Positions 1 through 64,000 of a stretch of DNA of 64,000 bases are shown one piece after another. The translations under genes and the position numbers were made by a program. Under the pieces are notes generated by a model that was given only the letters and a program-made list of their open reading frames with translations, was not told the DNA's origin and made no database searches. The stretch's first letter is position 1. Each line of letters starts with the position of its first letter. The DNA is from a virus. The DNA is taken from IMG/VR virus record IMGVR_UViG_3300050821_004383, positions 34,516 to 98,515 of that record; one strand, 5' to 3'.

Positions 1-33
1 CTACCACGGAAGCGGAGCGTTGTCAAGAACTAT

Positions 34-207
34 TTACAGAACGGCCTTCACGCGGGCAATGACTGCCTTTGCGTCAGCAACGACTTCTGCTTCAATCTTT
101 GCAATCTCGGCCTTGACAGCACTTAGCTTCAAGTTGGCCGGATGCTTTACTCGCCCGAAGCCGAAGCCTACGGCGAGCGCTACTGTAACTGCTGCGATGG
201 TGAACAT
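34..207 (-). CDS. Small hydrophobic N-terminus protein (57 aa)
   Basis: No family recognised. Residues 1-19 are hydrophobic and glycine-rich (MFTIAAVTVALAVGFGFGR), which fits a membrane anchor or uncleaved signal. The remainder is an Ala/Lys/Glu-rich amphipathic helix likely to form a coiled coil. The internal ATG at 207 was chosen because AAGGAG sits seven bases upstream; the longer reading frame has no such site. It is the most downstream gene visible in the leftward cluster. Confidence 0.6.
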   Translation of the reverse strand: MFTIAAVTVALAVGFGFGRVKHPANLKLSAVKAEIAKIEAEVVADAKAVIARVKAVL

Positions 208-217
208 TGATTGCTCC

Positions 218-469
218 TTAGTTATTCGGCCCGTGAGTCTTGTGGTTCGCCTCATGGGAATTGATTGGGTATCTGTTTTCGCCCGTCTGCTGTTTCGCTA
301 GACGTACTGCCGCGCCCTTCTCAATCGTGGGCGACGCCTGGACGTGCTTGTCTTCTGCCGGGACACCGACACGGGTCGGCGGCGTATCTGTGAAAGTCGG
401 ATTTACGGGAGGCGCATCGTGTTCGCCGCGATTCAAGTTACCGTTGCGTGTTGTTTCTGGGAACTGCAT
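218..469 (-). CDS. Hypothetical hydrophilic protein (83 aa)
   Basis: Start chosen at the ATG preceded by AAGAGGG. The protein is Pro/Thr/Asn/His-rich with no hydrophobic segment and looks disordered. It lies between two membrane-peptide genes in the leftward cluster. No family recognised. Confidence 0.5.
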   Translation of the reverse strand: MQFPETTRNGNLNRGEHDAPPVNPTFTDTPPTRVGVPAEDKHVQASPTIEKGAAVRLAKQQTGENRYPINSHEANHKTHGPNN

Positions 470-477
470 AAACCCTC

Positions 478-654
478 TTATGGATAAATCTTCTCGTACA
501 ACCAACCTGCCATCGAGACGCCGAGTCCGACGTAAGCAACCAGCGGGTGACGGAGAACCAAGCCGCCGAATGCCAGCATGTAACCGACGAACTGGAGCCA
601 AGGTTGAATCTTGATGTATTGGTCAATGCTGTTGAAAATCGTTGAGAGACTCAT
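478..654 (-). CDS. Small membrane protein, holin-like by size only (58 aa)
   Basis: Translated from the minus strand as MSLSTIFNSIDQYIKIQPWL and onward. A hydrophobic stretch at about residues 20-50 could form one or two membrane spans, followed by a short tail WLYEKIYP. Its start overlaps the stop of the upstream gene (ATGA). Size and topology fit a holin or accessory membrane protein, but nothing specific proves it. Confidence 0.55.
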   Translation of the reverse strand: MSLSTIFNSIDQYIKIQPWLQFVGYMLAFGGLVLRHPLVAYVGLGVSMAGWLYEKIYP

Positions 655-818
655 ATCACTCCGTCCTTCTTAAGTCTTAACATGTCACCAACGAAATGAA
701 CCGCGAATGCCACACTAAACAGAACCTGTGATAGTCCTCGAAGAAACAGGAGAACGGCTAGCGCTGCAACGAAGCCTGCTGTTTGAATCACTAAAATCGT
801 TTTGTCTGAGAACTTCAT
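651..818 (-). CDS. Small membrane protein (55 aa)
   Basis: Begins MKFSDKTILVIQTAGFVAAL. Residues 8-45 are strongly hydrophobic (two possible helices around a FLRGLSQ turn), and the C-terminus is basic (RLKKDG). It overlaps the next gene by ATGA, so the two small membrane proteins are probably translationally coupled. No family recognised. Confidence 0.55.
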   Translation of the reverse strand: MKFSDKTILVIQTAGFVAALAVLLFLRGLSQVLFSVAFAVHFVGDMLRLKKDGVI

Positions 819-819
819 C

Positions 820-933
820 TCAAGTCCAAGGTAGAACGTACTCGGTGTAAATCACTAGAACAGCGAAAATAATCATGACGACCACAGCGATAGCGCCGAG
901 AACTACGAGTCCACCGAGAGCAATCTTCTTCAT
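820..933 (-). CDS. Single-span membrane peptide (37 aa)
   Basis: Reads MKKIALGGLVVLGAIAVVVM followed by a further hydrophobic run and the tail YTEYVLPWT. It has a basic start, one long transmembrane helix and a short polar C-terminus. The start shares ATGA with the stop of the 60-aa gene upstream, supporting its being real despite its size. Confidence 0.5.
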   Translation of the reverse strand: MKKIALGGLVVLGAIAVVVMIIFAVLVIYTEYVLPWT

Positions 934-1112
934 GACTTCTTGTGCTCCACGAGCCTTCCGCCTGTGAGAGAACCGGGGTCCTTCCCACGCATGATGGCAC
1001 GCATCGAACTGCCCTTGTATTCGTAAACTCTGTGTCCGTCCGGATTCTCGAAGGTGACGCGGACTGTGTTGTTGTCAATCTTCTCTTTCGAGAGAATGTT
1101 CTTCTTGCTCAT
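930..1112 (-). CDS. Hypothetical protein (60 aa)
   Basis: Small basic protein with a central beta-rich segment (NTVRVTFENPDGHRVYEY) and a basic tail. Overlaps both neighbours by four bases (ATGA). Family not recognised. Confidence 0.55.
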   Translation of the reverse strand: MSKKNILSKEKIDNNTVRVTFENPDGHRVYEYKGSSMRAIMRGKDPGSLTGGRLVEHKKS

Positions 1113-1252
1113 TGTCGGAGCCTGTTAGACATCTGCACGAGTTCGTGAAGAGTCATCTCGTCTGGGAGTTCGTTGAAGTCCACGCCGAGGTCGAGCAATT
1201 CCTCGAAGAGTTCTTCAACGTCTTCTGAGGAATAAATGTCTTTGTACTTCAT
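1109..1252 (-). CDS. Acidic helical protein (47 aa)
   Basis: Reads MKYKDIYSSEDVEELFEELL and onward, very acidic and leucine-rich, predicted helical. Linked to both neighbours by four-base overlaps. No family recognised; the charge suggests a protein-interaction or inhibitor peptide, which is only inference. Confidence 0.5.
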   Translation of the reverse strand: MKYKDIYSSEDVEELFEELLDLGVDFNELPDEMTLHELVQMSNRLRQ

Positions 1253-1500
1253 GCGAGTGCTCTCTGGTAGAAGACGAACCACTTAGTGATTCTGGGTTCT
1301 TCTCCGCGCGTCTTCAACCACATCTTCTCGCCGGGTCGGAGAACGTAAACGGCCTTGTCGTGGGTTAGTTCCACTTCATGCTTGCCGACGTTGTGGAACT
1401 GGAACTGCTTTCTAAAGTCGCTCGGGTCCATAGTGACGGTGCACTGGACTCCTGCGTCCCAACAAATGTTATTGAACTCTTTCGAGACGTAATCAGGCAC
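1249..1500 (-). CDS. Hypothetical beta-rich protein (83 aa)
   Basis: Begins MPDYVSKEFNNICWDAGVQC. Alternating hydrophobic residues through VYVLRPGEKMWLKTRG suggest a small beta-barrel. The start lies inside the end of the Tat-signal gene, so the two are coupled. Not recognised. Confidence 0.55.
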   Translation of the reverse strand: MPDYVSKEFNNICWDAGVQCTVTMDPSDFRKQFQFHNVGKHEVELTHDKAVYVLRPGEKMWLKTRGEEPRITKWFVFYQRALA

Positions 1501-1789
1501 GGGAGGTCTCGGACAAGAATCTGTAACTCTGTCCGGCTCGGTGACTTAACTCAGCGGCGGCTTCCGCCACGGAGTCGTCTATCGCGGACGCAAGAGCGAA
1601 GCTGGAGAAGTTCGCGTAATCCGCGTAGCCGCTAATGACAGCGTCCTGCCCCATGATGTACGTTGTGTACGCCGCTGGTGCAGCAACGGGTGCCACGCAA
1701 GCGGGTCCCTCGGAAAGGAGGATGCTTGGGGCGACTGCGGCCCCCACTGCTCCCACCCCTAGCCATTGAAGGAACTTGCGGCGGTTCAC
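1493..1789 (-). CDS. Exported protein with twin-arginine signal (98 aa)
   Basis: The N-terminus MNRRKFLQWLGVGAVGAAVA matches the Tat signal pattern: RR, then F-L, then a moderately hydrophobic Gly/Ala-rich core. Cleavage near residues 30-40 would leave a mature peptide of about 60 Ala/Ser-rich residues. Tat export implies folding or cofactor binding before export, or use of the host pathway for the inner membrane. It overlaps the neighbouring genes on both sides. Mature-part function is unknown. A Tat signal on a phage-encoded protein is uncommon. Confidence 0.6.
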   Translation of the reverse strand: MNRRKFLQWLGVGAVGAAVAPSILLSEGPACVAPVAAPAAYTTYIMGQDAVISGYADYANFSSFALASAIDDSVAEAAAELSHRAGQSYRFLSETSRA

Positions 1790-2406
1790 GGTCTCGGTGC
1801 CTTCGGTCGTCCTAGGAGAAACGCGGATTGCGCTTCACGAAGGTCGTTAAGAAGTTCAGCCTCTGCTTCCAATCTTTGAACTCGCGATTCCAAATCTGTA
1901 GTCGTGTCGTAAACGCCGGACAACTTCTTGTTGACCCAAACGTGGTCGGACGGCATCGACGGCGCTGGTGCTGGGTTGCCCAGCGACTTCTCAATCTTGG
2001 TAACACGCGCTTCCACGCCTACCATGTGCTGGTAAGCAGCGTTTCCTACGCCGACCTGACTTTCAACTTGGCCGACGCGCTCGTTCAAGCGCTGAATCTG
2101 TTTCAACAGCGCTTCCACATCTTTGCGAACTTGGTCGAAACCCTTCTGGGTCGATTCGCGGAGATTGACCAGCGATTGAACGTTAGACTGGTCGCGGAGG
2201 GTCTGCGCGGTCTCTCGCTTGTCGTTCACAGCGATGGCTTCATTCAGCTTCACGAGAATCTCTTCTTCTCGTTTGAATGATAGTTTCGCTACATCGATAA
2301 CTCGGCTTTCTACCGCACGAATCTCGTCGGTGTTAGCGGCAGTTTTGCCGATTAAATCGAATACCAAGTCGATGATAGATGGCTTGGGGGTCTTCTTGTT
2401 TGACAT
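1786..2406 (-). CDS. Coiled-coil protein (206 aa)
   Basis: After a basic N-terminus (MSNKKTPKPSIIDLVFDLIG), residues 25-140 and 170-195 have long heptad-like patterns rich in Glu, Gln, Arg and Leu. This suggests an elongated trimeric or dimeric structural protein. No enzymatic motif is visible. Position in the leftward cluster suggests a virion or lysis-associated role, but this is inference. Confidence 0.6.
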   Translation of the reverse strand: MSNKKTPKPSIIDLVFDLIGKTAANTDEIRAVESRVIDVAKLSFKREEEILVKLNEAIAVNDKRETAQTLRDQSNVQSLVNLRESTQKGFDQVRKDVEALLKQIQRLNERVGQVESQVGVGNAAYQHMVGVEARVTKIEKSLGNPAPAPSMPSDHVWVNKKLSGVYDTTTDLESRVQRLEAEAELLNDLREAQSAFLLGRPKAPRP

Positions 2407-2418
2407 TGGGTACGTCCT

Positions 2419-3111
2419 TTACTTTCCGCTTTTGCGGGATTGGGTCTTACGTGACTTTCGAATCTTGGTGTTTCTCTTAATGGGTTCGGGGTCGAAACCG
2501 CGAACACGATTCTCGGGAATCAGTGTAGACGGCTTACTCATTGCCTTCTCTCGCTGGCGCAAGTGGCGTAGCTTAATGCCACGCTCCACGATTGATTCCG
2601 GTGCTTCCTTCGGGTCCGGGTGTGGAAGAAGTGCGCCGAGGATTGGGTCGTCCGCCTTGATGCGTCCGTTTTCCAAACCTTGGGTGATGCTCTTCCAAAA
2701 CAGGTCGGTCGATTCTTTGATGCGCTGACGGTACTCGTCTGAGTAGGTCGGCACGGGTCCCGGGTCTCTCTTACCGCTTGCTACCTCGGAACTGGCACGG
2801 GTGTTGGAACTGGGAAGGTCGTACAACTGATTGAAGGCGTTGACCAAGTCTTTCTGGTCGGAGCGAGCCTTCAAACCACAGTTGTACAAACACTTGACTT
2901 CGGTGACACCGTTAGGGAACGTGAAGACGCTGAGGTTGTAGTCTTTCCCTATTCCGTTCAAAGAACTGCGACGACCGCCGCCCTTCAAGTGGGTGCAAGC
3001 GAACCTGAGTTTGCTTTTGAACTGTTCGAGGACGTTCGCGAGGGAATACTTCCCCGGCGCAACCCTTTCCAACTGTTCTAGGAGGAACTGCTCAACTGTC
3101 TGTGTTGCCAT
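2419..3111 (-). CDS. Hypothetical basic protein (230 aa), first gene of leftward cluster
   Basis: Begins MATQTVEQFLLEQLERVAPG. The middle has a Cys-containing beta-rich part (CTHLKGGG...VKCLYNCGL) and the last 25 residues are extremely basic (RNTKIRKSRKTQSRKSGK), typical of nucleic-acid binding. GGAAG lies upstream of the ATG. As the first gene facing the control region it may be regulatory or DNA-binding. No family recognised. Confidence 0.6.
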   Translation of the reverse strand: MATQTVEQFLLEQLERVAPGKYSLANVLEQFKSKLRFACTHLKGGGRRSSLNGIGKDYNLSVFTFPNGVTEVKCLYNCGLKARSDQKDLVNAFNQLYDLPSSNTRASSEVASGKRDPGPVPTYSDEYRQRIKESTDLFWKSITQGLENGRIKADDPILGALLPHPDPKEAPESIVERGIKLRHLRQREKAMSKPSTLIPENRVRGFDPEPIKRNTKIRKSRKTQSRKSGK

Positions 3112-3197
3112 TGGGTGCTTCCTATCCGGCGAACCGGGATTGGTACTTCATCGGTACTGCTAGCCCCGCTGTGCGGGTATAAGGTCTTAGCTCAAAA

Positions 3198-3210
3198 AGT
3201 GTAGTACACT
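3198..3210. repeat. Palindrome AGTGTAGTACACT
   Basis: A 13-bp palindrome with a central G, about 90 bp upstream of the leftward gene cluster. Possible operator for the leftward promoter; no protein can be assigned. Confidence 0.4.
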
Positions 3211-3229
3211 GTAATCCGTTGTTAGTGAC

Positions 3230-3243
3230 GACACGTACGTGTC
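3230..3243. repeat. 14-bp perfect palindrome GACACGTACGTGTC
   Basis: Perfect dyad in the control region. A second palindrome, GTCACGTGAC, lies at 3289-3298. Both share a CACGT-type half-site and may bind the same dimeric protein. Confidence 0.5.
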
Positions 3244-3409
3244 ACGACGTATTTGCAATCCGACCCGGGTATCTGCCGGGGGACCCTAGTCACGTGACGG
3301 GTAGCGGTGTAGAGCGGGGTTGCCACGTAAACGTCTACGAGCCAGCGAAGCCGCCTAGGGGCGACTACGGCATGCCAACCACCTACCCCCTACGATTGGC
3401 CCTCGACGT

Positions 3410-3671
3410 GCTGGGGGAGCAAATTTTCTACCAAACTCTAACTCATTGAAAACAAATAACATCATGTTTCGCTGCGAGTTCGCTGTCGGCTCGACACCTC
3501 AGTTCGTTGCGCGTTGCAAATCGTTGCAAGGAGGGTTGGCGGTTAATAAGGCATTAACCGTCAAAGGCCCGAAAGAGCGCTAAGTCGCTGATAATAAAGG
3601 CTTTCAGGTTTGGCAAGCCGATTGCTGGGGGAGCAAATTCGTTGCCAAACTTGCAAACTGTTGAAAATAAA
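3410..3671 (+). repeat. Pair of imperfect ~47-bp direct repeats
   Basis: Copy one 3410-3456 and copy two 3624-3671 both start GCTGGGGGAGCAAATT, share CCAAACT in the middle and end TTGAAAA. The 214-bp offset contains the hairpin at 3540-3560. They may be duplicated binding sites or remnants of an insertion. Confidence 0.6.
3540..3560. repeat. Hairpin CGGTTAAT / ATTAACCG
   Basis: Perfect 8-bp stem with loop AAGGC. No T-tract follows on the plus strand, so it is more likely a protein site than a terminator. Confidence 0.5.
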
Positions 3672-3986
3672 GGATTTGTTGGAGAAATTTTCGTTCTTAA
3701 GATTTCGCTGGCAATCACTCGCGCGATACTCGGTCGAGTCACTGGCTTGTAAGTGATTGATTGTGTTGAGGTTGTTGGTGAGTTCGAGCGTTTAAGTTTG
3801 GGTTGATTCTGACTGAATCGTCACCCGAGACGGTCACCATCTTCCTTCCATAGGTAGCTGCTAACTGCCTCATTGATTTTATCTTCATTGTTGTCATCGT
3901 GTTATAGACTATGCTTCGAACGAGCCTTGATAACACTTCGAAGCCCAGGCCGGGAATCAAGCGTGTCACTCGCCTGCCGTTCGATT

Positions 3987-4072
3987 GTGTCATAGTGTCA
4001 TAATTGTGTCATAAATGACCTTTTTGGCACTTAACCTTATGAATCAACTGGTCTTACACGAATAGTGTCATA
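3987..4072 (+). repeat. GTGTCATA elements
   Basis: Copies at 3987-3994, 3995-4002, 4006-4013 and 4065-4072, with a further copy at 4321-4328 and an inverted one at 4267-4274. The first two are directly adjacent. They flank the CTGATATCA array and are probably a second class of protein-binding site. Confidence 0.55.
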
Positions 4073-4274
4073 CGAAAAGGGCTGTTGCAGGTATTACGCG
4101 GCGTGCAAACTGATATCATTTCGAAAATAGAACCTTGATTTATATAATATATGATTTTTCATATTATTCTTCTGAATGTAACACCCCCCTCAAACTGATA
4201 TCATTTCGAGGTGCAAACTGATATCATTTGTGCGCTCGCCTGTAATACCTGCAAACGGCATTTTCGTATGACAC
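4065..4274. repeat. 33-bp imperfect inverted repeat around an AT-rich stretch
   Basis: The left arm 4065-4097 and the reverse complement of the right arm 4242-4274 are identical over 14 outer bases (GTGTCATACGAAAA) and 13 inner bases (TTGCAGGTATTAC), differing only in the six-base centre. The arms enclose three CTGATATCA sites and an AT-rich run at about 4124-4180 that could melt easily. This resembles an origin with an unwinding element. Confidence 0.7.
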
Positions 4275-4576
4275 AATTCGTGCAACTCTTGTAGAATGAG
4301 CACTATAAGCCACAAAAATAGTGTCATACAGCATCCATGACAGAATGACAGAATAGCCTAGATGACACGCAAACTGATATCATTGTGCGTCCAAACTGAT
4401 ATCATTGTGCGTCCAAACTGATATCATTGTGCGTCCAAACTGATATCATTGTGCGTCCAAACTGATATCAGTTTACGCGTGACCCCAACACCTGCACCCG
4501 CGTCAGTGACCCTCTCAAACTGATATCAGTTCGCGTACCAAGCCGCATTTCGTGCTTGACACTGATATCAGTTTCG
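4106..4576 (+). repeat. Ten-site CTGATATCA array with 22-bp iterons
   Basis: Sites start at 4106, 4191, 4214, 4370, 4392, 4414, 4436, 4458, 4516 and about 4559. Five of them (4370-4458) recur at exactly 22 bp, two helical turns, with shared spacer TGTGCGTC. The three sites nearest the gene extend to the palindrome ACTGATATCAGT; at 4460-4475 it is the 16-bp AAACTGATATCAGTTT. Even helical phasing implies cooperative binding on one DNA face. The ribbon-helix-helix protein encoded just downstream is the obvious candidate ligand. Confidence 0.85.
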
Positions 4577-4585
4577 TGCTATGCT
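4556..4585 (+). promoter_or_regulatory. Promoter with operator in the spacer
   Basis: TTGACA at 4556-4561, an 18-bp spacer, then TATGCT at 4580-4585. The last array site (CTGATATCAG, 4562-4571) occupies the spacer, so a protein bound there would block RNA polymerase. GGAGGTGA and the ATG at 4605 follow directly. It is an autoregulation geometry if the downstream RHH protein is the ligand. Confidence 0.8.
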
Positions 4586-4604
4586 CCCGGTCGGAGGTGA
4601 GATT

Positions 4605-4772
4605 ATGGCCCGCACAGTGAAGAAGGACCAGGACCCCGTCACCCGTGAGTTTACCGTGGTGGACACGCAAACGAAGCTGATTCTCTTTCGCTCCCAGGAG
4701 CGATACGAGCGAGACAGGTTTTTCATGCAAGAGTGTAAGCGTCGCATCGCCCGAGAAAGAGAGCAACCATGA
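4605..4772 (+). CDS. Small basic protein, first gene of the autoregulated operon (55 aa)
   Basis: Start chosen at the ATG after GGAGGTGA; the upstream in-frame ATG lies in the -10 element. The sequence is charged, beginning MARTVKKDQDPVTREFTVVD and ending in a basic helix (CKRRIAREREQP). It overlaps the RHH gene by ATGA, so the two are probably made together. No family recognised; it may be the partner of the RHH protein. Confidence 0.65.
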   Translation: MARTVKKDQDPVTREFTVVDTQTKLILFRSQERYERDRFFMQECKRRIAREREQP

Positions 4773-4939
4773 CACGCGTGTTGCTCCAATTCACTCCCGA
4801 GATGCTCTCCCGACTAAAACGCCAAGCGGAATTGAAGGGCACGACGCTGGCCGGATTGGTTCGCGTCATCTTGGAGAACTGGCTCGATGGAAAGTACCAG
4901 ACCCCGAGTACCACTCAAAATGAACCGAAAGTACTATAG
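4769..4939 (+). CDS. Ribbon-helix-helix DNA-binding protein (56 aa)
   Basis: The whole chain fits the RHH (Arc/CopG/ParR-like) fold: a short beta strand RVLLQFT, helix 1 PEMLSRLKRQAELKG, the turn TTLA, and helix 2 GLVRVILENWL, then a short polar tail. RHH dimers bind palindromic or repeated operators through the paired strands. Its location directly behind the ten-site array, with a site inside its own promoter, suggests autorepression. An origin or partition role for the same array is possible (compare ParR/parC or CopG), but no ParM/ParA or initiator gene is adjacent. Confidence 0.7.
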   Translation: MTRVLLQFTPEMLSRLKRQAELKGTTLAGLVRVILENWLDGKYQTPSTTQNEPKVL

Positions 4940-4983
4940 GTTCTAATCCAGGCTGTGATAGACTAAGCGTGTTGGAGGACAGC

Positions 4984-5550
4984 ATGATTAGCAAACAGAC
5001 GGACGCAGGCCGCAACCAATCACACCCCACCGAGCGGAACGATTGCACCGTGGTAGCGCTAGCGAATGCCGCTGGAATATCTTATAGGGAAGCGCACGAG
5101 TTTGCATTCCAGGTCGGACGCCGCCACGGTCATGGATTGAAGAAAGAAGCGATTAGAACCATGCTGCGCAACGTGGACATCTCAGGAGTAGCGACCGCGC
5201 GCGAGTTGGCAACCATAGCGCCCGTGTTTCACATTCACAACAGTGAGAGCATATACGGATATCGCCGCCGCGCACGCCGGACTGGTATCTCGGTCGCATC
5301 CTACCTCGCGACGCTGCCGAAGAAAGGCCGATTCTATCTAGGCTGCACCTCACACGCGTTCGCTTACGTAGACGGCGTAGTGGTGGACAATCTGAGCAGG
5401 CCCAGGACTCGCGCTATCATGCTCCTCGCTTATGAGATTGTCCCGACTGTGAAGAAGGCGGAGACGGTCTCGCCGTCTATCACTCAACCCCAGATTAACG
5501 AGTTGTGGGAGAGACTGAACAAGCTGGAAGCACAAAGGAGAGCATCATGA
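4984..5550 (+). CDS. Papain-like or C39-like cysteine peptidase fold protein (188 aa)
   Basis: Start at the ATG following GGAGGACAGC. The segment ERNDCTVVALANAAGISY has the Cys at the start of a helix typical of papain/C39-like folds. A later TSHAFAYVDG...VDN segment supplies the expected His and Asn/Asp positions. Small phage proteins of this type are common but their targets are unknown. The C-terminus is a probable coiled coil (ELWERLNKLEAQRR). Peptidase activity is inferred from motif order only. Confidence 0.5.
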   Translation: MISKQTDAGRNQSHPTERNDCTVVALANAAGISYREAHEFAFQVGRRHGHGLKKEAIRTMLRNVDISGVATARELATIAPVFHIHNSESIYGYRRRARRTGISVASYLATLPKKGRFYLGCTSHAFAYVDGVVVDNLSRPRTRAIMLLAYEIVPTVKKAETVSPSITQPQINELWERLNKLEAQRRAS

Positions 5551-5681
5551 ACATTCGCCGCATGTGGATAAACCAGCCTTCAACGTCGCAGCCACTTCAT
5601 CATCTGCACGGGACAAACGTGCTAGCGGTCGAGGACGACCGTGGAGCCATCAAAGAACGACCCCAAGTTTGGATTCTATAA
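5547..5681 (+). CDS. Hypothetical protein (44 aa)
   Basis: Begins MNIRRMWINQPSTSQPLHHL; AAGGAG lies before the ATG, which overlaps the preceding stop (ATGA). Compact and His-rich in the middle. Function unknown. Confidence 0.5.
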   Translation: MNIRRMWINQPSTSQPLHHLHGTNVLAVEDDRGAIKERPQVWIL

Positions 5682-5698
5682 GCGCCCGAAGCTGAGCG

Positions 5699-5747
5699 GT
5701 ACCAGTACGGAAGTACCATTGACCTGAAACTCGACTCGCGGTACACT
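5699..5747 (+). promoter_or_regulatory. Promoter with GTACCAGTACGGAAGTACC upstream element
   Basis: TTGACC (5719-5724), 17-bp spacer, TACACT (5742-5747). The 20 bases upstream form a dyad-containing block (GTACC...AAGTACC) nearly identical to the block before the 8701 promoter. The transcript would start near 5754 with the leader ATGGAGG, in which GGAGG is the ribosome site. Confidence 0.75.
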
Positions 5748-5768
5748 TTAAACATGGAGGCAACACCA

Positions 5769-5966
5769 ATGATGGGAGCGAGCTACAAGACGAAGAAAGA
5801 ACTCAAGGCCGCAGTCGGACAGCCGCTGCGATATATCGAGACCAGTTTCTTCGGTCCCGAGTTTAAAGAGAACGGCACGTTTTGTGTCGTTGGTCCTTCA
5901 CCCGAGAAGCGCGTTTGGTTCGCATCCGTAACGATGGAGAACGGTCTAATCAAAAAGGTGTCGTAA
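5769..5966 (+). CDS. Hypothetical protein (65 aa)
   Basis: The ATG at 5769 is preferred over 5754 because transcription should begin near 5754 and GGAGG at 5756-5760 is ideally spaced for 5769. A beta-rich small protein (GTFCVVGPSPEKRVWFASVT). Its stop overlaps the next start. Not recognised. Confidence 0.55.
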   Translation: MMGASYKTKKELKAAVGQPLRYIETSFFGPEFKENGTFCVVGPSPEKRVWFASVTMENGLIKKVS

Positions 5967-6178
5967 TGACTCACACTTTCACATTCCCGTGCACCGCAGA
6001 GGGGAGTCTTCAACGGACTCTCCTCGCTATCAACCTGCAAAAGGTAGGGCACACGACCGAGAACAAAGAGGTAACGGTCGCTGGCACCGTGCTCCTGGTC
6101 TTGGAGGTTACAGGCAAAAGGGCAGGCGAGGGTCTGATTGCCCTTAATATGAAAGCGAGGAAACATGGGAATCGTTAA
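5966..6178 (+). CDS. Hypothetical protein (70 aa)
   Basis: The ATG at 5966 overlaps the preceding TAA (TAATG). Begins MTHTFTFPCTAEGSLQRTLL and ends with a basic tail (KARKHGNR). Not recognised. Confidence 0.5.
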   Translation: MTHTFTFPCTAEGSLQRTLLAINLQKVGHTTENKEVTVAGTVLLVLEVTGKRAGEGLIALNMKARKHGNR

Positions 6179-6356
6179 CCCACGTCCCGCAATGAGAGCA
6201 GGCGAGGAGCGACGCCTTCGCAGCACTCTTCAACAGCACCAAGAACTGCGCACCCAGATTCGAGAAGCAGGCGCGGAGGACAGCGTCGCATCTAAGATAG
6301 CGTTCGACATCGTTACCACGCACGCGAAACGGAAAGCAATCTGGGGGGCAAAGTGA
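6165..6356 (+). CDS. Helical basic protein (63 aa)
   Basis: GAGGAAAC precedes the ATG, which lies within the end of the previous gene. Arg/Gln/Ala-rich and predicted helical. Not recognised. Confidence 0.5.
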   Translation: MGIVNPRPAMRAGEERRLRSTLQQHQELRTQIREAGAEDSVASKIAFDIVTTHAKRKAIWGAK

Positions 6357-6679
6357 AACTACTCACGGCAGAAATTATCAAGCGTTTGGAAAAGACCCCG
6401 TTGTACTCGACCGAGAACCAGGACGTGGCACCTGTCCTCGTGAAATTTTTCAACCCCTGCGGCGCTGGCACGTGGTACGCGCTGGAAGCGGAGAAGCAAG
6501 AGGACGGCGACTGGCTGTTCTTCGGGCTGTGCGAAATTCACGAGAAAGAACTCGGCTACTTCACCTTGAGTGAATTGCAATCTGTCTGCCTGCGATTCGG
6601 TCTCAGCATTGAGCGCGATATGTACTTCGATGGTATGGTGGTGGACAAGACAACGAACGACGTACGGAGAGCATCATGA
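6353..6679 (+). CDS. DUF2958-like protein (108 aa)
   Basis: GTG start overlapping the preceding TGA. The pattern TPLYSTENQD...VKFFNPCGAGTWYALE, then DGDWLFFGL, KELGYFTLSEL and LSIERDMYF follows the DUF2958 family seen on plasmids, integrative elements and phages. Length is close to full for the family. The family has no established biochemical role. Its presence is consistent with a mobile element with plasmid-like ties. Confidence 0.7.
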   Translation: MKLLTAEIIKRLEKTPLYSTENQDVAPVLVKFFNPCGAGTWYALEAEKQEDGDWLFFGLCEIHEKELGYFTLSELQSVCLRFGLSIERDMYFDGMVVDKTTNDVRRAS

Positions 6680-6912
6680 CATTCCTAATTGTGATTCGAA
6701 ACATAGAGACGAACGAGAAGCGCACCTTCGAAGTCGGCATTGACCCTAACCGCGTTAATCTAAGTCAGGAGTCGGATGCTGTCTTTGCGATTCGTTCTCA
6801 GTACGGATTCTGGGACCGTCAGAAGTATCGCCTGCACAGTCTTCGCGTTATTCCAAACGGTATCATGGAGCATGACAAGGTCGAGGAACTGAAAACATAT
6901 GGAGGCATCTAA
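6676..6912 (+). CDS. Hypothetical protein (78 aa)
   Basis: Coupled to the gene before it by ATGA. Begins MTFLIVIRNIETNEKRTFEV and is mixed alpha/beta with no hydrophobic segment long enough for a membrane span. Not recognised. Confidence 0.5.
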   Translation: MTFLIVIRNIETNEKRTFEVGIDPNRVNLSQESDAVFAIRSQYGFWDRQKYRLHSLRVIPNGIMEHDKVEELKTYGGI

Positions 6913-7199
6913 TGGCACTCTGCGAAAGTTGTAAGATGCAAATACCTACAATGGAAAAGCGCCTGCGTCTCGTGAATAATACTCTCTGGCAATTAGGATT
7001 GGAGTATCACAAACATCTTCCAGTGCACGCGTTGGATTATATCCTAACTTCTCACGGGTTCAATCCTACATCCGTGTGGACATTTCAACCAGGGGGAGAA
7101 GTTCGAATCCACGAAGAAGTTGGTGAAGGAAAATGGTTGTCGGTCGCAGCACACAAGATGGACTCAGGACTCTGGGAAGTAACAGCCTACGTAAACTAG
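6912..7199 (+). CDS. Hypothetical protein (95 aa)
   Basis: Its start shares a base with the preceding stop (TAATG). An N-terminal CESC pair (residues 4-7) could be half of a metal site. The C-terminal half is beta-rich (TFQPGGEVRIHEEVGEGKWL). Not recognised. Confidence 0.5.
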   Translation: MALCESCKMQIPTMEKRLRLVNNTLWQLGLEYHKHLPVHALDYILTSHGFNPTSVWTFQPGGEVRIHEEVGEGKWLSVAAHKMDSGLWEVTAYVN

Positions 7200-7207
7200 G
7201 AGGAGGA

Positions 7208-7678
7208 ATGCACCTGCACGCTATCTGGCTCGAAAATGCAATCGTGATAGACAACGCGAAGCACGCCGTTAAAAAGGCGGTCGAGGTATTGAAGGAGAGC
7301 AAGGTCGAATTTGATACCATTGCGTTCTCCGGTATGAGCGGAGCGCTGTTCGCTACTCCCCTAGCGCACCGCATGAACAAGGAAATGATTCTGGTGCGCA
7401 AGAGCAGCGACCAGAGACATAGCTGTCACAGCGTGGAAGGATATCAGGCGGCAAAGCGAGTGCTAATTGTCGATGATATTTGCGCCAGTGGCACCACGGT
7501 GAAACACATCATAGCGGGCATTAGAGCGCACTGCAACGGACCCGTTAAGATTGTGGGAGCATACTTCTACGGAGAAGGCCGAGGCGCGTGGGGAAGCCCG
7601 GTCGGATTCGTGGAAAAGATTCACATAAATACAGAAGGTCTTATTCCTACAATCATTGACATCGAGGTGAGCCAGTGA
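7208..7678 (+). CDS. Phosphoribosyltransferase (156 aa)
   Basis: Type I phosphoribosyltransferase fold. The PRPP-binding loop is VLIVDDICASGTT (about residues 78-90), and an upstream FDTIAFSGMSGALFATPLA segment matches the conserved core strand and loop of the family. GGAGGAGG lies directly before the ATG. The acceptor base cannot be read from sequence; relatives include orotate, adenine and hypoxanthine enzymes. It probably serves nucleotide salvage or nucleotide-based metabolism during infection. Confidence 0.8.
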   Translation: MHLHAIWLENAIVIDNAKHAVKKAVEVLKESKVEFDTIAFSGMSGALFATPLAHRMNKEMILVRKSSDQRHSCHSVEGYQAAKRVLIVDDICASGTTVKHIIAGIRAHCNGPVKIVGAYFYGEGRGAWGSPVGFVEKIHINTEGLIPTIIDIEVSQ

Positions 7679-7962
7679 ACAGCAAGCGCCTAGCCCTGCT
7701 GTTCATTTTCAAACTCGGATGCATCGCGACCACAGATTGGTTCAACGCGCACCGTGTAACGATTGGTCTAGTGCTCTTATGGTTAGCGTGTATGCCAACA
7801 CAAACCGCGCTCACCGTAGTGAAGGCCAGTAACCCGATGCCGCGCTATTTCGAGGGCTATCTTCCAATCCCAGGACCCAGGCCGGAAGATTGCATCGCGG
7901 TACCGCTAGCGAACCCGAAGCCACAAGACACCGTGGGATATCATCTGGACATCACGACCTAG
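7675..7962 (+). CDS. Hypothetical membrane-associated protein (95 aa)
   Basis: GTG start overlapping the preceding TGA. A hydrophobic segment around residues 31-42 (TIGLVLLWLACM) is the probable membrane span, followed by a Pro-rich C-terminal half. Not recognised. Confidence 0.5.
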   Translation: MNSKRLALLFIFKLGCIATTDWFNAHRVTIGLVLLWLACMPTQTALTVVKASNPMPRYFEGYLPIPGPRPEDCIAVPLANPKPQDTVGYHLDITT

Positions 7963-7981
7963 TACTAGTACGTTTTTGTTG

Positions 7982-8010
7982 TTGACACGGTTTCGCATCT
8001 GTGAGAGGAT
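7982..8010 (+). promoter_or_regulatory. Promoter upstream of 8017 gene
   Basis: TTGACA at 7982-7987, 17-bp spacer, weak -10 GAGGAT (8005-8010), preceded by CTAGTACTAGTACG. The GTAC half-sites resemble those of the 5719, 8701 and 11161 promoters. The weak -10 lowers confidence. Confidence 0.45.
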
Positions 8011-8016
8011 AACGAC

Positions 8017-8388
8017 ATGGCACGCAAACACATTCAACAGATGAACCAATTGGAACGCGCATTCATTCACGGGTATCTGCGCAGTCCGAAGCGCGACTAC
8101 CACGCGACTACCTCACACTTTCGGGACCGCGCAAGCGAGCGCGTATTCAGCGTACAAGACGCCGTGAACGCACTTCGCAACGGATTGGTAGTCGAGGTCC
8201 ACAACGACCGTGCGCCCTCCCTGCGTGCCCTGGTACGCGATTCTAAGGGCACCTGCGTCATCGTGGAACTGCAAACGGGTCTCATTATCAGCGTGTACTA
8301 CAATTCACCGGATGATAAGCACGAGACGCTAAATTGGGCACCGTACCGATGGACCCAGGACATCGTCGCGCTGGTGAAGGGACTATGA
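8017..8388 (+). CDS. Hypothetical protein, DUF4258-like pattern (123 aa)
   Basis: The central part, HFRDRASERVFSVQDAVNAL then GLVVEVHNDRAP, followed by VIVELQTGLIISVYYN, resembles the H...R...R / beta-sheet pattern of DUF4258-type proteins, small mRNase-toxin-like folds. The likeness is weak and no catalytic claim is made. Likely driven by the promoter just upstream. Confidence 0.5.
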   Translation: MARKHIQQMNQLERAFIHGYLRSPKRDYHATTSHFRDRASERVFSVQDAVNALRNGLVVEVHNDRAPSLRALVRDSKGTCVIVELQTGLIISVYYNSPDDKHETLNWAPYRWTQDIVALVKGL

Positions 8389-8480
8389 AAATGGATTGGC
8401 TCGACTGGCTCGATTCGTATCACGACGAGTTGATTATCAGCGTCCTGGCGCTCACCGTGATATGGTACTTTCTGCAATAG
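8385..8480 (+). CDS. Single-span membrane peptide (31 aa)
   Basis: Reads MKMDWLDWLDSYHDELIISV and continues as a hydrophobic helix to ALTVIWYFLQ. Overlaps the previous stop by ATGA. The acidic aromatic head and single helix suggest a membrane-targeted inhibitor or small envelope peptide; unproven. Confidence 0.5.
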   Translation: MKMDWLDWLDSYHDELIISVLALTVIWYFLQ

Positions 8481-8489
8481 GAGCGTACG

Positions 8490-8723
8490 ATGAATATCAG
8501 ACAGACAATCATTAAACTGCTCACCCGCTACTTGCCTGAGCATATCATCATGCACTTGTACCACGAGTTGGAACTGGAAGCGAATCATTACGAAACCGTG
8601 GGAGCGCCGATTCGCGCGGCATACATTCGTCGTCAGGTTGCGGTACTACACGAGACCGAGAAGAAGTTGAACGAACTCCCGTACCAGTACGAAAGTACTA
8701 TTGACGCGAAACCCAAACCGTGA
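8490..8723 (+). CDS. Helical protein (77 aa)
   Basis: AGGAG lies before the ATG. Predicted all-helical (LLTRYLPEHIIMHLYHELEL). Its 3' end runs into the next promoter, whose -35 starts at 8701. Not recognised. Confidence 0.5.
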   Translation: MNIRQTIIKLLTRYLPEHIIMHLYHELELEANHYETVGAPIRAAYIRRQVAVLHETEKKLNELPYQYESTIDAKPKP

Positions 8724-8729
8724 GATACT
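8681..8729 (+). promoter_or_regulatory. Promoter with GTACCAGTACGAAAGTACT upstream element
   Basis: TTGACG (8701-8706), 17-bp spacer, GATACT (8724-8729). The upstream block differs from that at 5699 at two positions only, and the leader again opens ATGGAGG at the predicted start near 8736. Confidence 0.75.
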
Positions 8730-8750
8730 TTGAACATGGAGGACACGCAA

Positions 8751-8906
8751 ATGCTCAAAGGGCAAGCAATCTGCAAGGACTGCGGCAACGGAACTTTGAA
8801 CAACGAATTGCTGGAACGGTTCGCTGTAGACGAGGTTAACGGAGTTTATTGCGTTCAGTGCGGTGGAAACCACATCGACGGCGAGTTGTACGAAGGGGGT
8901 GAGTAA
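8751..8906 (+). CDS. Zinc-ribbon protein (51 aa)
   Basis: The ATG at 8751 is preferred since GGAGG at 8738-8742 is then correctly spaced. Two pairs, CKDC and CVQC, about 30 residues apart fit a zinc ribbon. Probably a nucleic-acid or protein adaptor; no partner known. Confidence 0.6.
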   Translation: MLKGQAICKDCGNGTLNNELLERFAVDEVNGVYCVQCGGNHIDGELYEGGE

Positions 8907-9154
8907 TGTTCACCATATACCATAACGCAACGCGCGGCGGATTGTACAGCATCGCGCTCCTCTTGCACGAGGATGGCACGTACTGCATCCAAGAATACAA
9001 GCGCACGAATTTGCAAGGTGTCGCGTGGCTCGGACAGAAGAGTGCCGTTGACGCGGTCACCGAGTATAACAAGCGAATCGATGATTCCGCGAAGTACGAT
9101 GGCATCTTCTACACCAAGGACTTGAAACCAATCCTGGACGGCGGGGTACTCTAA
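8906..9154 (+). CDS. Hypothetical protein (82 aa)
   Basis: GGGGGTGAG precedes the ATG; overlaps the stop of the zinc-ribbon gene. Beta-rich N-terminal half, helical C-terminal half. Not recognised. Confidence 0.5.
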   Translation: MFTIYHNATRGGLYSIALLLHEDGTYCIQEYKRTNLQGVAWLGQKSAVDAVTEYNKRIDDSAKYDGIFYTKDLKPILDGGVL

Positions 9155-9333
9155 TGACACGCGGCGAACGTTACCAAGTACGCGCTAAAATTTCAATACT
9201 GTACCGGGAAGCGAACCTCTTCGAGGACCGTGCCAGCGAAGAAGGCCGCGTAAAGGCCCAGGCGCTGCGCCACGAGGCTAACGCGTTGAACGACGGACTC
9301 AAGGCAACGATGATGAAAGTGAGGTCACTGTGA
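9154..9333 (+). CDS. Helical protein (59 aa)
   Basis: Begins MTRGERYQVRAKISILYREA; Arg/Glu/Ala-rich helices throughout. Linked to both neighbours by stop/start overlaps. Not recognised. Confidence 0.5.
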   Translation: MTRGERYQVRAKISILYREANLFEDRASEEGRVKAQALRHEANALNDGLKATMMKVRSL

Positions 9334-9716
9334 ACACTATCGAAAACGCACCCGTACTCGACCTGGACAAGGTTCTGTATTTTAGCAGAGGCTTGAAGCC
9401 CTCACCCCGGACAATCCGGGAGCGCCGGGTAGTGTGGAACCTTTTCAAACACCTCCTAGCCGATGGCTGGCATATTGCATCCGTCTACGACGGCGACGAT
9501 TACGTGAAGGTCACGGACCCGAAGTCGGCATTAGAGATTATCTTCAACCTGGATGACACGACCGTTTCTTTCGTGAAAGCGGGAGCACAAAGGCACGGCG
9601 TCAAGCTGGTGCTGGGTAATGACCTGGATGTTATCAGTGACTGGTATTTCAGCGCTGGCGACCCGGACGGTTTCAGCGCAACGATGGACAAATTCGACGC
9701 GGAGGTGTGCGCATGA
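9330..9716 (+). CDS. Hypothetical protein (128 aa)
   Basis: GTG start overlapping the preceding TGA. Residues 22-45 are basic and helical (SPRTIRERRVVWNLFKHLL); the rest alternates short strands and helices with many Asp residues. Not recognised. Confidence 0.5.
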   Translation: MNTIENAPVLDLDKVLYFSRGLKPSPRTIRERRVVWNLFKHLLADGWHIASVYDGDDYVKVTDPKSALEIIFNLDDTTVSFVKAGAQRHGVKLVLGNDLDVISDWYFSAGDPDGFSATMDKFDAEVCA

Positions 9717-9961
9717 ACGAATCAACACTCAGTCCTTTTCAAGCAGTAACCATTCGCCACAAGATTCGCGGCGCATACGAGGAGCGCATCAACGAACTAA
9801 AGGCGATTCGAGCGCGTCACGTCGAGAGACTTATCGACGGCGGGTCAGACTTAACCCGCGTCAACCTTCTACGCACGCTGATTCGAGATATCGACACCCA
9901 AGTTAAAAACCACGAGCAGATGCGGGTCGTGATTCTCGCGGAAATCGAGGTGCCAGAGTGA
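9713..9961 (+). CDS. Coiled-coil protein (82 aa)
   Basis: The ATG at 9713 follows GGAGG at 9701-9705. Long basic helix from residue 10 onward (HKIRGAYEERINELKAIRAR). Not recognised. Confidence 0.5.
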   Translation: MNESTLSPFQAVTIRHKIRGAYEERINELKAIRARHVERLIDGGSDLTRVNLLRTLIRDIDTQVKNHEQMRVVILAEIEVPE

Positions 9962-10107
9962 AGATTCGCATCTGGCTCCTAGCGACCGCGTTGTCCGCCG
10001 TCTTGCTCTACCTGACGCTGGACGGAGTTAGCAGACTCATTGCGGCAATCTACCACGTACGGAAGCCACTACACGCTGTACCGCTGGTAACCGGGAGGGC
10101 GAAATGA
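9958..10107 (+). CDS. Membrane peptide (49 aa)
   Basis: GTG start in a GTGA overlap. The N-terminal half is hydrophobic (IWLLATALSAVLLYLTL) and the C-terminal half basic. Paired with another membrane peptide immediately downstream. Confidence 0.5.
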   Translation: MKIRIWLLATALSAVLLYLTLDGVSRLIAAIYHVRKPLHAVPLVTGRAK

Positions 10108-10211
10108 TTGGATGGATACTACTCGGTGCCCTGGTCTTGTGGGCCAGTCGCATCGTTCAAGCGTTGTACATCGTGAGGAGGGCAGGCCGTGAGAACAACG
10201 AGAGCATTTGA
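10104..10211 (+). CDS. Membrane peptide (35 aa)
   Basis: Begins MIGWILLGALVLWASRIVQA, one short membrane helix with a basic, polar tail. ATGA overlap with the previous gene; its end overlaps the next gene by 23 bases. Confidence 0.45.
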   Translation: MIGWILLGALVLWASRIVQALYIVRRAGRENNESI

Positions 10212-10482
10212 GATATTGAAAGCAATCAAAGCACACTTCGATGAAGGCGCGGATTGCGTGTACCGCGACGGGCTGATTCTTTCAGACGAGAGTACGTTGC
10301 ACGAAGCGATAAAGGACTGCCTACAAGAGGAAGAAACTATCCCCTGGATACCGCGCAGGTTGCGCAAAAAGATAGGCAAGAACTATTACGGGGATTGGAA
10401 CGGCTTCGAGGGCAAGACGAAGGTCAAGGAGTTCGGCAAGGACCAGGAGGCAGCACACAAGTGGCTGCACGAAAATGATTAG
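10189..10482 (+). CDS. Hypothetical protein (97 aa)
   Basis: GTG start after GAGGAGGG. Charged, mixed alpha/beta, with a basic C-terminal half (RRLRKKIGKNYYGDWNGF). Not recognised. Confidence 0.5.
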   Translation: MRTTRAFEILKAIKAHFDEGADCVYRDGLILSDESTLHEAIKDCLQEEETIPWIPRRLRKKIGKNYYGDWNGFEGKTKVKEFGKDQEAAHKWLHEND

Positions 10483-10624
10483 CACCAACATTCAGTTAAT
10501 CGACAAGGCAGTATTTGCTCGCCGCGCAGCACGCAAGAACGCGGCGAAGCCTGGGGCTACTCAAAAGATTGAAGACAAGCGCCGAAAGGCACCGAAGCAC
10601 CGCAAGCCTTTGAAGGAGGAGTAA
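10475..10624 (+). CDS. Very basic peptide (49 aa)
   Basis: About one third Lys/Arg (ARRAARKNAAKPGATQKIED, then KRRKAPKHRKPLKEE). Likely binds nucleic acid or is disordered. Overlaps the preceding stop region and the next ATG. Confidence 0.45.
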   Translation: MISTNIQLIDKAVFARRAARKNAAKPGATQKIEDKRRKAPKHRKPLKEE

Positions 10625-10722
10625 TGGTCAACGTGCTACAAGGTGTTGCAATGGCGGCTGGTCTTATAGGACTCTGGCTCTGTTTGATGTACGAGCCAAA
10701 GAATGAAAGGAAAAACAAATGA
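10624..10722 (+). CDS. Membrane peptide (32 aa)
   Basis: AAGGAGGAG precedes the ATG. One hydrophobic helix (MAAGLIGLWLCLMY) and a charged tail. Fourth membrane peptide of this cluster. Confidence 0.5.
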   Translation: MVNVLQGVAMAAGLIGLWLCLMYEPKNERKNK

Positions 10723-11147
10723 AAAAGTCAGAACTAGAAGTCGGTCAGAAAGTTTTCGTCCCCGCGAGCCTCAACGATTATTGGACAGGTGAGGGCATCG
10801 TGGAAAGAGTCAGCGAGAATCACGATATCGCCATCGTTTCGATGAAGACAGGCAAACAGGTTGGAATCTCAGGCGGTTTCGCTGTCTCCAAATTGCAGCC
10901 AGCGACAGGGATGCAAATTGTGAGTTTGAAGCGCAGCACTCACCGAACCGGGTTGAAAGTTTACGGCAAGGTCCTCGGTGAGTCTGGCAAGGAGTACAAC
11001 GTCGCGTACTTCCGCCGTCCGAACTTTCGCGGGTGGATTTGCTCTTGCGAGAATTTCTTCTTCACGATGTTCGCGAAGAAGCGCAACTGCAAGCACCTCC
11101 GTTTCGTTCGCGGACAAGTCGGTCGGTTCGCAGCGTCCGTAAAATAG
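10719..11147 (+). CDS. SWIM-type zinc-finger protein (142 aa)
   Basis: The N-terminal half looks like a small beta-barrel (KVFVPASLNDYWTGEGIVER). The C-terminal CSC ... CKH pattern (residues about 109-127) matches the CxC-n-CxH arrangement of SWIM zinc fingers, which bind DNA or proteins. Sits immediately before the promoter of the structured RNA. Function unknown. Confidence 0.6.
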   Translation: MKKSELEVGQKVFVPASLNDYWTGEGIVERVSENHDIAIVSMKTGKQVGISGGFAVSKLQPATGMQIVSLKRSTHRTGLKVYGKVLGESGKEYNVAYFRRPNFRGWICSCENFFFTMFAKKRNCKHLRFVRGQVGRFAASVK

Positions 11148-11189
11148 TACCAAAGTACTATTGACGGAAAAACAGAACGGGTGTAGTAT
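11146..11189 (+). promoter_or_regulatory. Promoter of the structured RNA
   Basis: TTGACG (11161-11166), 17-bp spacer, TAGTAT (11184-11189), preceded by AGTACCAAAGTACT, the same dyad class found before the 5719 and 8701 promoters. The expected start, six to eight bases after the -10, falls at 11196-11197. That is exactly the first base of a strand that pairs with 11407-11413. Confidence 0.75.
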
Positions 11190-11196
11190 TCTTTCA

Positions 11197-11422
11197 GAGT
11201 CGGACACCTTAACCGAGGTGCAATAAGTGGCCCTCGGACGTTGCTAGAAGCACCTTAGAAAAGTAGGATGGCGCAGCAGGCCAGTAATGCCGAGAGGCAA
11301 TCCTACACGGGCGCAACGGTTGGATGCGGAGGCCGCAGGGAGGTTCATCACCTCACCTCGACGCCTTACCGGGTAGGCTGATAACCCCCGGTGGTTCGAA
11401 TCCCGCCCGACTCACCCTTTTT
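11197..11422 (+). ncRNA. Structured RNA, part 1: closed domain with tRNA-like 3' end
   Basis: GAGTCGG at 11197-11203 pairs with CCGACTC at 11407-11413, after which comes ACCCTTTTT. Between them: AGGTGC/GCACCT (11216/11250), GTAGGAT/ATCCTAC (11263/11300) enclosing TGCC-GAGA-GGCA, TGCGG/CCGCA (11325/11333) and GAGGT/ACCTC (11340/11350). Just inside the closing stem, GGTGG-TTCGAATC-CCGCC looks like a T-arm with one extra loop base, so the 3' end imitates a tRNA acceptor/T-arm. It is not a normal tRNA: length is about 220 nt and no cloverleaf fits. No open frame with a ribosome site uses this interval. A tmRNA-like or new phage RNA is possible. Confidence 0.5.
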
Positions 11423-11663
11423 GGACGCGTGAGTGTACCGCGTCAAGCGAGACGGCTGCAAGCGCCTGCCCGTAGGTCGAAACGGGTACCTTCCCCTCCT
11501 TCGGTCGGGAAGGGTACACGGCTTGCACGCGTATGGCGACTATATCGAAAGTCGTATCCTTCGAGAAGCGTCGCTCGAAGGATTATTAGACGCCGTGCAC
11601 CGGGTGCCACGTTAAACAATGCGATGCGCTAGGCCAGCGCAAGGCGAGCACCCGGACTAAATT
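11423..11663 (+). ncRNA. Structured RNA, part 2: multi-helix domain
   Basis: Long stems: TGCAAGC/GCTTGCA (11457/11521) enclosing CCCGT/ACGGG (11469/11482) and TACC-TTCCC/GGGAA-GGGTA (11487/11507) as a three-way junction; a perfect 10-bp stem ATCCTTCGAG/CTCGAAGGAT (11556/11574); and CCGGGTGC/GCACCCGG (11600/11648) enclosing GCGCT/AGCGC (11626/11636). It may be one RNA with part 1 (about 470 nt) or a structured leader of the 11676 gene. The U-run at 11418-11422 could end part 1 separately. Confidence 0.45.
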
Positions 11664-11675
11664 AGAGGAGGCACC

Positions 11676-11801
11676 ATGTGGGACCTGCAAACTCTGAACC
11701 GATTGAACGCGGAAGTGGAAGCGAAACAAAAGCAGGAAGCGAGCGAAGGGGAGTTGGAGTTTGAAGAGGCTCGCAGGTTGGATACGCGTAACAAAGATTA
11801 A
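11676..11801 (+). CDS. Acidic helical protein (41 aa)
   Basis: AGAGGAGG precedes the ATG. Begins MWDLQTLNRLNAEVEAKQKQ, a charged helix rich in Glu. It is the first gene after the structured RNA and might be controlled by it. Not recognised. The interval 11802-12028 after it has no supported gene. Confidence 0.5.
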   Translation: MWDLQTLNRLNAEVEAKQKQEASEGELEFEEARRLDTRNKD

Positions 11802-11927
11802 GCTGGGAGCGACGTTGCTTCTAGCAGTACAGGGCGGCAATTCTGGCGTCCGGGTGAACACCGCAGCGGCGGGAGCCGAAGAGCGGAACCGGGGAGCGTC
11901 GGTCGGCGGTAGCACCCTAGGGCGAAA

Positions 11928-11963
11928 CCAAAGTCTAACCCAAAGTCTAACCCAAAGTCTAAC
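11928..11963 (+). repeat. Three tandem copies of CCAAAGTCTAAC
   Basis: Perfect 12-bp units at 11928, 11940 and 11952. Lies in a gap without a convincing gene. Could be a slippage repeat or clustered binding sites. Confidence 0.7.
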
Positions 11964-12028
11964 CCTGTACTGCTAGGCGCATCGGAGCATCAGGCATCAC
12001 TCCTGACGGAACCGGAAGGAACTTAAAA

Positions 12029-12169
12029 ATGTCAGGGCAGTCCTTCATGACTGGTGCGCCACTAGTTGTACGAAAACGTGTCGAATTGCGGAATTGTACG
12101 GGAGAATACAAGTGCTCGGACTGTGGATTATCATCGCAGCAGTTTTTGGACTGGTCGCGATTTTCGTGA
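12029..12169 (+). CDS. Possible zinc-binding peptide (46 aa)
   Basis: GGAAGGAA precedes the ATG; contains C-x5-CSDC near residues 23-32. It overlaps the 12112 membrane peptide by 58 bases in another frame, so only one may be functional. Confidence 0.35.
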   Translation: MSGQSFMTGAPLVVRKRVELRNCTGEYKCSDCGLSSQQFLDWSRFS

Positions 12170-12213
12170 TTGACCTCGGTAGAGTAGACAAAATATCTAG
12201 GAGAAAAAGATGA
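12112..12213 (+). CDS. Single-span membrane peptide (33 aa)
   Basis: GTG start after GGGAGA. Reads LGLWIIIAAVFGLVAIFVID then a basic tail (SRRKR): a clear membrane helix with a positive cytoplasmic end. ATGA overlap with the repeat-protein gene. Confidence 0.5.
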   Translation: MLGLWIIIAAVFGLVAIFVIDLGRVDKISRRKR

Positions 12214-12794
12214 GCAATAAAAAAGTACCAGAAGGTTTTCATAAGCATACGAACGGCGGCGGTACTGTTCAGGACACCGCTCACGTAGAAGAATCAGTTT
12301 ACGTTGGGCCAGACGCGCGGGTGTTCGGCGACGCGCGGGTGTCCGGCAACGCGCGGGTGTCCGACAACGCGTGGGTGTTCGGCGACGCGCGGGTGTCCGG
12401 CAACGCGTGGGTGTTCGGCGACGCGCGGGTGTCCGGCGACGCGTGGGTGTTCGGCGACGCGCGGGTGTCCGACAACGCGCGGGTGTTCGGCGACGCGCGG
12501 GTGTCCGGCAACGCGTGGGTGTTCGGCGACGCGCGGGTGTCCGGCAACGCGTGGGTGTTCGGCGACGCGCGGGTGTCCGGCGACGCGTGGGTGTTCTCAC
12601 CACTTTACATTCAAGGACCACGCCACGCTCTTACAAATTGCAAATACGGCTACATACAAATTGGTTGCCATTGCAATACTTTCGCATACTGGCAGAAGCA
12701 TTACAAAGCAATCGGGCGAGCCGAAGGCTACACGGAGGAAGAAATCGAACAATACGGTCTCTTCATTCAAATGTTCGCAAAGATAGGGAAATAA
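12210..12794 (+). CDS. Hexapeptide-repeat (left-handed beta-helix) protein (194 aa)
   Basis: Residues 35-130 are sixteen perfect or near-perfect hexapeptides of the type (D/N)A(R/W)V(F/S)G, which would build a left-handed beta-helix of about five turns. The N-terminal 34 residues are degenerate repeats. Residues 131-194 form a non-repeat cap (IQIGCHCNTFAYW ... AIGRAEGYTEEEIEQYG). Similar proteins occur in phages and prophages without assigned function. An elongated scaffold or DNA-mimic-like rod is possible but the face is not especially acidic. AGGAG lies before the ATG. Confidence 0.7.
   Translation: MSNKKVPEGFHKHTNGGGTVQDTAHVEESVYVGPDARVFGDARVSGNARVSDNAWVFGDARVSGNAWVFGDARVSGDAWVFGDARVSDNARVFGDARVSGNAWVFGDARVSGNAWVFGDARVSGDAWVFSPLYIQGPRHALTNCKYGYIQIGCHCNTFAYWQKHYKAIGRAEGYTEEEIEQYGLFIQMFAKIGK
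12312..12599 (+). repeat. Sixteen 18-bp tandem repeats (coding)
   Basis: DNA units alternate GGCGACGCGCGGGTGTCC- and GGCAACGCGTGGGTGTTC-like versions, giving a higher-order 36-bp pattern with very little synonymous change. That implies recent expansion or ongoing gene conversion. Copy number is likely variable between isolates. Confidence 0.9.
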
Positions 12795-12997
12795 TGAGCG
12801 ACACACAAGGCTACGAGGACGTTAAGTGCCAAGTGAGAGTCAGCAGACAGTGCGAGGGCGGAAACGCGGGCTATCAGCGTACGAAGCAATTCGCACGTGT
12901 CGGTCCCTGGCTTGACGCATGTGAACCTTGTGCCCGCACCGAGTACGAGCAACCCACACAGTTTCAAAAAGAGGAGGACCCTGAACAAGGGTTTTGA
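12794..12997 (+). CDS. Zinc-binding-like protein (67 aa)
   Basis: The start overlaps the preceding TAA (TAATG). Cysteines at C-x7-C and CEPC (residues 12, 20, 44, 47) could hold a metal. Begins MSDTQGYEDVKCQVRVSRQC. Not otherwise recognised. Confidence 0.5.
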   Translation: MSDTQGYEDVKCQVRVSRQCEGGNAGYQRTKQFARVGPWLDACEPCARTEYEQPTQFQKEEDPEQGF

Positions 12998-12998
12998 T

Positions 12999-13148
12999 AT
13001 GAGCAAAACATACAGAGACCAACCGCGCAGCAAACACTCAGACGAGACGCCTCAGAAGGCGATTGACCGTCTGCGCAAAGCAGAGGCTCGGGAAGATATT
13101 CGAGAGGCCCTAGCAGCCTCCCAGGAGGCAACAAATGCAGGCAAGTGA
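12999..13148 (+). CDS. Basic helical peptide (49 aa)
   Basis: Begins MSKTYRDQPRSKHSDETPQK; charged helix. Its 3' end carries the CCCAGGAGG ribosome site of the next gene. No function evident. Confidence 0.45.
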   Translation: MSKTYRDQPRSKHSDETPQKAIDRLRKAEAREDIREALAASQEATNAGK

Positions 13149-13356
13149 CCACTGGCCGACCCCGTCCGCGCACCGCGAGTATTGGGAGCACCGCCACAAC
13201 GCATACATCTACGAGTATGACCCAACAGATGATGGACAAGAATGGTTTACTCTTCGCATCATTCTCGCGACTCATGACCCGGAAGAACTGGAAGTGGAGC
13301 GCCAAGAAACAATGGAGCGCCGCTGCGGTCGCATCAAATCGAGGTACTACGTATGA
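13135..13356 (+). CDS. Hypothetical protein (73 aa)
   Basis: Start follows AGGAGG. Aromatic-rich (YWEHRHNAYIYEYDP) with a C-terminal basic helix. Not recognised. Confidence 0.5.
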   Translation: MQASDHWPTPSAHREYWEHRHNAYIYEYDPTDDGQEWFTLRIILATHDPEELEVERQETMERRCGRIKSRYYV

Positions 13357-13547
13357 CGTTCATCCTTCTTCCATATGGTAGCGGTGGATTTTCAATCGAG
13401 CGAACGTTAGCGCGATGGTTCCCTCCCGCGTTAACACCTCTGGACCTGGACTCTCACAAGCAATCCCTCGCGTATCAATATCGAATTTCACGCAAGGGCG
13501 AGGACCGAAACCCGACGATGATTGCTGGCGTGCAGATTGTTCGATAA
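13353..13547 (+). CDS. Hypothetical protein (64 aa)
   Basis: ATGA overlap with the previous gene. Begins MTFILLPYGSGGFSIERTLA. Not recognised. Confidence 0.45.
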   Translation: MTFILLPYGSGGFSIERTLARWFPPALTPLDLDSHKQSLAYQYRISRKGEDRNPTMIAGVQIVR

Positions 13548-13550
13548 ACA

Positions 13551-14003
13551 ATGAGGCATTTTCTTGCTCCTTATGTGAAAGAGCAAGCAAAAGAAAAGGC
13601 GCGAGCAAAGCGCTTAATGGACAACTACAAGCTGACGGTGGAACAGTATGACGCCATCCTTGCGTACCAGGGTGGCGTTTGCTACGTGTGCCAGTGTCCG
13701 GAACCTGTAAAGGGCCGTCGATTGTCTGTGGACCACGACCACGACACCGGGGAGATTCGCGGACTCGCCTGCTCTCGCTGCAATCCACTTCTAGGCAAGA
13801 TAGAGAACGCGTTTAAACGTTACGGACTCGGAAAGGTCCCAGGCTTAACAGTGGCGATTGTAGTGTGCCGACTGTATCGATATCTGGCAAGACCGCCAGC
13901 CCGCATTGCGTTAGGCGGGACACACATCGGTTACCCTGGACGAACCGGAACGAAGGCGCACCGCGCTCGGCTACGTAAAGAGAAGAAAACAAAGGCCACA
14001 TAA
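13551..14003 (+). CDS. Recombination endonuclease VII-like HNH nuclease (150 aa)
   Basis: The core VCYVCQCPEPV ... LSVDHDHDTGEIRGLACSRC ... LLGKIEN carries the two CxxC zinc pairs and the DHDH...RGLxCxxCN motif of the endonuclease VII family (T4 gp49-like), which resolves Holliday junctions and branched DNA before packaging. The C-terminus is basic. The first residues MRHF arise from an ATGAGGCATTT element also seen at 14007 and 18711. May also act as a freestanding homing nuclease. Confidence 0.8.
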   Translation: MRHFLAPYVKEQAKEKARAKRLMDNYKLTVEQYDAILAYQGGVCYVCQCPEPVKGRRLSVDHDHDTGEIRGLACSRCNPLLGKIENAFKRYGLGKVPGLTVAIVVCRLYRYLARPPARIALGGTHIGYPGRTGTKAHRARLRKEKKTKAT

Positions 14004-14006
14004 ATC

Positions 14007-14084
14007 ATGAGGCATTTCAGCGCTTCTTTCGAAGGGAAGGACGAGCTAATTCTCTTAAAGGTAACGGCACTGCTGAGGAATTGA
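14007..14084 (+). CDS. Possible 25-aa peptide starting MRHF
   Basis: ATGAGGCATTT follows the previous stop, as before the endonuclease VII gene. The frame runs 25 codons. No Shine-Dalgarno is obvious. May be a non-coding conserved element rather than a gene. Confidence 0.2.
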   Translation: MRHFSASFEGKDELILLKVTALLRN

Positions 14085-14127
14085 GACGAGTCGCAGAATA
14101 CGCAGAACAATGCGGAGGCCAAAACGT

Positions 14128-14868
14128 ATGAATTTACCCATCGTGACTAATGCCGAAAACGTCGTGAAGAAAGACCTGTCCTGGATTACACATCACCTCA
14201 TTTTAGTGGGCGTGCTGGTCGCAGTTTTGTTTCTCGGTATCTGGGAAGTCCAATCCCTTATCGAGAAACACGACGAGAAGAAAGCACAGCAAGCGAACAC
14301 CGCGCTGCAAGTGGTTGTTGACCAAGTAAAGAGATTGGAAGAACACCAAGCACAGAACGACGTAGCCATCGCGCAGCGCGAGGCCGCTCGTGATGCCCTC
14401 GACAAAGCACTTATCGCAACTATCAACGCTCGCGACAAAGCGCTCACCGACCAAATTCAAAAGAACGCCACACTCACAGCACAGCAAGCCGCTGCGCGAC
14501 TCTCGGAGCAATATAAGGCACAGCCGGGAGAAGTTACAGCAAGTGGCGACACCGTTATAGCGGACCTCCCTCTCGCTCGCTCCTTCGTAAACACGTTTGA
14601 CCAACTCAACGTCTGCACCGCTAATTATGTTGATGAACAAAAGCAACTGGCTGCGGAGCAAGCGCGTACCGCTGACTTGAAGACCCAGGTGTCCGACCGC
14701 GACAAAACCATCACAGGAAAGAACGAAGAACTCGTTAAGCAAAAAGCAAAGGACGACGAGGGCAAGAAGGTCGCTGTTGACAAAGAGAAGAAGAAGCACA
14801 AGTGGTACGCACTAGGCGGCATCATCATCATCGAAGCAGTTCGATTTTATCTTACGGGGAAACCATGA
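14128..14868 (+). CDS. Membrane-anchored coiled-coil protein (246 aa)
   Basis: Start chosen at MNLPIV, closer to the first membrane helix. One helix near residues 24-45 (LILVGVLVAVLFLGIWEV), then a long Ala/Gln/Lys coiled coil (50-140 and 175-220) and a second helix near the C-terminus (WYALGGIIIIEAVRFYL). The topology recalls an i-spanin or membrane-tethered virion/ejection protein. Its overlap with the A1-like gene suggests a role in DNA entry instead; neither is proven. Confidence 0.5.
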   Translation: MNLPIVTNAENVVKKDLSWITHHLILVGVLVAVLFLGIWEVQSLIEKHDEKKAQQANTALQVVVDQVKRLEEHQAQNDVAIAQREAARDALDKALIATINARDKALTDQIQKNATLTAQQAAARLSEQYKAQPGEVTASGDTVIADLPLARSFVNTFDQLNVCTANYVDEQKQLAAEQARTADLKTQVSDRDKTITGKNEELVKQKAKDDEGKKVAVDKEKKKHKWYALGGIIIIEAVRFYLTGKP

Positions 14869-16523
14869 ACGTACCGAAGCGCGATAGAAAATCAGTTGAA
14901 GAAGTCTCCGCTGTTTACGAAGCGACAGGTGGAAACATTCGCCAGACTGCGAAGAAGTTAGGCATCAGTCGCTCCTCGGTGCGCCGTATTTTGGAAGGCA
15001 CCGGGATAATGAAGAAGCCGTTAGTCGGCGGCACCAAGGGCGGCACAGAGACGCAGGTTCGACCTCTGCCCAAGAAGGGTGAAGTCAACCGCTACATTCT
15101 TACTTCCGCGCAGAATAATACACATGTTCACGCGGAACTGCTAGCGAACCTGAAAGCACTAGCGAACCACTACGGCGCTGCAATCATTGTGGGCACGTAC
15201 ACATACAATCAGAATCATTACGGTAAGCTGAGCGTAAAGCGCGGCAAAGATAAACCGGAAGAGACTCAGTTGTGGTACGACCCGGCCATCGTAGATTACA
15301 TCAAGGATTATCGTATTGAACTCGGTAAGGGTCTCGTGTGGTGCGGCGAATACAACGCGCTGCCGACGAACGTGAACCCGCTGGCCGGACTCGAATCGTA
15401 CACCGGACGCCAAAGCGCTATCTTCCCTCACGCCAAGCTGGCGATGCGCAGCATTGCAACGATGCAAAACGAGGGCGTGAAGCTGAACTACACCACAGGC
15501 ACCGTCACTCAGCGCAACTACATCCAGAAGCGCGAGGGTGTGATTGCAGAGTTTCATCACATCTATGGCGCACTGCTCGTGGAAGTGAACAGTGAAGGCA
15601 ATTGGTGGGTCCGCCAGTTGAACCAGGACGAGGGCACCGGGACGCTGCAAGATTTGAGCGTGCTCGTTAAGAACGGCAAGGTTATCGCAGAGGACGCTGG
15701 GGTAGAAGCTATCACATACGGCGACCTGCACGGTGTCTTTGCGGACCCGGATGTAATCAACGCGTCGCTGGACATGCGTTTTCACCTCGCGCCGAAGTAT
15801 CAGTTCTTGCACGACGTGATGGAAGGCGCGGCAGTCAATCCGCACCAACGCAAGTACCAGACGAACCACGAGAAGTTTCACACGTGGCTGCGCGGCTATC
15901 ACAAGCTGGACAACGAACTGGTGGACACCGCCAAGCTGTTGGAGCGCTTCGATGTCAACACGACTAAGACGGTCATTGTGGATTCGAATCACGACGACGC
16001 GTGGTTGAAGAAGTGGCTGCGCGAGTACGATTATCGTAAGGACCCTCCGAACACCGAGGTCTTTTTGAAGCTGCAAGCGTATCTGTATGGGCAGATTCGC
16101 AACGGAGTTACCGACGAGCAGTCTCGCGCACGCACCGCGAACCCGAAGATGGTACGCGACATCAACGTGCTTGAGTATGCTCTTCGAGAAGTCGGCGGCT
16201 ACAAGGCTAAGGCGAAGTTTCTCCTAGCCGACGAGTCATTCCTTACGTGCGGCAAGAAGATTGAGAACGGCATGCACGGTCACCTGGGGCCAGCCGGACG
16301 TTTCGGGACCCCGGAGAACTTGTCCAAGATGGCACGCAAGGCCAACACCGCGCACACGCACAGCACCGGAATCTGGAATGGACTTTACGTCGCGGGAACG
16401 AGTAGCAAGCTGCGCTGGGATTACACCAAGGGACCCAGCAACTGGACACACTCACATATAGTGACGTATCCGAACGGCAAGCGCACGATTGTGACAATCT
16501 ACAACGGCGCGTGGAGAGCATAA
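14865..16523 (+). CDS. T5 A1-like DNA transfer protein with N-terminal HTH (552 aa)
   Basis: The start at 14865 (MNVPKRD) overlaps the previous stop. Residues 10-50 are a helix-turn-helix (GGNIRQTAKKLGISRSSVRR). The remainder has the layout of a metallophosphoesterase-like fold, with VIVDSNHDDAWL near residue 370 and GMHGHLGPAGRFGTPENLSK, GHTHSTG-like (AHTHSTGIWNGLY) near the end. Length and the GMHGHLG block match the T5 pre-early A1 protein family as I recall it. In T5, A1 is needed for the second step of DNA transfer and host DNA breakdown. A role in take-over is therefore likely. Confidence 0.65.
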   Translation: MNVPKRDRKSVEEVSAVYEATGGNIRQTAKKLGISRSSVRRILEGTGIMKKPLVGGTKGGTETQVRPLPKKGEVNRYILTSAQNNTHVHAELLANLKALANHYGAAIIVGTYTYNQNHYGKLSVKRGKDKPEETQLWYDPAIVDYIKDYRIELGKGLVWCGEYNALPTNVNPLAGLESYTGRQSAIFPHAKLAMRSIATMQNEGVKLNYTTGTVTQRNYIQKREGVIAEFHHIYGALLVEVNSEGNWWVRQLNQDEGTGTLQDLSVLVKNGKVIAEDAGVEAITYGDLHGVFADPDVINASLDMRFHLAPKYQFLHDVMEGAAVNPHQRKYQTNHEKFHTWLRGYHKLDNELVDTAKLLERFDVNTTKTVIVDSNHDDAWLKKWLREYDYRKDPPNTEVFLKLQAYLYGQIRNGVTDEQSRARTANPKMVRDINVLEYALREVGGYKAKAKFLLADESFLTCGKKIENGMHGHLGPAGRFGTPENLSKMARKANTAHTHSTGIWNGLYVAGTSSKLRWDYTKGPSNWTHSHIVTYPNGKRTIVTIYNGAWRA

Positions 16524-16750
16524 TGCCCGGAAGAAAACGAGAAGAACCGAAGCACAACTCCGCAGAGCGCACTGAACGCCGCGCGAAGCAGGGACCGAAG
16601 AAGGTTCTCTACATCAACGGTAAACTCGCCTGCCAGCGCTGTTCCAACGGCTGGGTGGTGGTTGACCTTAATTCGGAGCACAAGGTCGTGAAGTGTCCGA
16701 TATGCAGTTTTCCGAATGATATTCGAGAGGCTATCAAGAGGGCAGCATGA
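16523..16750 (+). CDS. Zinc-ribbon protein (75 aa)
   Basis: TAATG overlap with the A1-like gene. Basic N-terminus, then CQRC and CPIC pairs about 20 residues apart, a zinc ribbon. Could be a transcription or replication accessory factor. Confidence 0.55.
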   Translation: MPGRKREEPKHNSAERTERRAKQGPKKVLYINGKLACQRCSNGWVVVDLNSEHKVVKCPICSFPNDIREAIKRAA

Positions 16751-17415
16751 TGCAGTTAATCCTAGGTATCGGTCACAAGTCTCGCCACGGCAAAGATTCT
16801 TTTGCCTCAGCGATTGAGAACCACTACGCGACTCAGTATTACGCCGCGCAGAAGCATGGACTGAGCAGTTATCGCCCCGTGATAGTTCAACGTCACGCGT
16901 TCGCTGACGCGCTGTATCACGAGGTCAACGAGTGGCTAAGAATTAATCCGGAGTGGGCCAAAGACGGAAAGGGGCCAACTAGTTTACCGTCTTGGGTAAC
17001 CCCTGACCCTAATCCGGAAGTCAGCGTTCGCGCACCGTACGGCAAGCACGCGAAGTTGTTGCAGTGGTGGGGCACCGAGTACCGCCGCTCTCAAGACCCT
17101 CTGTATTGGGTGAAGAAGTGGAAGTCCGGAATCAATCCGAAGGCGCAGGTTGTGATGGCAACCGATATGCGCTTCCTCAACGAAGCAGAAGCAGTCCTCG
17201 ACTTGAAGGGATTCACAATCGACGTGAGCCGCTTGAATCCAAACGGCACCAACTTCATCGATGGGAGCCGCGACCCGCTGCACGTCTCGGAGACTCAGTT
17301 AGATGACTACAATTTCGATTATCGCATCAAAGTGAAAACCGGGGACCTCGTCTTGCTAGAAGAGTGGGCGATTACGTTGGTTCACTATCTGCGAGCGTTG
17401 AAAGGACACAAGTGA
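16747..17415 (+). CDS. Deoxynucleoside monophosphate kinase-like protein (222 aa)
   Basis: A P-loop variant GIGHKSRHGKDSF at residues 7-19 and a later MATDMRFLNEAEAV segment resemble the T4 gp1/T5 dnk type of dNMP kinase. That enzyme phosphorylates dNMPs, including modified ones, to dNDPs. The HAFADALYHEV segment fits the substrate-binding helix of that family. Placed before HD-phosphohydrolase and replication genes, it would supply precursors for phage DNA synthesis. Confidence 0.7.
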   Translation: MMQLILGIGHKSRHGKDSFASAIENHYATQYYAAQKHGLSSYRPVIVQRHAFADALYHEVNEWLRINPEWAKDGKGPTSLPSWVTPDPNPEVSVRAPYGKHAKLLQWWGTEYRRSQDPLYWVKKWKSGINPKAQVVMATDMRFLNEAEAVLDLKGFTIDVSRLNPNGTNFIDGSRDPLHVSETQLDDYNFDYRIKVKTGDLVLLEEWAITLVHYLRALKGHK

Positions 17416-17975
17416 AAAAATCAAAAGAATCGAATGCATCAATCGAGACGTTTACAGGAAAGCTGTTCGATATTCGAAATCCGAAGCCAGAGATGGTTTG
17501 TATCGAGGATATTGCTCACTCGCTTTCCGGTCTTCCTCGATTCACGATGCATTGCAAATTCCCTTATCCGGTAGCACAGCACTTGCGCATCGGGAGTTTC
17601 TTCATCCCAGATGAATTTGCATTCGATTACTTTTGCCACGACTTCGCGGAAGCATACCTAAACGACATGAGCCGCCCCTTGAAACACTTCACGATGGTAG
17701 GCCGGGAGTACAGGAAGATAGAACGACGCGTACAAGCCGTGGTCGCAGAAGTCATTGGATTCCACAAAAAAGAGCCGAAGATTGTGAAACTGTACGATAC
17801 CCGGATGCTTTATACGGAAAAGGCGCAGTTGATGCACAGCGGCAACTTTCATCACGAGTGGACGAACAGAAAAGAAGGAAGAGAGCCGCTTCCGGTGACT
17901 CTTGAGTACGCGGATTTTTGGACTCAAAAAAGGTTGTTCATGGAACGATTCAATCAATTAAGGAGAAATAAATAA
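17412..17975 (+). CDS. HD-domain phosphohydrolase, 5'-nucleotidase-like (187 aa)
   Basis: The GTG at 17412 overlaps the kinase stop (GTGA), avoiding a long overlap that the upstream ATG would impose. YPVAQHLRIG and FCHDFAEAYLNDM provide the H...HD signature and helical layout of YfbR/YqeK-type HD hydrolases, which remove phosphate from (deoxy)nucleoside monophosphates. Coupling to a dNMP kinase suggests control of the nucleotide pool. It could also remove host signalling nucleotides. Confidence 0.7.
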   Translation: MKKSKESNASIETFTGKLFDIRNPKPEMVCIEDIAHSLSGLPRFTMHCKFPYPVAQHLRIGSFFIPDEFAFDYFCHDFAEAYLNDMSRPLKHFTMVGREYRKIERRVQAVVAEVIGFHKKEPKIVKLYDTRMLYTEKAQLMHSGNFHHEWTNRKEGREPLPVTLEYADFWTQKRLFMERFNQLRRNK

Positions 17976-17978
17976 ATA

Positions 17979-18335
17979 ATGTCAATTTTGGATAGTCAAA
18001 TTCGTAGCATCGTGTGTGACGGCCCCGGCTGTGGCAAAGAAGTAATGTTCGACCTCAAAGACCAGAAGACGGTATTCGAGAACCCGGACAATGTCTGGTT
18101 GAAGTCTACCCGCATTACTCAGACCGGGGATGGCCGCAATCTCGTGTACTGCTCTGACACGTGCGAAGTGAAGGGCGTTGCAACAGGCAAGCACAACATC
18201 CCGGAGGCACCGAAAATTATCACGCCTACAAACCCAGCAGCCATCATAGAAGCCGCGCGTGCCGCGCAGCAAGCGAAGCAGGCTGAGCAGGCAATCCGCG
18301 ACGGCCAGCCGACTAAAGTTCAACTGACGGACTAA
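17979..18335 (+). CDS. Hypothetical Cys-containing protein (118 aa)
   Basis: Cysteines CDGPGC near residue 13 and CSDTC near residue 57 suggest a zinc site. The C-terminal third is an Ala/Gln helix (AAIIEAARAAQQAKQAEQAI). Not recognised. Confidence 0.5.
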   Translation: MSILDSQIRSIVCDGPGCGKEVMFDLKDQKTVFENPDNVWLKSTRITQTGDGRNLVYCSDTCEVKGVATGKHNIPEAPKIITPTNPAAIIEAARAAQQAKQAEQAIRDGQPTKVQLTD

Positions 18336-18707
18336 ATGCTCGACACTCCAAACAAGACGCAGACCGTTGTTCGATTCAACGGACACATCACCTGGGAGGG
18401 CCGCGCTGGCGGACTTCCTGAAACTATTCACGCGTTTCTGATTTTGGAAAACGCGGACGAGAAGTTCATAAGCGAGATGGTCGAGGCTCAGTCGAGAGCG
18501 TTCATCGGTTCTCAAGCGATGTACGTGCAACGTGACCAGGGCGCGATAGTGGACCTGCGAGTGATGCCTCGCAACCGAATGCTGGTGCCGTTTCACAACA
18601 TCGCGTACATCGATGTGGACGTAATCCCAATGACGGGAGAACTCTCAGCGCCGGACGAGCTAGGCGTAGAACGTCTGTCGAACGGCGAAGAACCAACGAA
18701 ACAGTAA
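18336..18707 (+). CDS. Hypothetical protein (123 aa)
   Basis: Begins directly after the previous stop. Beta-rich, with hydrophobic strands throughout (MLVPFHNIAYIDVDVIP). Followed by an ATGAGGCATTT element before the exonuclease gene. Not recognised. Confidence 0.5.
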   Translation: MLDTPNKTQTVVRFNGHITWEGRAGGLPETIHAFLILENADEKFISEMVEAQSRAFIGSQAMYVQRDQGAIVDLRVMPRNRMLVPFHNIAYIDVDVIPMTGELSAPDELGVERLSNGEEPTKQ

Positions 18708-18745
18708 TTCATGAGGCATTTAAGAGATGCTAATAGGAGAAGTAC

Positions 18746-19468
18746 ATGATTGTTGCCGGACTGGACATCGAAAGCACGGGACTCGACAAGGTCAAAGACC
18801 GCCCAATAGAAATTGGCGTGGCCTTGTGGACTACAAAATACAACCGTAGTCTTGATACCCGTGCGATTCTTGTTCAGTCCGACGGCGTCCCTGTCACTCC
18901 CGAGATTACCGAAATCACTGGCATCAACCAGGGTATGGTGGACACGTTCGGGTACACGCCAGAAGAAGCCTTCGATGAAGCGACGTACTTTGTGGACCGC
19001 GCGGAAGCGGTCGTGGCGTTCAACGGCAACCGATTCGACATTCCGATGATGCACAACCTAGCGAAGCGCGTGAAGAAGCAGTTCCCGGACAAACTCATAA
19101 TTGATCCGTTCACCGACTTGCCCATGCGCGGACAAGAACTGATTACCATGTGCGCCAAGATGGGCATTTACTATGACCCGCACGAAGCGGGGGCAGACGT
19201 TGGCGCGATGCTCCGACTCATGAGCAAGTTCTCGTTTGATACGGTGCTGGCTCGCGCGAAGAGTCCGACCGTCGTAATACAGTCAATGCAGCCGCGCAGC
19301 AATAACAAGGCGGCTAAGAAGCACAAGTTTCGTTGGAACCCGAATCATGAAATATGGTGGAAGGCAGTGAAGGAGATAGACCTCAATGACCTCGTTGCAG
19401 CAGTTAACAACGAGTTTGGTCTTCAACAACTCGACTTTCGACCGGAAGATTTGGAGACCGACGATTAG
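18746..19468 (+). CDS. DnaQ-like 3'-5' exonuclease (240 aa)
   Basis: DEDD-type motifs: LDIESTGLD (residues 6-14), VVAFNGNRFDIPML-like (about 91-104), and a third HEAGADVGAM (about 147-156) giving the DEDDh set with His and Asp. Residues 180-240 are an extra domain not needed for the nuclease fold. AGGAG lies before the ATG. Likely proofreading or RNA/DNA trimming in phage replication. Confidence 0.8.
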   Translation: MIVAGLDIESTGLDKVKDRPIEIGVALWTTKYNRSLDTRAILVQSDGVPVTPEITEITGINQGMVDTFGYTPEEAFDEATYFVDRAEAVVAFNGNRFDIPMMHNLAKRVKKQFPDKLIIDPFTDLPMRGQELITMCAKMGIYYDPHEAGADVGAMLRLMSKFSFDTVLARAKSPTVVIQSMQPRSNNKAAKKHKFRWNPNHEIWWKAVKEIDLNDLVAAVNNEFGLQQLDFRPEDLETDD

Positions 19469-19504
19469 AAGTAACTCAACGCGCACAGCGCACAGGAGAT
19501 AAGC

Positions 19505-20092
19505 ATGAATATCGGACAAGGAAAAGTATTTGAAAGACCGACAGGCGGAGCGTTCCTCGGGACAATCATCGACGTGGTTGACATGCCTCAACAGCCAACC
19601 AAGTTCGGACCCAAGGATAAGATTCGCGTTCTGTGGGTTCTTTCTCACATCAACGGAGCGCCGTACCTCGACAAGGAAGGCCAGCCGTTCACCATCGCGG
19701 GCTTCTACAACGCGACCATGACGGACAACTCGAATTTGTCGAAGGCCCTTCGCCAGATTCTTCAAGCACAACCGCCACTCATTACCAACACAGAGGACCT
19801 GACTCGCTTGCTGCTAGGTCGTTCGAACCAGTTGTTCCTCACCCAGGAGCCGGACCAGAAGAAGCCGAACGAGTTTGTAACGTTCGTCGCTGGAATCTCT
19901 CCGCTTCCCCCTGGCGTCATACCACCGCAGGCCCCAGCAGGCTTCGTTCGCCACGTCAATAAGCCGAAGACCCAGGCGGGACCGCAGGGTCGCCCGGTTC
20001 AGACGTACGCGCAGCCTCCTCAACAGCCAGCGGCACTCCAGAATAACGTCTCGTTCAAGACGCCAACAGCGCCTGGACAAGAAGCGTTCTAA
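19505..20092 (+). CDS. Candidate single-strand DNA-binding protein (195 aa)
   Basis: Residues 1-125 are beta-rich and begin GQGKVFERPTGGAFLGTIID, compatible with an OB fold. Residues 130-195 are a Pro/Gln-rich flexible tail ending GQEAF with a terminal Phe, as in SSBs. Position between an exonuclease and the prim-pol supports this. Identification is mainly by context. Confidence 0.45.
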   Translation: MNIGQGKVFERPTGGAFLGTIIDVVDMPQQPTKFGPKDKIRVLWVLSHINGAPYLDKEGQPFTIAGFYNATMTDNSNLSKALRQILQAQPPLITNTEDLTRLLLGRSNQLFLTQEPDQKKPNEFVTFVAGISPLPPGVIPPQAPAGFVRHVNKPKTQAGPQGRPVQTYAQPPQQPAALQNNVSFKTPTAPGQEAF

Positions 20093-20177
20093 GTTTCCCT
20101 CGAACCCTGAAAGCCGAGGGATGAACAAGGCTTGACGCCCGCGCCAGAGTGCGCGGCTTAATTCGAATCGAGGGCAA

Positions 20178-22217
20178 ATGGGTTTTAAAGCAATAGCTGA
20201 ACCGTTGGCAAAGATGGGCGTCCCTATGACGCCAGTGCGACCGGGCACAAAGAGAGCCTTCCTTCCGGACTTCCCTACCACTGCGACTACAGACTTGAAA
20301 ACGATTGAAGAGTGGGACGCTGCATATCCCGACTGCAACGCCGCTTGTGTTGCGCGTGCGGAAGAGGGCGGCGTTTGGTTCTTCGAAGTGGACTCTGCGG
20401 ACGTAATCCCTCGCTTGGAGCGCCAGACCGGGCAAACGATGCCCGAGACCTTTCGCGTGCGCTCACGTCCCGGTCGCGGCCACTACTATTTCCGCCACAC
20501 GCCCGCATCTATCGCGCTGGGGAATATCAGTCAGACCTACGTCATGGGACAAGACTGGTCTGTTCGCACTAATCGAGAATACGTCGTTGGTCCCGGAAGC
20601 ATCCACCCGGACACAAAGTTGCCTTACACCGCGCTCAACTGGAACACACCGATTGCGAAGGCACCGGACTGGCTCATTAACTGGTTCATATCTCAAAAGA
20701 CCCAGAAGCAAAATACTGCTGCGCCAGTAGCGGAGGCTCCTCGCAACGAAAGCGGACTGGTGCCACACGGCGCGATTCACGGCTACATGCTGTCAGAAGC
20801 CGGACGCTTGCGCAACCTGGGACTAGGCGAGGAGTCTATTCGCACCGCGCTCCGCGAACTGGTTGAGAAGAACTGCCAGCCGCCGATTGATTGGGACAAG
20901 GTTGACACGATGGCAAGGTCCATCTGCAACTTCCCGGCAGGCGAGAATAAGGGCATCGTGCTAAATCAGGCACCGGAGCCGCCGCCCAGCGCGGAGCCGG
21001 AAGAAGAACTAAGTTTTGAAGCCGTCTCGTACCCGGTGTTTCCTCATTGGGTAATGGAAGGGACGAGCATCTACGAGGGCTTCGCGAAGCCGTATTGTAA
21101 GGAGAACTCTCGCATCGATTACTTCATGTGGATGCCGACCGCCGCGATGATGATGAACTATCTCGGCACGAAGGTGACCGTTCCGTTCTCCTCGTGGAAG
21201 CCGTCGTTTTATATCGTGCTGATTGGACGACGCGGACAAACTAATAAGTCGTCCTCGATGAAAGACGGGATGCGTTACTTGAACTTTGCGGGTATACTGT
21301 CTCATTACTCGAAGAGTTTGAAAAACGCGGACGGTAGGTCCATCGTGTGGGAGGCAGGCTCGGCGGAGGGACTCGGCACCGACATGATGCGCATCAACTG
21401 CAAGAACGCCATCTTATTCTACGACGAACTATCCGCCCTGGTCTCGAAGGCCCGCATCGAGGGCAGCAGCCTTTACAGCGCGTTGTTGAAAATGTACGAC
21501 TCGAACAACTTTGGCAACTCGGTGAAGACCAAGAAGGACGCCTTCGAGGTGGAAGAGGGGACGTATTGCGGGAGCCTTATCACCGCTACCACCGATAAAA
21601 AGTTCATGGAACTGTGGTCACAACTCGCGGGTGAAGACACCGGGTTGAACGACCGTTTCACCTGGGTCTTGGAGCCGAAGGAACTCCCGACAAAGAGATT
21701 GGAGCACGTCGTTAACTTCAACGAGGCCGCTCTAATTACTCGTAAGTTTATCGACCGCGCTGTAGAGAAGAAAGTTTTTCAATTCTTCGACAAGACTCCT
21801 CTAATGAAGACATTGGAGATGTACGATAACCGTGCCGCTGCCCGCGCAGAGAAGTGGGCGTTGTACTTTGCTATCGACTTGGGGCTGCAAGAGATTGACG
21901 AGGACTGCTTGGAGCGCGGCATCGAAATGGTGAAGTACGAGTACGCCGTGAAGGATTATCTGGAAGTCTTCGAGGCTAAGAACGACGAATCAGCAATTCA
22001 GCAGGGCGTACTTCGTACGCTTAAGAAGAACGGGCTGGTGATGAAGAAGCGCGACATCGAGCGTGCCCTTAACTCGAACAAGTACGGGTTGAGCGTTTGG
22101 AACAAAGCGTATTTTGCTCTAGTTAACAGCGGATACATAGTGGAAGAGGGCCGTGGCGTGAAGGACAGCCCTCGCGTGGTCCGTATGCTGCGCAATATGG
22201 ATAGTGGAGGAGATTAA
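20178..22217 (+). CDS. Primase-polymerase/helicase (679 aa)
   Basis: Residues 1-190 match bifunctional archaeo-eukaryotic prim-pol domains: VPMTPVRPGTKRAF, GGVWFFEVDS (metal-binding), SRPGRGHYYF and VVGPGSIHPDTKLPY. Residues 270-560 form a DUF3987-like P-loop ATPase: IGRRGQTNKSS is a Walker A variant, AILFYDELSAL is Walker B, and LITATTDKKFMELW resembles sensor 1. The final part is winged-helix-like (KKRDIERALNSNKYGLSV). It would prime and unwind at the phage replication fork. The preceding gap 20093-20177 carries a CCCTCG/CGAGGG hairpin and a TTGACG element, possibly its own control site. Confidence 0.8.
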   Translation: MGFKAIAEPLAKMGVPMTPVRPGTKRAFLPDFPTTATTDLKTIEEWDAAYPDCNAACVARAEEGGVWFFEVDSADVIPRLERQTGQTMPETFRVRSRPGRGHYYFRHTPASIALGNISQTYVMGQDWSVRTNREYVVGPGSIHPDTKLPYTALNWNTPIAKAPDWLINWFISQKTQKQNTAAPVAEAPRNESGLVPHGAIHGYMLSEAGRLRNLGLGEESIRTALRELVEKNCQPPIDWDKVDTMARSICNFPAGENKGIVLNQAPEPPPSAEPEEELSFEAVSYPVFPHWVMEGTSIYEGFAKPYCKENSRIDYFMWMPTAAMMMNYLGTKVTVPFSSWKPSFYIVLIGRRGQTNKSSSMKDGMRYLNFAGILSHYSKSLKNADGRSIVWEAGSAEGLGTDMMRINCKNAILFYDELSALVSKARIEGSSLYSALLKMYDSNNFGNSVKTKKDAFEVEEGTYCGSLITATTDKKFMELWSQLAGEDTGLNDRFTWVLEPKELPTKRLEHVVNFNEAALITRKFIDRAVEKKVFQFFDKTPLMKTLEMYDNRAAARAEKWALYFAIDLGLQEIDEDCLERGIEMVKYEYAVKDYLEVFEAKNDESAIQQGVLRTLKKNGLVMKKRDIERALNSNKYGLSVWNKAYFALVNSGYIVEEGRGVKDSPRVVRMLRNMDSGGD

Positions 22218-22433
22218 ATGACTGAGTTCTACTTTGAAACAAGCGAATCAGACGGCACTTGTCGAGTTAACTTAACTCCCGGCTCCTACCCGCCGAAATT
22301 GTGCGGGAGAGAAGCGTGCGCTAAGGCTGACTTTCAGATGTTAGAAAGCGACGAGCGCGTTCACATCCCTGTTTGCAGAGAGCACGGGAAGAAGATTGCT
22401 GCATCAGGAACAACCGTGAGGTTTGAAGAGTGA
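22218..22433 (+). CDS. Zinc-finger-like small protein (71 aa)
   Basis: Starts immediately after the prim-pol stop; ATGGATAGTGGAGGAG provides the ribosome site. CGREAC, then a C-terminal CREHGKK segment. Coupled to the polymerase gene, hence possibly a replisome accessory. Confidence 0.5.
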   Translation: MTEFYFETSESDGTCRVNLTPGSYPPKLCGREACAKADFQMLESDERVHIPVCREHGKKIAASGTTVRFEE

Positions 22434-23650
22434 TTGAACTGCATTGCGACTTCGAATCACGCAGCCCGGTTTCTCCCGGGGACGTGGGATTGCATAACTA
22501 CATCTTCCATCCGGAGACGGAGCCGCTATTCCTCTGGTACAAAATAGGTGACGCGGGCTACCAGTGTTGGAACATCTGGGAGAGGGCAGGCTTCGTAGAG
22601 CGCGACTGGGAGGGCATGAGCGTCCCCCAAGATTTGGACGAATCGTTGCATGACCCGGATGTGATGCTCGTTGCCTTCAACAGCGCTTTTGAGCGCTACA
22701 TGTTCAAGAAGCTGGGATACGATATCCCGGCCAGTCGTTTCATAGACCCACAAGTCGGAGGGCGTTACCTCTCGCTCCCCGCCAGCCTTGACGTGCAGTG
22801 TCGCGTCATGGACCTACCTGCAAACCTCACCAAAGACGAACGCGGAGAAGAACTAATCAAGCTATTCTGCGAGAAAGTAATCGTTAAGAAGACTAAGAAA
22901 AATCCCGCCCGGGAGTATTACAACGATTGGACCACGCACCCTCGTGAGTGGCAGGAGTTTCTGAATTACGGCAGACAGGACGTTGTTGCGGAGGGAGAAC
23001 TACTTCGCAGAATGCGAATCTTGCGTGCGCTCCCCCTCCCGGAGTTTGAACAGAAGTTGTGGCTGCTTGACCAGACGATAAACGACCGAGGCATGCCTGT
23101 AGACCGCGTGTTCGTTGAGAAGATGTACCGACTGGCGGTACGCGCCAAGGAAGAAGCGAAGAAAAACTTCGAGAAGATGACAGGCGTTACAAACGCAAAT
23201 TCGCCCGCTCAGATTAAGAAGTGGGCAAAGACACAAGGCTATCCGTACGGCACGTTGAAGAAGGACACCGTCACGTCCGTGCTCAAGGACCCGGATATCA
23301 AGTTGACCGACACGTGTCGTGCAGCATTAAAGATGCGTGCGGAAGCGGCCAGCACAAGTTATCAAAAGCTGGGGAAGATATTAGAGTGTGTCTCCCCAGA
23401 CGGGAGGTTGCGCGGGCAATTTATTTTCTTGGGTAGTTCTCGCTGTGGGCGGTGGTCTGGTAACGCTGTACAACTTCATAATTTCCCGCGCCCTCTGGTT
23501 GTGGGAGGTTTTGACTTCGAAGACCAGAAGGTCGTGAGGGAAGCACGTGCGATGGTGTACGCGGAAGACTACGATGGCATCAAGGAAAAATACTTGAGTG
23601 TTCTTCTTGTTGTGAAAAGTCTGATTCGTACGGTGTTTGTCGCGCCATGA
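22430..23650 (+). CDS. DNA polymerase family A, N-terminal fragment (exonuclease plus start of polymerase domain, 406 aa)
   Basis: Residues 1-190 are a 3'-5' exonuclease: LHCDFESRS (Exo I), VAFNSAFERYMF (Exo II) and FLNYGRQDVVAEGELL (Exo III). The polymerase thumb and palm begin with LWLLDQTINDRGMPVDR and run to GQFIFLGSSRCGRWSGN and LVVKSLIRTVFVAP, then stop. In intact enzymes about ten residues follow before motif A. Here the rest is encoded from 24535, after an inserted HNH module. The two chains could reassemble, as in other phage-split polymerases. Splicing is the alternative. Confidence 0.85.
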   Translation: MIELHCDFESRSPVSPGDVGLHNYIFHPETEPLFLWYKIGDAGYQCWNIWERAGFVERDWEGMSVPQDLDESLHDPDVMLVAFNSAFERYMFKKLGYDIPASRFIDPQVGGRYLSLPASLDVQCRVMDLPANLTKDERGEELIKLFCEKVIVKKTKKNPAREYYNDWTTHPREWQEFLNYGRQDVVAEGELLRRMRILRALPLPEFEQKLWLLDQTINDRGMPVDRVFVEKMYRLAVRAKEEAKKNFEKMTGVTNANSPAQIKKWAKTQGYPYGTLKKDTVTSVLKDPDIKLTDTCRAALKMRAEAASTSYQKLGKILECVSPDGRLRGQFIFLGSSRCGRWSGNAVQLHNFPRPLVVGGFDFEDQKVVREARAMVYAEDYDGIKEKYLSVLLVVKSLIRTVFVAP

Positions 23651-23859
23651 TTACTCTAATTAGAACTCCAAAATGTGACTACCCGTCGTGCTCGTGGCAA
23701 GGTCTCGTTAAAGATTTGCTGCGGTGGCTTGATGTTGGGGGACCATATCGTTTGTGCCCGGAGCACTATAAATTAAAGTATTTTCAACGTCAACAAGAAC
23801 AGATGCAGGCTCAAAAGGATGAGTTTGACGCACTTGAAAAGGGAAAGTATGAGAAGTAA
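23647..23859 (+). CDS. Small zinc-finger-like protein in the polymerase insertion (70 aa)
   Basis: The ATG overlaps the polymerase-fragment TGA (ATGA). Cysteines CDYPSC and CPEH suggest a metal site; the C-terminal half is a Gln/Lys helix. Base composition is visibly more AT-rich than the flanking polymerase sequence. Part of the inserted module. Confidence 0.5.
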   Translation: MITLIRTPKCDYPSCSWQGLVKDLLRWLDVGGPYRLCPEHYKLKYFQRQQEQMQAQKDEFDALEKGKYEK

Positions 23860-24538
23860 ATACTACGTAGCTGGAACACATCATTCAACTGGCAGTTGTC
23901 TGTTGTTTTCCAAGGAAGAGGATAAAATTATCCGAGGAATGTATGAATCGAGTATACCAGTTCAAAACATTGCTCGAAAGTACGGAATTTGTTTGCCGAC
24001 TGTTTATGCTTCTGTTCGTCGTGCGGGCGGTCGTGTTCGTAAGAAAGGAGAAAGCGATAAGCGAAAAAGACTAACCCTTGAGCGTGCAAAAGAACAAATA
24101 CCTACAGCCTTAGCGGTGCGTCACGACAGCAAGCGCAGGCCGCAAGTGTTGGTAGCGTGCCCTCTTCAAACATCTCCCAGTTGTCAAGTACGAAAACCAA
24201 AGTGGCGCTACATAAACACGAAGATGCGTCAGACTACGGGGATTTGTCGAAGTTGCTCAGGTTTTCGCGGAGGACATGTTTCTAACGGCTACAGACGTGT
24301 TTATATAAACGGAAAGTCTGTGGCGGAACACCGCACAGTTATGGAAAGGATGCTAGGTCGAAAACTTCGTTTTTATGAGACAGTGCATCACAAAAACGGA
24401 GACGGGTTAGATAATAGGCCACGTAATCTTGAATTGTTTACGAGTCGCCACACAAAAGGCGCGAGACCACGAGATTTGGTAAAATACTTGAAAACAATCC
24501 CAGTAAGTTTGGGAGGATTGAAGGAGAAGCAGCGATGA
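23849..24538 (+). CDS. HNH homing endonuclease (229 aa)
   Basis: The ATG at 23849 follows AAAGGG. Residues 20-70 form a helix-turn-helix (FSKEEDKIIRGMYE ... VQNIARKYGICLPTVYAS), and the middle has a CQ...CRSC zinc element. The C-terminal AEHRTVMERMLGRKL then ETVHHKNGDGLDNRPRNLELF is a textbook HNH_3 motif. It sits precisely between two polymerase halves in an AT-richer segment, the signature of a mobile endonuclease gene that invaded just before motif A, the most conserved site. Confidence 0.9.
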   Translation: MRSKYYVAGTHHSTGSCLLFSKEEDKIIRGMYESSIPVQNIARKYGICLPTVYASVRRAGGRVRKKGESDKRKRLTLERAKEQIPTALAVRHDSKRRPQVLVACPLQTSPSCQVRKPKWRYINTKMRQTTGICRSCSGFRGGHVSNGYRRVYINGKSVAEHRTVMERMLGRKLRFYETVHHKNGDGLDNRPRNLELFTSRHTKGARPRDLVKYLKTIPVSLGGLKEKQR

Positions 24539-25645
24539 GTACAAGATTTAACGTCTGCGACCTTTAACGCGATTGAAACCAGAGTAGGAGCATGGCTGGC
24601 GGGCTGCACCGACTTGATGAAGGTCTTCGAGCCGTACACCGACCAGTTTGGCGTCTACCAGAAGAACGGACGGGACCCGTATCTTGCGTTCGCGTGTAAA
24701 ATGTGGGCGCTCGATTACGCTCCTCTCTACGCCGATTACAAGGGCAAGAATGGCAAGGACCGCAAGGGCGACGCGAAGCGTAAACGCCAAATTGCAAAGC
24801 CGGGAGTCCTCGGCGCTATTTATCGTCTCGCTGGCGGCGGATGGGGATTCGCACCTCCACGCAAGGACCACGGCGACGATTGCAACGCTAAGGAAGTTGG
24901 AGCCAACGGCAAAAAGATTGGCGTGAAGCACTGCCACTGCGAAGAGGTTCGCGACCGCATCAAGACCGGGATGTGGGGATACGCTGATAACATGGGCATC
25001 GAGATGTCGCAGGAGCAGGCGAACGAAGTCGTGCGCATCTTCCGAGACTCGTATCCGGAAATTTGCGACCCTCAGCGCGGTATTTGGAAGCAGCTAGAGG
25101 TTGCGGTCGCGGACGTGATGCACCCGGACCACCCGGCGACCGTGCGCACGATTGGACCGAACGGCTGCGTCGTAATCGACCGTCTTAACATCGAGGGCCG
25201 CAAGCCGATGATGCGCATGCGCCTGCCCTCGGGACGCTACCTACACTATTTGGATGCAAGACTCGAACCCACGCTGATGCCGTGGAAGGGAGAAGACGAC
25301 GATGGAAACGAAATTGAAGTTTACCGTGACAGTCTCATTTACGCCGGAACAAATCAAAAGACTAAGCAGTGGGATATCTGGGTTTCCACCCACGGAGGGA
25401 AGCTCTTTGAAAATCTCGTCCAAGGAATTGCTCGCGATATTCTCGCTCATTGCCTTCTCCGATTCGAGGCCCTTGAAATGCCTCTCGTCGGACACGTTCA
25501 CGACGAAGGTATTGCGCTGGTGGAAAACGACCTGCTCTCGCCTACGCACCATGACATGGTCGAGATAATGAGCACGCCGATTGCGGAGTACCCCGGGTTG
25601 TTGCTCGGCGCGGACGGGTACGAAGATTTGTACTATCACAAGTGA
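24535..25645 (+). CDS. DNA polymerase family A, C-terminal fragment, needs +1 shift (24535-24564 joined to 24566-25645)
   Basis: AAGGAG precedes the ATG at 24535, which overlaps the HNH stop (ATGA). The first frame reads MSTRFNVCD then CTT TAA. After skipping one base it continues NAIETRVGAWLAGC, which is motif A with its catalytic Asp in the first frame. Downstream: motif B RKRQIAKPGVLGAIYRLAGG and motif C GHVHDEGIALVE. Starting only at 24614 would lose the catalytic Asp. Either the extra C is a sequence error, or the gene uses programmed +1 frameshifting, or it is decayed. All other motifs are intact, arguing against decay. Confidence 0.8.
24559..24568 (+). promoter_or_regulatory. Putative +1 recoding site GAC-CTT-TAA-C
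   Basis: The zero-frame CTT is followed by the stop TAA and then C. Slipping of the CTT-bound tRNA to TTT gives the AAC frame. The release-factor-2 gene prfB uses the same logic at CTT-TGA-C. Unlike prfB, no Shine-Dalgarno-like stimulator is seen three bases upstream. Confidence 0.4.
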
Positions 25646-25651
25646 GGATAT

Positions 25652-25855
25652 ATGTCTCAGGAAGGATTATCACCAAATTTGAGAGAGAAAGTCGCAGAAG
25701 CCATAGACAACGGCTCAGTGCAGTGGCAAATTCATACGCTGTACAATCAATTCGGATTGGAGACAGATGACATCAGAGAGGCGGTGTATATTAATTCGAG
25801 GGGCGTCCTCTCGATGAAAGTGATTTTAGGAGAAAGTAATGATTCCTCAAGATAG
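25652..25855 (+). CDS. Hypothetical protein (67 aa)
   Basis: Follows the polymerase by six bases. Helical first half, beta-rich second half ending ILGESNDSSR. Its tail carries the AGGAG used by the next gene. Not recognised. Confidence 0.5.
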   Translation: MSQEGLSPNLREKVAEAIDNGSVQWQIHTLYNQFGLETDDIREAVYINSRGVLSMKVILGESNDSSR

Positions 25856-26582
25856 CGCGAAGTTTTGGTTCCCTAGGCTGGTATCACACCCGTGGAAGTG
25901 GATGCGGGATTGGCTCCCGAACACGGTGATGATTGATTACTCCGAAGAAGCGCTAGCAGATTCTTTAAGAGGGCACCATACCGCCGAGTATGACCGACTG
26001 TACTACGCCGTAGAGGCCGCTATACGGCATGAAATTGCTGGTCCGGCTTTCATTCGCACCGATATCACATCGGCAAAACACTCGGGACGCAACGCGTACA
26101 TTGTGGATGGAACAGACGAGGACGGATTGAACCACGCGTTACTTACTACGCTCGCCCATTCACAATTGAAGACCTACCACGGTAAGATGAAAGCGAGCGC
26201 GATTATGGTGCGCAGCGTCATCGAGATTCAAGCCGACCGTACCGCATTTCACGGCCTGCCGATTGGAAAAGAGTGGCGCGTTTTTGCAGACCAAAGAGGT
26301 GTGCAGTGCCATCACGGATACTGGCCTACGGTTGCACTTGATGGGCATATGGATGATGGACAACCGCCAACAGAGAACAGTTTGGGCCTTCACTGGATTC
26401 GCACCGATGCACTAGACGCCGCGAAGTTGGCGGCAAAGGCAATGGGGCAATTCAAGTGGAGCGTAGACTTCGCAGAAGATACAAGCGGCAAGGTCTGGCT
26501 GCTCGATATGGCAACCGCGATGAACTCATTCCACACCCCAGAGTGCCCATTTTTTCAACTTGACAATCTGGAACGATTGTGA
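25839..26582 (+). CDS. ATP-grasp-fold protein (R2K-like, 247 aa)
   Basis: FIRTDITSAKHSGRNAYIVD supplies the ATP-binding basic residues. MVRSVIEIQADRTAFHGLPIGKEWRVF is the central strand with the hinge acidic and KEWR residues. WSVDFAEDTSGKVWLLDMAT gives the D ... D-x-A metal-binding end. These follow the R2K-clade ATP-grasp ligases found in phages, whose substrates are mostly unknown (amino acid-type ligation). Its 3' end contains the promoter for the transglycosylase. Confidence 0.6.
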   Translation: MIPQDSAKFWFPRLVSHPWKWMRDWLPNTVMIDYSEEALADSLRGHHTAEYDRLYYAVEAAIRHEIAGPAFIRTDITSAKHSGRNAYIVDGTDEDGLNHALLTTLAHSQLKTYHGKMKASAIMVRSVIEIQADRTAFHGLPIGKEWRVFADQRGVQCHHGYWPTVALDGHMDDGQPPTENSLGLHWIRTDALDAAKLAAKAMGQFKWSVDFAEDTSGKVWLLDMATAMNSFHTPECPFFQLDNLERL

Positions 26583-26588
26583 TACGCT
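26560..26588 (+). promoter_or_regulatory. Promoter upstream of the lytic transglycosylase
   Basis: TTGACA (26560-26565), 17-bp spacer, TACGCT (26583-26588), with the predicted start near the leader AAAGATGGAGGCACCATG. The -10-to-leader segment (GCTTTAAAGATGGAGG) closely matches that of the 5719 promoter (ACTTTAAACATGGAGG). Confidence 0.75.
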
Positions 26589-26605
26589 TTAAAGATGGAG
26601 GCACC

Positions 26606-27142
26606 ATGCGAAGACTAGCAGGTACAGTACTAGCCTTGTTCGCAGTTTTGTTGGCGTTGCCATCGACGCCGGAAATCAAGTTCAGACCGACACCGCCCAC
26701 GGAGGCATCCATCCGCGCGGATATACAGGCGGAAAAGTTGCAGCGCCAGTACGACTTGGCGGAGAACCAAGCCGACCGAGTATTTAGCAAGGTAGGCTGC
26801 ACGACCGAGTTTTCCGAACTGGTTGCACACGCTGCTGTAGACGAACGTCTCCCCGCGAGATTAATTGCGGCGGTGGTAGTCACCGAGAGCACGTGCGACC
26901 CATCAAAAATCTCCCGCACCCAGGACGTGGGATTGATGCAAGTCAACCGCAAAGTTTGGAAAGTATCAACGGCCAAATTGCTCAACCCGGCCTTCAACGT
27001 TAAGTTTGCCGCGCACCATATTCTGGCACCATTGGTGCACACGTACGGCATCCGAGAGGGCCTGCACCGCTACAACGGTCTGGGCAACCCCTCCAATGAG
27101 TACAGCGAGAAGGTTATGAGAATCGCGGGGTTTCAGTCATGA
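26606..27142 (+). CDS. Lytic transglycosylase with signal/anchor (178 aa)
   Basis: Start at MRRLAG, after GGAGG. Residues 1-20 are a basic-hydrophobic signal or anchor. The SLT fold is clear: AAVVVTESTCDPSKISRTQDVGLMQVN with catalytic Glu, then AAHHILAPLVHTYG and LHRYNGLGNPSNEYSEKV. It cleaves the glycan chain of peptidoglycan with 1,6-anhydro product formation, for lysis or local wall opening. It has its own promoter. Confidence 0.85.
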   Translation: MRRLAGTVLALFAVLLALPSTPEIKFRPTPPTEASIRADIQAEKLQRQYDLAENQADRVFSKVGCTTEFSELVAHAAVDERLPARLIAAVVVTESTCDPSKISRTQDVGLMQVNRKVWKVSTAKLLNPAFNVKFAAHHILAPLVHTYGIREGLHRYNGLGNPSNEYSEKVMRIAGFQS

Positions 27143-27477
27143 AACGTGCTATGCCGTGGTGGGTCCCGCTAATCCTGTTGCTGCTCCTGTTGTGGACCAT
27201 CGCGGCGAACGCAAAGCAGACCCAGCCGGACCCGAACCGCGTCAAGCAGATTCAAACGGCGCTCCTGGCCCACGGGTTCGAGTCCGGCAAAACGTGGCCC
27301 CAGACCCAGGAAATTCTTCGAGGCATCGCTAAGGCCCACGGATGGCAGGTGCACCGCGCACCTGATGCCCGGGTGCTCGGATGTGTGTTGGAACTCGGTA
27401 ACAAGTATTTTGACCCCCAGATTTGCGACGAAGGCCCTAATCGTTTGGAGAAACCTTTGGATGACGAGGCTCAATAA
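27139..27477 (+). CDS. Exported or membrane-anchored protein (112 aa)
   Basis: Overlaps the transglycosylase stop (ATGA). Hydrophobic residues 6-25 (MPWWVPLILLLLLLWTIAAN) form a signal-anchor. The outer part has IQTALLAHGFESGKTWPQTQ ... AKAHGWQVH, resembling small peptidoglycan-binding repeats. Likely a partner of the transglycosylase in lysis. Confidence 0.55.
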   Translation: MKRAMPWWVPLILLLLLLWTIAANAKQTQPDPNRVKQIQTALLAHGFESGKTWPQTQEILRGIAKAHGWQVHRAPDARVLGCVLELGNKYFDPQICDEGPNRLEKPLDDEAQ

Positions 27478-27483
27478 AGGGTC

Positions 27484-27512
27484 TTGACTTTTTTAAAGAA
27501 GTGTGGTATGGT
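27484..27512 (+). promoter_or_regulatory. Promoter upstream of the annealing-protein gene
   Basis: TTGACT (27484-27489), 17-bp spacer, TATGGT (27507-27512). GAGGAA and the ATG at 27531 follow. Confidence 0.7.
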
Positions 27513-27530
27513 ATTCAAAGTGAGGAAATT

Positions 27531-28889
27531 ATGACCAAAAATCAGCTTGTTATTCAGCACGACCTTTCGAAGTTGTCCCCAGAACAGTTGACGCAGTATT
27601 TGCGGGACGTGAGCGAATTTATCGGGCTGGACCCGAACTTGAACGCGCTCGATACCATCTGGATGCAGAACGAGAACGGTCCCGGTCAGTCTCTCGTTGT
27701 CTACGCCCGCCGTGGCACCGCAGAAATTCTTCGCAATTTGTACGGCATCAACATCACCTCTCTTCCCCACGTAATCACTCCTCAAGGTTCAATCGTTTTC
27801 ACTGCGACCGGAACAAATCAGAAGGGCCGTCAAGAGATTGCAATCGGTTCGAAGTACATCGCCGCGCTCTCAGGCAAGGCTCTCGATGACGCCATTATGA
27901 CCGCGAGCACACGCGCGATTCGCCGCGTCACTATGCAGTTCACCTCTCTCGGAATCTTGGATGTGAGCGAAGTCGAAGCGATTCAAGGCAGCACCGTGAA
28001 TCCCGCAGCAGGCGCGACACTCGCAGGCAGTCCGGTGGTGCTCCCGCCCGCGCCGTCCGTCCCGGCGAACAATGCCCCAGGCCGCGACATTACGATGATT
28101 GCTCCTTCCCAGGACCCTAAGACCCAGGCGCAGGTTGCCGCCGTGATGCTCATTAATCAGGCCGATAACATCAAACAAGTTTACGAGGAAGGCAGAGCCG
28201 CCTTGGCCGCGATGCCGGAACCGAAAGCGGACATTTATCCGGCTATTTCGAGCGTCCTAGCGCCTGTAACTCCTGTAGAATCACCAGTTACGACCGTTCC
28301 GGAAGCGGACAAAGAAGCGGCTAAACCGCGCCGCGCTCGCAAACCGCGCAACACGGTCTCTATGGACGGCCCGGAGCCGGAAGTCGTTCTCTCGCCCGCT
28401 CAAGTGGACGAGACTGTCCGGGCCATTATGACGGCAGATAGTGCGCCAGCGCCCGCCCCAGTGCCAGCAGCGCCTATTTCAGCGCCTGCCCCGGTTTCAG
28501 CGCCTGCCCCGGTTTCAACACCCGTTGAAACGGCCCCAAAGACTGAAACTGCCCCGCCGCAAGTCGTCCCCCAAACGGGAGCCAATCAGGTCAGCACCAA
28601 TTCCGCCTCGGCTGCACCGTCAACTGACTTCCCGGGCAAGCCGACCGACGCGCAGATGGGCGAGTACCGCAAGCGCGTGTCAGTCTATACCTCGGAACTG
28701 CCTAGCAGCGAGAACATGGGCAGCGTGCAAAAGATGCGTGCCTTCATTACCCGCCAGACGGGTGCGGCACCTCAGTTCATGACTGTTGAACAATGGGAAG
28801 AAATGCTTTCCTGGTTTGAGTCCTTCGTGGAGCGCAACAAGGTCAAAGGGTTGGTGAACTACATCAATGATTCTCTAGGGGTGAAATAA
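27531..28889 (+). CDS. Candidate single-strand annealing / recombination protein (452 aa)
   Basis: Residues 1-165 contain YARRGTAEILRNLYGI, GRQEIAIGSKYIAALSG and ASTRAIRRVTMQFTSLGILD. The last resembles the T-K/R-A-x-RR-x-T-L-x-x-x-G-x-G-x-L-D signature of phage annealing proteins. Residues 180-370 are Ala/Pro-rich linkers (APAPVPAAPISAPAPVS), and residues 370-452 form a compact helical tail. Followed by a helicase, AAA ATPase and nuclease, which supports a role in recombination. The family call is by motif memory. Confidence 0.5.
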   Translation: MTKNQLVIQHDLSKLSPEQLTQYLRDVSEFIGLDPNLNALDTIWMQNENGPGQSLVVYARRGTAEILRNLYGINITSLPHVITPQGSIVFTATGTNQKGRQEIAIGSKYIAALSGKALDDAIMTASTRAIRRVTMQFTSLGILDVSEVEAIQGSTVNPAAGATLAGSPVVLPPAPSVPANNAPGRDITMIAPSQDPKTQAQVAAVMLINQADNIKQVYEEGRAALAAMPEPKADIYPAISSVLAPVTPVESPVTTVPEADKEAAKPRRARKPRNTVSMDGPEPEVVLSPAQVDETVRAIMTADSAPAPAPVPAAPISAPAPVSAPAPVSTPVETAPKTETAPPQVVPQTGANQVSTNSASAAPSTDFPGKPTDAQMGEYRKRVSVYTSELPSSENMGSVQKMRAFITRQTGAAPQFMTVEQWEEMLSWFESFVERNKVKGLVNYINDSLGVK

Positions 28890-29029
28890 TGAATAAGACA
28901 CCAAAACAGCTAGGACACAACACACGTTACAGCGACTCGTCTCTCTACGACGAAGTTTGCAAAAAGTGTGGTGCAACAGACGGTCGCGGAGACGACCGAC
29001 TCAACCAGCCTTGTCCCAGGAAGAAGTGA
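28889..29029 (+). CDS. Zinc-ribbon-like peptide (46 aa)
   Basis: Starts within the preceding TAA (TAATG). CKKC and a later C near the end. Its stop overlaps the helicase start (GTGA). Probably a real, translationally coupled small gene. Confidence 0.45.
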   Translation: MNKTPKQLGHNTRYSDSSLYDEVCKKCGATDGRGDDRLNQPCPRKK

Positions 29030-30654
29030 GTCTCGAACTAAATCCTGAACAACAAGTGGGTGTCGATGCCGTGGACGGCGACTTTGTAACAATCGCTGGT
29101 CCTGGTTCCGGAAAGACCCGCGTGCTAGTGGAGCGCTACTTGAAAATGAGAGCGCGTGGAATCCCAGACCGCGATATCTTGAACCTCACTTTCACGAGCG
29201 CCGCCGCAACCGAAATGGTGGAGCGAGTCGGACTCCTTAATTCGGCGGAGGTGTTCCGCACGTTCCACTCGTTCTGTCTGCAACTGGTGAAGCAGGAGCG
29301 CGAGTTTCTCCCGTTCCCCACGTGCCCGACCGTTATCCCGGTACGAGGGGAGCAGTTCCTTCTCATGAAGGACCTGTTGAAAATTTATCCGCCCATCTCG
29401 TCTTACCACGCGTTGAACGACCGCATCAGTCAGTGGAAGGCCGAAAATGTGGACCCGGAACAAGCGCTGAACGAGGAGTTCAACGCGGGTATCGGCTACT
29501 TCTACGCGCTCGCATACCGCGACTACGAGAAAAAGCAGAGGGAGCAAGGCTGGCTCGACTTCGATTCGCTGATGAAAGAGACCGCGAATTTATTGGAGGC
29601 AAACGAAGATGTCAGAAAACGAAACCAAAGAAAGTACATCGCAGTTGACGAATGCCAAGACACCGATACCACACAATTCAAACTGCTACGATTGCTGTAT
29701 GGCGGTAACATCTTTGTCGTCGGGGACGAAAATCAGCTTATCTATGAGTGGAGAAGTGCTCAAAGTGGAAACCTCACCAACTTTTCAAAATCTTTCCAGG
29801 GAGCAAAAACTCTTTATCTTGGTAGAAATTATCGCTCTACTGGAAGAATCGTAGAATTTCTAAAAAGGATTCTCCCGGTAGACAACGGCCTCGCGAGTCA
29901 CATGGTCTCTATGCGGCCCCTAGGTGAGGACGTTCGATTCATCCGTTACCGCAGCGAGGACGAGGAAGCGAACGAAGTTTTAAGCGCCGTGGTTCTACGT
30001 GGCATCGAGGACCAATCCGCTATCCTGGGCCGCACCAACCGTCAGCTACAACTGATTCAGCGCCGTGCTATGAGCCGCAACATCAAGGCGGAAATTCTCG
30101 GCAAGAAGAACGTGTGGCAGGAAAACGAAGTCAAGCACTTGGTGGAACTGACGAAAGAGCGCATCATGGATTCTCGCCCCGCCGCTACAGTGATGCAGGA
30201 CCTTATCAAGGAGCACGGGTTGGTGAACCGCTACGCGAACACGAGGGGCAACGCGATGGAGAAGGACCCCGTTGAGAATATGAACGACATCGTTCGCATG
30301 GCGGGGAGGAAGCACCGAGAGACGGGCAAGCCTCTCACGGTTCTTCAATTCCTGGATTGGTTGCGCAAGATAACGCACATGCGCCGCACCAAGACCGAAC
30401 CCATTCTGACGCTCTCGACTGTGCACCAAGCCAAGGGCAGGGAGTGGCAGTACGTCTTCGTAGTCGGCTGCGACCAGGGCGTGATGCCGCACAAAGAGGG
30501 AGAACTACTGGAAGAAGAGAGAATCTTTTTCGTGGCCTGCTCCCGCGCCGCAGACGAGCTACAAATCAGTTTTCACAAGAACCGCAGTCAGTTCTTGAAC
30601 GACTTCCAAGAAGAGATTGAAACCTTTGGAGAAGACGATGAGCATGACGACTAA
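29026..30654 (+). CDS. UvrD/Rep-family superfamily 1 helicase (542 aa)
   Basis: The GTG at 29026 (VSLELNPEQQ) is preferred; it follows AGGAAG and gives the Q motif directly. Motifs: GPGSGKTRVLV (I), NLTFTSAAATEM (Ia), YIAVDECQDTDTTQ (II), VVGDENQLIYEWR (III), LGRNYRST (IV), LSTVHQAKGREWQYVFVVGC (V) and VACSRAADEL (VI). Shorter than cellular UvrD, as usual in phages. It would unwind DNA 3'-5' in replication or recombination together with the neighbouring nuclease. Confidence 0.9.
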   Translation: MSLELNPEQQVGVDAVDGDFVTIAGPGSGKTRVLVERYLKMRARGIPDRDILNLTFTSAAATEMVERVGLLNSAEVFRTFHSFCLQLVKQEREFLPFPTCPTVIPVRGEQFLLMKDLLKIYPPISSYHALNDRISQWKAENVDPEQALNEEFNAGIGYFYALAYRDYEKKQREQGWLDFDSLMKETANLLEANEDVRKRNQRKYIAVDECQDTDTTQFKLLRLLYGGNIFVVGDENQLIYEWRSAQSGNLTNFSKSFQGAKTLYLGRNYRSTGRIVEFLKRILPVDNGLASHMVSMRPLGEDVRFIRYRSEDEEANEVLSAVVLRGIEDQSAILGRTNRQLQLIQRRAMSRNIKAEILGKKNVWQENEVKHLVELTKERIMDSRPAATVMQDLIKEHGLVNRYANTRGNAMEKDPVENMNDIVRMAGRKHRETGKPLTVLQFLDWLRKITHMRRTKTEPILTLSTVHQAKGREWQYVFVVGCDQGVMPHKEGELLEEERIFFVACSRAADELQISFHKNRSQFLNDFQEEIETFGEDDEHDD

Positions 30655-31627
30655 AACGTTCAGAGATATGATGCGAGGATGGAAATCTTACAAAACTAAG
30701 GACGAGGAGAAAGAGATGACCGAAACAACGAAGAAAGAAAAGAACTACTCTCACTGGGCAAAGCGCAAGGACCGCTTTTATCCTACGTTGGTGACTCACG
30801 ACACCATCCCGGCAGGAGTCTACGAGACCAGGGAAGACTCGGATGGTAACAAGTATCTCCGCAGGATTGCTTTTCCTTCGGATGAATTGATTCTCATTCC
30901 GGGAACTCCGGTTGCTTACGTGTTGGAGCAAATCGAGGAGTTTTGGGGAAGAGAAGAGTTCTTCAAAGAACTCGGACTGATTTACAAGCGCGGTATTCTT
31001 TTCTACGGTCCCGCTGGGTGCGGAAAGACCAGCATCATCCGAATGCTGGCAAGCGAAATCATTAAACGGGACGGCGTTGTACTGTCTATCACGGATATTG
31101 ATAACGACCAGGATGCTCTGCTGAATCTTCGAGAGGTCGAGCCTGACCGCCCGGTTATGTGCATCTTTGAAGACATCGAAAAACTGCTGGAAGACACGGA
31201 CACGGAGAGCAACACGCTGTCCTTCCTCGACGGAGAGAAGCAGATTGGCAACGTGATTTATCTCGGCACTACAAACAAGCCGGACATGCTGGAAGAGCGC
31301 GTCATGAAGCGCCCAGGCCGCTTCGACCTCGTAATCGGACTGAATCCTCCGGTAGCGGAGGCCCGCCGCGCATACTTGGCACGGTTATTCAAGAATCACG
31401 CCAACCCCGAACTGTTGAACCAGATGGTCGAACAAACGGACGGTCTCGGCATGGCGCACCTTCGTGAACTCGCGGTCTCGATGCTCGCATTCAATCATTC
31501 GTTGGACGACACGGTGAAGCGCTTGAAGGGCAACATCAAGGAAGTCTTCCGCATGAGCAAGGTAGGCGACAAGTCGGTCAACACGGGATTCACTCTCGGG
31601 TTTCAGAAGGCGAGTAACGATGAATAA
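30638..31627 (+). CDS. AAA+ ATPase (329 aa)
   Basis: Start at MSMTTKTF after GGAG. Walker A GPAGCGKTSIIRML, Walker B VMCIFEDIEKLL, sensor GTTNKPDMLEERVMKRPGRFD with arginine finger, and a C-terminal lid. Sequence is closest to the FtsH/BCS1/NSF style of AAA. Could load or remodel replication or recombination complexes next to the helicase. Overlaps the helicase end by 17 bases. Confidence 0.85.
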   Translation: MSMTTKTFRDMMRGWKSYKTKDEEKEMTETTKKEKNYSHWAKRKDRFYPTLVTHDTIPAGVYETREDSDGNKYLRRIAFPSDELILIPGTPVAYVLEQIEEFWGREEFFKELGLIYKRGILFYGPAGCGKTSIIRMLASEIIKRDGVVLSITDIDNDQDALLNLREVEPDRPVMCIFEDIEKLLEDTDTESNTLSFLDGEKQIGNVIYLGTTNKPDMLEERVMKRPGRFDLVIGLNPPVAEARRAYLARLFKNHANPELLNQMVEQTDGLGMAHLRELAVSMLAFNHSLDDTVKRLKGNIKEVFRMSKVGDKSVNTGFTLGFQKASNDE

Positions 31628-31802
31628 ACGATACAAAATTATGGCCGATAACAGCGGACACGAATACTTTATTCCTGTTTCACAGGAATCAGAGTTTGAA
31701 GCCTGGGTTGAACAGACGGAAAACGGAGAAGAAACCAACTTCGATTTTGAAGAGAACAGGATTGATGGTCGATTCACGTTTACTGACCCGAGGAACGAGT
31801 AA
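31620..31802 (+). CDS. Acidic small protein (60 aa)
   Basis: Highly acidic (SEFEAWVEQTENGEETNFDF). Overlaps the AAA gene and shares a base with the nuclease start. Might regulate the neighbouring nuclease or ATPase; not recognised. Confidence 0.5.
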   Translation: MNKRYKIMADNSGHEYFIPVSQESEFEAWVEQTENGEETNFDFEENRIDGRFTFTDPRNE

Positions 31803-33004
31803 TGGCCTTCCTTTACGTCAACGCGAAGGGACAACCGTGGCGCAAGCACAGCTATTCGGCGGGCAACACTTTCGATTCTTGCCCGCTCAAGTACAAGTTG
31901 CAGAAGATTCACGGCTGGCGTGAGAAAAACTTGAAGGCCCGCTTCGAGCTAGGCCGCGCGTTCGAAGCATCCATTCAGTACTACCACGAGAATCGAGGTG
32001 ACTTGAAGGCTTCGATTGCACACTTCGATGCCGCGTGGCAACCGTTCGCAAACAACAAGGAACTACAGTACACGAAGGTCGAGAAGGACTGGGCGCAGTG
32101 TTCTCGCATCGCACACGATTGGTTGAAGCTATATGCGATTCGTCAACCGAGTCTGCCGATTCCGCTCGGCGGGCAGTGCGTGTTCCAACGCGAGTACGCT
32201 AAGGAAGTATTCCCAGGAGACCCGAACTACGGAGAAATTGAAGATGCTGGAAAACTGGATATCGTTGCGTTCGTTGAACCCGACCACCCATTACTACCTA
32301 AACTTAACTGGCTCCCCGAATACGGTGCCTTCCGTCCAATTATCGTGGACATCAAAACCGCAGGGACCGACTTTCCTGAGCAGTACGGCATCGCAGCGTA
32401 TGATACCCAACTCCGTCGCTACAGTTGGTTATCAGGAATACGTGATGTCGCGCTACTCTGGTTCGTGAAGAAGGGTCTCACGATTCAGAAAGGCTACTCG
32501 GTGACGCTGCTGGAAGACGTAGAGTACATGAAGGCCGGACAGGAGGCTGTCGTCGCGCTGATTGAAGAACGAGGCGTGTGGCTTCTCCCGAACGACTTCA
32601 TGGTCGAAGAAATGGAGCGCGTACAAGGTAAAAAGAACGGCAAGACGGAGCAGACGAACGAGGCCAAGGCCCGCCGTGCCGCGTGGCTGGAAGATAACGG
32701 CACCCTGGCCGGGGAAGATGAAATTACAAAGCAGCGTTTACAGTTCAATGCAGGCTTTGTGACGGTAGAATCAGCAGAAGACGCGGGGAAGATTGCGCAG
32801 TCGCAGATTATTCGAATCGTGAACGCGTGGCACCGAGACGAGTATCCAAACACGTTCGGCGTCCGCTACCCTCACGATGATAGAAGCGACCCGTACTTCC
32901 GCGCCTTCGTATTAAACGACAAGCAGTTTAGGGAATCAAATTTTACAAAGTCCGACGACGATATCGACTTGTTCGCGGACGAGGACAGCGAGGAAATCCA
33001 ATGA
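31802..33004 (+). CDS. PD-(D/E)XK nuclease, RecB/Cas4-like (400 aa)
   Basis: SYSAGNTFDSCPLKYKLQ is the usual start of this class. FELGRAFEASIQYYH gives the helical His region. GKLDIVAF ... PIIVDIKTAG carries the D ... D-x-K catalytic pair, and YDTQLRRYSWL is the following QxxxY helix. Likely a processing exonuclease for recombination together with the annealing protein and helicase. No cluster of four Cys for an iron-sulfur site is visible. Confidence 0.8.
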   Translation: MAFLYVNAKGQPWRKHSYSAGNTFDSCPLKYKLQKIHGWREKNLKARFELGRAFEASIQYYHENRGDLKASIAHFDAAWQPFANNKELQYTKVEKDWAQCSRIAHDWLKLYAIRQPSLPIPLGGQCVFQREYAKEVFPGDPNYGEIEDAGKLDIVAFVEPDHPLLPKLNWLPEYGAFRPIIVDIKTAGTDFPEQYGIAAYDTQLRRYSWLSGIRDVALLWFVKKGLTIQKGYSVTLLEDVEYMKAGQEAVVALIEERGVWLLPNDFMVEEMERVQGKKNGKTEQTNEAKARRAAWLEDNGTLAGEDEITKQRLQFNAGFVTVESAEDAGKIAQSQIIRIVNAWHRDEYPNTFGVRYPHDDRSDPYFRAFVLNDKQFRESNFTKSDDDIDLFADEDSEEIQ

Positions 33005-33552
33005 GCGTTCTGACGTGCAAGGTAGAAAAATGTGAGTCGCGGTTTGAAACGAACGAGGCGTTCTCTCCCAACGCCAGTTTCATCTGCAAGAACCATCCGG
33101 TGAGCGTTCAAAAGAAGGTTGCCTTCCAAGAGCACGCCTTTGATGCGGCGCTCAACCCGGGCGGCGGGGATAAGAAAGAGTCAGAGGAGTACGACCGCGA
33201 TTGGGGCATGAGCGGAGACCCGTTGACCGCGAGCGAGAAGTGCCCCCACGGTGTGTACGACCCTCACGAGGACCAGCGCTACTGCTCCATCTGCAACCCG
33301 GTGAAGATAACGGGGACGGTGAAGGAAGTCAAGAAGACAAAGAACGGGAAGATAGGAGCCTTCAAAGATTCGAGCGAGCAGGCCGACCAGGAGATTGCTC
33401 TGATTATGTTCTACTACTCGCTTCCTGAGCACATGCAACCCGCGTGGTTCAAAGACAAAGAACTCGCGATTAAAGCGAGAGCGAAGAGGGGTCTGTATTG
33501 GTTGAAGAAGAATAACAAGAGCATCACGGAACAGTTCTTGGAGAACAAATGA
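33001..33552 (+). CDS. Zinc-binding protein (183 aa)
   Basis: ATGA overlap with the nuclease. Cys/His clusters: C-x4-C (residues 5-10), CKNH, and KCPHGVYDPHEDQRYCSIC. C-terminal helical half with EHMQPAWFKDKELAIKARAK. Not recognised. Confidence 0.55.
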   Translation: MSVLTCKVEKCESRFETNEAFSPNASFICKNHPVSVQKKVAFQEHAFDAALNPGGGDKKESEEYDRDWGMSGDPLTASEKCPHGVYDPHEDQRYCSICNPVKITGTVKEVKKTKNGKIGAFKDSSEQADQEIALIMFYYSLPEHMQPAWFKDKELAIKARAKRGLYWLKKNNKSITEQFLENK

Positions 33553-33944
33553 ACAAAAACCAGCAGCAGCTTCGCCAGTCATTTGACGGCAATGAGAGTT
33601 TCATGTCAGGATTTCAAATCGGTCAACTTCGAAAATATAAAAGAAAGACACCGCCTTGGGTGAATCGTGATTCGGAAATTAGAAAAATCCTCTTGTCCGC
33701 CTTCCCGAAGTTGAAGACCGACCCGAAGCAGCGCACCTCGGCGGCGCGTTGGGCGAACGTAATTCATTGCTATTTTCGACTCAGCTACACGTACGTGCAG
33801 ACGGCGGAAGAGTTAAACCTCAAGCCGAAGATGGTTAGAAATATTGTAGAACGTGTCAAGCGAGTAGCGGTAGGTCGTCGTGCGGATAACACCAAATTTA
33901 AAGGGGGTAATCGAGGTCGTCCTAGAAAGCATGAGGCAGAATAG
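33549..33944 (+). CDS. Helix-turn-helix protein (131 aa)
   Basis: YFRLSYTYVQTAEELNLKPKMVRNIVERVKRV resembles a sigma-region-4-like HTH; the C-terminal GRPRKHE tail is basic. Could be a transcription regulator for later genes. Overlaps the preceding stop. Confidence 0.55.
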   Translation: MNKNQQQLRQSFDGNESFMSGFQIGQLRKYKRKTPPWVNRDSEIRKILLSAFPKLKTDPKQRTSAARWANVIHCYFRLSYTYVQTAEELNLKPKMVRNIVERVKRVAVGRRADNTKFKGGNRGRPRKHEAE

Positions 33945-33997
33945 CTTTCCCTTCGGAGACAAGGCGCTCGCCGCCTTTTGTTCAATCTAAAGGGGTT

Positions 33998-34603
33998 ATG
34001 AAAATACTCGTCCACCACTGCATCACCCAAGAGGTGATTGTGTACGGACTGATGGAGCCATCGCCGGACATCAAGTGCCGTTGCAGTAAGAAAATCAGTT
34101 TGAAGAGAGCTACCCAGCTTGTTAAGAACGGGGAAGCGAGTTGGATTACAGCCGCCAGAGTGCGAGGAGTAGCAGATAAACTTTGCCGCCTCTGCGAGGG
34201 TAATAAGGAAGTCAAAAACTGTGCGTTGTGCCACGGTAAAGGATTCACGTCAGAGCCTTTCGTAGAGGACACGCCCGGTAATGACATTCTCTTAATTTCT
34301 AGGAACCCGTCGGACTCGAAGGATAAAAAGTCGTACTTCTTGAAACCGAAGACCCCGAGAACTCCGACTATCGAGAAGAGCCATATCGAGAGAGCGATAG
34401 ACTTCGAGGACGTGAAGGAACGCATCGAGGACTACGGCTGGGCGATTCAGTTGGTGCTCCACGAGCTAGGCGCGGAGATTCGATACCGCAAGCAGCCTGG
34501 GGCAACCTCGAAGACGCTGGAAGGATACGAGGGCCATCCGGAGCCAGCGGACAACCCGAAGACCGGGGAAGGCCGAAATTACGATTATGGGAGAGCGATT
34601 TAA
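33998..34603 (+). CDS. DnaJ-type zinc-finger-containing protein (201 aa)
   Basis: CRLCEGNKEVKNCALCHGKG is half of a DnaJ-type CxxCxG cluster. The rest is charged, with a helical segment (FEDVKERIEDYGWAIQLVLH). Function unknown. Confidence 0.55.
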   Translation: MKILVHHCITQEVIVYGLMEPSPDIKCRCSKKISLKRATQLVKNGEASWITAARVRGVADKLCRLCEGNKEVKNCALCHGKGFTSEPFVEDTPGNDILLISRNPSDSKDKKSYFLKPKTPRTPTIEKSHIERAIDFEDVKERIEDYGWAIQLVLHELGAEIRYRKQPGATSKTLEGYEGHPEPADNPKTGEGRNYDYGRAI

Positions 34604-35154
34604 TGATTAAGATAAACGTCCTTTCTCCGGAGCAGCGTTTACTAAACGCGGCTATCGCAGACTTCAACACCGCCCAGTACGAGAAGTCATTCTCCGGTCG
34701 TCATCCGGAACTCGGCAAGATGGTTAACTGCAAGGTATGCGGCACCCGTCACCGCGTTAACGAGAAGAAGTGTGAGCAGGTCTTCACGTATCGCATAGGC
34801 GACTACGAACTCTTTCGAGAGAACGAGAACGGTGAGCTAGTTCCAGATTACAGAACGGCTATCCGTCCCGACCAGAAGCAGACCAAGAAGCAGAGAGAAG
34901 GCAGCGCAAGGTTTGCTAAGAAGCGCTTCAACCCGCACTATTCTAAGGAGAAACTGCTCTTCGTGGAGCGCACTCGTAAAATCTTTCAAGAACTCGGATT
35001 CTCCTTGGAAGACACGGGTGAGGTATTTCAAAAGAACTTGCACCGCGCTCGCATCCTAGCGGCTAGGGAGATTCGAGAGGAGCGAGAGTTGAGAGACCGT
35101 GCTATCCGCCGCCGTCAAAAGGTTTCTCGTCGTATCAACAAAGGACTAGCATGA
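34603..35154 (+). CDS. Basic zinc-binding protein (183 aa)
   Basis: CKVCGTRHRVNEKKC near residue 38 could bind zinc. The C-terminus is strongly basic (RDRAIRRRQKVSRRINKGLA). Likely nucleic-acid binding. TAATG overlap with its neighbour. Confidence 0.5.
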   Translation: MIKINVLSPEQRLLNAAIADFNTAQYEKSFSGRHPELGKMVNCKVCGTRHRVNEKKCEQVFTYRIGDYELFRENENGELVPDYRTAIRPDQKQTKKQREGSARFAKKRFNPHYSKEKLLFVERTRKIFQELGFSLEDTGEVFQKNLHRARILAAREIREERELRDRAIRRRQKVSRRINKGLA

Positions 35155-35435
35155 GCCACGAAGAAATAATCGGCAAGCACATTCATCTTTTCGCGAAGCC
35201 GGAAAATTTCACGCCTCCGACCAAGAATCCAGAAGACTGTATTTGTGGAGGCGGCTGGCCCGGTTCTACGGGTCGAACGCTTATCCCTAACTGTCCGTGC
35301 TGTGCAGGCGTGCAGGGTTTGGTGGAAGACCTCTGCGATTGTCCGGACCCGAGTTATATCAAATTTCGAGTCGTGATACCGCCTGACATGAAGTTCAGAA
35401 TCAGGCGCTTAGAAAATGTGGAGCCAATAGTATGA
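35151..35435 (+). CDS. Cys-rich protein (94 aa)
   Basis: Cysteine clusters CICGGGW, CPCCAG and LCDCPD in 50 residues suggest two zinc sites. Overlaps both neighbours. Not recognised. Confidence 0.5.
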   Translation: MSHEEIIGKHIHLFAKPENFTPPTKNPEDCICGGGWPGSTGRTLIPNCPCCAGVQGLVEDLCDCPDPSYIKFRVVIPPDMKFRIRRLENVEPIV

Positions 35436-36358
35436 ACTTTATTATCTATCACAATTCATGTCCAGACGGCTGGTGCGCCGCGTACATCTGCAAGAAGAAG
35501 TACCCGGAAGCGGAACTGATGCCGCTCAATCACGGACTGTCCCCGGAGCAGATGGACAAGCTAATGAATGCTTGCTTTGACAAAGACGTTATAATGGTCG
35601 ATTACTCTCTTCGCACCCGATTTGATAACGACCAGTTGAAAGTGGCATCGAAGTCGTTCCGCATCCTAGACCATCACAAGACGGCGCAGGCCGTGCTGGA
35701 AGGCGCACCGTACGCAACGTTCGATATGAAGCGTTCCGGCGCAGGACTCGCGTGGGATTACCTGTTTGGAAAAGATTCTCCTGAATTAACCGACGCCACA
35801 GATTCCGTGAAAGAGTATCGCCCTTGGTGGGTGAAATACACAGAAGACCAAGACCTCTGGAATTGGCAGCTAGACCACAGCCAAGAAATCAACGCCTACT
35901 TAATGGTGCAACCTCGAACGGTAGAAACGTGGAACGAGATAACCAGAATTGGTGTAGATGATGCTTATGCTAACGGCGTTGGCGTTCGTCAGTACATCGA
36001 CTACTACACCCGTTCCGTGGTAGCTGAACTGCAAGAGGGCGTGCTGGTATTCGAAGGCCGCAACTACCGCACAGCCGTCTTAAACATCCCATACGCCGGG
36101 GTGAGCGAAGCTGGCAGCGCACTGGTCGAGAAGGGCTACGACATCGGCCTCGCGTGGTTCGAGCGCGGCGACGGCGTCACTCAGTTCTCTCTTCGCAGCA
36201 AGAAGGGCGGCGATGTAGACGTGAGCGCAATCGCGAAGAGCTACGGAGGCGGCGGGCACCAGTCCGCAGCAGGCTTTCAAATGAGTGTTGGAGAAGCACG
36301 AGATTTAGTGGACGATATTCTAGGGAGAGTCGATGTACCAACTTCTAGTTGCAGTTAA
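35432..36358 (+). CDS. DHH-family phosphoesterase (308 aa)
   Basis: YHNSCPDGWCAAYICKKKYP resembles the D-x-D/CPDG start of the DHH family, VIMVDYSLR is the second motif, and FRILDHHKTA is the DHH motif itself. KSYGGGGHQSAAGFQM is the DHHA1 GGGH motif. Members hydrolyse cyclic dinucleotides, short oligonucleotides or polyphosphate. A role against cyclic-nucleotide immunity, or in nanoRNA recycling, is possible. Confidence 0.85.
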   Translation: MNFIIYHNSCPDGWCAAYICKKKYPEAELMPLNHGLSPEQMDKLMNACFDKDVIMVDYSLRTRFDNDQLKVASKSFRILDHHKTAQAVLEGAPYATFDMKRSGAGLAWDYLFGKDSPELTDATDSVKEYRPWWVKYTEDQDLWNWQLDHSQEINAYLMVQPRTVETWNEITRIGVDDAYANGVGVRQYIDYYTRSVVAELQEGVLVFEGRNYRTAVLNIPYAGVSEAGSALVEKGYDIGLAWFERGDGVTQFSLRSKKGGDVDVSAIAKSYGGGGHQSAAGFQMSVGEARDLVDDILGRVDVPTSSCS

Positions 36359-36980
36359 GTCGAACAACCGAGCCAAGAACGATGGCACCCATAACCGGAT
36401 TCGAGGGACGTGGGGTCAGGCGTTGCGCGGCAAGGCTACTCTGAAATTCTTTGTCCCCGCTGAAACGAATGGGCGCTCTGCTCACTTGTATAGCAGTGAC
36501 GAGATTGCGGTCGATGCGCCGGACTCTCCGGACGCAGCGGTATTTCTGACTCGCGCCATCTGTCGGTACTTCATGAGCAAGAACATGGACCACGTTCTGG
36601 TGGTGGATTCGAACTCTTGCGTGTTCCCCAGCCGCATCTGGATTCAAAACTACGAACTCGCGGATTACGCGGGCGACTTCGATAACTGGGGAGATTGTGG
36701 TCCTCAAAGTTTTACCACAAGCAACGTAGTCGAGGTGATGGAGAAGTGCTACTCGTGGGCAAAGAACCCGGGCTACTTTCTTTCCCGCAATGCGGCGCTG
36801 GAAATTGCGGACCTGTTCCCGAAAGAATCCAAGTATATCTTGGGACGCAACGACGACGTGTGGGTCGGCCAAGTCCTGGGTCCTCTGGCAGTGAGAGGCG
36901 GATTAATCTCGATGCCTTTGGAGAGACCCGTAGCCGTAGCAACGACGAACTTAGAAGAGACGTGGAAGGAAGGACAGTGA
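36333..36980 (+). CDS. Glycosyltransferase, GT31/fringe-like (215 aa)
   Basis: HNRIRGTWGQAL near residue 20 resembles the R-x-x-x-R-x-TW motif of GT31 enzymes. VLVVDSN is the DxD-like site, NPGYFLSRNAALEIADLF the acceptor region, and GRNDDVWVGQVLG the EDVxxG motif. Shorter than typical family members. May modify phage DNA, virion or host surface glycans. No partner sugar-synthesis genes are adjacent. Confidence 0.5.
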   Translation: MYQLLVAVKSNNRAKNDGTHNRIRGTWGQALRGKATLKFFVPAETNGRSAHLYSSDEIAVDAPDSPDAAVFLTRAICRYFMSKNMDHVLVVDSNSCVFPSRIWIQNYELADYAGDFDNWGDCGPQSFTTSNVVEVMEKCYSWAKNPGYFLSRNAALEIADLFPKESKYILGRNDDVWVGQVLGPLAVRGGLISMPLERPVAVATTNLEETWKEGQ

Positions 36981-37621
36981 GAATACATATCATCGGTGAC
37001 GTGCACGGCAAGACTCACCAGTATCAAAAGATGCTGCGCCAGAAGTACGCAGGCGAGCGCACGATTCAAATTGGGGATATGGGCATCGGTTTCGCGGGCA
37101 CCCCGGGTCTGCACAAAGACATCATGGGAGAGAACCACAAGTGGTTTCGAGGCAACCACGATGACCCGGCGAAGTGCCGCGCGACCGTCGGATACCTAGG
37201 CGATTACGGATTCCTGCCGGAAGATAATCTCTTCTGGGTTGCAGGCGCGTACTCCATCGATTACGCGTGGCGCACCCCCGGCCACACGTGGTGGGGCGAT
37301 GAAGAACTTAGTTGGGCAGAACTCGATGCGGCTATCGAACTCTACCGAGAAAAGAAACCCCGCTTTGTAATCTCACACGAGGCCCCTCAGTCCGCTGCCG
37401 CGTGGATGCTCAATTATATCGCGCCGGGTTTCCGACCGGAGAAGTTGGTGCAAACTCGCACCGGAACTGCTATGGAGCGAATGCTCGATTATCACCGTCC
37501 GGAGAAGTGGATTTTCGGGCACTACCACATCAACAAGACTTTCGAGTTTCACGGCGTGGAGTACACGTGCGTGAACGAGCTATCAACTTTTCTCTTGACA
37601 GATGAACCGACTGTGGTATAA
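36977..37621 (+). CDS. Metallophosphoesterase (214 aa)
   Basis: The GTG at 36977 follows GGAAGGAC and overlaps the preceding stop. Motifs: IIGDVHG (D-x-H), IQIGDMGIG (GD), FRGNHDDP (GNHD), ISHEAPQSA (H) and FGHYHIN (GH-x-H), the full calcineurin-like set. Likely phosphodiesterase or protein/nucleotide phosphatase. A second, divergent enzyme follows. Confidence 0.85.
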   Translation: MRIHIIGDVHGKTHQYQKMLRQKYAGERTIQIGDMGIGFAGTPGLHKDIMGENHKWFRGNHDDPAKCRATVGYLGDYGFLPEDNLFWVAGAYSIDYAWRTPGHTWWGDEELSWAELDAAIELYREKKPRFVISHEAPQSAAAWMLNYIAPGFRPEKLVQTRTGTAMERMLDYHRPEKWIFGHYHINKTFEFHGVEYTCVNELSTFLLTDEPTVV

Positions 37622-37622
37622 T
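37595..37622 (+). promoter_or_regulatory. Consensus promoter inside the first phosphoesterase gene
   Basis: TTGACA (37595-37600), 16-bp spacer, TATAAT (37617-37622): both hexamers are perfect sigma-70 matches. An apparent ATG at 37621 overlaps the -10, so the real start of the next gene is 37669. Confidence 0.8.
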
Positions 37623-37668
37623 GAAGACTCGCGACTGGTACGATGACTACATTCAGGAAGCGGAGAAC

Positions 37669-38343
37669 ATGAACGTATACCTCATATCCGACACTCACTT
37701 GAAGCACGAGAAGATGGAAACGTACTGCCAGCGTCCGCCCGACTTTACGGAACGTATCCACAAAAACATCATGAATACGGTGAAGGATACCGATCTGCTG
37801 ATACACCTCGGTGACGTTGGCATAGGCAAGTATCAGGATTGGGAGTGGATGGTGCACGCTTGGCCGGGACGTACCGTACTGGTGCGCGGCAACCACGACC
37901 GTACTCATTCTTGCTCGTGGTGGATGGAGCACGGGTTTGACTTCGCGTGCGACTCGATGGTTTTCCGCAACGTGCTGCTCACCCACGAGCCAGCCAACGC
38001 GGTCATAAACTCGAACGGATACAAGTCTTACGGCGCGGTGGAGTGGGGCCTGCCGGAAGGCTGTGTACTGAACGTGCACGGACACCTTCATAACATCTGG
38101 GACGGCTTCCACAGCCCGGAGCGCTTGGAGCGAGACAAGGCTCTCCTCGGCATAGACCCAACTAAGCAGTTGAAGCATAAGTGGCAGCGTCTGTTCGCCG
38201 TAGAATACACGGACTACAGGCCAGTGGAGTTCAACAAATTCATATCACACCCGGACAAGTATCAAGCGAGAGGACCTCGCCAGAAAAAGTTTTCGGAGTT
38301 GCGGGACCAGTTGATTCTGCCAGCGGAGGAAACAAATGGCTGA
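37669..38343 (+). CDS. Second metallophosphoesterase (224 aa)
   Basis: Start at MNVYLISDTH, after AGGAAGCGGAG and downstream of the promoter. Motifs: ISDTHLKH (D-x-H), LIHLGDVGIG, VRGNHDRTH, LLTHEPANA and NVHGHLHN. Resembles the small YfcE-like or phage MPE class. Having its own strong promoter, it is probably expressed separately from the first enzyme. Confidence 0.8.
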   Translation: MNVYLISDTHLKHEKMETYCQRPPDFTERIHKNIMNTVKDTDLLIHLGDVGIGKYQDWEWMVHAWPGRTVLVRGNHDRTHSCSWWMEHGFDFACDSMVFRNVLLTHEPANAVINSNGYKSYGAVEWGLPEGCVLNVHGHLHNIWDGFHSPERLERDKALLGIDPTKQLKHKWQRLFAVEYTDYRPVEFNKFISHPDKYQARGPRQKKFSELRDQLILPAEETNG

Positions 38344-38812
38344 TTTTAAAACAGCGGTTCAAAAGACCCTCGTTCACGAGGGCGGTTATGTCAACAACCC
38401 GCACGATAAGGGTGGGCCAACTAAGTACGGCATCACTCAAGCCGATATGCCGGGAGTTGATATCAGCGGGATTACTCCGGACCAAGCTATCGAGTATTAC
38501 CGAGAGCACTATTGGAAGCCCTTGTACTCTCAAATCAACGACCAGCTTATCGCAGAAAAACTGTTCGACCTCGGCGTGCTCTTCGGAACAAAGGTCGCAG
38601 TCAAAATTTTGCAAATCACCGTCGCAAAGGATATGAGCATCGTCTCGGACGGAGAATTTGGACCGACAACGCTGTCCGACTTGAATCAAGAAGGACCGGA
38701 CTTGCTCTCTCGTTACAAGACGGCCTTCATTCAGCACTGCATCAACATTGTGAACAACAACCCCGTAGATGGCGAGTTTGTCCACGGGTGGATTAACCGA
38801 ATCAACTCATGA
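38336..38812 (+). CDS. GH108-like endolysin (158 aa)
   Basis: VHEGGYVNNPHDKGGPTKYGI holds the catalytic Glu-Gly-Gly-Tyr block and the D-x-GG-x-T-x-x-GI motif of glycoside hydrolase family 108 (N-acetylmuramidase, ZliS-like). The rest, YYREHYWKPLYSQI and LFDLGVLFG, matches the same family. No signal peptide is evident, so a holin should release it. Confidence 0.85.
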   Translation: MADFKTAVQKTLVHEGGYVNNPHDKGGPTKYGITQADMPGVDISGITPDQAIEYYREHYWKPLYSQINDQLIAEKLFDLGVLFGTKVAVKILQITVAKDMSIVSDGEFGPTTLSDLNQEGPDLLSRYKTAFIQHCINIVNNNPVDGEFVHGWINRINS

Positions 38813-39198
38813 TAACAATGGGCCAGTCCTGGATGCGGTACATAAAGGCGTGGATACAAGGCCAGAAACACCCCGATACGCCGCGCATCGTCTTTGTGAA
38901 CGTGTACGAGTACGACCGGGTGCGCAAGGCGCTGCCTTCTCGTTGCACTATCTGCGACTTCGTTGTCTCCCGGGACGAACGGGCTGTGAGAGAGTTAGTT
39001 TTCATTTGCAAGGACAGCCAGTGTGATTGCAAGAAGATGTACGGCCCAATTAGCCACAAGGTCTGCAATCTCTGTTATGACATGTTTCACGCGCTGTACG
39101 TGAACTACGGTTTGAAGAGCATGAACTACTTCAAAGCAATAGACGAGAAGTTGAAGTCGGATTATGATGACTTCAAAAGGAGAGACAAGAGAACATGA
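38809..39198 (+). CDS. Zinc-binding protein (129 aa)
   Basis: Cysteine groups CTICDF, CKDSQCDCKK and CNLC span residues 46-92. The first ATG overlaps the endolysin stop; an ATG three codons later is equally possible. Not recognised. Confidence 0.5.
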   Translation: MITMGQSWMRYIKAWIQGQKHPDTPRIVFVNVYEYDRVRKALPSRCTICDFVVSRDERAVRELVFICKDSQCDCKKMYGPISHKVCNLCYDMFHALYVNYGLKSMNYFKAIDEKLKSDYDDFKRRDKRT

Positions 39199-39437
39199 GG
39201 AACAAACTCGGTACGATAGTATTCGCACAAGGCTGGCTGGAGGGTCAGATAGAGAGCATGGTAAGCAAGACCGACGGGACAAAGAACGAAGACCCAACCT
39301 CTCACCTTATCGCGACCCAGATGTTGGAACAGTGGAACATCATCAGTCAGTCTCTGGATGACTTGATTCGAGAAAAGAACAAGGTTGACACCGCGCTCTC
39401 GACTATCTTGAGCGGGGTAGAAATGTTGAAGGGATGA
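39195..39437 (+). CDS. Helical protein (80 aa)
   Basis: ATGA overlap; predicted helices with leucine heptads (LDDLIREKNKVDTALSTIL). Not recognised. Confidence 0.5.
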   Translation: MRNKLGTIVFAQGWLEGQIESMVSKTDGTKNEDPTSHLIATQMLEQWNIISQSLDDLIREKNKVDTALSTILSGVEMLKG

Positions 39438-39991
39438 ATCTCCGCTGGAACGGAACATACCGCCGCTTCGAGGCCGAGTTCAGCGCGGACTTCCAAGGAG
39501 ACCTCGCTGCCGTGAAGGCGGCAGGATTCCGAACTGACGGAGCACCTGAATGGATATGGTACACATACAAGGCTGGACCTCTTGGAAAATTAAGAGAGAA
39601 TCGCCCTCCTTCGGGACTCACTATTACCCCGGAGGCCAAGGAACAGTTTGTGTCTTTGTGGGCGGTGGAAGAGAAGAACGCGAAGCTGAAAGCAGAAATC
39701 GCGGAACACAACAAGACCCTCAAAAAGAAACTTAAAATTGCGGACCAGGATGCGAAAGCATCGGCTGGTCCCCAGATGAAGATGTGCTCGGAAGGCTATC
39801 TGTGCCTTTCGAAAGAAGACCTCCCCCTCGCCCCTCCCTTCGCTCAACCCCGCCCAGAGCCATCCCTGAAACCTAACGCGCCGAAGTGCATCATCTGCAC
39901 CGCCGCTGTCTATTTCTACGAAAAGTTGGACCCGCCGACTTGTTTATGGTGCGAGAAAATAGTGCTTGACAACGCTTCGGAAGTATGCTAG
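39434..39991 (+). CDS. Hypothetical protein with C-terminal zinc pairs (185 aa)
   Basis: The N-terminal part begins MNLRWNGTYRRFEAEFSADF, the middle is a Lys/Glu coiled coil, then a Pro-rich linker and CIIC...CLWC at the end, a zinc ribbon. The 3' end of the gene contains the next promoter. Not recognised. Confidence 0.5.
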   Translation: MNLRWNGTYRRFEAEFSADFQGDLAAVKAAGFRTDGAPEWIWYTYKAGPLGKLRENRPPSGLTITPEAKEQFVSLWAVEEKNAKLKAEIAEHNKTLKKKLKIADQDAKASAGPQMKMCSEGYLCLSKEDLPLAPPFAQPRPEPSLKPNAPKCIICTAAVYFYEKLDPPTCLWCEKIVLDNASEVC

Positions 39992-39994
39992 GGT
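39966..39994 (+). promoter_or_regulatory. Promoter before the 40015 gene
   Basis: TTGACA (39966-39971), 17-bp spacer ending TATGC, TAGGGT (39989-39994). The TATGCTAGG string recurs in the promoter at 41143. Confidence 0.6.
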
Positions 39995-40014
39995 AGTGAA
40001 GGATTGGAGGATTT

Positions 40015-40239
40015 ATGAAACTACTTTCTGTTTTCGTGATTGCCTTGGCAGGAATTGTCGCACCCGCTCTGCTCAGCGCTTACCCGACCATGTGGTTTAT
40101 CAACTACGTGTTCGCGCCTTCTCTGTTGCTGTCCGTATTCGGGGTTTCTAAACTCGCGTTCTGGCAGGCATTCGGACTCAATATTTTGCTCGGTTGGCTG
40201 GGCGGAAGTAAGTCCAGTTATAAACCCGAATCCGAGTGA
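40015..40239 (+). CDS. Small membrane protein (74 aa)
   Basis: Two to three hydrophobic helices (LLSVFVIALAGIVAPALLSA, then SLLLSVFGVSKLAF), C-terminal polar tail. GGAGG precedes the ATG. Holin-like size, but located after the endolysin rather than coupled to it. Confidence 0.5.
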   Translation: MKLLSVFVIALAGIVAPALLSAYPTMWFINYVFAPSLLLSVFGVSKLAFWQAFGLNILLGWLGGSKSSYKPESE

Positions 40240-40418
40240 AGCACGATTGCCGATTAACGAGTAAGGACGGCGCGTACGTCTTCATCTGCTCTCGTTGCGG
40301 CGCTTGTTACGTGTGCCGTCACAAGGCGGTTCACTTCGCGGATGATGATAAGTGGATGTGGAAGTGTAGGGACGGAAAATTTCGAGAAGTCATAAACGAC
40401 GGGAGAATGAAATCATGA
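40236..40418 (+). CDS. Zinc-ribbon protein (60 aa)
   Basis: GTG start in a GTGA overlap. CSRCGACYVC and flanking Cys residues form a probable zinc ribbon. Not recognised. Confidence 0.5.
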   Translation: MKHDCRLTSKDGAYVFICSRCGACYVCRHKAVHFADDDKWMWKCRDGKFREVINDGRMKS

Positions 40419-40672
40419 GCAGAAAACCAAGCACAAGGAAACACGCGGACGGAAAATGGGGACTGTACGTCGGAGACATTCTTCTCGGCACAGCCAAATC
40501 GGAGACCCGCATTGAACTCGGGTTAAAGATTCTTGAAAGTGCCTTTTCTGACGTGTACGAAGACGCCCGTCGCGACGGGTACGACGAAGGGCATGCCGAC
40601 GGGTACGACGAAGGGCATGCCGAAGGGTACGACGAAGGATACTCAGATGGAGAATTTGCAGGCGGCAATTAA
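40415..40672 (+). CDS. Small protein with DGYDEGHA repeats (85 aa)
   Basis: After a beta-rich N-terminal half (GKWGLYVGDILLGTAKSETR), three 8-residue repeats of DGYDEGHA type follow at residues 54-77, acidic and His-rich. Such repeats form helical hairpin or metal-binding tails. AGGAG site present upstream. Confidence 0.55.
   Translation: MSRKPSTRKHADGKWGLYVGDILLGTAKSETRIELGLKILESAFSDVYEDARRDGYDEGHADGYDEGHAEGYDEGYSDGEFAGGN
40574..40645 (+). repeat. Three tandem 24-bp coding repeats
   Basis: Units at 40574-40597, 40598-40621 and a degenerate third; first two are identical (start GACGGGTACGACGAAGGGCA). Recent slippage duplication. Confidence 0.85.
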
Positions 40673-40687
40673 TTTTAAGGAGAAAAC

Positions 40688-41056
40688 ATGAGCGATAAAC
40701 CACAACACAAGAACCGCCATCCTCAAAAGAAAGCGCCCGTACTCACGCCGGAAGAGCAGGCGAAGGTACTAGCGGCACGCGCGAAAGCCTTGGAGGAAGA
40801 GAAGGCGGAAAGACAGCGCATCGAACTTTACGGCAAGTCGGTAGAGAAGATGTCGCACCGCCAGCTTCGAGGCGAACTGACTCGCTTGATTAAGCGCGAA
40901 TACGCGGGCAAACCACCGGAGCCTCAAGCCGGGTTGAACATCTGTCTCGGTACCGTTTTCCTAGCCGTGCTGGATAACACCAAGACGGTTCGAGACAAGT
41001 ACACTCGCCCGGACCAGATTAACCCGTCCGGCAAGTTGATGTGGGCACCTCGGTAA
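40688..41056 (+). CDS. Hypothetical protein (122 aa)
   Basis: Highly charged N-terminal 50 residues with a coiled coil (VLAARAKALEEEKAERQRIE), compact C-terminal part with LGTVFLAVLDNTK. AAGGAG site upstream. Not recognised. Confidence 0.5.
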   Translation: MSDKPQHKNRHPQKKAPVLTPEEQAKVLAARAKALEEEKAERQRIELYGKSVEKMSHRQLRGELTRLIKREYAGKPPEPQAGLNICLGTVFLAVLDNTKTVRDKYTRPDQINPSGKLMWAPR

Positions 41057-41190
41057 TGTTCGAACTTTTGCTCTGCCCCCAGCACGGACTGCCTGCTGTT
41101 TTGATGGCGTTCTTCACCGGGAGCAGCCCAGAAATTTTCTACTTGACAATCCAGTTGTATTATGCTAGGCTTTCTCAGTTGTTCAAATAA
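41056..41190 (+). CDS. Hypothetical protein (44 aa)
   Basis: TAATG overlap with the previous gene. Hydrophobic (MFELLLCPQHGLPAVLMAFF). Its second half overlaps a promoter, so translation beyond it may be incidental. Confidence 0.35.
   Translation: MFELLLCPQHGLPAVLMAFFTGSSPEIFYLTIQLYYARLSQLFK
41143..41171 (+). promoter_or_regulatory. Promoter before the 41199 gene
   Basis: TTGACA (41143-41148), 17-bp spacer ending TATGC, TAGGCT (41166-41171). A strong GGAGGAA ribosome site follows. Confidence 0.7.
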
Positions 41191-41198
41191 GGAGGAAT

Positions 41199-41459
41199 AT
41201 GGCAATCACTTTAACAGAACTGCAACGGCTTTTGCTCGGTATCGTCTCCTCGGTTGAGTCCGGCGTTACCACGCCAGCGGAGGCTGCAAACGAACTCGCT
41301 AATTTGAAGGCCCGCGCTGTGAGCGCCGGGTTGAAGTTCCACGCCGATTACACGGAGGACGACTTCCAAAAGATTCGAGAGAACTACGTCTCCATGTATG
41401 AGACGAGCACCCCGTACGTGGAAGAGTCGTACGAACAGTCTTACGAATCGAGCTACTAA
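41199..41459 (+). CDS. Hypothetical protein (86 aa)
   Basis: Helical first half (LTELQRLLLGIVSSVESGVT) and a Tyr/Ser/Glu tail (YVEESYEQSYESSY). Its stop overlaps the next ATG. Not recognised. Confidence 0.5.
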   Translation: MAITLTELQRLLLGIVSSVESGVTTPAEAANELANLKARAVSAGLKFHADYTEDDFQKIRENYVSMYETSTPYVEESYEQSYESSY

Positions 41460-42388
41460 TGCTGGTAATAGGCTCCCAAGCGATGCGCACCGGGCTAGAG
41501 AAGGTTGGGCTGGGACTCCGCAGAGTCCCGGCTGACCTGGATATCTTTGCTCGGGAAAACGAAGTGTTCAATGCCGCGAATTTCATGGGGCTTACTTACG
41601 AGAGCGTCAAACCGGACAAGGTTCTCTGCAAGGCCCCGGACAGCAAGATGGTCGAGTTTGAAATTGCGGGGAGCGGTAACTCTACCGACTTGTATATGCA
41701 GTGGGGCGAGAAGATGGCCGTGTTGGACCAGCAAGAATTTTACGGATTGAAGATTGACATCGCGCCGCTGGAAATGATTTACAGTTTGAAAAAGGCGCAC
41801 CGTCACTCGCCTCGCATGTTCTCCAAGAACAACGAGGACTATAATCTCCTCCGCGAACTGTTCGGCGGACGGGACATGTTCCCCCGCATCACAAAGATGC
41901 GATACCAGGAGACCGTAGACCGAGAGAAGTTGAAGACGCCGTCTCTGAACAAGTCCACGGCAGACTTCTTCGATGACCTAGTGTCGAACCGCACCTTCAT
42001 TCACGACCAGATTCACGAAGTTATGGCATTCGGGGAGCGCCCGATGTTCGAGAAAATCAAGATTGACCCGGACAAGGTCGCGTGCTCCCGGGAGAAGTTT
42101 TTCGCGTTAACTGAGACGCAACAGCGTCAGTGCGTGCAAGAAGAAGCGTATGTTATCGCGTTGGAACGTGCTATGATTCCGATGCTCTTCGAGGGCGAGA
42201 AGCTAGCGAATCCGTTCGAGGCGTACAAGTGGGCCGTGATGCGGATTTGTACCACGCTTTGTTCCGGATGGTTCCGGGAGTTTGCGGTAGAACATTACGC
42301 CAACATAATATTCTGGTACGACAAAGATTATGTGGAGAAGTTCCTGCGAGCCGTAGAGAGCGGACGCATTCAAAGGATACAAAAATGA
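41459..42388 (+). CDS. Nucleotidyltransferase-like protein (309 aa)
   Basis: The first residues VIGSQAMRTGL ... PADLDIF resemble the G-S and D-x-D motifs of the minimal nucleotidyltransferase fold, followed by KIDIAPLEMIYSLKKAHR, a second acidic strand and helix. The C-terminal 200 residues are helical. Such proteins are widespread in phages with no proven role; some fold relatives act as toxins or antibiotic-modifying enzymes. Confidence 0.55.
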   Translation: MLVIGSQAMRTGLEKVGLGLRRVPADLDIFARENEVFNAANFMGLTYESVKPDKVLCKAPDSKMVEFEIAGSGNSTDLYMQWGEKMAVLDQQEFYGLKIDIAPLEMIYSLKKAHRHSPRMFSKNNEDYNLLRELFGGRDMFPRITKMRYQETVDREKLKTPSLNKSTADFFDDLVSNRTFIHDQIHEVMAFGERPMFEKIKIDPDKVACSREKFFALTETQQRQCVQEEAYVIALERAMIPMLFEGEKLANPFEAYKWAVMRICTTLCSGWFREFAVEHYANIIFWYDKDYVEKFLRAVESGRIQRIQK

Positions 42389-42642
42389 AAAACGTTTGGA
42401 GAACACTCGCGGTTCTAGCGGTCCTGGTTGGGGCATCGCTGATGCTTCCCGGCCCGAAGGCGCAAAGCGCCCAAGAAGTTGCGCCGTACGAGTTTGCTCA
42501 CATCCCGGTTGAGTTCCACGCGGTAGACGTGAAAGTCTACAAGGTTGTTCACCAGGGATGTGAAATTTTCGTTGCGACCAATGGCGCAATGGGGCATGAA
42601 GCCGCCTCGATTGCGATTGCGACTGGACGAGGCTGCAAGTGA
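42385..42642 (+). CDS. Secreted small protein with Sec signal (85 aa)
   Basis: Signal peptide MKNVWRTLAVLAVLVGASLM with probable cleavage after AQSA near residue 29. The mature part has two Cys (QGCEIF ... GRGCK) that may form a disulfide in the periplasm. Overlaps the previous gene by ATGA. Confidence 0.6.
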   Translation: MKNVWRTLAVLAVLVGASLMLPGPKAQSAQEVAPYEFAHIPVEFHAVDVKVYKVVHQGCEIFVATNGAMGHEAASIAIATGRGCK

Positions 42643-42731
42643 GGAGCGAAAAGGGCCATCGCAACAGGAAGAATCCGGCCAGCTTGCTGATTCAACCGCC
42701 TCAACATGCACCGAAGGCAGAGAAGCAGTAA
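42639..42731 (+). CDS. Possible 30-aa basic peptide
   Basis: GTG start in a GTGA overlap, stop in a TAATG overlap with the next gene. Basic and Pro/Gln-rich. Only the coupling pattern supports it. Confidence 0.3.
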   Translation: MRSEKGHRNRKNPASLLIQPPQHAPKAEKQ

Positions 42732-42907
42732 TGAACGAGACCAAGAAATATTTGGTCGCGGGTATCCTCGTAGAGGCCGTCAAGAGTGAGGGAGGCGGCT
42801 TCTACGAGTTAACCGTACTGGCAACAGGACAGAAGCAGAGATACTTGGCGGACGTTTTTGAAATGGTTGCAAAACCAGTTTACAGCAAGACGGAGATAAA
42901 ATCATGA
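42731..42907 (+). CDS. Hypothetical protein (58 aa)
   Basis: Begins MNETKKYLVAGILVEAVKSE; a compact beta-rich fold (ELTVLATGQKQRYLADVFEM). Coupled to its neighbours. Not recognised. Confidence 0.5.
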   Translation: MNETKKYLVAGILVEAVKSEGGGFYELTVLATGQKQRYLADVFEMVAKPVYSKTEIKS

Positions 42908-43071
42908 AAGCAGCGTGGTGGAACGGCGTATTCACAACACTCAGTCTTATAAACGTTGGATATTTCTTGCACACCATTTGGATTCATGACGTTAACGGAA
43001 TCCTTGCTAGTTTGATAATAGGATTCGCGTTGTTTTGCGCTCACTTTATTACTCTAGTGGAAATGAAGTGA
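42904..43071 (+). CDS. Small membrane protein (55 aa)
   Basis: Two hydrophobic helices (GVFTTLSLINVGYFLHTIW and ILASLIIGFALFCAHFITLV) joined by a short loop HDVNG. ATGA overlap with the preceding gene. Confidence 0.5.
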   Translation: MKAAWWNGVFTTLSLINVGYFLHTIWIHDVNGILASLIIGFALFCAHFITLVEMK

Positions 43072-43379
43072 TTGTTGCCTTCCAACCCGGTGGCTCCGTT
43101 CGAGACGCTCGCGTCGTGTTGAAGCCGGACGAGCTAATTCCGAACCGATACAACGTCGCGGAGGCTATCGTGTACAAAGAGGACCCGGAGAATCCGCGCG
43201 TTTGGATTCTGGTGAAGCCGAAGTTTCAAGTTCTGCCGTCGGATTCTCCTCTCTTGTCGCAGCCGAAGTTACCAGAAGTCGATAACTTTTCCTTGACATT
43301 ACCGGAAACAGGTGATACGGTTTACGAGCATCAAGACATTATTCGATTCGAGGAACCAGATGAAACGACAAAATCTTGA
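43068..43379 (+). CDS. Hypothetical protein (103 aa)
   Basis: GTG start overlapping the membrane-protein stop. Beta-rich (VIVAFQPGGSVRDARVVLKP), acidic C-terminus. Its 3' part holds the next promoter. Confidence 0.5.
   Translation: MIVAFQPGGSVRDARVVLKPDELIPNRYNVAEAIVYKEDPENPRVWILVKPKFQVLPSDSPLLSQPKLPEVDNFSLTLPETGDTVYEHQDIIRFEEPDETTKS
43293..43321 (+). promoter_or_regulatory. Promoter before the 43360 gene
   Basis: TTGACA (43293-43298), 17-bp spacer, TACGGT (43316-43321), within the end of the upstream gene. Confidence 0.65.
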
Positions 43380-43500
43380 ATTAGAAATGAAGCTGATGCG
43401 AGTAGCCGAAGCCGAATACAAACGCCTTGTTCGAGAAATAGAAAAGGCGAAGCACTTGAGTGACGTTGAGTTCGTGAACCAGAACGCGAGGGGTAAATGA
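43360..43500 (+). CDS. Helical peptide (46 aa)
   Basis: GAGGAA precedes the ATG at 43360. A single charged helix (MKRQNLELEMKLMRVAEAEY). Not recognised. Confidence 0.45.
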   Translation: MKRQNLELEMKLMRVAEAEYKRLVREIEKAKHLSDVEFVNQNARGK

Positions 43501-43721
43501 ACAAGGTTTACATCGTTATGGAGGGATGCAAGTACGAGGGGTGCGGCATCAACTCCGTCCACGCGTCCGAAGAGGGCGCTCTCTCAACGGCAAAAGCGAT
43601 TGTGGAAACGAGTAACTATCGAAATTACACGAAGGACGCGCAGCCGGATTCGGGTACCGTGTACAGTTGGTCAGACGAATCGGACATCTTGATTATCATC
43701 ACCCGGGAGGTGAAGCCGTGA
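43497..43721 (+). CDS. Hypothetical protein (74 aa)
   Basis: ATGA overlap. Begins MNKVYIVMEGCKYEGCGINS; alpha/beta with the helix ASEEGALSTAKAIVE. Not recognised. Confidence 0.5.
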   Translation: MNKVYIVMEGCKYEGCGINSVHASEEGALSTAKAIVETSNYRNYTKDAQPDSGTVYSWSDESDILIIITREVKP

Positions 43722-43966
43722 CAAAATCCGAAGCACAAAGGCGAATGAATGAACTCAACTGGTCCCGAGACCTTTTGATGGAAGAGATTCGACAACTGGA
43801 CCAACGTCTCAAACGAACCATCGAAGAAGGTCGAGAACTCCTGAAAGAGTACCCTACACTGAGTTTAAAAGCGCCCAAGCCTGTTGAACTTCCGTGTGGC
43901 TGTCCGAGTCCCGCGAAGTCTAAGTTTGATTTGTGTCCGCACCACCGCCGTATGTGCGGACTTTAG
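43718..43966 (+). CDS. Coiled-coil/zinc protein (82 aa)
   Basis: GTG start in a GTGA overlap. A helical N-terminal 50 residues, then CGCPSPAK ... CPHH ... CGL as a possible zinc knuckle. A hairpin CTGCC/GGCAG (43971/43982) follows, just before the next ribosome site. Confidence 0.5.
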   Translation: MTKSEAQRRMNELNWSRDLLMEEIRQLDQRLKRTIEEGRELLKEYPTLSLKAPKPVELPCGCPSPAKSKFDLCPHHRRMCGL

Positions 43967-44004
43967 TTTTCTGCCGGGGGCGGCAGATATCAAAAGGAGG
44001 TAAT

Positions 44005-44748
44005 ATGAAAAAGTTGTATGCATTGTTTGCAGTTCTTGCCTTGCTTGTCGTGGGCGTCGTAATTGAAGCACAAGCTACCGGGTGTTTTCAACCACCCTCC
44101 ATACCTATCCAGAATCCATCGTTCGAACAAGTGAACACCGTTTATGGGGACCAAACTTGCGGTGAGAATTTCTTCGGCATAGTTGGTTGGAAATCGGAGT
44201 CGGACTCTAGTTATTGGTCCGGTAACTCAACGCTTAGACCATCGGGTAATCCAACAGGCAGTAATCCTTGCAGAGTTGCAACCCCTGTCCCGGACGGGGC
44301 AAACGCCGCTCAGTTATTGAATAACAGGATTCTCCAAGACTTGGGCGTGAAGTTTTCCGATATACAAAAGTCGCCCCAGGGCACTTGCTGCATCGACGGC
44401 CTCTACGTGATGAAATTTTCCCTGACGACCGTCTTTGGTCCTTACAGCGGCTACTATGAGGCCCACGTTTCTCTCGGGAACACGGACGCGAACGGCGTGA
44501 TTCACGTGGGGGAAGACTTGTGCTATACCACCGGATGGTCAACACAGAAGTGGAACCAAGTGATACTCACGTGCCCTGCGCCGGGTGGACTGATTGCTAA
44601 CCCGTGGCCGGGTCCTGCGGGCTTCGACCCGCGCGGCGGTCACGATGATGTTATTCTTTCTCTTTCCGAGGGGCCGGACGACCGAGGGCAGGTAGGCTGG
44701 CAACTTTTGTTTGATGATGTTTCTCTGACGTTTACACCACAGCAGTAA
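44005..44748 (+). CDS. Secreted beta-sandwich protein (247 aa)
   Basis: Signal peptide MKKLYALFAVLALLVVGVVI, cleavage near residue 23. The mature part starts with IPIQNPSFEQ and ends WQLLFDDVSLTFTPQQ, the pattern of galactose-binding or HpiC1-like jelly-roll domains; several Cys suggest disulfides. AAGGAGG upstream. Could bind envelope or extracellular glycans. Export by a phage suggests host conversion or surface modification. Confidence 0.6.
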   Translation: MKKLYALFAVLALLVVGVVIEAQATGCFQPPSIPIQNPSFEQVNTVYGDQTCGENFFGIVGWKSESDSSYWSGNSTLRPSGNPTGSNPCRVATPVPDGANAAQLLNNRILQDLGVKFSDIQKSPQGTCCIDGLYVMKFSLTTVFGPYSGYYEAHVSLGNTDANGVIHVGEDLCYTTGWSTQKWNQVILTCPAPGGLIANPWPGPAGFDPRGGHDDVILSLSEGPDDRGQVGWQLLFDDVSLTFTPQQ

Positions 44749-44764
44749 ATAAAAAGGGGGTAAT

Positions 44765-45232
44765 ATGAAAAAGCTGTACGCATTGCTCGCAACACTCGCC
44801 CTGCTCGTCGTGGGCGTATCAGCACAATCCACCAACACCGATACTTGGACGAACGTTCCGGGTTCGGGAACCTGTCAAACCACCGTCAAAGCGCCATCGT
44901 ACTACTGCTTTGTTTCGGTCAACGAAACAAGCGGCACGTCAACATTGTGGTTCTACGTGACGGTGCAGCCCGACGGGACGTTCACGAACGGGCAAATCAA
45001 CAAGAGTCCGCTGTACAATTATCCTCCCTCGTTCAACGCCGTCAACTGGACCGGGTCCTTCTTGAACAACACGTTCACGGGGACGTTCAGCGGGACGCAG
45101 CCTGATGGGACGCCGTTCACCGGGGACGCTACCGAAACGCTGGGTCTGGTGCGTCGTTGCGCGGGACGCTACGGTTGCCACTTTGTAACAGGGCCTGTTA
45201 GCGGAAGTGGAACAGCGACGTACGGGCAGTAA
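44765..45232 (+). CDS. Secreted beta-rich protein with the same leader (155 aa)
   Basis: Signal peptide MKKLYALLATLALLVVGVSA differs from that of the preceding gene in only a few residues, cleaving near SAQ. The mature part is Thr/Gly/Ser-rich (VTVQPDGTFTNGQINKS) with two Cys pairs and no similarity to the first protein. Same leader joined to different bodies implies duplication or exchange of the signal-coding segment. A terminator follows. Confidence 0.6.
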   Translation: MKKLYALLATLALLVVGVSAQSTNTDTWTNVPGSGTCQTTVKAPSYYCFVSVNETSGTSTLWFYVTVQPDGTFTNGQINKSPLYNYPPSFNAVNWTGSFLNNTFTGTFSGTQPDGTPFTGDATETLGLVRRCAGRYGCHFVTGPVSGSGTATYGQ

Positions 45233-45239
45233 GCAGTCC

Positions 45240-45268
45240 GGGGGTCGAAGTTTGACCCCCTCATTTTT
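45240..45268 (+). terminator. Rho-independent terminator
   Basis: GGGGGTC (45240-45246) and GACCCCC (45254-45260) form a perfect 7-bp stem, followed by TCATTTTTCT. Ends the secreted-protein operon just before the integrase promoter. Confidence 0.85.
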
Positions 45269-45271
45269 CTC

Positions 45272-45300
45272 TTGACAAAATCTTGAAAGTGTGCGACACT
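45272..45300 (+). promoter_or_regulatory. Integrase promoter
   Basis: TTGACA (45272-45277), 17-bp spacer, GACACT (45295-45300); the -10 is weak. Directly after the terminator, so the integrase is independently transcribed. Confidence 0.55.
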
Positions 45301-45319
45301 TCCGGAATGGGAGAACGCG

Positions 45320-46219
45320 ATGAACTTTAAACAGCAGGCAGAAGTATTCATGACGGAGATTGCCAGCCGCAAGAGCGACCCCGTTCGCTCGAATACCCTG
45401 CACGTTTACCGTTCCCTTCTGGACGCCCGCATCTTACCCGCCATCGGTGGGGTAGAAATGGCGGACGTTAACAACAAGACCGCCAGGATGCTCGTGGGCC
45501 GTCTAACCGAGGCCCAACTGAGTCCCGCCACAATCAACTTGGCGGTTGCCTTGATGAAGCAGGTCGTCAAATCAGCCGTGGACGACGAAGGGGACCCGTT
45601 ATACCCTCGCACTTGGAATAGTCGTTTTATAGATGCTCCCCGGGTGGTCCCGGCGAAGCAGAAGACCCCTATTGCCCCGGTGGAGGCCCTTTCCAGGGCC
45701 GTAGGGACGACTTCCGGGGAAGTTAAGGCATTGGTAGCCCTTCTGGCTGGAACGGGCCTCAGAATTGGGGAAGCGCTGGCCTTGATGGTCGGACCAGACG
45801 ACGGAAAGAACTCATTCTGGATTCCAGAATCCGGAACGCTGATTATCCGCACCACGATGGTGGACGGGGTTATCCAGTTGGACACAAAGACCAAAGCAGG
45901 CACTCGTATCGTGGATTTAGACCCTAATCTCGCGTGGCTCCTCCGCGCGACATTCAGGGACCGCGAGTCCGGGGTGTTGTTTACAGCCTCGGAGAGTACA
46001 TTCCGCCGCTGCATGAAGGAGCACGGCATTTCTGGCTTCCACTCTATGCGCCGTTTTCGAATCACCTACCTGCAAAACAGTAGCGTACCAAATACTTTGG
46101 TGAAGTTTTGGGCGGGACACGCTGCTGGTGATATGACGGAGCGTTATACGAAATTTGGCGCTCAAATCGAAGAGAGAAAGAACTGGTCTGAAAAGGCCGG
46201 ATTGGGGTTTAGCCTATGA
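45320..46219 (+). CDS. int: Tyrosine recombinase / integrase (299 aa)
   Basis: The N-terminal core-binding domain (residues 1-105) is followed by the catalytic domain: GTGLRIGEAL (first Arg), FHSMRRFRITYL (H-x-x-R) and WAGHAAGDMTERYTK with the final His and the Tyr nucleophile. All catalytic residues are present, so it should be active. No attachment site can be recognised, as the host sequence is unknown. Suggests a temperate or integrating life style, or genome dimer resolution. Confidence 0.9.
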   Translation: MNFKQQAEVFMTEIASRKSDPVRSNTLHVYRSLLDARILPAIGGVEMADVNNKTARMLVGRLTEAQLSPATINLAVALMKQVVKSAVDDEGDPLYPRTWNSRFIDAPRVVPAKQKTPIAPVEALSRAVGTTSGEVKALVALLAGTGLRIGEALALMVGPDDGKNSFWIPESGTLIIRTTMVDGVIQLDTKTKAGTRIVDLDPNLAWLLRATFRDRESGVLFTASESTFRRCMKEHGISGFHSMRRFRITYLQNSSVPNTLVKFWAGHAAGDMTERYTKFGAQIEERKNWSEKAGLGFSL

Positions 46220-46392
46220 GAACCGAGATATTCAGAGACACTAGTTTCAGGGATTTAACTGCTCGCATGGAGGCCATAATTGCAGTCCTTTTAGGACAAG
46301 GCAATGAGATTGTCGCAGTGACAACTACCTCCACGGCAGACTCGATGACAGTATCGTATTACGGCGCTATCTTTTACAGGAAGGCCGCATGA
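46216..46392 (+). CDS. Hypothetical protein (58 aa)
   Basis: ATGA overlap with the integrase; a helix followed by strands (MTVSYYGAIFYRK). In integrase operons such a gene may be an excision or regulatory factor, but no HTH is visible. Confidence 0.45.
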   Translation: MRTEIFRDTSFRDLTARMEAIIAVLLGQGNEIVAVTTTSTADSMTVSYYGAIFYRKAA

Positions 46393-46787
46393 GGTTACCG
46401 CGCTGGCTACGACACTTCGGTGCAAAGTTCCTCGCGCTCCACGAAGAAGAATCGGGCGGCATGATGCACGATTACGCAAACGGTCAGTGGAATGAACTAA
46501 TGACCTGGACCGACGATAAGGGGCAAGCAGAGGCGTTAAGCATCGTGGACAGCATCTTCTCTGGCGCTAGGGATGCGATTTACATCGTTTGTATTCGAGT
46601 CGGACCCAGGAGGGGCTACTTCGTAGTTTACGATTCTAACTTGACGTATTATCACCGTTCGTTTTGGACGGGGATTTACGAGCCGGAAGAAGCATTCGAT
46701 GACGTTAGAGCATACTGTCGGCAAGTTGCAGACAAGATGGGATTCAGGAGGCCAGATGAAGCGACTGACAATCAATATCCCGGGTGA
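46389..46787 (+). CDS. Hypothetical protein (132 aa)
   Basis: Basic N-terminus (MRLPRWLRHFGAKFLALHEE), then an alpha/beta fold with IYIVCIRVGPRRGYFVVYDS. Overlaps the start of the PRPP-synthetase-like gene. Not recognised. Confidence 0.5.
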   Translation: MRLPRWLRHFGAKFLALHEEESGGMMHDYANGQWNELMTWTDDKGQAEALSIVDSIFSGARDAIYIVCIRVGPRRGYFVVYDSNLTYYHRSFWTGIYEPEEAFDDVRAYCRQVADKMGFRRPDEATDNQYPG

Positions 46788-47577
46788 CCGTGGAAAGTTA
46801 TACGAAGTCATTCACTACCCGGCTGGGGAGATTCAGACCCGTCTGACTCCGGAAGGCATTCGTGCATGCGCTGACAAAGAGGAGTATGTCATTGTCGCGA
46901 ATCCGATTCCCGATATCATCGAACTAGCGCAGTTGAAGGATGCGCTGGATGCGGAGTCAACCGTATTTTACAGAAAGCTGGAACTGCCGTATCTCCCCTA
47001 CGCTCGGGCTGACCGCCGTTTTGTAAAAGGTGATTCGTTCGGACTGGCAGTCTTCGCGAGACTGATTAACTCGCTCCACTTTGACACCGTTACCACGTTT
47101 GATGTTCACTCGGCCTGTGCGGAGGTGCACATCAACAATCTTCTCAATCTCGACCCGATTCATCACTACGACCAGCTTACCGACTGCATCAAGTACCTCG
47201 GTGGACCAAACGGCGTCGTGTTAATAGCACCAGACAAGGGCGCGAAGAGACGATACGACTTGGAGAGTTACGGCTTGCAGGTCTTAGAGGGCGAGAAGGT
47301 CCGCGACCCGAAGACCGGGAAGTTGTCCGGATTCAAGATTGACAAGCGGGTTGCAGAGTACCCGTCCGGCCTTATCGTGGATGATATCTGCGACGGCGGC
47401 GGGACCTTCATCGGCCTGGGACAGGAGATTCGCAAACTGAATCCAAAGATGAACCTGGGGCTATACGTCTCCCACGGCATCTTCTCTCAAGGCACCGAAA
47501 AGCTGTATGAAATTTTCAACGCGGTGTTTATTTCGGACTTTTCGTTTATCGGGAATTATCCGTTCAAGAAAATTTAG
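46756..47577 (+). CDS. PRPP-synthetase-like enzyme, candidate ADP-ribose pyrophosphate synthetase (273 aa)
   Basis: Start at MKRLTI, after AGGAGG. LPYLPYARADRRFVKGDSF is the conserved ATP-binding region of ribose-phosphate pyrophosphokinases, FDVHSA the metal site, and LIVDDICDGGGTF the ribose-5-phosphate/PRPP loop. Slightly shorter than bacterial Prs (about 315). It forms a unit with the NAMPT-like gene 0.7 kb downstream. In the phage NARP1 pathway, enzymes annotated as Prs and Nampt actually make ADPR-pyrophosphate and then NAD+. Whether this one uses ribose-5-phosphate or ADP-ribose cannot be told here. Confidence 0.85.
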   Translation: MKRLTINIPGDRGKLYEVIHYPAGEIQTRLTPEGIRACADKEEYVIVANPIPDIIELAQLKDALDAESTVFYRKLELPYLPYARADRRFVKGDSFGLAVFARLINSLHFDTVTTFDVHSACAEVHINNLLNLDPIHHYDQLTDCIKYLGGPNGVVLIAPDKGAKRRYDLESYGLQVLEGEKVRDPKTGKLSGFKIDKRVAEYPSGLIVDDICDGGGTFIGLGQEIRKLNPKMNLGLYVSHGIFSQGTEKLYEIFNAVFISDFSFIGNYPFKKI

Positions 47578-47578
47578 A

Positions 47579-47725
47579 ATGGGATTAACGAGAAAACGAA
47601 ATCGAATCAGCGGTGGATGCCCGGTCGGAATCGAGACCTGGACCGATATTTGGTTGTTGACAAACTTCCCCACTTTGTGGCATATTGCACATGGGATGGA
47701 ATACGAGATAAAGGAGAAATCATGA
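47579..47725 (+). CDS. Possible small basic protein (48 aa)
   Basis: Open frame from MGLTRKRNRISGGCPVGIET to an ATGA overlap with the next gene, but no ribosome site, and a promoter runs through it. May be leader sequence only. Confidence 0.3.
   Translation: MGLTRKRNRISGGCPVGIETWTDIWLLTNFPTLWHIAHGMEYEIKEKS
47657..47686 (+). promoter_or_regulatory. Promoter before the 47722 gene
   Basis: TTGACA (47657-47662), 18-bp spacer, CATATT (47681-47686). Would drive the 47722, 47946 and NAMPT-like genes. Confidence 0.6.
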
Positions 47726-47949
47726 GCAAACTTAGCAAGACAGCAGCAGCCTCGATGCGCGGAGGACCAGTAGAGAAAAAGACTGACCCGTTCGACACGA
47801 ACGAGAAGAAAATCCAGGAGCTACGCAACCAGCGTGCAAACAAACTCGCCGTCAACCGATATGATTTCATCGACGCTTTGATTGAGGAGTACGATAAAAT
47901 GACGCTCGTCGCACTGGAAGCACTCAAGTCAAGACCGGAGGCAGTATGA
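47722..47949 (+). CDS. Helical protein (75 aa)
   Basis: AAAGGAG before the ATG at 47722. Begins MSKLSKTAAASMRGGPVEKK, then a charged helix (KKIQELRNQRANKLAVNR). Not recognised. Confidence 0.5.
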   Translation: MSKLSKTAAASMRGGPVEKKTDPFDTNEKKIQELRNQRANKLAVNRYDFIDALIEEYDKMTLVALEALKSRPEAV

Positions 47950-48278
47950 ACTTCGTTGAAAATTTCAAAGACGTGGAAGACATCGTGAGAAACTACGGCG
48001 GCACCTCTCAAGAGGACTTGGAAGGCGCTACGATTCATCTCGCGTGGTACGGCTACGGCTCGTACAGCGGCGATAGTTTCGTTCTCTACGAGAAGGGCGG
48101 CAAGCTGTTCGAGGTGAACGGGTCACACTGCTCTTGCTACGGCCTGGAAGGCCAGTGGGAACCGGAAGAAACTTCCCTGGCGGCGCTCGCAATGCGCGAC
48201 CTGTCCAGCGCCGAATACGAAGGGTCCTCGGACGCGCAGAAAATTTTGACGGCATTCATTAAGGGGAGGGCTTCATGA
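47946..48278 (+). CDS. Conserved phage protein, unknown role (110 aa)
   Basis: Contains SYSGDSFVLYEKGGKLFEVN then GSHCSCYGLEGQWEPEET, a pattern I recognise from uncharacterised phage proteins. ATGA overlaps on both sides tie it to the NAMPT-like gene. Confidence 0.6.
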   Translation: MNFVENFKDVEDIVRNYGGTSQEDLEGATIHLAWYGYGSYSGDSFVLYEKGGKLFEVNGSHCSCYGLEGQWEPEETSLAALAMRDLSSAEYEGSSDAQKILTAFIKGRAS

Positions 48279-49813
48279 CGGAAAATTTTGTGGACGATAA
48301 CTACGTGAGCGACCCGAACAGTCCAATCTTCATGATTGACTTCTACAAGTTCGGGCACGTGGACCAGTACCCGAAGGGCATCAAAAGAATCTGGGTGAAC
48401 TTCACTCCCCGTTCGACGCGCGTGGAAGGCGAGAAGGGTGTCATCTTTTTCGGGTTGCAACGGTTCATCAAGAAGGTCTTAATTGACCAGTTCAACGAGA
48501 ACTTCTTCGAGCGTCCTTGGTTTATGGTGGAGCAAGACTATAAACTCGTGATGAAGAAGACTCTCGGCGTGGACGCTCGCACAGACCACATCGAACAGTT
48601 GCACGACCACGGCAAGCTGCCGCTCGATATTTACGCGCTACCGGAAGGCACCTACGTTCCGCTCGGAGTCCCCGCGATGGTCATCGTGAACAACCAGGAT
48701 TGGGCGTTCTGGCTCCCGAATTACATTGAGACCATGTGCTCCAACAATCTCTGGCACGCGTGCACCTCCGCGAGCACCGCGCACCGTTACCGCCGTCTCT
48801 TCATTCAAAAGGCAATCGAGGCCGGGGAGACCGACCTCAGCTTCATCGATTGGCAGGGTCACGACTTTTCCTACCGTGGGCTGTCCGGCTACGAATCGGC
48901 GGCGCTCTCAGGCATGGGGCATCTGCTCTCGTTCTCCGGTACCGACACGCTCCCAGCGATTCTGGAAACGAACCACTATTACGACGCGGACCTTTCGGTC
49001 GGCGGCTCCGTTCCCGCGACGGAGCACAGCGTTATGTGCGCCGGGTCTAAGGAGTCGGAACAGGAGACGTTCCGCCGCCTGATTGAGGACGTTTACCCCA
49101 CCGGGGTCGTTAGCATCGTTTCCGATACCTGGGACCTTTGGAAGGTGCTGACGGAGATTATCCCCAACTTGAAGGATAAGATTCTCGCCCGTCAACCCGC
49201 TGGCTATCTGCCCGCGAAGGTTGTCATCCGCCCTGACTCCGGAGACCCGGTCAAGATTCTTACGGGCGACGATACAGCGGAGCGCTTCACCCCCGCGTGG
49301 TACGGCGCACTTTTGCTTCTTGCGAGGGCCTTGGGTACCGACGAGGATGGCACCGGAAAATTGAACCGTCACATAACAAAGGGCGGACTCATTTACGGTG
49401 ACAGCATCACGGTAGACCGCGCGGAACAAATTCTGACTCGCGCTATCCGCCTCGGTTACTCGCCGTATAACTTCGTCTTCGGTATCGGGTCTTACACGTA
49501 TCAGTATGTGACCCGCGACACTTACAACTTTGCATTCAAAGCGACCGCAATCGAAACAGAGAACGGCGTGCAGGCTATTTTCAAAGAGCCTGTCACCGCT
49601 GGTGAGTTCAGTAAGAAGTCGCACCGTGGAATCCCTGCCGTTATGACTGAATCAGATGGAACATTCGCGGTACTACAAACGGAGGACCCGCGTTGGCTCG
49701 ACCATCCGGACTCCGCGTTCCGCAAGGTCTTCAATGGCTCACTCCAGGTGGATGAACCGTTCGGAGTGATTCGAGACCGAGTCCGTGCGCGTGACTTCAA
49801 GGACACGCTTTGA
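48275..49813 (+). CDS. Nicotinamide phosphoribosyltransferase-like enzyme (512 aa)
   Basis: Full-length NAMPT family: FMIDFYKFGHVDQYPKG at the start, then FSYRGLSGYESAALSGMGHL, FSGTDTLPAILE, VPATEHSVM (catalytic His), VSIVSDTWDLWKVL, VVIRPDSGDP (phosphoribose site) and FGIGSYTYQYVTRDTYNFAF. Known reaction: nicotinamide plus PRPP to NMN; in NARP1 the relative instead joins nicotinamide to ADPR-pyrophosphate, making NAD+ directly. Together with 46756-47577 it could restore NAD+ destroyed by host defence. No NMN adenylyltransferase gene was recognised in the window, which favours the one-step version. Confidence 0.9.
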   Translation: MTENFVDDNYVSDPNSPIFMIDFYKFGHVDQYPKGIKRIWVNFTPRSTRVEGEKGVIFFGLQRFIKKVLIDQFNENFFERPWFMVEQDYKLVMKKTLGVDARTDHIEQLHDHGKLPLDIYALPEGTYVPLGVPAMVIVNNQDWAFWLPNYIETMCSNNLWHACTSASTAHRYRRLFIQKAIEAGETDLSFIDWQGHDFSYRGLSGYESAALSGMGHLLSFSGTDTLPAILETNHYYDADLSVGGSVPATEHSVMCAGSKESEQETFRRLIEDVYPTGVVSIVSDTWDLWKVLTEIIPNLKDKILARQPAGYLPAKVVIRPDSGDPVKILTGDDTAERFTPAWYGALLLLARALGTDEDGTGKLNRHITKGGLIYGDSITVDRAEQILTRAIRLGYSPYNFVFGIGSYTYQYVTRDTYNFAFKATAIETENGVQAIFKEPVTAGEFSKKSHRGIPAVMTESDGTFAVLQTEDPRWLDHPDSAFRKVFNGSLQVDEPFGVIRDRVRARDFKDTL

Positions 49814-50001
49814 TGCCGGGTCCCGGGATTCCGGAAATCAAGTGGGGAACATTCTTCGACCCGGGCGGTACGCCCCACGTCGCTCCCGCTATCGAGGGGT
49901 ACTTGATGAAGGGGCACAGACTGGCGCTCGGGTGCAACTGCGGTCCCCGGTTGGAAAAGGGGCCGGACAACATCATCGTAGTTCACTATATTGTTCACTA
50001 A
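49813..50001 (+). CDS. Hypothetical protein (62 aa)
   Basis: Starts within the NAMPT-like stop (TGATG). Begins MPGPGIPEIKWGTFFDPGGT, contains CNCG. Not recognised. Confidence 0.5.
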   Translation: MPGPGIPEIKWGTFFDPGGTPHVAPAIEGYLMKGHRLALGCNCGPRLEKGPDNIIVVHYIVH

Positions 50002-50046
50002 GGTGCAGTTTAACCAAGTATTAATTGGCGGTCAGGAGGAAACACT

Positions 50047-50241
50047 ATGTTGAGTATTAAATGCACAGTTCATCCGAAATACCAAGCTAAACGTGTACCA
50101 CGTTCTTCGTGTAACGGGTGCCAGTTGTTGTGGACGCTTCGTTATCAGCACACCAAAGAAGCCAATGACAAGCTTGGCGGTCTTAATCCGTATCAATTTT
50201 TCGACGCGGAACAAGGCGCAGAACTCTTACGTGCAATTTAA
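50047..50241 (+). CDS. Zinc-binding-like protein (64 aa)
   Basis: AGGAGG upstream. C-x2-H and C-x2-C (SIKCTVHPKY ... CNGC) suggest a small zinc site. Lower GC than its neighbours. Confidence 0.5.
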   Translation: MLSIKCTVHPKYQAKRVPRSSCNGCQLLWTLRYQHTKEANDKLGGLNPYQFFDAEQGAELLRAI

Positions 50242-50277
50242 GGAGCCGTTAATCCCCGCTATTTAATGGAGGAAAGT

Positions 50278-50463
50278 ATGAAAACGATAGAAGTGAGCGA
50301 CACAGACTATCAAACCCTGGAATGGCTCGGCAGCGATAAGTGGATGTCCATTAAAGGGGAGCCTCCTCTGCCGGTCGAGAAAGTTTTGCACCGCATCATC
50401 GAAACAGAATATGACCGCGCCAATCCTCCGAGATATAGGAGCATTCAGGAACGTGGTGATTAA
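50278..50463 (+). CDS. Hypothetical protein (61 aa)
   Basis: Start at the ATG after ATGGAGGAAAGT. Begins MKTIEVSDTDYQTLEWLGSD, resembling short antitoxin-like helices with a beta strand first. Not proven. Confidence 0.45.
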   Translation: MKTIEVSDTDYQTLEWLGSDKWMSIKGEPPLPVEKVLHRIIETEYDRANPPRYRSIQERGD

Positions 50464-50641
50464 AGCCAACCAAGTCGAGACCTGGGACGGCATCGACTCG
50501 AAGTACTGGAAAACTTTTATGCGAACGAGCCACGAAGTCCGGTGCGGTTGCGGAGAACCTCTTTGGAAGCACGGGCAGCCGTTGAAGGAATTGTGCCCAA
50601 CGATGATTCAAGACTGTGAAGGAAGGTGGTGGAAGACATGA
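50456..50641 (+). CDS. Hypothetical Cys-containing protein (61 aa)
   Basis: GTG start overlapping the preceding gene. CGCGEPLWKHGQPLKELC looks like a metal site. Not recognised. Confidence 0.45.
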   Translation: MIKANQVETWDGIDSKYWKTFMRTSHEVRCGCGEPLWKHGQPLKELCPTMIQDCEGRWWKT

Positions 50642-50832
50642 AGAGATTATGTGTGTTTTATTATAAGGCCGATGCTTGGTTTGGAAAGAAAATTGAGTGG
50701 ATAGTCTGTAAAGAGTGTCAAAGGAAGTTAAAACGCGGCTACACGTACGAAAACAGACTTCTTACTTTGAACAAACCAAAAGCCCCATTTCCGCATTCAT
50801 GGAATGACTACAATTTCAAAGGCGCAAATTAA
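50638..50832 (+). CDS. Zinc-binding-like basic protein (64 aa)
   Basis: The ATG at 50638 overlaps the previous stop. CVFYY ... CKEC pair, then a basic half (RKLKRGYTYENR). Low GC. Not recognised. Confidence 0.45.
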   Translation: MKRLCVFYYKADAWFGKKIEWIVCKECQRKLKRGYTYENRLLTLNKPKAPFPHSWNDYNFKGAN

Positions 50833-50843
50833 TAGGTACTTAA

Positions 50844-51029
50844 ATGGCATGCATCACAGTTAAAGGCAAACAGTTTCGTCACCAGTTCGTCTACGACGGG
50901 GTGGGAGACGGCGTGCACTGCATCTTCTGCCGGGTTCAGTACCCTAGTCGAGTGGAAGCGGAGAAGCAGTTCGAGGCAGAAAGTCGGTGGAGAGAAGTGA
51001 GCGAGTCAATCAGATGGCCGGAAGTTTAG
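50844..51029 (+). CDS. Hypothetical protein with CxxC (61 aa)
   Basis: Begins MACITVKGKQFRHQFVYDGV; CIFC pair, then a Glu/Arg helix. Not recognised. Confidence 0.5.
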   Translation: MACITVKGKQFRHQFVYDGVGDGVHCIFCRVQYPSRVEAEKQFEAESRWREVSESIRWPEV

Positions 51030-51037
51030 GAGGAAAC

Positions 51038-51253
51038 ATGGAAAACACAGAGATATACCCGAAGACTCTGTACGTGAGAGAAGACAATTTATATCCCTAT
51101 ACAGGGGTGAAATTTCTCATTGGTAGAAAGGACCTGGAAGCTACCGTTCGGGATAATAACGAAGAGAACGTGGTTGCCGTCTACCAGTTGGTCAGCGTCA
51201 ACAAGTACAAGAAGACGGTGACCAAAACTTCCGTGGTGGAGCAGGTAGGATGA
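51038..51253 (+). CDS. Hypothetical protein (71 aa)
   Basis: TAGGAGGAAAC directly before the ATG. Begins MENTEIYPKTLYVREDNLYP; beta-rich. Not recognised. Confidence 0.5.
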   Translation: MENTEIYPKTLYVREDNLYPYTGVKFLIGRKDLEATVRDNNEENVVAVYQLVSVNKYKKTVTKTSVVEQVG

Positions 51254-51531
51254 GAGCAACCATCGTTAAGAGAAGCGAGAAGGAGCACGCCTTGATGCTA
51301 GGCGACCACGAGTTGGGAGTCTCGAAGACCGACTTCGATGCGCGGTTTCACATGCACGCAATCAACGACGCGCTCGATGTCGCGGCAGGAATGGAACGGG
51401 AACGTATTACATATTTGAAGAATAATTTTCCGGCTTGTACAGAATGTTTCAGTACCAGCGTGGTCCACGAAAAGACCTGTTCTTGGTATCACCCAGGTGA
51501 TGAACGAGTGGAAGCCGAACTGAACAAATAG
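51250..51531 (+). CDS. Hypothetical protein, last plus-strand gene (93 aa)
   Basis: ATGA overlap. Helical with ACTECFSTSVVHEKTC in the C-terminal half (possible zinc site). The convergent terminator follows the stop within five bases. Confidence 0.5.
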   Translation: MRATIVKRSEKEHALMLGDHELGVSKTDFDARFHMHAINDALDVAAGMERERITYLKNNFPACTECFSTSVVHEKTCSWYHPGDERVEAELNK

Positions 51532-51535
51532 AAAA

Positions 51536-51555
51536 CCCCCGGGGAAACCCGGGGG
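51536..51555. terminator. Bidirectional terminator between converging units
   Basis: CCCCCGGG / CCCGGGGG perfect 8-bp stem with GAAA loop. On the minus strand the stem is followed by TTTTCTATTT, a good terminator; on the plus strand only by TGATTTG. Separates the plus-strand accessory genes from the leftward late genes. Confidence 0.85.
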
Positions 51556-51576
51556 TGATTTGCTACCTTGCGACGA

Positions 51577-51762
51577 TTACTTCTTGTTCTTTTTCTTCGG
51601 TTCCGGTGTTACCGCTGGGGTCCTTCCGAGGAACTTATCCAGGTCAAAATCCTGAGTCGCTTCGTTGTACTTCTCTTCCGAGACGCCACTGGCATTGCGG
51701 AACTGAACTCGAACCGCGCCGCGTGCTAGCTGGTCTCCACCGCCGTTAACTGTTGCTCCCAT
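51577..51762 (-). CDS. Hypothetical protein (61 aa)
   Basis: Start at MGATVNGGGDQLARGAVRVQ, after GGAG; the longer frame is the shadow of the overlapping gene. C-terminus Lys-rich (PEPKKKNKK). Last gene of the leftward unit. Confidence 0.5.
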   Translation of the reverse strand: MGATVNGGGDQLARGAVRVQFRNASGVSEEKYNEATQDFDLDKFLGRTPAVTPEPKKKNKK

Positions 51763-51919
51763 CGTTGGCTCCTTTTTCTTGAAGTTGTGGAGGGAGTTGG
51801 GACTCTTCTTCCGCAGAGAGAACCGCAGGCGGCTGCCCCAGGTATGCAAAATCGAGGTAGTTTTTCCTGGTAGGTTCGACGCCTAACTGCTTCATCTTCG
51901 ATAGAACGATGTCTTCCAT
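51746..51919 (-). CDS. Hypothetical protein (57 aa)
   Basis: Reads MEDIVLSKMKQLGVEPTRKN and then a Pro/Gln/Glu-rich tail. Shares TAATG with the 1615-aa gene and overlaps the next gene by 17 bases. Not recognised. Confidence 0.5.
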   Translation of the reverse strand: MEDIVLSKMKQLGVEPTRKNYLDFAYLGQPPAVLSAEEESQLPPQLQEKGANDGSNS

Positions 51920-54900
51920 TACTGCCCTCCTAATCCGCTCATGATACCACTGTACTTCATTTCCGCTTGTTTGTCAAGAGGTTTCTTGGTCTTTGTTTCG
52001 GCCTTCGTCTTGACCGCCGCTCTCGTGTCCGCGACCTGCTTTTGAGCATCTTCTGATAACTTCAAGATTTGCTGGCGGGTAGCGTCCAAATTCTGCTTAC
52101 CATCCGAGTACTTCTTCCAAATATCCTTCACGACCTTTTCGTTCGCGGGTGACTTCCACTCGGATGGGAATATGTTACGAACGTGCTCCCACACGACCGA
52201 CTGTAGCTCTCTAGGCTTGATGCCCAAGTCCTTGGCGGCTTGGCGGTACGCTTCCGCGTACAACGGATATGTGCCCTTCACTCCGGTCCCGGTGTGCTTC
52301 CCCGCCTTCCCGAAGTTGTCCAAGACTTCCTCAGCGGTGCCGCCCAATGGCTGTAACAACGCCGCAGCGACCGCGTGGGTGTCAATCGTTACGTCCTGGT
52401 CGTTGGTCGGGTCAATGATGTTGTTGTAGAAGTTTCTAACCTTGTGCATCCCGCCCAGCTTGTCCGAGATGTTCTCTCTGCTGCCGTCATCCAAAATAGA
52501 CAATGCGTTAGAAATTTGGGGTAGACTCCCCCAAGCAATCTTGGACGGGCTTCCATCAGCATTGGTGCGCAGCCCGGTGCTCTCTCCCGTTCCCGGGTCT
52601 ATGCTCTCGAAGCTGCGAGGGTTGTGAGCCTCGTCGCGGAGACGGACCCAGGCCGCGCGGTCGTACGGGTCGGTAAGTTCAGACAACTTCTTGCCTTCCA
52701 GATTCTTAATTGCCTTCCCCAAGTCTTCGTTCGCGCCCGTCTTCTTCACGATATCGAGACCCTTTTGAATCATTTCCGGGGTCGTTACCGTGTCTTGGTG
52801 GTTCTTGTAGATGTCGGTGATGCGGCGAGCCAGCGACACGTTCATGTCCCAGTCCTTTTGAGGAGACTGAGTCGCGATGGTGCCAGCCGCTTGCGGCTCC
52901 GTAATCCCGTGCTGGTCCGATATTCCCTTCGACAGCTTGTTCGCGGACTCGTACCACTTAGCGTTCGCAACCTGCTTTTCCGGAGCAACTTGGTTGTAGA
53001 GGAACTTCAAGTTGTCTTTCGCGTGGTCCACGAAGCGAGACAGAACCTTGGTCGGGTCCTTAACACTTCCTGAGATTTTAACTCCCGGGTAGTTGCGGAC
53101 GGTGTCGGCAAACTTCTGTTGCAGCTTGTCTGGCGTCTGCTTAAGCGAATCCATTCCTACGGTTAAAGGCTCGCCTTCCAAAGCGTTCTCGGTAGCGTTC
53201 TTCCCCTCCGGAACGCGGGTTGATACGCGGTCCTTCGCGATGTTGCTCTGCTCTATTTGAGGAGCTTCCCCGGTGCCGCCCGTCGGAATTGTTTCTCCAC
53301 TTCCAAGATGGTAGATAGCCTTCTGGTTCGCGGCCTTGCCCGCAGCGATGGCTTCGTCGTGGTCGTCTATCGTTCTGCTGATGTCAAGGGTCGTTTTTCC
53401 GGTGTCTGGGTCCTTCCAGGTGCCGACCGCGTGTCCCGGCTGCGACAACACATCAACGTTGTCTTTCTTAAACTTGTCCAGAACTTCCGGAGTCAACTTA
53501 TCAACTTGCAAAGTACGCTCCGGGTAAGAGCCGACCGCATGCAAGTTCTCCCCAGCGAGGTTCTTGCCTTCCGGCGTGAACGTAGAGCCGCCCTCTGCTT
53601 CATGCGCAGCGATTTGAGGCTCCGCAGTCTTGCTTATTCCGCTTCGCTCTCGCTTTCCTGCTGCGCCTTCATCAGCTTCTCGTACTTCTTTGGATGAAAC
53701 TCTTCCAGCAGCCCCATCTTGTTCTTTTCCTTGTCTTCCGGACTTAGAGGATTTTCTTTCAGATAATCCTGCATCGGAATCCCCTTCATGAACTCCTGGG
53801 GTGGTTGGTGTTTCACTGCCATTGTAGACTCCTTGTAGTTTCTTAACATATTCTGCCAAACGTCCCGGACTCATGTGATAATTTACGTGCAGACCTTCCT
53901 CACGTAGAGGAATGTTCGCTTGCACGAGAGCCAGTGCTTCCGGGTTCGATACGTGCCCCTTAGCTCTTTCATACAGCGCATCAAAGACCTTATCCAGGTC
54001 CTTGCCGCTCAATCCGCCTTCTTCTCTAAGAATCTGGCGGGCGCGAGCGATGTCGGTACGCGCTCCCGTATTCTGATTCATAGGAATGTCGTTGTGAACT
54101 TCATCAAATGCGGGACCACCCAGGATTCCAACCACGCGTTGAGCCAGACCCTTCGGTCCCTCTTCCGCGTCGGAAACATCTGTTTGTACCGCAGCCGCAG
54201 CGCCTGTTTCTATCGCGTCCGGGTGGTGCTCCGAGATGAAGTTAATCGGATTCAAACCCTCCGCGACGTTCGCCATGATGTGGCCGTGCTCGTGCTCATG
54301 ACCCTGCTTCGAGGTTCGGCCTTCCACGCCGCCGATATCCATCGGAGACTGGGTTGCCTTCATTACCGGGCTGTGAGCTATTCTCTCGTCTGCGAGAACG
54401 TCGGCGTCCTTCTTCTCTTCTTCTACCTTGGTTTCCGCAGCGTGCTTCTCTTGAATCTTCTGAACTTCTTTCTGCCACTTCTCACGCGCGGCCTTGTTCT
54501 GGTCGTACGCCTTTTTAACCGCTTCGGTAATTTGAATCTTGCGGTTTGCTTGAGAGTCATTCAACTGTTGTAGAAGCGCTCTATCGCCCTCTGTTCTCTT
54601 ATCAACCGGAGTTTTGTCAAGATACTCTTGGAACTTCGACAATAGATTATCGAAGTTGCTTCTCTCTACGGTCGTGCCAGCGAGAGACGCTAGCGCAGAG
54701 TGTAGCATGTGGTCCGGTGGAGGCATTTGTGGCGGAATAGGCGCAGGCGGCGGAGGAATGTCCGGACCAGCCGGACCTTGTGGGTACGGAACGTCTATAG
54801 CCTGGGACGGTGGAACTGACGGGCCTCCCGGTGTTGCAAGAGGACGGTCCCCGGCGAACGAGCGGGCCATAAGTTCGTTGCGTGTCATATCAGAAGGAAG

Positions 54901-56766
54901 GATGGCTCTGCTGATGCCTTCCCCGGCTACGGTGCCAGCAGCGCCGCCGATAATCGCGCCCGGTACGCCGCCGATAGATGCTCCCAAACCAGTACCGATT
55001 GCGGTGCTTCCCGCTCTCGCTACTTGCGCGGCAACCTTGCGAACTGGTCCTACGTCCGCGCTCCCGCGCACGGTCTTCTCCGCGTTGAATATCTGGCGGT
55101 CTAAAGCCTTACGTACGCGGATGTGGGCAGCTTCGTCGCGTGCCCAATCGTACGCTTCCGGTACGCCCGCTTCTTGTAGAGAGCCGTAGATGCCCTTGCG
55201 CAAGCTGTCGATTACCGCCTCGCGAGCCGCGTATTCCGGGCTGCTTTCGCGCAGGCTGGCAGCGTCCCACGGATTCTTTTCCATCAAACGGTTCTTCGCA
55301 ACCAGGGTCTTGCGGATTGCGTCCGCTTCCTTGTTGGTCAAGTCCTTGAAGTTGTGTTCATCAAGAACCTTCATACCCTCGTTTTGGAATCCCGGGGTGG
55401 TCTGGTCCTTCTCTGCTAGCGCGTTTGCAACGTCCTCGAACACGTTGGTGGTGATTGGCTTGTCGCCGTGCTTCTGAACCGCGCCCCCACGCTTAGCTTC
55501 GATTGCTTGACGCCCGTCTTCCACGATGTCGCGAGCGGTCTCGATGCCTGAAATGCCTTCTCCGCCTGCTAACTTGTCGGCCTTGTGATTCTCTTCCGCT
55601 GTGCGGCGAACAATCTCGTAATCGTTATCGTCGTACGGCGCAGCCTTCGATGGGGGTGCAGCCGTCTTGAAATCTTCCTTGGCGGCGTTTGCTGCATCGC
55701 TCACCGCTGGCTTCAACTTTTCCTTGAATGCGTCGAATGCGGCTTTCGCGCCCTTTCCAAGTTCATGACCCTTGTCGGTGAAAACGCGACTCGGGGTCGC
55801 AGACTCTTCTCCGGAGATTCTGCCGTGGACGTGCTCCGCAGCTTTCAATAAAGCGATGTCTGCTAGACCGCCTGATACGTCGCCGTTCTCGAACTTTTCC
55901 GAGATGCCGTTAACAAGAGGACCTAGCATCGGAATCTTCGACATCATCTTATCCGCTGCGCCTGATACTGATTGTGATAGAGCAATCGCGTGACCTAGAG
56001 GTAGAGAGATGCCCATCCCCAAAGGTCCGATAGGAACTGATACGCTCCAATCGTTGCGCTTATCCCACAACTCACGAGCAGTTTCTAGTTCCTTGTTTGC
56101 TTTTGCATCGAGTTCGTCTGCTGGTGCGTCAATCAATCGATGAAGCGCAAGCTGTGTGCGAGACGGTGTTGGAGTCTTCTTGTCGTACGTATTGGTTGCT
56201 GCGTCCAAGTATTGACCTGGGACCGCAGGCAAGGTGCTGGCTGCTGGCATCCCCTGTCCGGCACGCATCTGATTCATCTTCTGTTGAATCGCTAGTTTTT
56301 CTTGTTCTGTCGCCGGGTCTTGGAACGCGTGATAAAGTGCGTTCGGGAAACTCAAGAACGTGTGAAGAGAGTGAGCTACGCCCTTGTTCTCTTCTCCCTC
56401 AATCGGCTTCGCGAAGAAATACGGAGCAAGCGCTGCACCGGGAGATAGTTGAGCTAGCTTTTCCGCAGTTGTCGGCGGCGCAACAGGCTTGAATCCGAAA
56501 TCGAATCCAGACGACTGCTCCGCAGCTTGTGCGGGTTGCGCAGCGTGCGTTTCCGCAGGCTGTGGCTTGAAGCCGAAGTCAAACGCGGGTCCCGTTGGCT
56601 CGGGAGCGGTCTGCTTCGGTTGTCCGTTTTCATCGACACCACCGAGAACCTTGCCTGCTACGTCGAAGGCTTGTCCGTTCTCGATTTTTGATGTGCCCGG
56701 ATACGGCGGCTTATCAAGCTGCTGCGGCCCCTGGTCCTGTTCTTCCACTGTGTTTGGCTCAGCCAT
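51919..56766 (-). CDS. Giant virion/ejection-type protein (1615 aa)
   Basis: N-terminal 120 residues are Pro/Gln-rich with two FDFGFKP repeats. A Gly/Ala hydrophobic stretch (about 590-625, GTGLGASIGGVPGAIIGGAA) could enter a membrane. A coiled coil lies near 750-800. KQGHEHEHGHIMANV near 830 contains an HExxH-type sequence. The C-terminal 450 residues form a helical domain (EKQVANAKWYESANKLSKGI, GTIATQSPQKDWDMNVSLAR) of the sort found in large phage internal proteins. Likely an ejected or internal virion protein; peptidase activity is only suggested. Confidence 0.6.
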   Translation of the reverse strand: MAEPNTVEEQDQGPQQLDKPPYPGTSKIENGQAFDVAGKVLGGVDENGQPKQTAPEPTGPAFDFGFKPQPAETHAAQPAQAAEQSSGFDFGFKPVAPPTTAEKLAQLSPGAALAPYFFAKPIEGEENKGVAHSLHTFLSFPNALYHAFQDPATEQEKLAIQQKMNQMRAGQGMPAASTLPAVPGQYLDAATNTYDKKTPTPSRTQLALHRLIDAPADELDAKANKELETARELWDKRNDWSVSVPIGPLGMGISLPLGHAIALSQSVSGAADKMMSKIPMLGPLVNGISEKFENGDVSGGLADIALLKAAEHVHGRISGEESATPSRVFTDKGHELGKGAKAAFDAFKEKLKPAVSDAANAAKEDFKTAAPPSKAAPYDDNDYEIVRRTAEENHKADKLAGGEGISGIETARDIVEDGRQAIEAKRGGAVQKHGDKPITTNVFEDVANALAEKDQTTPGFQNEGMKVLDEHNFKDLTNKEADAIRKTLVAKNRLMEKNPWDAASLRESSPEYAAREAVIDSLRKGIYGSLQEAGVPEAYDWARDEAAHIRVRKALDRQIFNAEKTVRGSADVGPVRKVAAQVARAGSTAIGTGLGASIGGVPGAIIGGAAGTVAGEGISRAILPSDMTRNELMARSFAGDRPLATPGGPSVPPSQAIDVPYPQGPAGPDIPPPPAPIPPQMPPPDHMLHSALASLAGTTVERSNFDNLLSKFQEYLDKTPVDKRTEGDRALLQQLNDSQANRKIQITEAVKKAYDQNKAAREKWQKEVQKIQEKHAAETKVEEEKKDADVLADERIAHSPVMKATQSPMDIGGVEGRTSKQGHEHEHGHIMANVAEGLNPINFISEHHPDAIETGAAAAVQTDVSDAEEGPKGLAQRVVGILGGPAFDEVHNDIPMNQNTGARTDIARARQILREEGGLSGKDLDKVFDALYERAKGHVSNPEALALVQANIPLREEGLHVNYHMSPGRLAEYVKKLQGVYNGSETPTTPGVHEGDSDAGLSERKSSKSGRQGKEQDGAAGRVSSKEVREADEGAAGKRERSGISKTAEPQIAAHEAEGGSTFTPEGKNLAGENLHAVGSYPERTLQVDKLTPEVLDKFKKDNVDVLSQPGHAVGTWKDPDTGKTTLDISRTIDDHDEAIAAGKAANQKAIYHLGSGETIPTGGTGEAPQIEQSNIAKDRVSTRVPEGKNATENALEGEPLTVGMDSLKQTPDKLQQKFADTVRNYPGVKISGSVKDPTKVLSRFVDHAKDNLKFLYNQVAPEKQVANAKWYESANKLSKGISDQHGITEPQAAGTIATQSPQKDWDMNVSLARRITDIYKNHQDTVTTPEMIQKGLDIVKKTGANEDLGKAIKNLEGKKLSELTDPYDRAAWVRLRDEAHNPRSFESIDPGTGESTGLRTNADGSPSKIAWGSLPQISNALSILDDGSRENISDKLGGMHKVRNFYNNIIDPTNDQDVTIDTHAVAAALLQPLGGTAEEVLDNFGKAGKHTGTGVKGTYPLYAEAYRQAAKDLGIKPRELQSVVWEHVRNIFPSEWKSPANEKVVKDIWKKYSDGKQNLDATRQQILKLSEDAQKQVADTRAAVKTKAETKTKKPLDKQAEMKYSGIMSGLGGQ

Positions 56767-56768
56767 GA

Positions 56769-59054
56769 TTACTGTCTCTTACCCGTTTGCGGGTTGTACT
56801 TGTTGCCTTGCGCGTCTTGAATCGAACCGTCCATTGTCTGCCATACGAGTGTTCCATCGGCAGCCTTGCCCGCTGCTACACCCGGCTTCGCGGTCTTGGG
56901 AGGAATTGCGCCCTGGCTCGGATTAATCGGCTTACTGAATGAAGAAGTTCCTTTCGTCTGGGTGATTGCATCTACGTCAACGCCGAACTGGCGAAGAATG
57001 CTGGCAGAGTCTTCTTGTAGAAGACCTGGGATGTTACCCCCACCCATAATGGTGTTATAACGTCCGTTCATGCTCTTCGCGCGAGCGGCAACTAGTCCGG
57101 CCATCGCACGGAACGTTGATTGAAGTTCCGCAGGCGTGTGGTCCATGTTAACCGCTGCGGCCAAGCGCTCTTCCTGTTCTGTGGGAGGAACGTGTCCATT
57201 CTTAATGAAGCCAAGAAATTCATCCTTCGCGGCTTCCGCTTCGACCTTAAATGCTTGCGCTTCCTCGAAGCCAACCGCTCCCGCCTTGACCTTATTGATT
57301 GCGGTGTTGAGAATCGGTGAACCCATGTTGCGCAGTCCCTCGATGCTTCTGTTCGCTGCGCCCGTGTGCATCGAGAAGCGGTTCAAGCTGTCAACCTGTC
57401 CACCCATGCTGGTCGGTGTATCCTTCGCCAAATCTTGCTGCATGTTGTAGCGCTGTCTATAGACGGCCTCGCTCCATTCTGGACCGCCGCGTCTCTTAGA
57501 CTCCGCTATCATTCTGGCCTTAAATTCGGCGTTTGTGTTCTTGCGCATCGAGTACAATTTATTCGGGTCGAGATTGTACTTCAATGCAGAATCAACCAAA
57601 GAATTTACGTCGTCGTCATTGAGAGCGTTCGTAGCTTCTGCCTTGTTCTTCTCTTTCGTATTCTCGTAATCAAGGCTTGCCTTAGCCGATGCTTCCGCTT
57701 GAGTTTGAATGCGGGTAAGCATCTTCTTTTGCTGGTCGGTGTAGTTGTTCTGGCCTGACAGCATTTCCTTCACGGATGCCGCAATACCCGCAGCCTCTTC
57801 GCCGTGGGCCGCGTCAACCTTCTTTTGAAGGTCGGTAACCATCGACATAGCGTCGTCTGACTTCTTCTGGTAATCCGCGATATCCGACTTGCTGACCGCG
57901 ACTCCCAAGAAGTTCGATAACTTGGTGCGCTCTTCGGTATACTGCGCAATCTGGGCGTTCGCTTTATCGAGTGCCTGTTGATTGTTTGCGGCCTTCGCGT
58001 TAGCTGCATCTTGCGTGTATTGAGCAATGTGCTTATCCGCGTTATCCATATGCTGCAAAAGGCCAGCTGCCGCGCTACCCGGGACTTCCGAGACAGCCGC
58101 TTGAACTGATTTATCGTTCAAACCAGAAACAAGGCTCTTCAAATGGTCGTCATCAAACTTCTTCCCGTTCACCATTTCTAGTTTGTCAAGCGCATTACGA
58201 GCCGCGTTCAACTTAGTTGTGTAAGCGTAGTGCTGGTCTTGGGTCAACAAGGTACCGACTGGCAACTTCTCGCCCAGCAATCTGCCCGCAGCGGCTGATT
58301 CGTCTGCCGTAACTTTTTCGGGCGTATCTTGGCCGTCTTTCGCTGTTTTGCTTGAATACGAATAAGTCGGCATCATAACTGGAATGCCGTCCTTATCCTT
58401 CTTAACCTCGCCGCTCGCGTCGAGCATCGGGACCTGTCCCGTAATCTTCATGTAGTGATTAGCAACCCAATCCGGGTTCTTCACAAGCTGCATGGCTTCA
58501 TCGTGAGAAACATTTTCAGTAACGTCGTAGTTCTTCTTACGAACCTCGAAGTAATCCTGGTTCTCTTGAAGGCCCTTCTGACGAAGTTCTTCATCTTGAC
58601 GCCAGATGTTGCGGTTGTGCGCCACAGTCTCTGCCTGATTCTTCGCGTGCAGCATCGCGTCGTTCTGCTCTTGACGCAGTCGCTGTTGACGCGCGTTCAG
58701 CGCGTTTGCCACGCCTGATAGCCAGCCGCCCTTGGTGTCGCTCGCGTGGGCCGCATCACTTCCGATTCCTGTTACCGCACTACTCAACTTATCAGCAAAT
58801 GAACCCGGAGGCGGTTGAGGACGGTCTTCAACAGGTTGCGCAGCTTGTGCCTTCTGCACATCCATCGCCTTCGCCTTTTGTGCGATTTCGGATGTTTGAG
58901 CCTTCTTAGCTAGGTCCATCACAAACAGCTTCGAAAAAGCGTCATGCAAGTCGGGAGAAGCCTGCGAAAGACCGGAAAGAATCGGCGCAGCGCCGGAAGG
59001 TATTCCGGCAGGTTCCTGAGTTTGCTGCTGTTGAATATCTGGTGTATCTGTCAT
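56769..59054 (-). CDS. Large coiled-coil virion protein (761 aa)
   Basis: Gln/Pro-rich start, then long Ala/Lys/Gln helices (NALNARQQRLRQEQNDAMLH, AKAANNQQALDKANAQIAQY) through most of the length, with no enzyme motif. Lies between the 1615-aa protein and the MCGPT protein. The size and order recall internal core/ejection proteins of short-tailed phages. Only two bases separate it from its neighbour downstream. Confidence 0.55.
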   Translation of the reverse strand: MTDTPDIQQQQTQEPAGIPSGAAPILSGLSQASPDLHDAFSKLFVMDLAKKAQTSEIAQKAKAMDVQKAQAAQPVEDRPQPPPGSFADKLSSAVTGIGSDAAHASDTKGGWLSGVANALNARQQRLRQEQNDAMLHAKNQAETVAHNRNIWRQDEELRQKGLQENQDYFEVRKKNYDVTENVSHDEAMQLVKNPDWVANHYMKITGQVPMLDASGEVKKDKDGIPVMMPTYSYSSKTAKDGQDTPEKVTADESAAAGRLLGEKLPVGTLLTQDQHYAYTTKLNAARNALDKLEMVNGKKFDDDHLKSLVSGLNDKSVQAAVSEVPGSAAAGLLQHMDNADKHIAQYTQDAANAKAANNQQALDKANAQIAQYTEERTKLSNFLGVAVSKSDIADYQKKSDDAMSMVTDLQKKVDAAHGEEAAGIAASVKEMLSGQNNYTDQQKKMLTRIQTQAEASAKASLDYENTKEKNKAEATNALNDDDVNSLVDSALKYNLDPNKLYSMRKNTNAEFKARMIAESKRRGGPEWSEAVYRQRYNMQQDLAKDTPTSMGGQVDSLNRFSMHTGAANRSIEGLRNMGSPILNTAINKVKAGAVGFEEAQAFKVEAEAAKDEFLGFIKNGHVPPTEQEERLAAAVNMDHTPAELQSTFRAMAGLVAARAKSMNGRYNTIMGGGNIPGLLQEDSASILRQFGVDVDAITQTKGTSSFSKPINPSQGAIPPKTAKPGVAAGKAADGTLVWQTMDGSIQDAQGNKYNPQTGKRQ

Positions 59055-59066
59055 TTTATTCCTCGA

Positions 59067-59750
59067 TTACCCGAAAAAGCCGCCGGAACCAAAAATCTTA
59101 CCGCCGCCCAGACTGCTCAAAAAGTTCGAATCATTTGCCATGCTAAGACCGCCCGTAGCAGCGCCCATAGCGAGCGAAGTGATGCCGCCAGCAATCATCT
59201 GGTCTCTTTGAGCTTGCTGTTCTTGAATCGTCTTTGCTTGTCCGAACGATGACTCGTTAGAACTGATTGCGCCGCTTGCTGAGGCATTCGGGTTATAGCC
59301 TGCTGCCAACTGTTGCTCAGCACCTTGTGCACGCCAGTAGTTTTCACTACCCTTGGCATAGTCTTGAGCTACGATGTCGCCTTGTACATTGCCGAGGTTT
59401 GTCGCTACCTGGGTGCCGATGCTAGACTCAATCTGTTTTGTGATGCCGGAAGTTACGCCGCTGGTTGCGCCGCCGCCTTCCCCTGCTCCGAACGTGCGTG
59501 CCGCTTGTTGCGCGGAACGGTTTGCCGCGCCCGCCGCGTTGATTGCTTGAGTGTTGCGTGCTGCAAGTTCTTCCGCGCTAAATCCGTGCTGATTCGGTCC
59601 CGCAGCTAGAATCGGGCTGAGAGAGGCACCTAGTTTATCCAGAACATCCAACTGTCTGTTAAACTGGGTGTCGTAGTGCTGTTGCAGTACCGAGGAGAAA
59701 TTCTGACTCGATGCTTGTAGCGATTCTTCTTGGGCTGTTGGTCCGCACAT
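59067..59750 (-). CDS. Internal virion protein candidate (227 aa)
   Basis: Starts MCGPTAQEESLQASSQNFSS, a start seen in many internal or tail-associated proteins of short-tailed phages. Then helices with GFSAEELAARNTQAINAAGA, and a C-terminal Gly/Ala hydrophobic part (MIAGGITSLAMGAATGGLSM) that could insert into a membrane. Fits a DNA-ejection protein of the T7 gp14 type; by pattern only. Confidence 0.55.
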   Translation of the reverse strand: MCGPTAQEESLQASSQNFSSVLQQHYDTQFNRQLDVLDKLGASLSPILAAGPNQHGFSAEELAARNTQAINAAGAANRSAQQAARTFGAGEGGGATSGVTSGITKQIESSIGTQVATNLGNVQGDIVAQDYAKGSENYWRAQGAEQQLAAGYNPNASASGAISSNESSFGQAKTIQEQQAQRDQMIAGGITSLAMGAATGGLSMANDSNFLSSLGGGKIFGSGGFFG

Positions 59751-60182
59751 TTATTTCTTTTCCTCGAAATCCAGTCGGTAATCGTCATTGCCGACTGACT
59801 TGAAACCTAGATGCTTATCCATAAATCCGATTAGACTCGGACTCACGGAGTTGAACACGAGGCCCTTCTTGCCCTCGCTCTCGTAAAGTTTGATAAGGCT
59901 CTTCACAGCGTAAATCATGCCAACCACTAAACGGCGGTTTGAAACTTCCGTCTTCGGCGCGAACTGGGTGTGAATACGAACATACTCTCCTTCTTCATCA
60001 AGACGCACGTAAGTGAGAGGTCCTCGGTCGTCCATCAAACAGAAGGCTAGCAGACTGCCAGCCGCTCCGGTCAACCACCACTCAGGTTGTCCCAAGTGGA
60101 AATGGTAGGGGTCGTGAAGTATCCACTCCCCTAGCTGTTCCAAGTCTTCGTATGTTGAAGGAGTAAATTTAATCATGGTCAC
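59751..60182 (-). CDS. GNAT-like protein (143 aa)
   Basis: The strand-helix arrangement LLAFCLMDDRGPLTYVRLDE ... FAPKTEVSNRRLVVGMIYAV ... LGFKSVGNDDYRLD follows an acetyltransferase fold. Such proteins occur among structural genes of several phages without known activity. Overlaps the next gene by four bases. Confidence 0.55.
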   Translation of the reverse strand: MTMIKFTPSTYEDLEQLGEWILHDPYHFHLGQPEWWLTGAAGSLLAFCLMDDRGPLTYVRLDEEGEYVRIHTQFAPKTEVSNRRLVVGMIYAVKSLIKLYESEGKKGLVFNSVSPSLIGFMDKHLGFKSVGNDDYRLDFEEKK

Positions 60183-60871
60183 GTCGTTATAATGATGACT
60201 GAGCCTCTTTTCGCGGAAGCGGAACCTTTGAAGGAAGTAAAGAGAACGTTCCAGTTGGTGTTGTTGTTCGTGAATGTAACAACCGCACCCGTCTGTAGAG
60301 TGTTTACGACGTTGTGTGCTATACCAGTAAGATTCGTGCTGTTTCCTTGAATAGTCCCGTTGTCTAGCGTGTATCCGCTATTAACGGCGGTGGTTGTTAG
60401 ACCACCTGACACGGTAGAGATAAATGCAATCAGAACTTCGTTTGCTGTTGAGGTTGTGTAAGCTGATGAAGCCCCCGCCGTTCCGTTACCAGTATTCGTG
60501 TTTGAAACATCTAGTACGATGTTAGACGCACCGCCGAGGTCGTAGGCAGCCATCGTAGAGAAATTCACGGTGCCTGTGTAATTAGCCTTTACGATGTTAG
60601 CAGCGTTTCCAAGACAGTTCGATGCAACCCAGATTTGGTCCCAGAGTGTTCCACCAGACGAAAAACCGTGCCCTGCAAAAACAGGCGTATACGTATTACC
60701 TGCTGTATCAGTGATACTCGAAAGTGCGTTGCCGCTCGTGCTCGGGTCGTAAAGTTCTGTTGCTACGACGATGGTGTTCCCGGCAGCTTGGTTGTACGCC
60801 CCCAAAGATATGGACGTGTTTCCACTGTTTCCAGTTCCAGTAGACCCTATGAACGTTGCTGATAGTGCCAT
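60179..60871 (-). CDS. Beta-sandwich tail-associated protein (230 aa)
   Basis: Ser/Thr/Gly/Asn-rich, repetitive strands; begins MALSATFIGSTGTGNSGNTS. Shares its domain plan (SSITDTAGNTYTP, WVASNCLGNAANIVKANYTG, TVNFSTMAAYDLGGASNIVL) with the 61603-63090 protein. Probably an adhesin or tail-fibre decoration domain. Confidence 0.6.
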   Translation of the reverse strand: MALSATFIGSTGTGNSGNTSISLGAYNQAAGNTIVVATELYDPSTSGNALSSITDTAGNTYTPVFAGHGFSSGGTLWDQIWVASNCLGNAANIVKANYTGTVNFSTMAAYDLGGASNIVLDVSNTNTGNGTAGASSAYTTSTANEVLIAFISTVSGGLTTTAVNSGYTLDNGTIQGNSTNLTGIAHNVVNTLQTGAVVTFTNNNTNWNVLFTSFKGSASAKRGSVIIITT

Positions 60872-61602
60872 TAGAATCTGTATCCTTGCAGGGTTATTCC
60901 AACATCCGTCAAAGTCGTGTCTGCGGTTGCTGGTCCATCAAGTTCAAAAATGTCTGTTGTCCCGTTAAAGGATGCGTCCGCCGCCTGTGTCCAAGTGTAC
61001 GTAACGCCGCCCGCGTTGAACTGAATCGTTGCAAAGCTGGTACCGTTTTTCTTAAACGTATAAACCGTGTTCGCGGTCGCGTTCGCTGTTGCCGCACCTG
61101 TTGATTTCGGAGCACCAGCCGGAAAGATACAAGTTCTGGTTGGAATGAACTTTGCTAGAACCTGTGCGTTCGAACCCAATCCTGGGGAGAACACCGTTAC
61201 ATCGAATACTCTTGGAGACCCGGTTTCATAGTTGGTGCCATCGGAATAAATTACAACTGCGTCGCCTTGCCACAAATTCATATCGGTAGACTTACCGTCG
61301 ATTGTGAGACCGTTTCGAGAAATGGTCAGAATACCCGTTCCGATATTCTTTACAACAATCTGCCACGTCGATGCTGGCGCGGGATTCAACAGAGTAAGCG
61401 TGGTTGCAGCCGCAGAGTTCATTTGAATCAACTTACCAGCATCACCAGCCGCGACGGCATAGCTTCCAGTCTTAACCAGGACGCCATTCCCGAGTCCTAG
61501 GCCGTAGTACGCAGAATCATTGCCCGCGCCGTCTGTTTGCCACTTGACGTTTGCCGACCCCGCTGGGGCTGCTGGCGTAGTGTCGTTGAAATTACTTGCC
61601 AT
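60871..61602 (-). CDS. Tail-fibre-like protein (243 aa)
   Basis: N-terminal half is a repeat-type strand domain (GKLIQMNSAAATTLTLLNPA ... GTGILTISRNGLTIDG) ending YSDGTNYETG, like fibre needle modules; C-terminal half is a jelly-roll-like domain. Directly adjacent to the two fibre-like neighbours. Likely receptor-binding region. Confidence 0.6.
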   Translation of the reverse strand: MASNFNDTTPAAPAGSANVKWQTDGAGNDSAYYGLGLGNGVLVKTGSYAVAAGDAGKLIQMNSAAATTLTLLNPAPASTWQIVVKNIGTGILTISRNGLTIDGKSTDMNLWQGDAVVIYSDGTNYETGSPRVFDVTVFSPGLGSNAQVLAKFIPTRTCIFPAGAPKSTGAATANATANTVYTFKKNGTSFATIQFNAGGVTYTWTQAADASFNGTTDIFELDGPATADTTLTDVGITLQGYRF

Positions 61603-63090
61603 TTATCCTCCGTCCAGGGTTCCGTTAATCTTAACGCCCCAAGCCGCTGCGAAGTCTTTCACTCCGTTGATATCTACTTCTTTGTCTGTGGCAACTCCGA
61701 TTCCGTTAACTCTCATTGCCACGGGAATCGCCGGAATGATGCTCACGTCCGATGAACCGTTTCCTGGGTTATCCACCACCGTGAACGAAGAAGAGAAGTT
61801 CAACTTCGGTTCTTGCGGGAGAGAAACTCCCGCGCTTTGAACTATTTGATAAAAGAGACTCGGTTGTATTCCGCGTTCCGTAAACCAGTTAGTTCCATCG
61901 TACACTACGATAAGACCACTAGCAGGTCCGATAGTTACAGGACTGCTGCTGTTGTCGATTAGCGCGGTTGACCTAAGTAGAAAGGTTCCGGTTCCGGTGT
62001 TCTGAATGTACGTATACCAGCCTGCCAAAAACCCGTCTGGCAAAAACCCGGCTGGCTTGAAAGCCGCTAGTACTCTACCATCACCGTTATTCAAGTTCGG
62101 AGTCGTGGCGTTTATAACGCTTACCATTGTTTGCGACGCCGTAACAATCTGGTCTTGGATGATTTGAAAGCCGTCGTTATATCTCCCGGTCCACGGAGCG
62201 GCGGAAGCGTGAGCACCGCCTAGTGCTCCCGGTGCGCCAAATACGACCAAGTCGTTCGGAGTTATCGTCACAACGGCGACCGAGGTGTTTCCTCCGAAAG
62301 ATGTAGTATCTAAAGAATTGAGTGTTTTTATTCCGGAGTACTCAACTATCGAAAGAGTCGTCCCGGAAGCACCGCCGGAACCGTGAACCGCAACAACCGT
62401 GATTGCGTTCGCCCCCGGCTTTACACCTTCGGCATACCAAACTGCTGACGCGGTTAATCCCGGGTCAGTTATAAAAGCAAGCTGACGCCACACGTTGTTG
62501 TTCGAATCGGAAACAGCGAAAGTTGTGTTGGCGGCTGCTCTCTGGCTGTTTATAACAAGAAACAACATGTTTCCAGCGTTGTTGGTTATGTTGAGTATTG
62601 TTGTGTCCGGACCCGAAGTGTGTGCGGCTTGAAAGAACGCCGCAGTAGATACGTTCGGGCCTGGGAGAGTTATAATCCCTCCCAAGTTGTTGTTAAACGT
62701 GATAAGCGTATCACGGTCGTTTACTTGAACGTCGTACGTTGACCCTGTTTGCTTGTTCGTCGCAATTGATTCAACGTCCGCCGCAGCAGAACCACCACCG
62801 GAACCAACTATAGCGGTAATTCTTGACGTGCTTTCAGCCGCCGCGTTACTGAACGGGTTAGCCTGATTTCCCAACGGCATCAGCGCGTTCTTTGGAATAC
62901 GCGGTGAAGCCATTTCAGTGCCGACGAACTTCGTATCGTGTTGCAACGCTGGCGACAAAGAGCCGGAAAAATACTGCGGCATATCGTGCGGAACAGGCGG
63001 CGCAGGAGCACCTGCTGGAATTGGATTTTCCACTGGTTGCCAATTTGCAGGGATGTTCTTTTCATCCATCAAATTAGGATTGTCTGGCAT
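61603..63090 (-). CDS. Tail-fibre/adhesin-like protein (495 aa)
   Basis: N-terminal 100 residues Pro-rich linker. The middle (about 130-330) is a sandwich domain related to that of the 60179 protein (TTLSIVEYSGIKTLNSLDTT). The C-terminal 160 residues include a fibre-type module ending IVVYDGTNWFTERG, like YSDGTNYETG of the neighbour. A multi-domain receptor-binding or tail-tip protein is likely. Confidence 0.6.
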   Translation of the reverse strand: MPDNPNLMDEKNIPANWQPVENPIPAGAPAPPVPHDMPQYFSGSLSPALQHDTKFVGTEMASPRIPKNALMPLGNQANPFSNAAAESTSRITAIVGSGGGSAAADVESIATNKQTGSTYDVQVNDRDTLITFNNNLGGIITLPGPNVSTAAFFQAAHTSGPDTTILNITNNAGNMLFLVINSQRAAANTTFAVSDSNNNVWRQLAFITDPGLTASAVWYAEGVKPGANAITVVAVHGSGGASGTTLSIVEYSGIKTLNSLDTTSFGGNTSVAVVTITPNDLVVFGAPGALGGAHASAAPWTGRYNDGFQIIQDQIVTASQTMVSVINATTPNLNNGDGRVLAAFKPAGFLPDGFLAGWYTYIQNTGTGTFLLRSTALIDNSSSPVTIGPASGLIVVYDGTNWFTERGIQPSLFYQIVQSAGVSLPQEPKLNFSSSFTVVDNPGNGSSDVSIIPAIPVAMRVNGIGVATDKEVDINGVKDFAAAWGVKINGTLDGG

Positions 63091-64000
63091 TACGTTTCAA
63101 CCATCAGACGACCGAAAATCGTCATATTGTACAACTCGTCCGGATTAGTGGTGGTACCGAAGTCCACCTTAACCTGCATGTGGCGGCAACGAGCTACCAA
63201 CGCGTTCGCGCTGAAATAGTAGCGATTCGGGCTGTAAGTCAACGGAGTAATCGTATCACCGTACAAAGACGGTGGGTCGAACTGCGGCGTGTTATTAATT
63301 CCGTTTACGAACGGCGTGAAGGTGCCGCTCAGTTCGTTCAACAAATAGCTGACCGTCGGCTGGAACTTCACACCGGAGAAGTCGAACTCCAAGTGCTTCA
63401 AAATTGCAAGCTGTCCGGAGTGAGCGAGCGCGATACTGCCCATCGTGAACTGAGCGTTGTACGGAGTCCCGTTATCCGTGAACGTCGTAAGACTACGAGA
63501 AAGGATGACGCTGCCGGGAGTAGAACCACCAGCTAACAACTTCTTGATACCAGGAGAAACCTCGACGCTCTGAACCATCTTGCAGCCGCCCGTGATTGCA
63601 CCGAACGGGGACCAGATTGGTTCCGGACCTTGTGCAGCGCCCGGTACTTGGTGAGGATTCAAACGATACCACCCGGTTGAGCCGTCTGCAACGAAGATGC
63701 AGTTATCGGTCCCGTTCTGGTGAACCGCAACGTAAACCTTCTTCGGGTCCCAGGTCGCATCCGAGATTCCGGATACAGGCTGATTTGCAAACTGGTCGCC
63801 CAGAGGGAATCCGAAGTTCGACAAGTTCAACGAAGGAGTGATTACGCGGAACATGTTATCGTTGGAGAAGAAATAAATTTCTCCCGCAAACACGTCGCAC
63901 GCGTTGAAGCTGAGCAACCCAACGCCCGGGGCCATCGTCACCGAGAAGAACGTTCCTGTCGCTGGTCCACCGCCGATTATCTCAATGCTGTCGGTCAAGA
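63090..64000 (-). CDS. Structural protein, 5' end beyond window (at least 302 aa)
   Basis: The frame is open to the window edge; the only initiator nearby is a TTG at the very end. Beta-rich with repeated short blades (GEIYFFSNDNMFRVITPSLN, KKVYVAVHQNGTDNCIFVAD), perhaps a propeller, and a C-terminal domain YFSANALVARCRHMQVKVDF. Stop overlaps the next start. Likely a virion stabilisation or tail protein. Confidence 0.6.
   Translation of the reverse strand, partial: LTDSIEIIGGGPATGTFFSVTMAPGVGLLSFNACDVFAGEIYFFSNDNMFRVITPSLNLSNFGFPLGDQFANQPVSGISDATWDPKKVYVAVHQNGTDNCIFVADGSTGWYRLNPHQVPGAAQGPEPIWSPFGAITGGCKMVQSVEVSPGIKKLLAGGSTPGSVILSRSLTTFTDNGTPYNAQFTMGSIALAHSGQLAILKHLEFDFSGVKFQPTVSYLLNELSGTFTPFVNGINNTPQFDPPSLYGDTITPLTYSPNRYYFSANALVARCRHMQVKVDFGTTTNPDELYNMTIFGRLMVET

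Follow-up and report, generated by a model that had tools for sequence, protein, structure and literature searches.

Two neighbouring genes in a virus genome, one resembling PRPP synthetases and the other resembling Nampt, raise the question of which route to NAD+ they encode. Such enzymes could make NMN, which a host adenylyltransferase would complete, or they could belong to a NARP1 system, which rebuilds NAD+ from ADP-ribose. The genes lie in a stretch of 64,000 nucleotides (the window), which represents bases 34516–98515 of a 98,515-bp virus record. All coordinates below are those of the window. Both genes are on the same strand, 697 nt apart, and the features of the locus are as follows:

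46756–47577, + strand: adps, predicted ADP-ribose pyrophosphate (ADPR-PP) synthetase with a PRPP-synthetase fold, 273 aa, open reading frame intact
47657–47686, + strand: putative sigma-70-type promoter (TTGACA-18-CATATT, extended -10 TG), preceding s1, s2 and namat
47722–47949, + strand: s1, a 75-aa open reading frame with AAAGGAG ahead of its ATG and a stop that overlaps the start of s2
47946–48278, + strand: s2, 110 aa, a member of the uncharacterised family phrog_8792, with a stop that overlaps the start of namat
48275–49813, + strand: namat, predicted nicotinamide ADP-ribose transferase with a Nampt fold, 512 aa, open reading frame intact

The first-pass annotation had described two enzymes 0.7 kb apart with intact catalytic motifs. 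Both reading frames are found at these positions, and the catalytic residues are present.

Residue-level identity of the two enzymes

The product of the downstream gene has strong matches to Pfam family PF04095 (9e-31), NF006629 (460 bits) and phrog_448 (526 bits). Its likely substrate can be judged from the Namat of Bacillus phage SPbetaL1, which was solved with NAD+ by Lan et al. and in which an adenine clamp confers specificity for ADPR-PP (PMC12774641). Two elements form this clamp: Arg40, which lies in a loop, and the helix motif GSX-Phi-X-Phi-X-Phi-TRD, in which residues 392 and 396 are aromatic (PMC12774641). The window protein was aligned with the proteins of SPbetaL1, ICP1, Wigglewiggle, KVP40, Xanthomonas and human, together with 80 relatives from IMG/VR, in an alignment that reproduced the residue numbering of PMC12774641.

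Eighteen of the 20 residues that contact NAD+ in SPbetaL1 Namat are identical in the window protein. The other two changes are conservative: A362 is replaced by S, the majority state among the relatives, and F392 by Y. In the alignment, the clamp residues R49, Y407, Y411, T413 and D415 correspond to R40, F392, Y396, T398 and D400 of SPbetaL1. Arg49 supplies the stacking residue (Arg, Lys or Tyr) of the selectivity-clamp loop, which is longer than in Nampts, and the SCH motif GSYTYQYVTRD (residues 405–415) agrees with the published Namat consensus. True Nampts do not carry this motif, having GGGLLQQLDRD in KVP40, GGALLQKVDRD in Xanthomonas (Xcc) and GGGLLQKLTRD in human. The Nampt-like core is kept, with R319, D224, H251 and D321 equivalent to Arg306, Asp215, His245 and Asp308 of SPbetaL1.

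Phylogeny and similarity searches point in the same direction. The window protein falls inside the Namat clade (SH-aLRT 100), apart from the three Nampts, and phmmer gives 411 bits to Namat crystal structures (PDB 9W5W) versus about 158–170 bits to human and Xanthomonas Nampt. The gene at 48275–49813 is therefore best regarded as a Namat, predicted to synthesise NAD+ from ADPR-PP and nicotinamide, and its protein in turn supports the published Namat signature.

For the partner enzyme, the literature searched contained no published Adps signature, and distinguishing marks were consequently derived here. The window protein matches phrog_619 (phage ‘ribose-phosphate pyrophosphokinase’) at 213 bits, but reaches only 73 bits with the NCBI PRPP-synthetase model TIGR01251, under its cut-off of 113. 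The proven SPbetaL1 Adps likewise falls under this cut-off. When eight canonical Prs were aligned with 81 Adps-like proteins, SPbetaL1 Adps and ICP1 NrsA among them, 14 columns proved conserved within each set yet different between the two. The window protein agrees with the Adps set at 12 of these columns and with the Prs set at none. Three marks stand out: S119, where canonical Prs have A; G214 in the 5'-phosphate loop, where Prs have T; and F218, where Prs have L, I or M. Several of the other columns show a state that human or archaeal Prs also have, and by themselves these are not diagnostic.

The phosphate loop of the window protein reads DDICDGGGTF in place of the DDMxDTxGTL of Prs, and the change at G214 may create the space that the AMP moiety of ADP-ribose needs. 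Residues for ATP binding and pyrophosphate transfer are kept (RxDR, DxH, K181/R183 and DD209-210). An AlphaFold model (pLDDT 90.8) finds PRPP synthetases as all of its best PDB matches. In the phylogeny, the protein belongs to an Adps clade that contains the characterised Adps and NrsA (support 98) and excludes canonical and archaeal Prs. The gene at 46756–47577 thus probably encodes an Adps, predicted to pyrophosphorylate ADP-ribose, and the analysis provides candidate sequence marks that separate Adps from PRPP synthetase. In the alignments with characterised Adps and Namat on one side and true Prs and Nampt on the other, both proteins of the window side with Adps and Namat.

The two genes also keep company elsewhere. 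An Adps homologue is found near Namat in 73 of the 80 IMG/VR relatives and is directly adjacent in 36. Gene order varies, with Adps lying downstream in a sister group (L003, L004 and L006–L008). In both the Adps tree and the Namat tree, the closest relatives of the window proteins are L002 and L005, followed by the L003–L008 group. Such agreement is the expectation for two genes that travel together.

A tyrosine recombinase (45320–46219) lies upstream of the pair and is kept near Namat in L002, L003, L004, L006 and L007, which suggests that recombinase and NARP1 form a conserved accessory block. Two further features of the window lie at a distance from the locus. A DNA polymerase (22430–25645) is present in two pieces, matching positions 671–1003 and 1031–1225 of phrog_17, and the reading frame of an HNH endonuclease (23819–24538) sits between them. 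The gene could be split and carry a homing endonuclease, or it could be interrupted by an intron that escapes Rfam; an Rfam scan of the window gave zero matches. A 573-aa protein (14802–16523) matches phrog_1745, ‘DNA transfer protein’, at 508 bits and has an N-terminal helix-turn-helix.

Probable counter-defence and the competing routes

The Namat signature and clamp, the Adps-like columns, the placement of both proteins in their clades and the paired loci together uphold the first-pass proposal of a NARP1-type pair. Because these residue-level signatures and phylogenies agree, NARP1 is preferred over classical PRPP/NMN salvage. The pair is very probably a NARP1 system that rebuilds NAD+ as a counter-defence, with its reactions and role predicted from characterised homologues.

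During infection, a host NADase (TIR, SIR2 or SEFIR) would split NAD+ into ADP-ribose and nicotinamide. Adps, using ATP, would then transfer pyrophosphate onto ADP-ribose, giving ADPR-PP, and Namat would join ADPR-PP to nicotinamide. These two steps would restore NAD+ with no need for an NMN adenylyltransferase, and infection could proceed. Both the reactions and their benefit are extrapolated from the systems of SPbetaL1, ICP1 and DyoEdafos (PMC12774641, PMC11559045, PMC13232231). A dual role is possible, since characterised Namat can also use PRPP in vitro, producing NMN about half as fast as human Nampt does (PMC12774641).

The same enzymes could instead serve mainly as auxiliary metabolism, raising the NAD+ pool to the benefit of phage replication at large rather than against NADase immunity in particular; they might, for instance, recycle ADP-ribose that phage or host enzymes produce. 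The chemistry would be identical, and Adps–Namat pairs also occur on bacterial chromosomes, where their role is not counter-defence. However, the homologous ICP1 system is required against Nezha, under which it raises NAD+, and it carries a fitness cost without Nezha (PMC11559045). These findings speak against a general benefit and favour counter-defence, and a mainly metabolic role appears rather unlikely.

Genes with the Namat signature are carried by many Bacteroidota genomes, including those of Aquimarina, Kordia, Tenacibaculum and Cellulophaga. Across the 80 loci inspected (L175–L254), the SCH motif is always present, an Adps homologue lies within 5 kb in 36, and an NrtR/Nudix-like gene is nearby in 24. 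Eight bacterial genomes with a chromosomal Namat were tested, and each encodes two Prs homologues, a housekeeping Prs that scores about 350 bits and a weaker one. An apparent counter-example comes from a record named ‘Acinetobacter phage MD-2021a’ (L086, CAKLQF020000015.1), where a gene annotated as NMNAT/ADP-ribose pyrophosphatase beside a Namat-like gene proved to be NrtR (NF050029, 471 bits). The flanking genes make this record look bacterial. In it, the Adps–Namat pair precedes NrtR, a repressor that responds to ADP-ribose; this arrangement fits a bacterial NARP1 induced by ADPR.

Classical salvage would have a PRPP synthetase and a Nampt produce NMN, leaving the last step to NAD+ to a host NMN adenylyltransferase; it is very unlikely here. 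Both folds would fit it, and Namat keeps activity on PRPP in vitro (PMC12774641). The first-pass remark that no NMN adenylyltransferase was recognised holds across the whole 98,515-bp record, possibly itself a fragment, in which neither CTP_transf_like (NMNAT, PF01467) nor NUDIX matches were found (controls matched in 14 of 14 genomes). Similarly, no NMN adenylyltransferase was found in seven sister records, which are possibly fragments. This absence is weak evidence, because hosts encode adenylyltransferases of their own, and it is not decisive against salvage. The NMN route is rejected instead on the clamp residues and clade membership: the window protein carries an adenine-clamp motif that is missing from true Nampts, none of the 14 separating columns holds a Prs-type residue, the NCBI PRPP-synthetase cut-off is missed, and the trees place the two proteins with Adps and Namat.

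The segment between the two genes

The roughly 0.7-kb segment that separates the two genes is missing from the pair in their viral relatives. In the closest syntenic phage, L002, whose Namat is 73% identical, the order of integrase, a 132-aa reading frame, adps, namat and a 63-aa reading frame is collinear with the window, but adps and namat overlap and there are no genes between them. In none of the 80 related viral loci, L002 included, do s1 and s2 lie inside the Adps–Namat pair.

The first-pass annotation had described two conserved small genes between the enzymes as a novel part of the system. Two reading frames are indeed there, but searches of phages, IMG/VR and sister genomes showed that only s2 belongs to a family, and that this family is not found at the pair. 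The claim of two conserved genes is consequently rejected, and a part for them in the system is not supported, as s2 travels independently. No relatives of s1 were found in phages or IMG/VR, while searches with s2 gave 99 relatives from IMG/VR and 114 from phage records. Among 80 s2 loci that were read, Namat lies within about 4 kb in only three, and s2 lies between Adps and Namat in none. In the sister phage L007, a 57% identical s2 lies about 17 kb away from Namat. A Namat or Nampt homologue is present in only 8 of 44 s2-bearing viruses, which is not above the background of 22–33% reported for NadV-like genes in medium and jumbo phages (PMC9503650).

The s2 family is widespread, occurring in T4-like and phiKZ-like phages (PhiPA3 gp034) and in Bacillus and Campylobacter phages, and is sometimes misnamed ‘integrase’. 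Its members share an invariant HCSCYGLEGQW, and the structure of s2 is predicted with confidence (pLDDT 93.6). A fold search of the PDB with s2 gave no match (best E 0.7), and neither s1 nor s2 matched a Pfam family above cut-off.

The putative promoter at 47657–47686 has 10 of 12 consensus matches, the best in the region. Its exact pattern occurs once in the window versus 0.04 times expected, a figure to be read in the knowledge that the pattern was picked after the site was seen. A generic scan of the region gives six sites versus 3.4 expected, so an independent promoter, which the first-pass annotation had also listed as novel, is only possible. If real, it would partly uncouple the two enzymes, a point against the NARP1 reading. 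The segment, including the putative promoter, s1 and s2, is probably co-transcribed with namat.

Since the segment is absent from L002 and the 80 loci, s1 has no relatives and s2 is unlinked to NARP1, it is best seen as a lineage-specific insertion; loss in the sisters is less likely. It is dispensable for the pathway as known. Very little credence can be given to the segment as a functional NARP1 accessory, which its position inside the pair, the stop/start overlaps from s1 through s2 to namat and the precedent of RyDEP in the DyoEdafos operon (PMC13232231) would suggest, but which its absence from the pair in 80 of 80 viral loci, including the collinear L002, the separate location of s2 in L007 and the rarity of Namat or Nampt among s2-bearing viruses all oppose. 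Under such an accessory role there is an equally faint chance that s2 would target signals derived from NAD+, or counter the same defences, which would be the first function for its family.

Relationship to known NARP1 systems

The locus opens no new kind of system, and the pair is ordinary for NARP1. The SPbetaL1 system (PDB 9W5W, 9W5X; PMC12774641) encodes both enzymes, in the order seen here. Its Namat is 47% identical to that of the window, with NAD+ contacts that are identical or conservative, while its Adps is only about 30% identical and has the phosphate loop DDLSSFGGTF where the window protein has DDICDGGGTF. The SPbetaL1 genes are directly adjacent, whereas those of the window are 0.7 kb apart with s1, s2 and the putative promoter between them.

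NrsAB of the Vibrio phage ICP1 restores NAD+ and defeats Nezha (PMC11559045). Gene order is again the same, the proteins are 39% (NrsA) and 45% (NrsB) identical over the matched parts, and the SCH motif of NrsB, GSYTYQYVTRD, is identical to that of the window Namat. Unlike the window, ICP1 has no genes of the s1 or s2 kind between nrsA and nrsB. The host of ICP1 and the defence it targets (Nezha) are known.

KVP40, also a Vibrio phage, follows the classical NMN route with a NadV-type Nampt. It has the Nampt fold and catalytic core in common with the window protein, but its Nampt is only 29% identical and lacks the adenine clamp (GGGLLQQLDRD), and the phage has no Adps homologue.

The NARP1 of mycobacteriophage DyoEdafos (PMC13232231) resembles the window in having a gene inserted inside the operon. 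However, that insert, RyDEP, is a RyR-domain glycosidase, while s1 and s2 match no Pfam family; a search for the RyR domain (PF02026) gave zero matches here, as it did for the positive control. To these characterised systems the window adds a NARP1 pair with residue-level support, from a virus clade far from the cultured phages.
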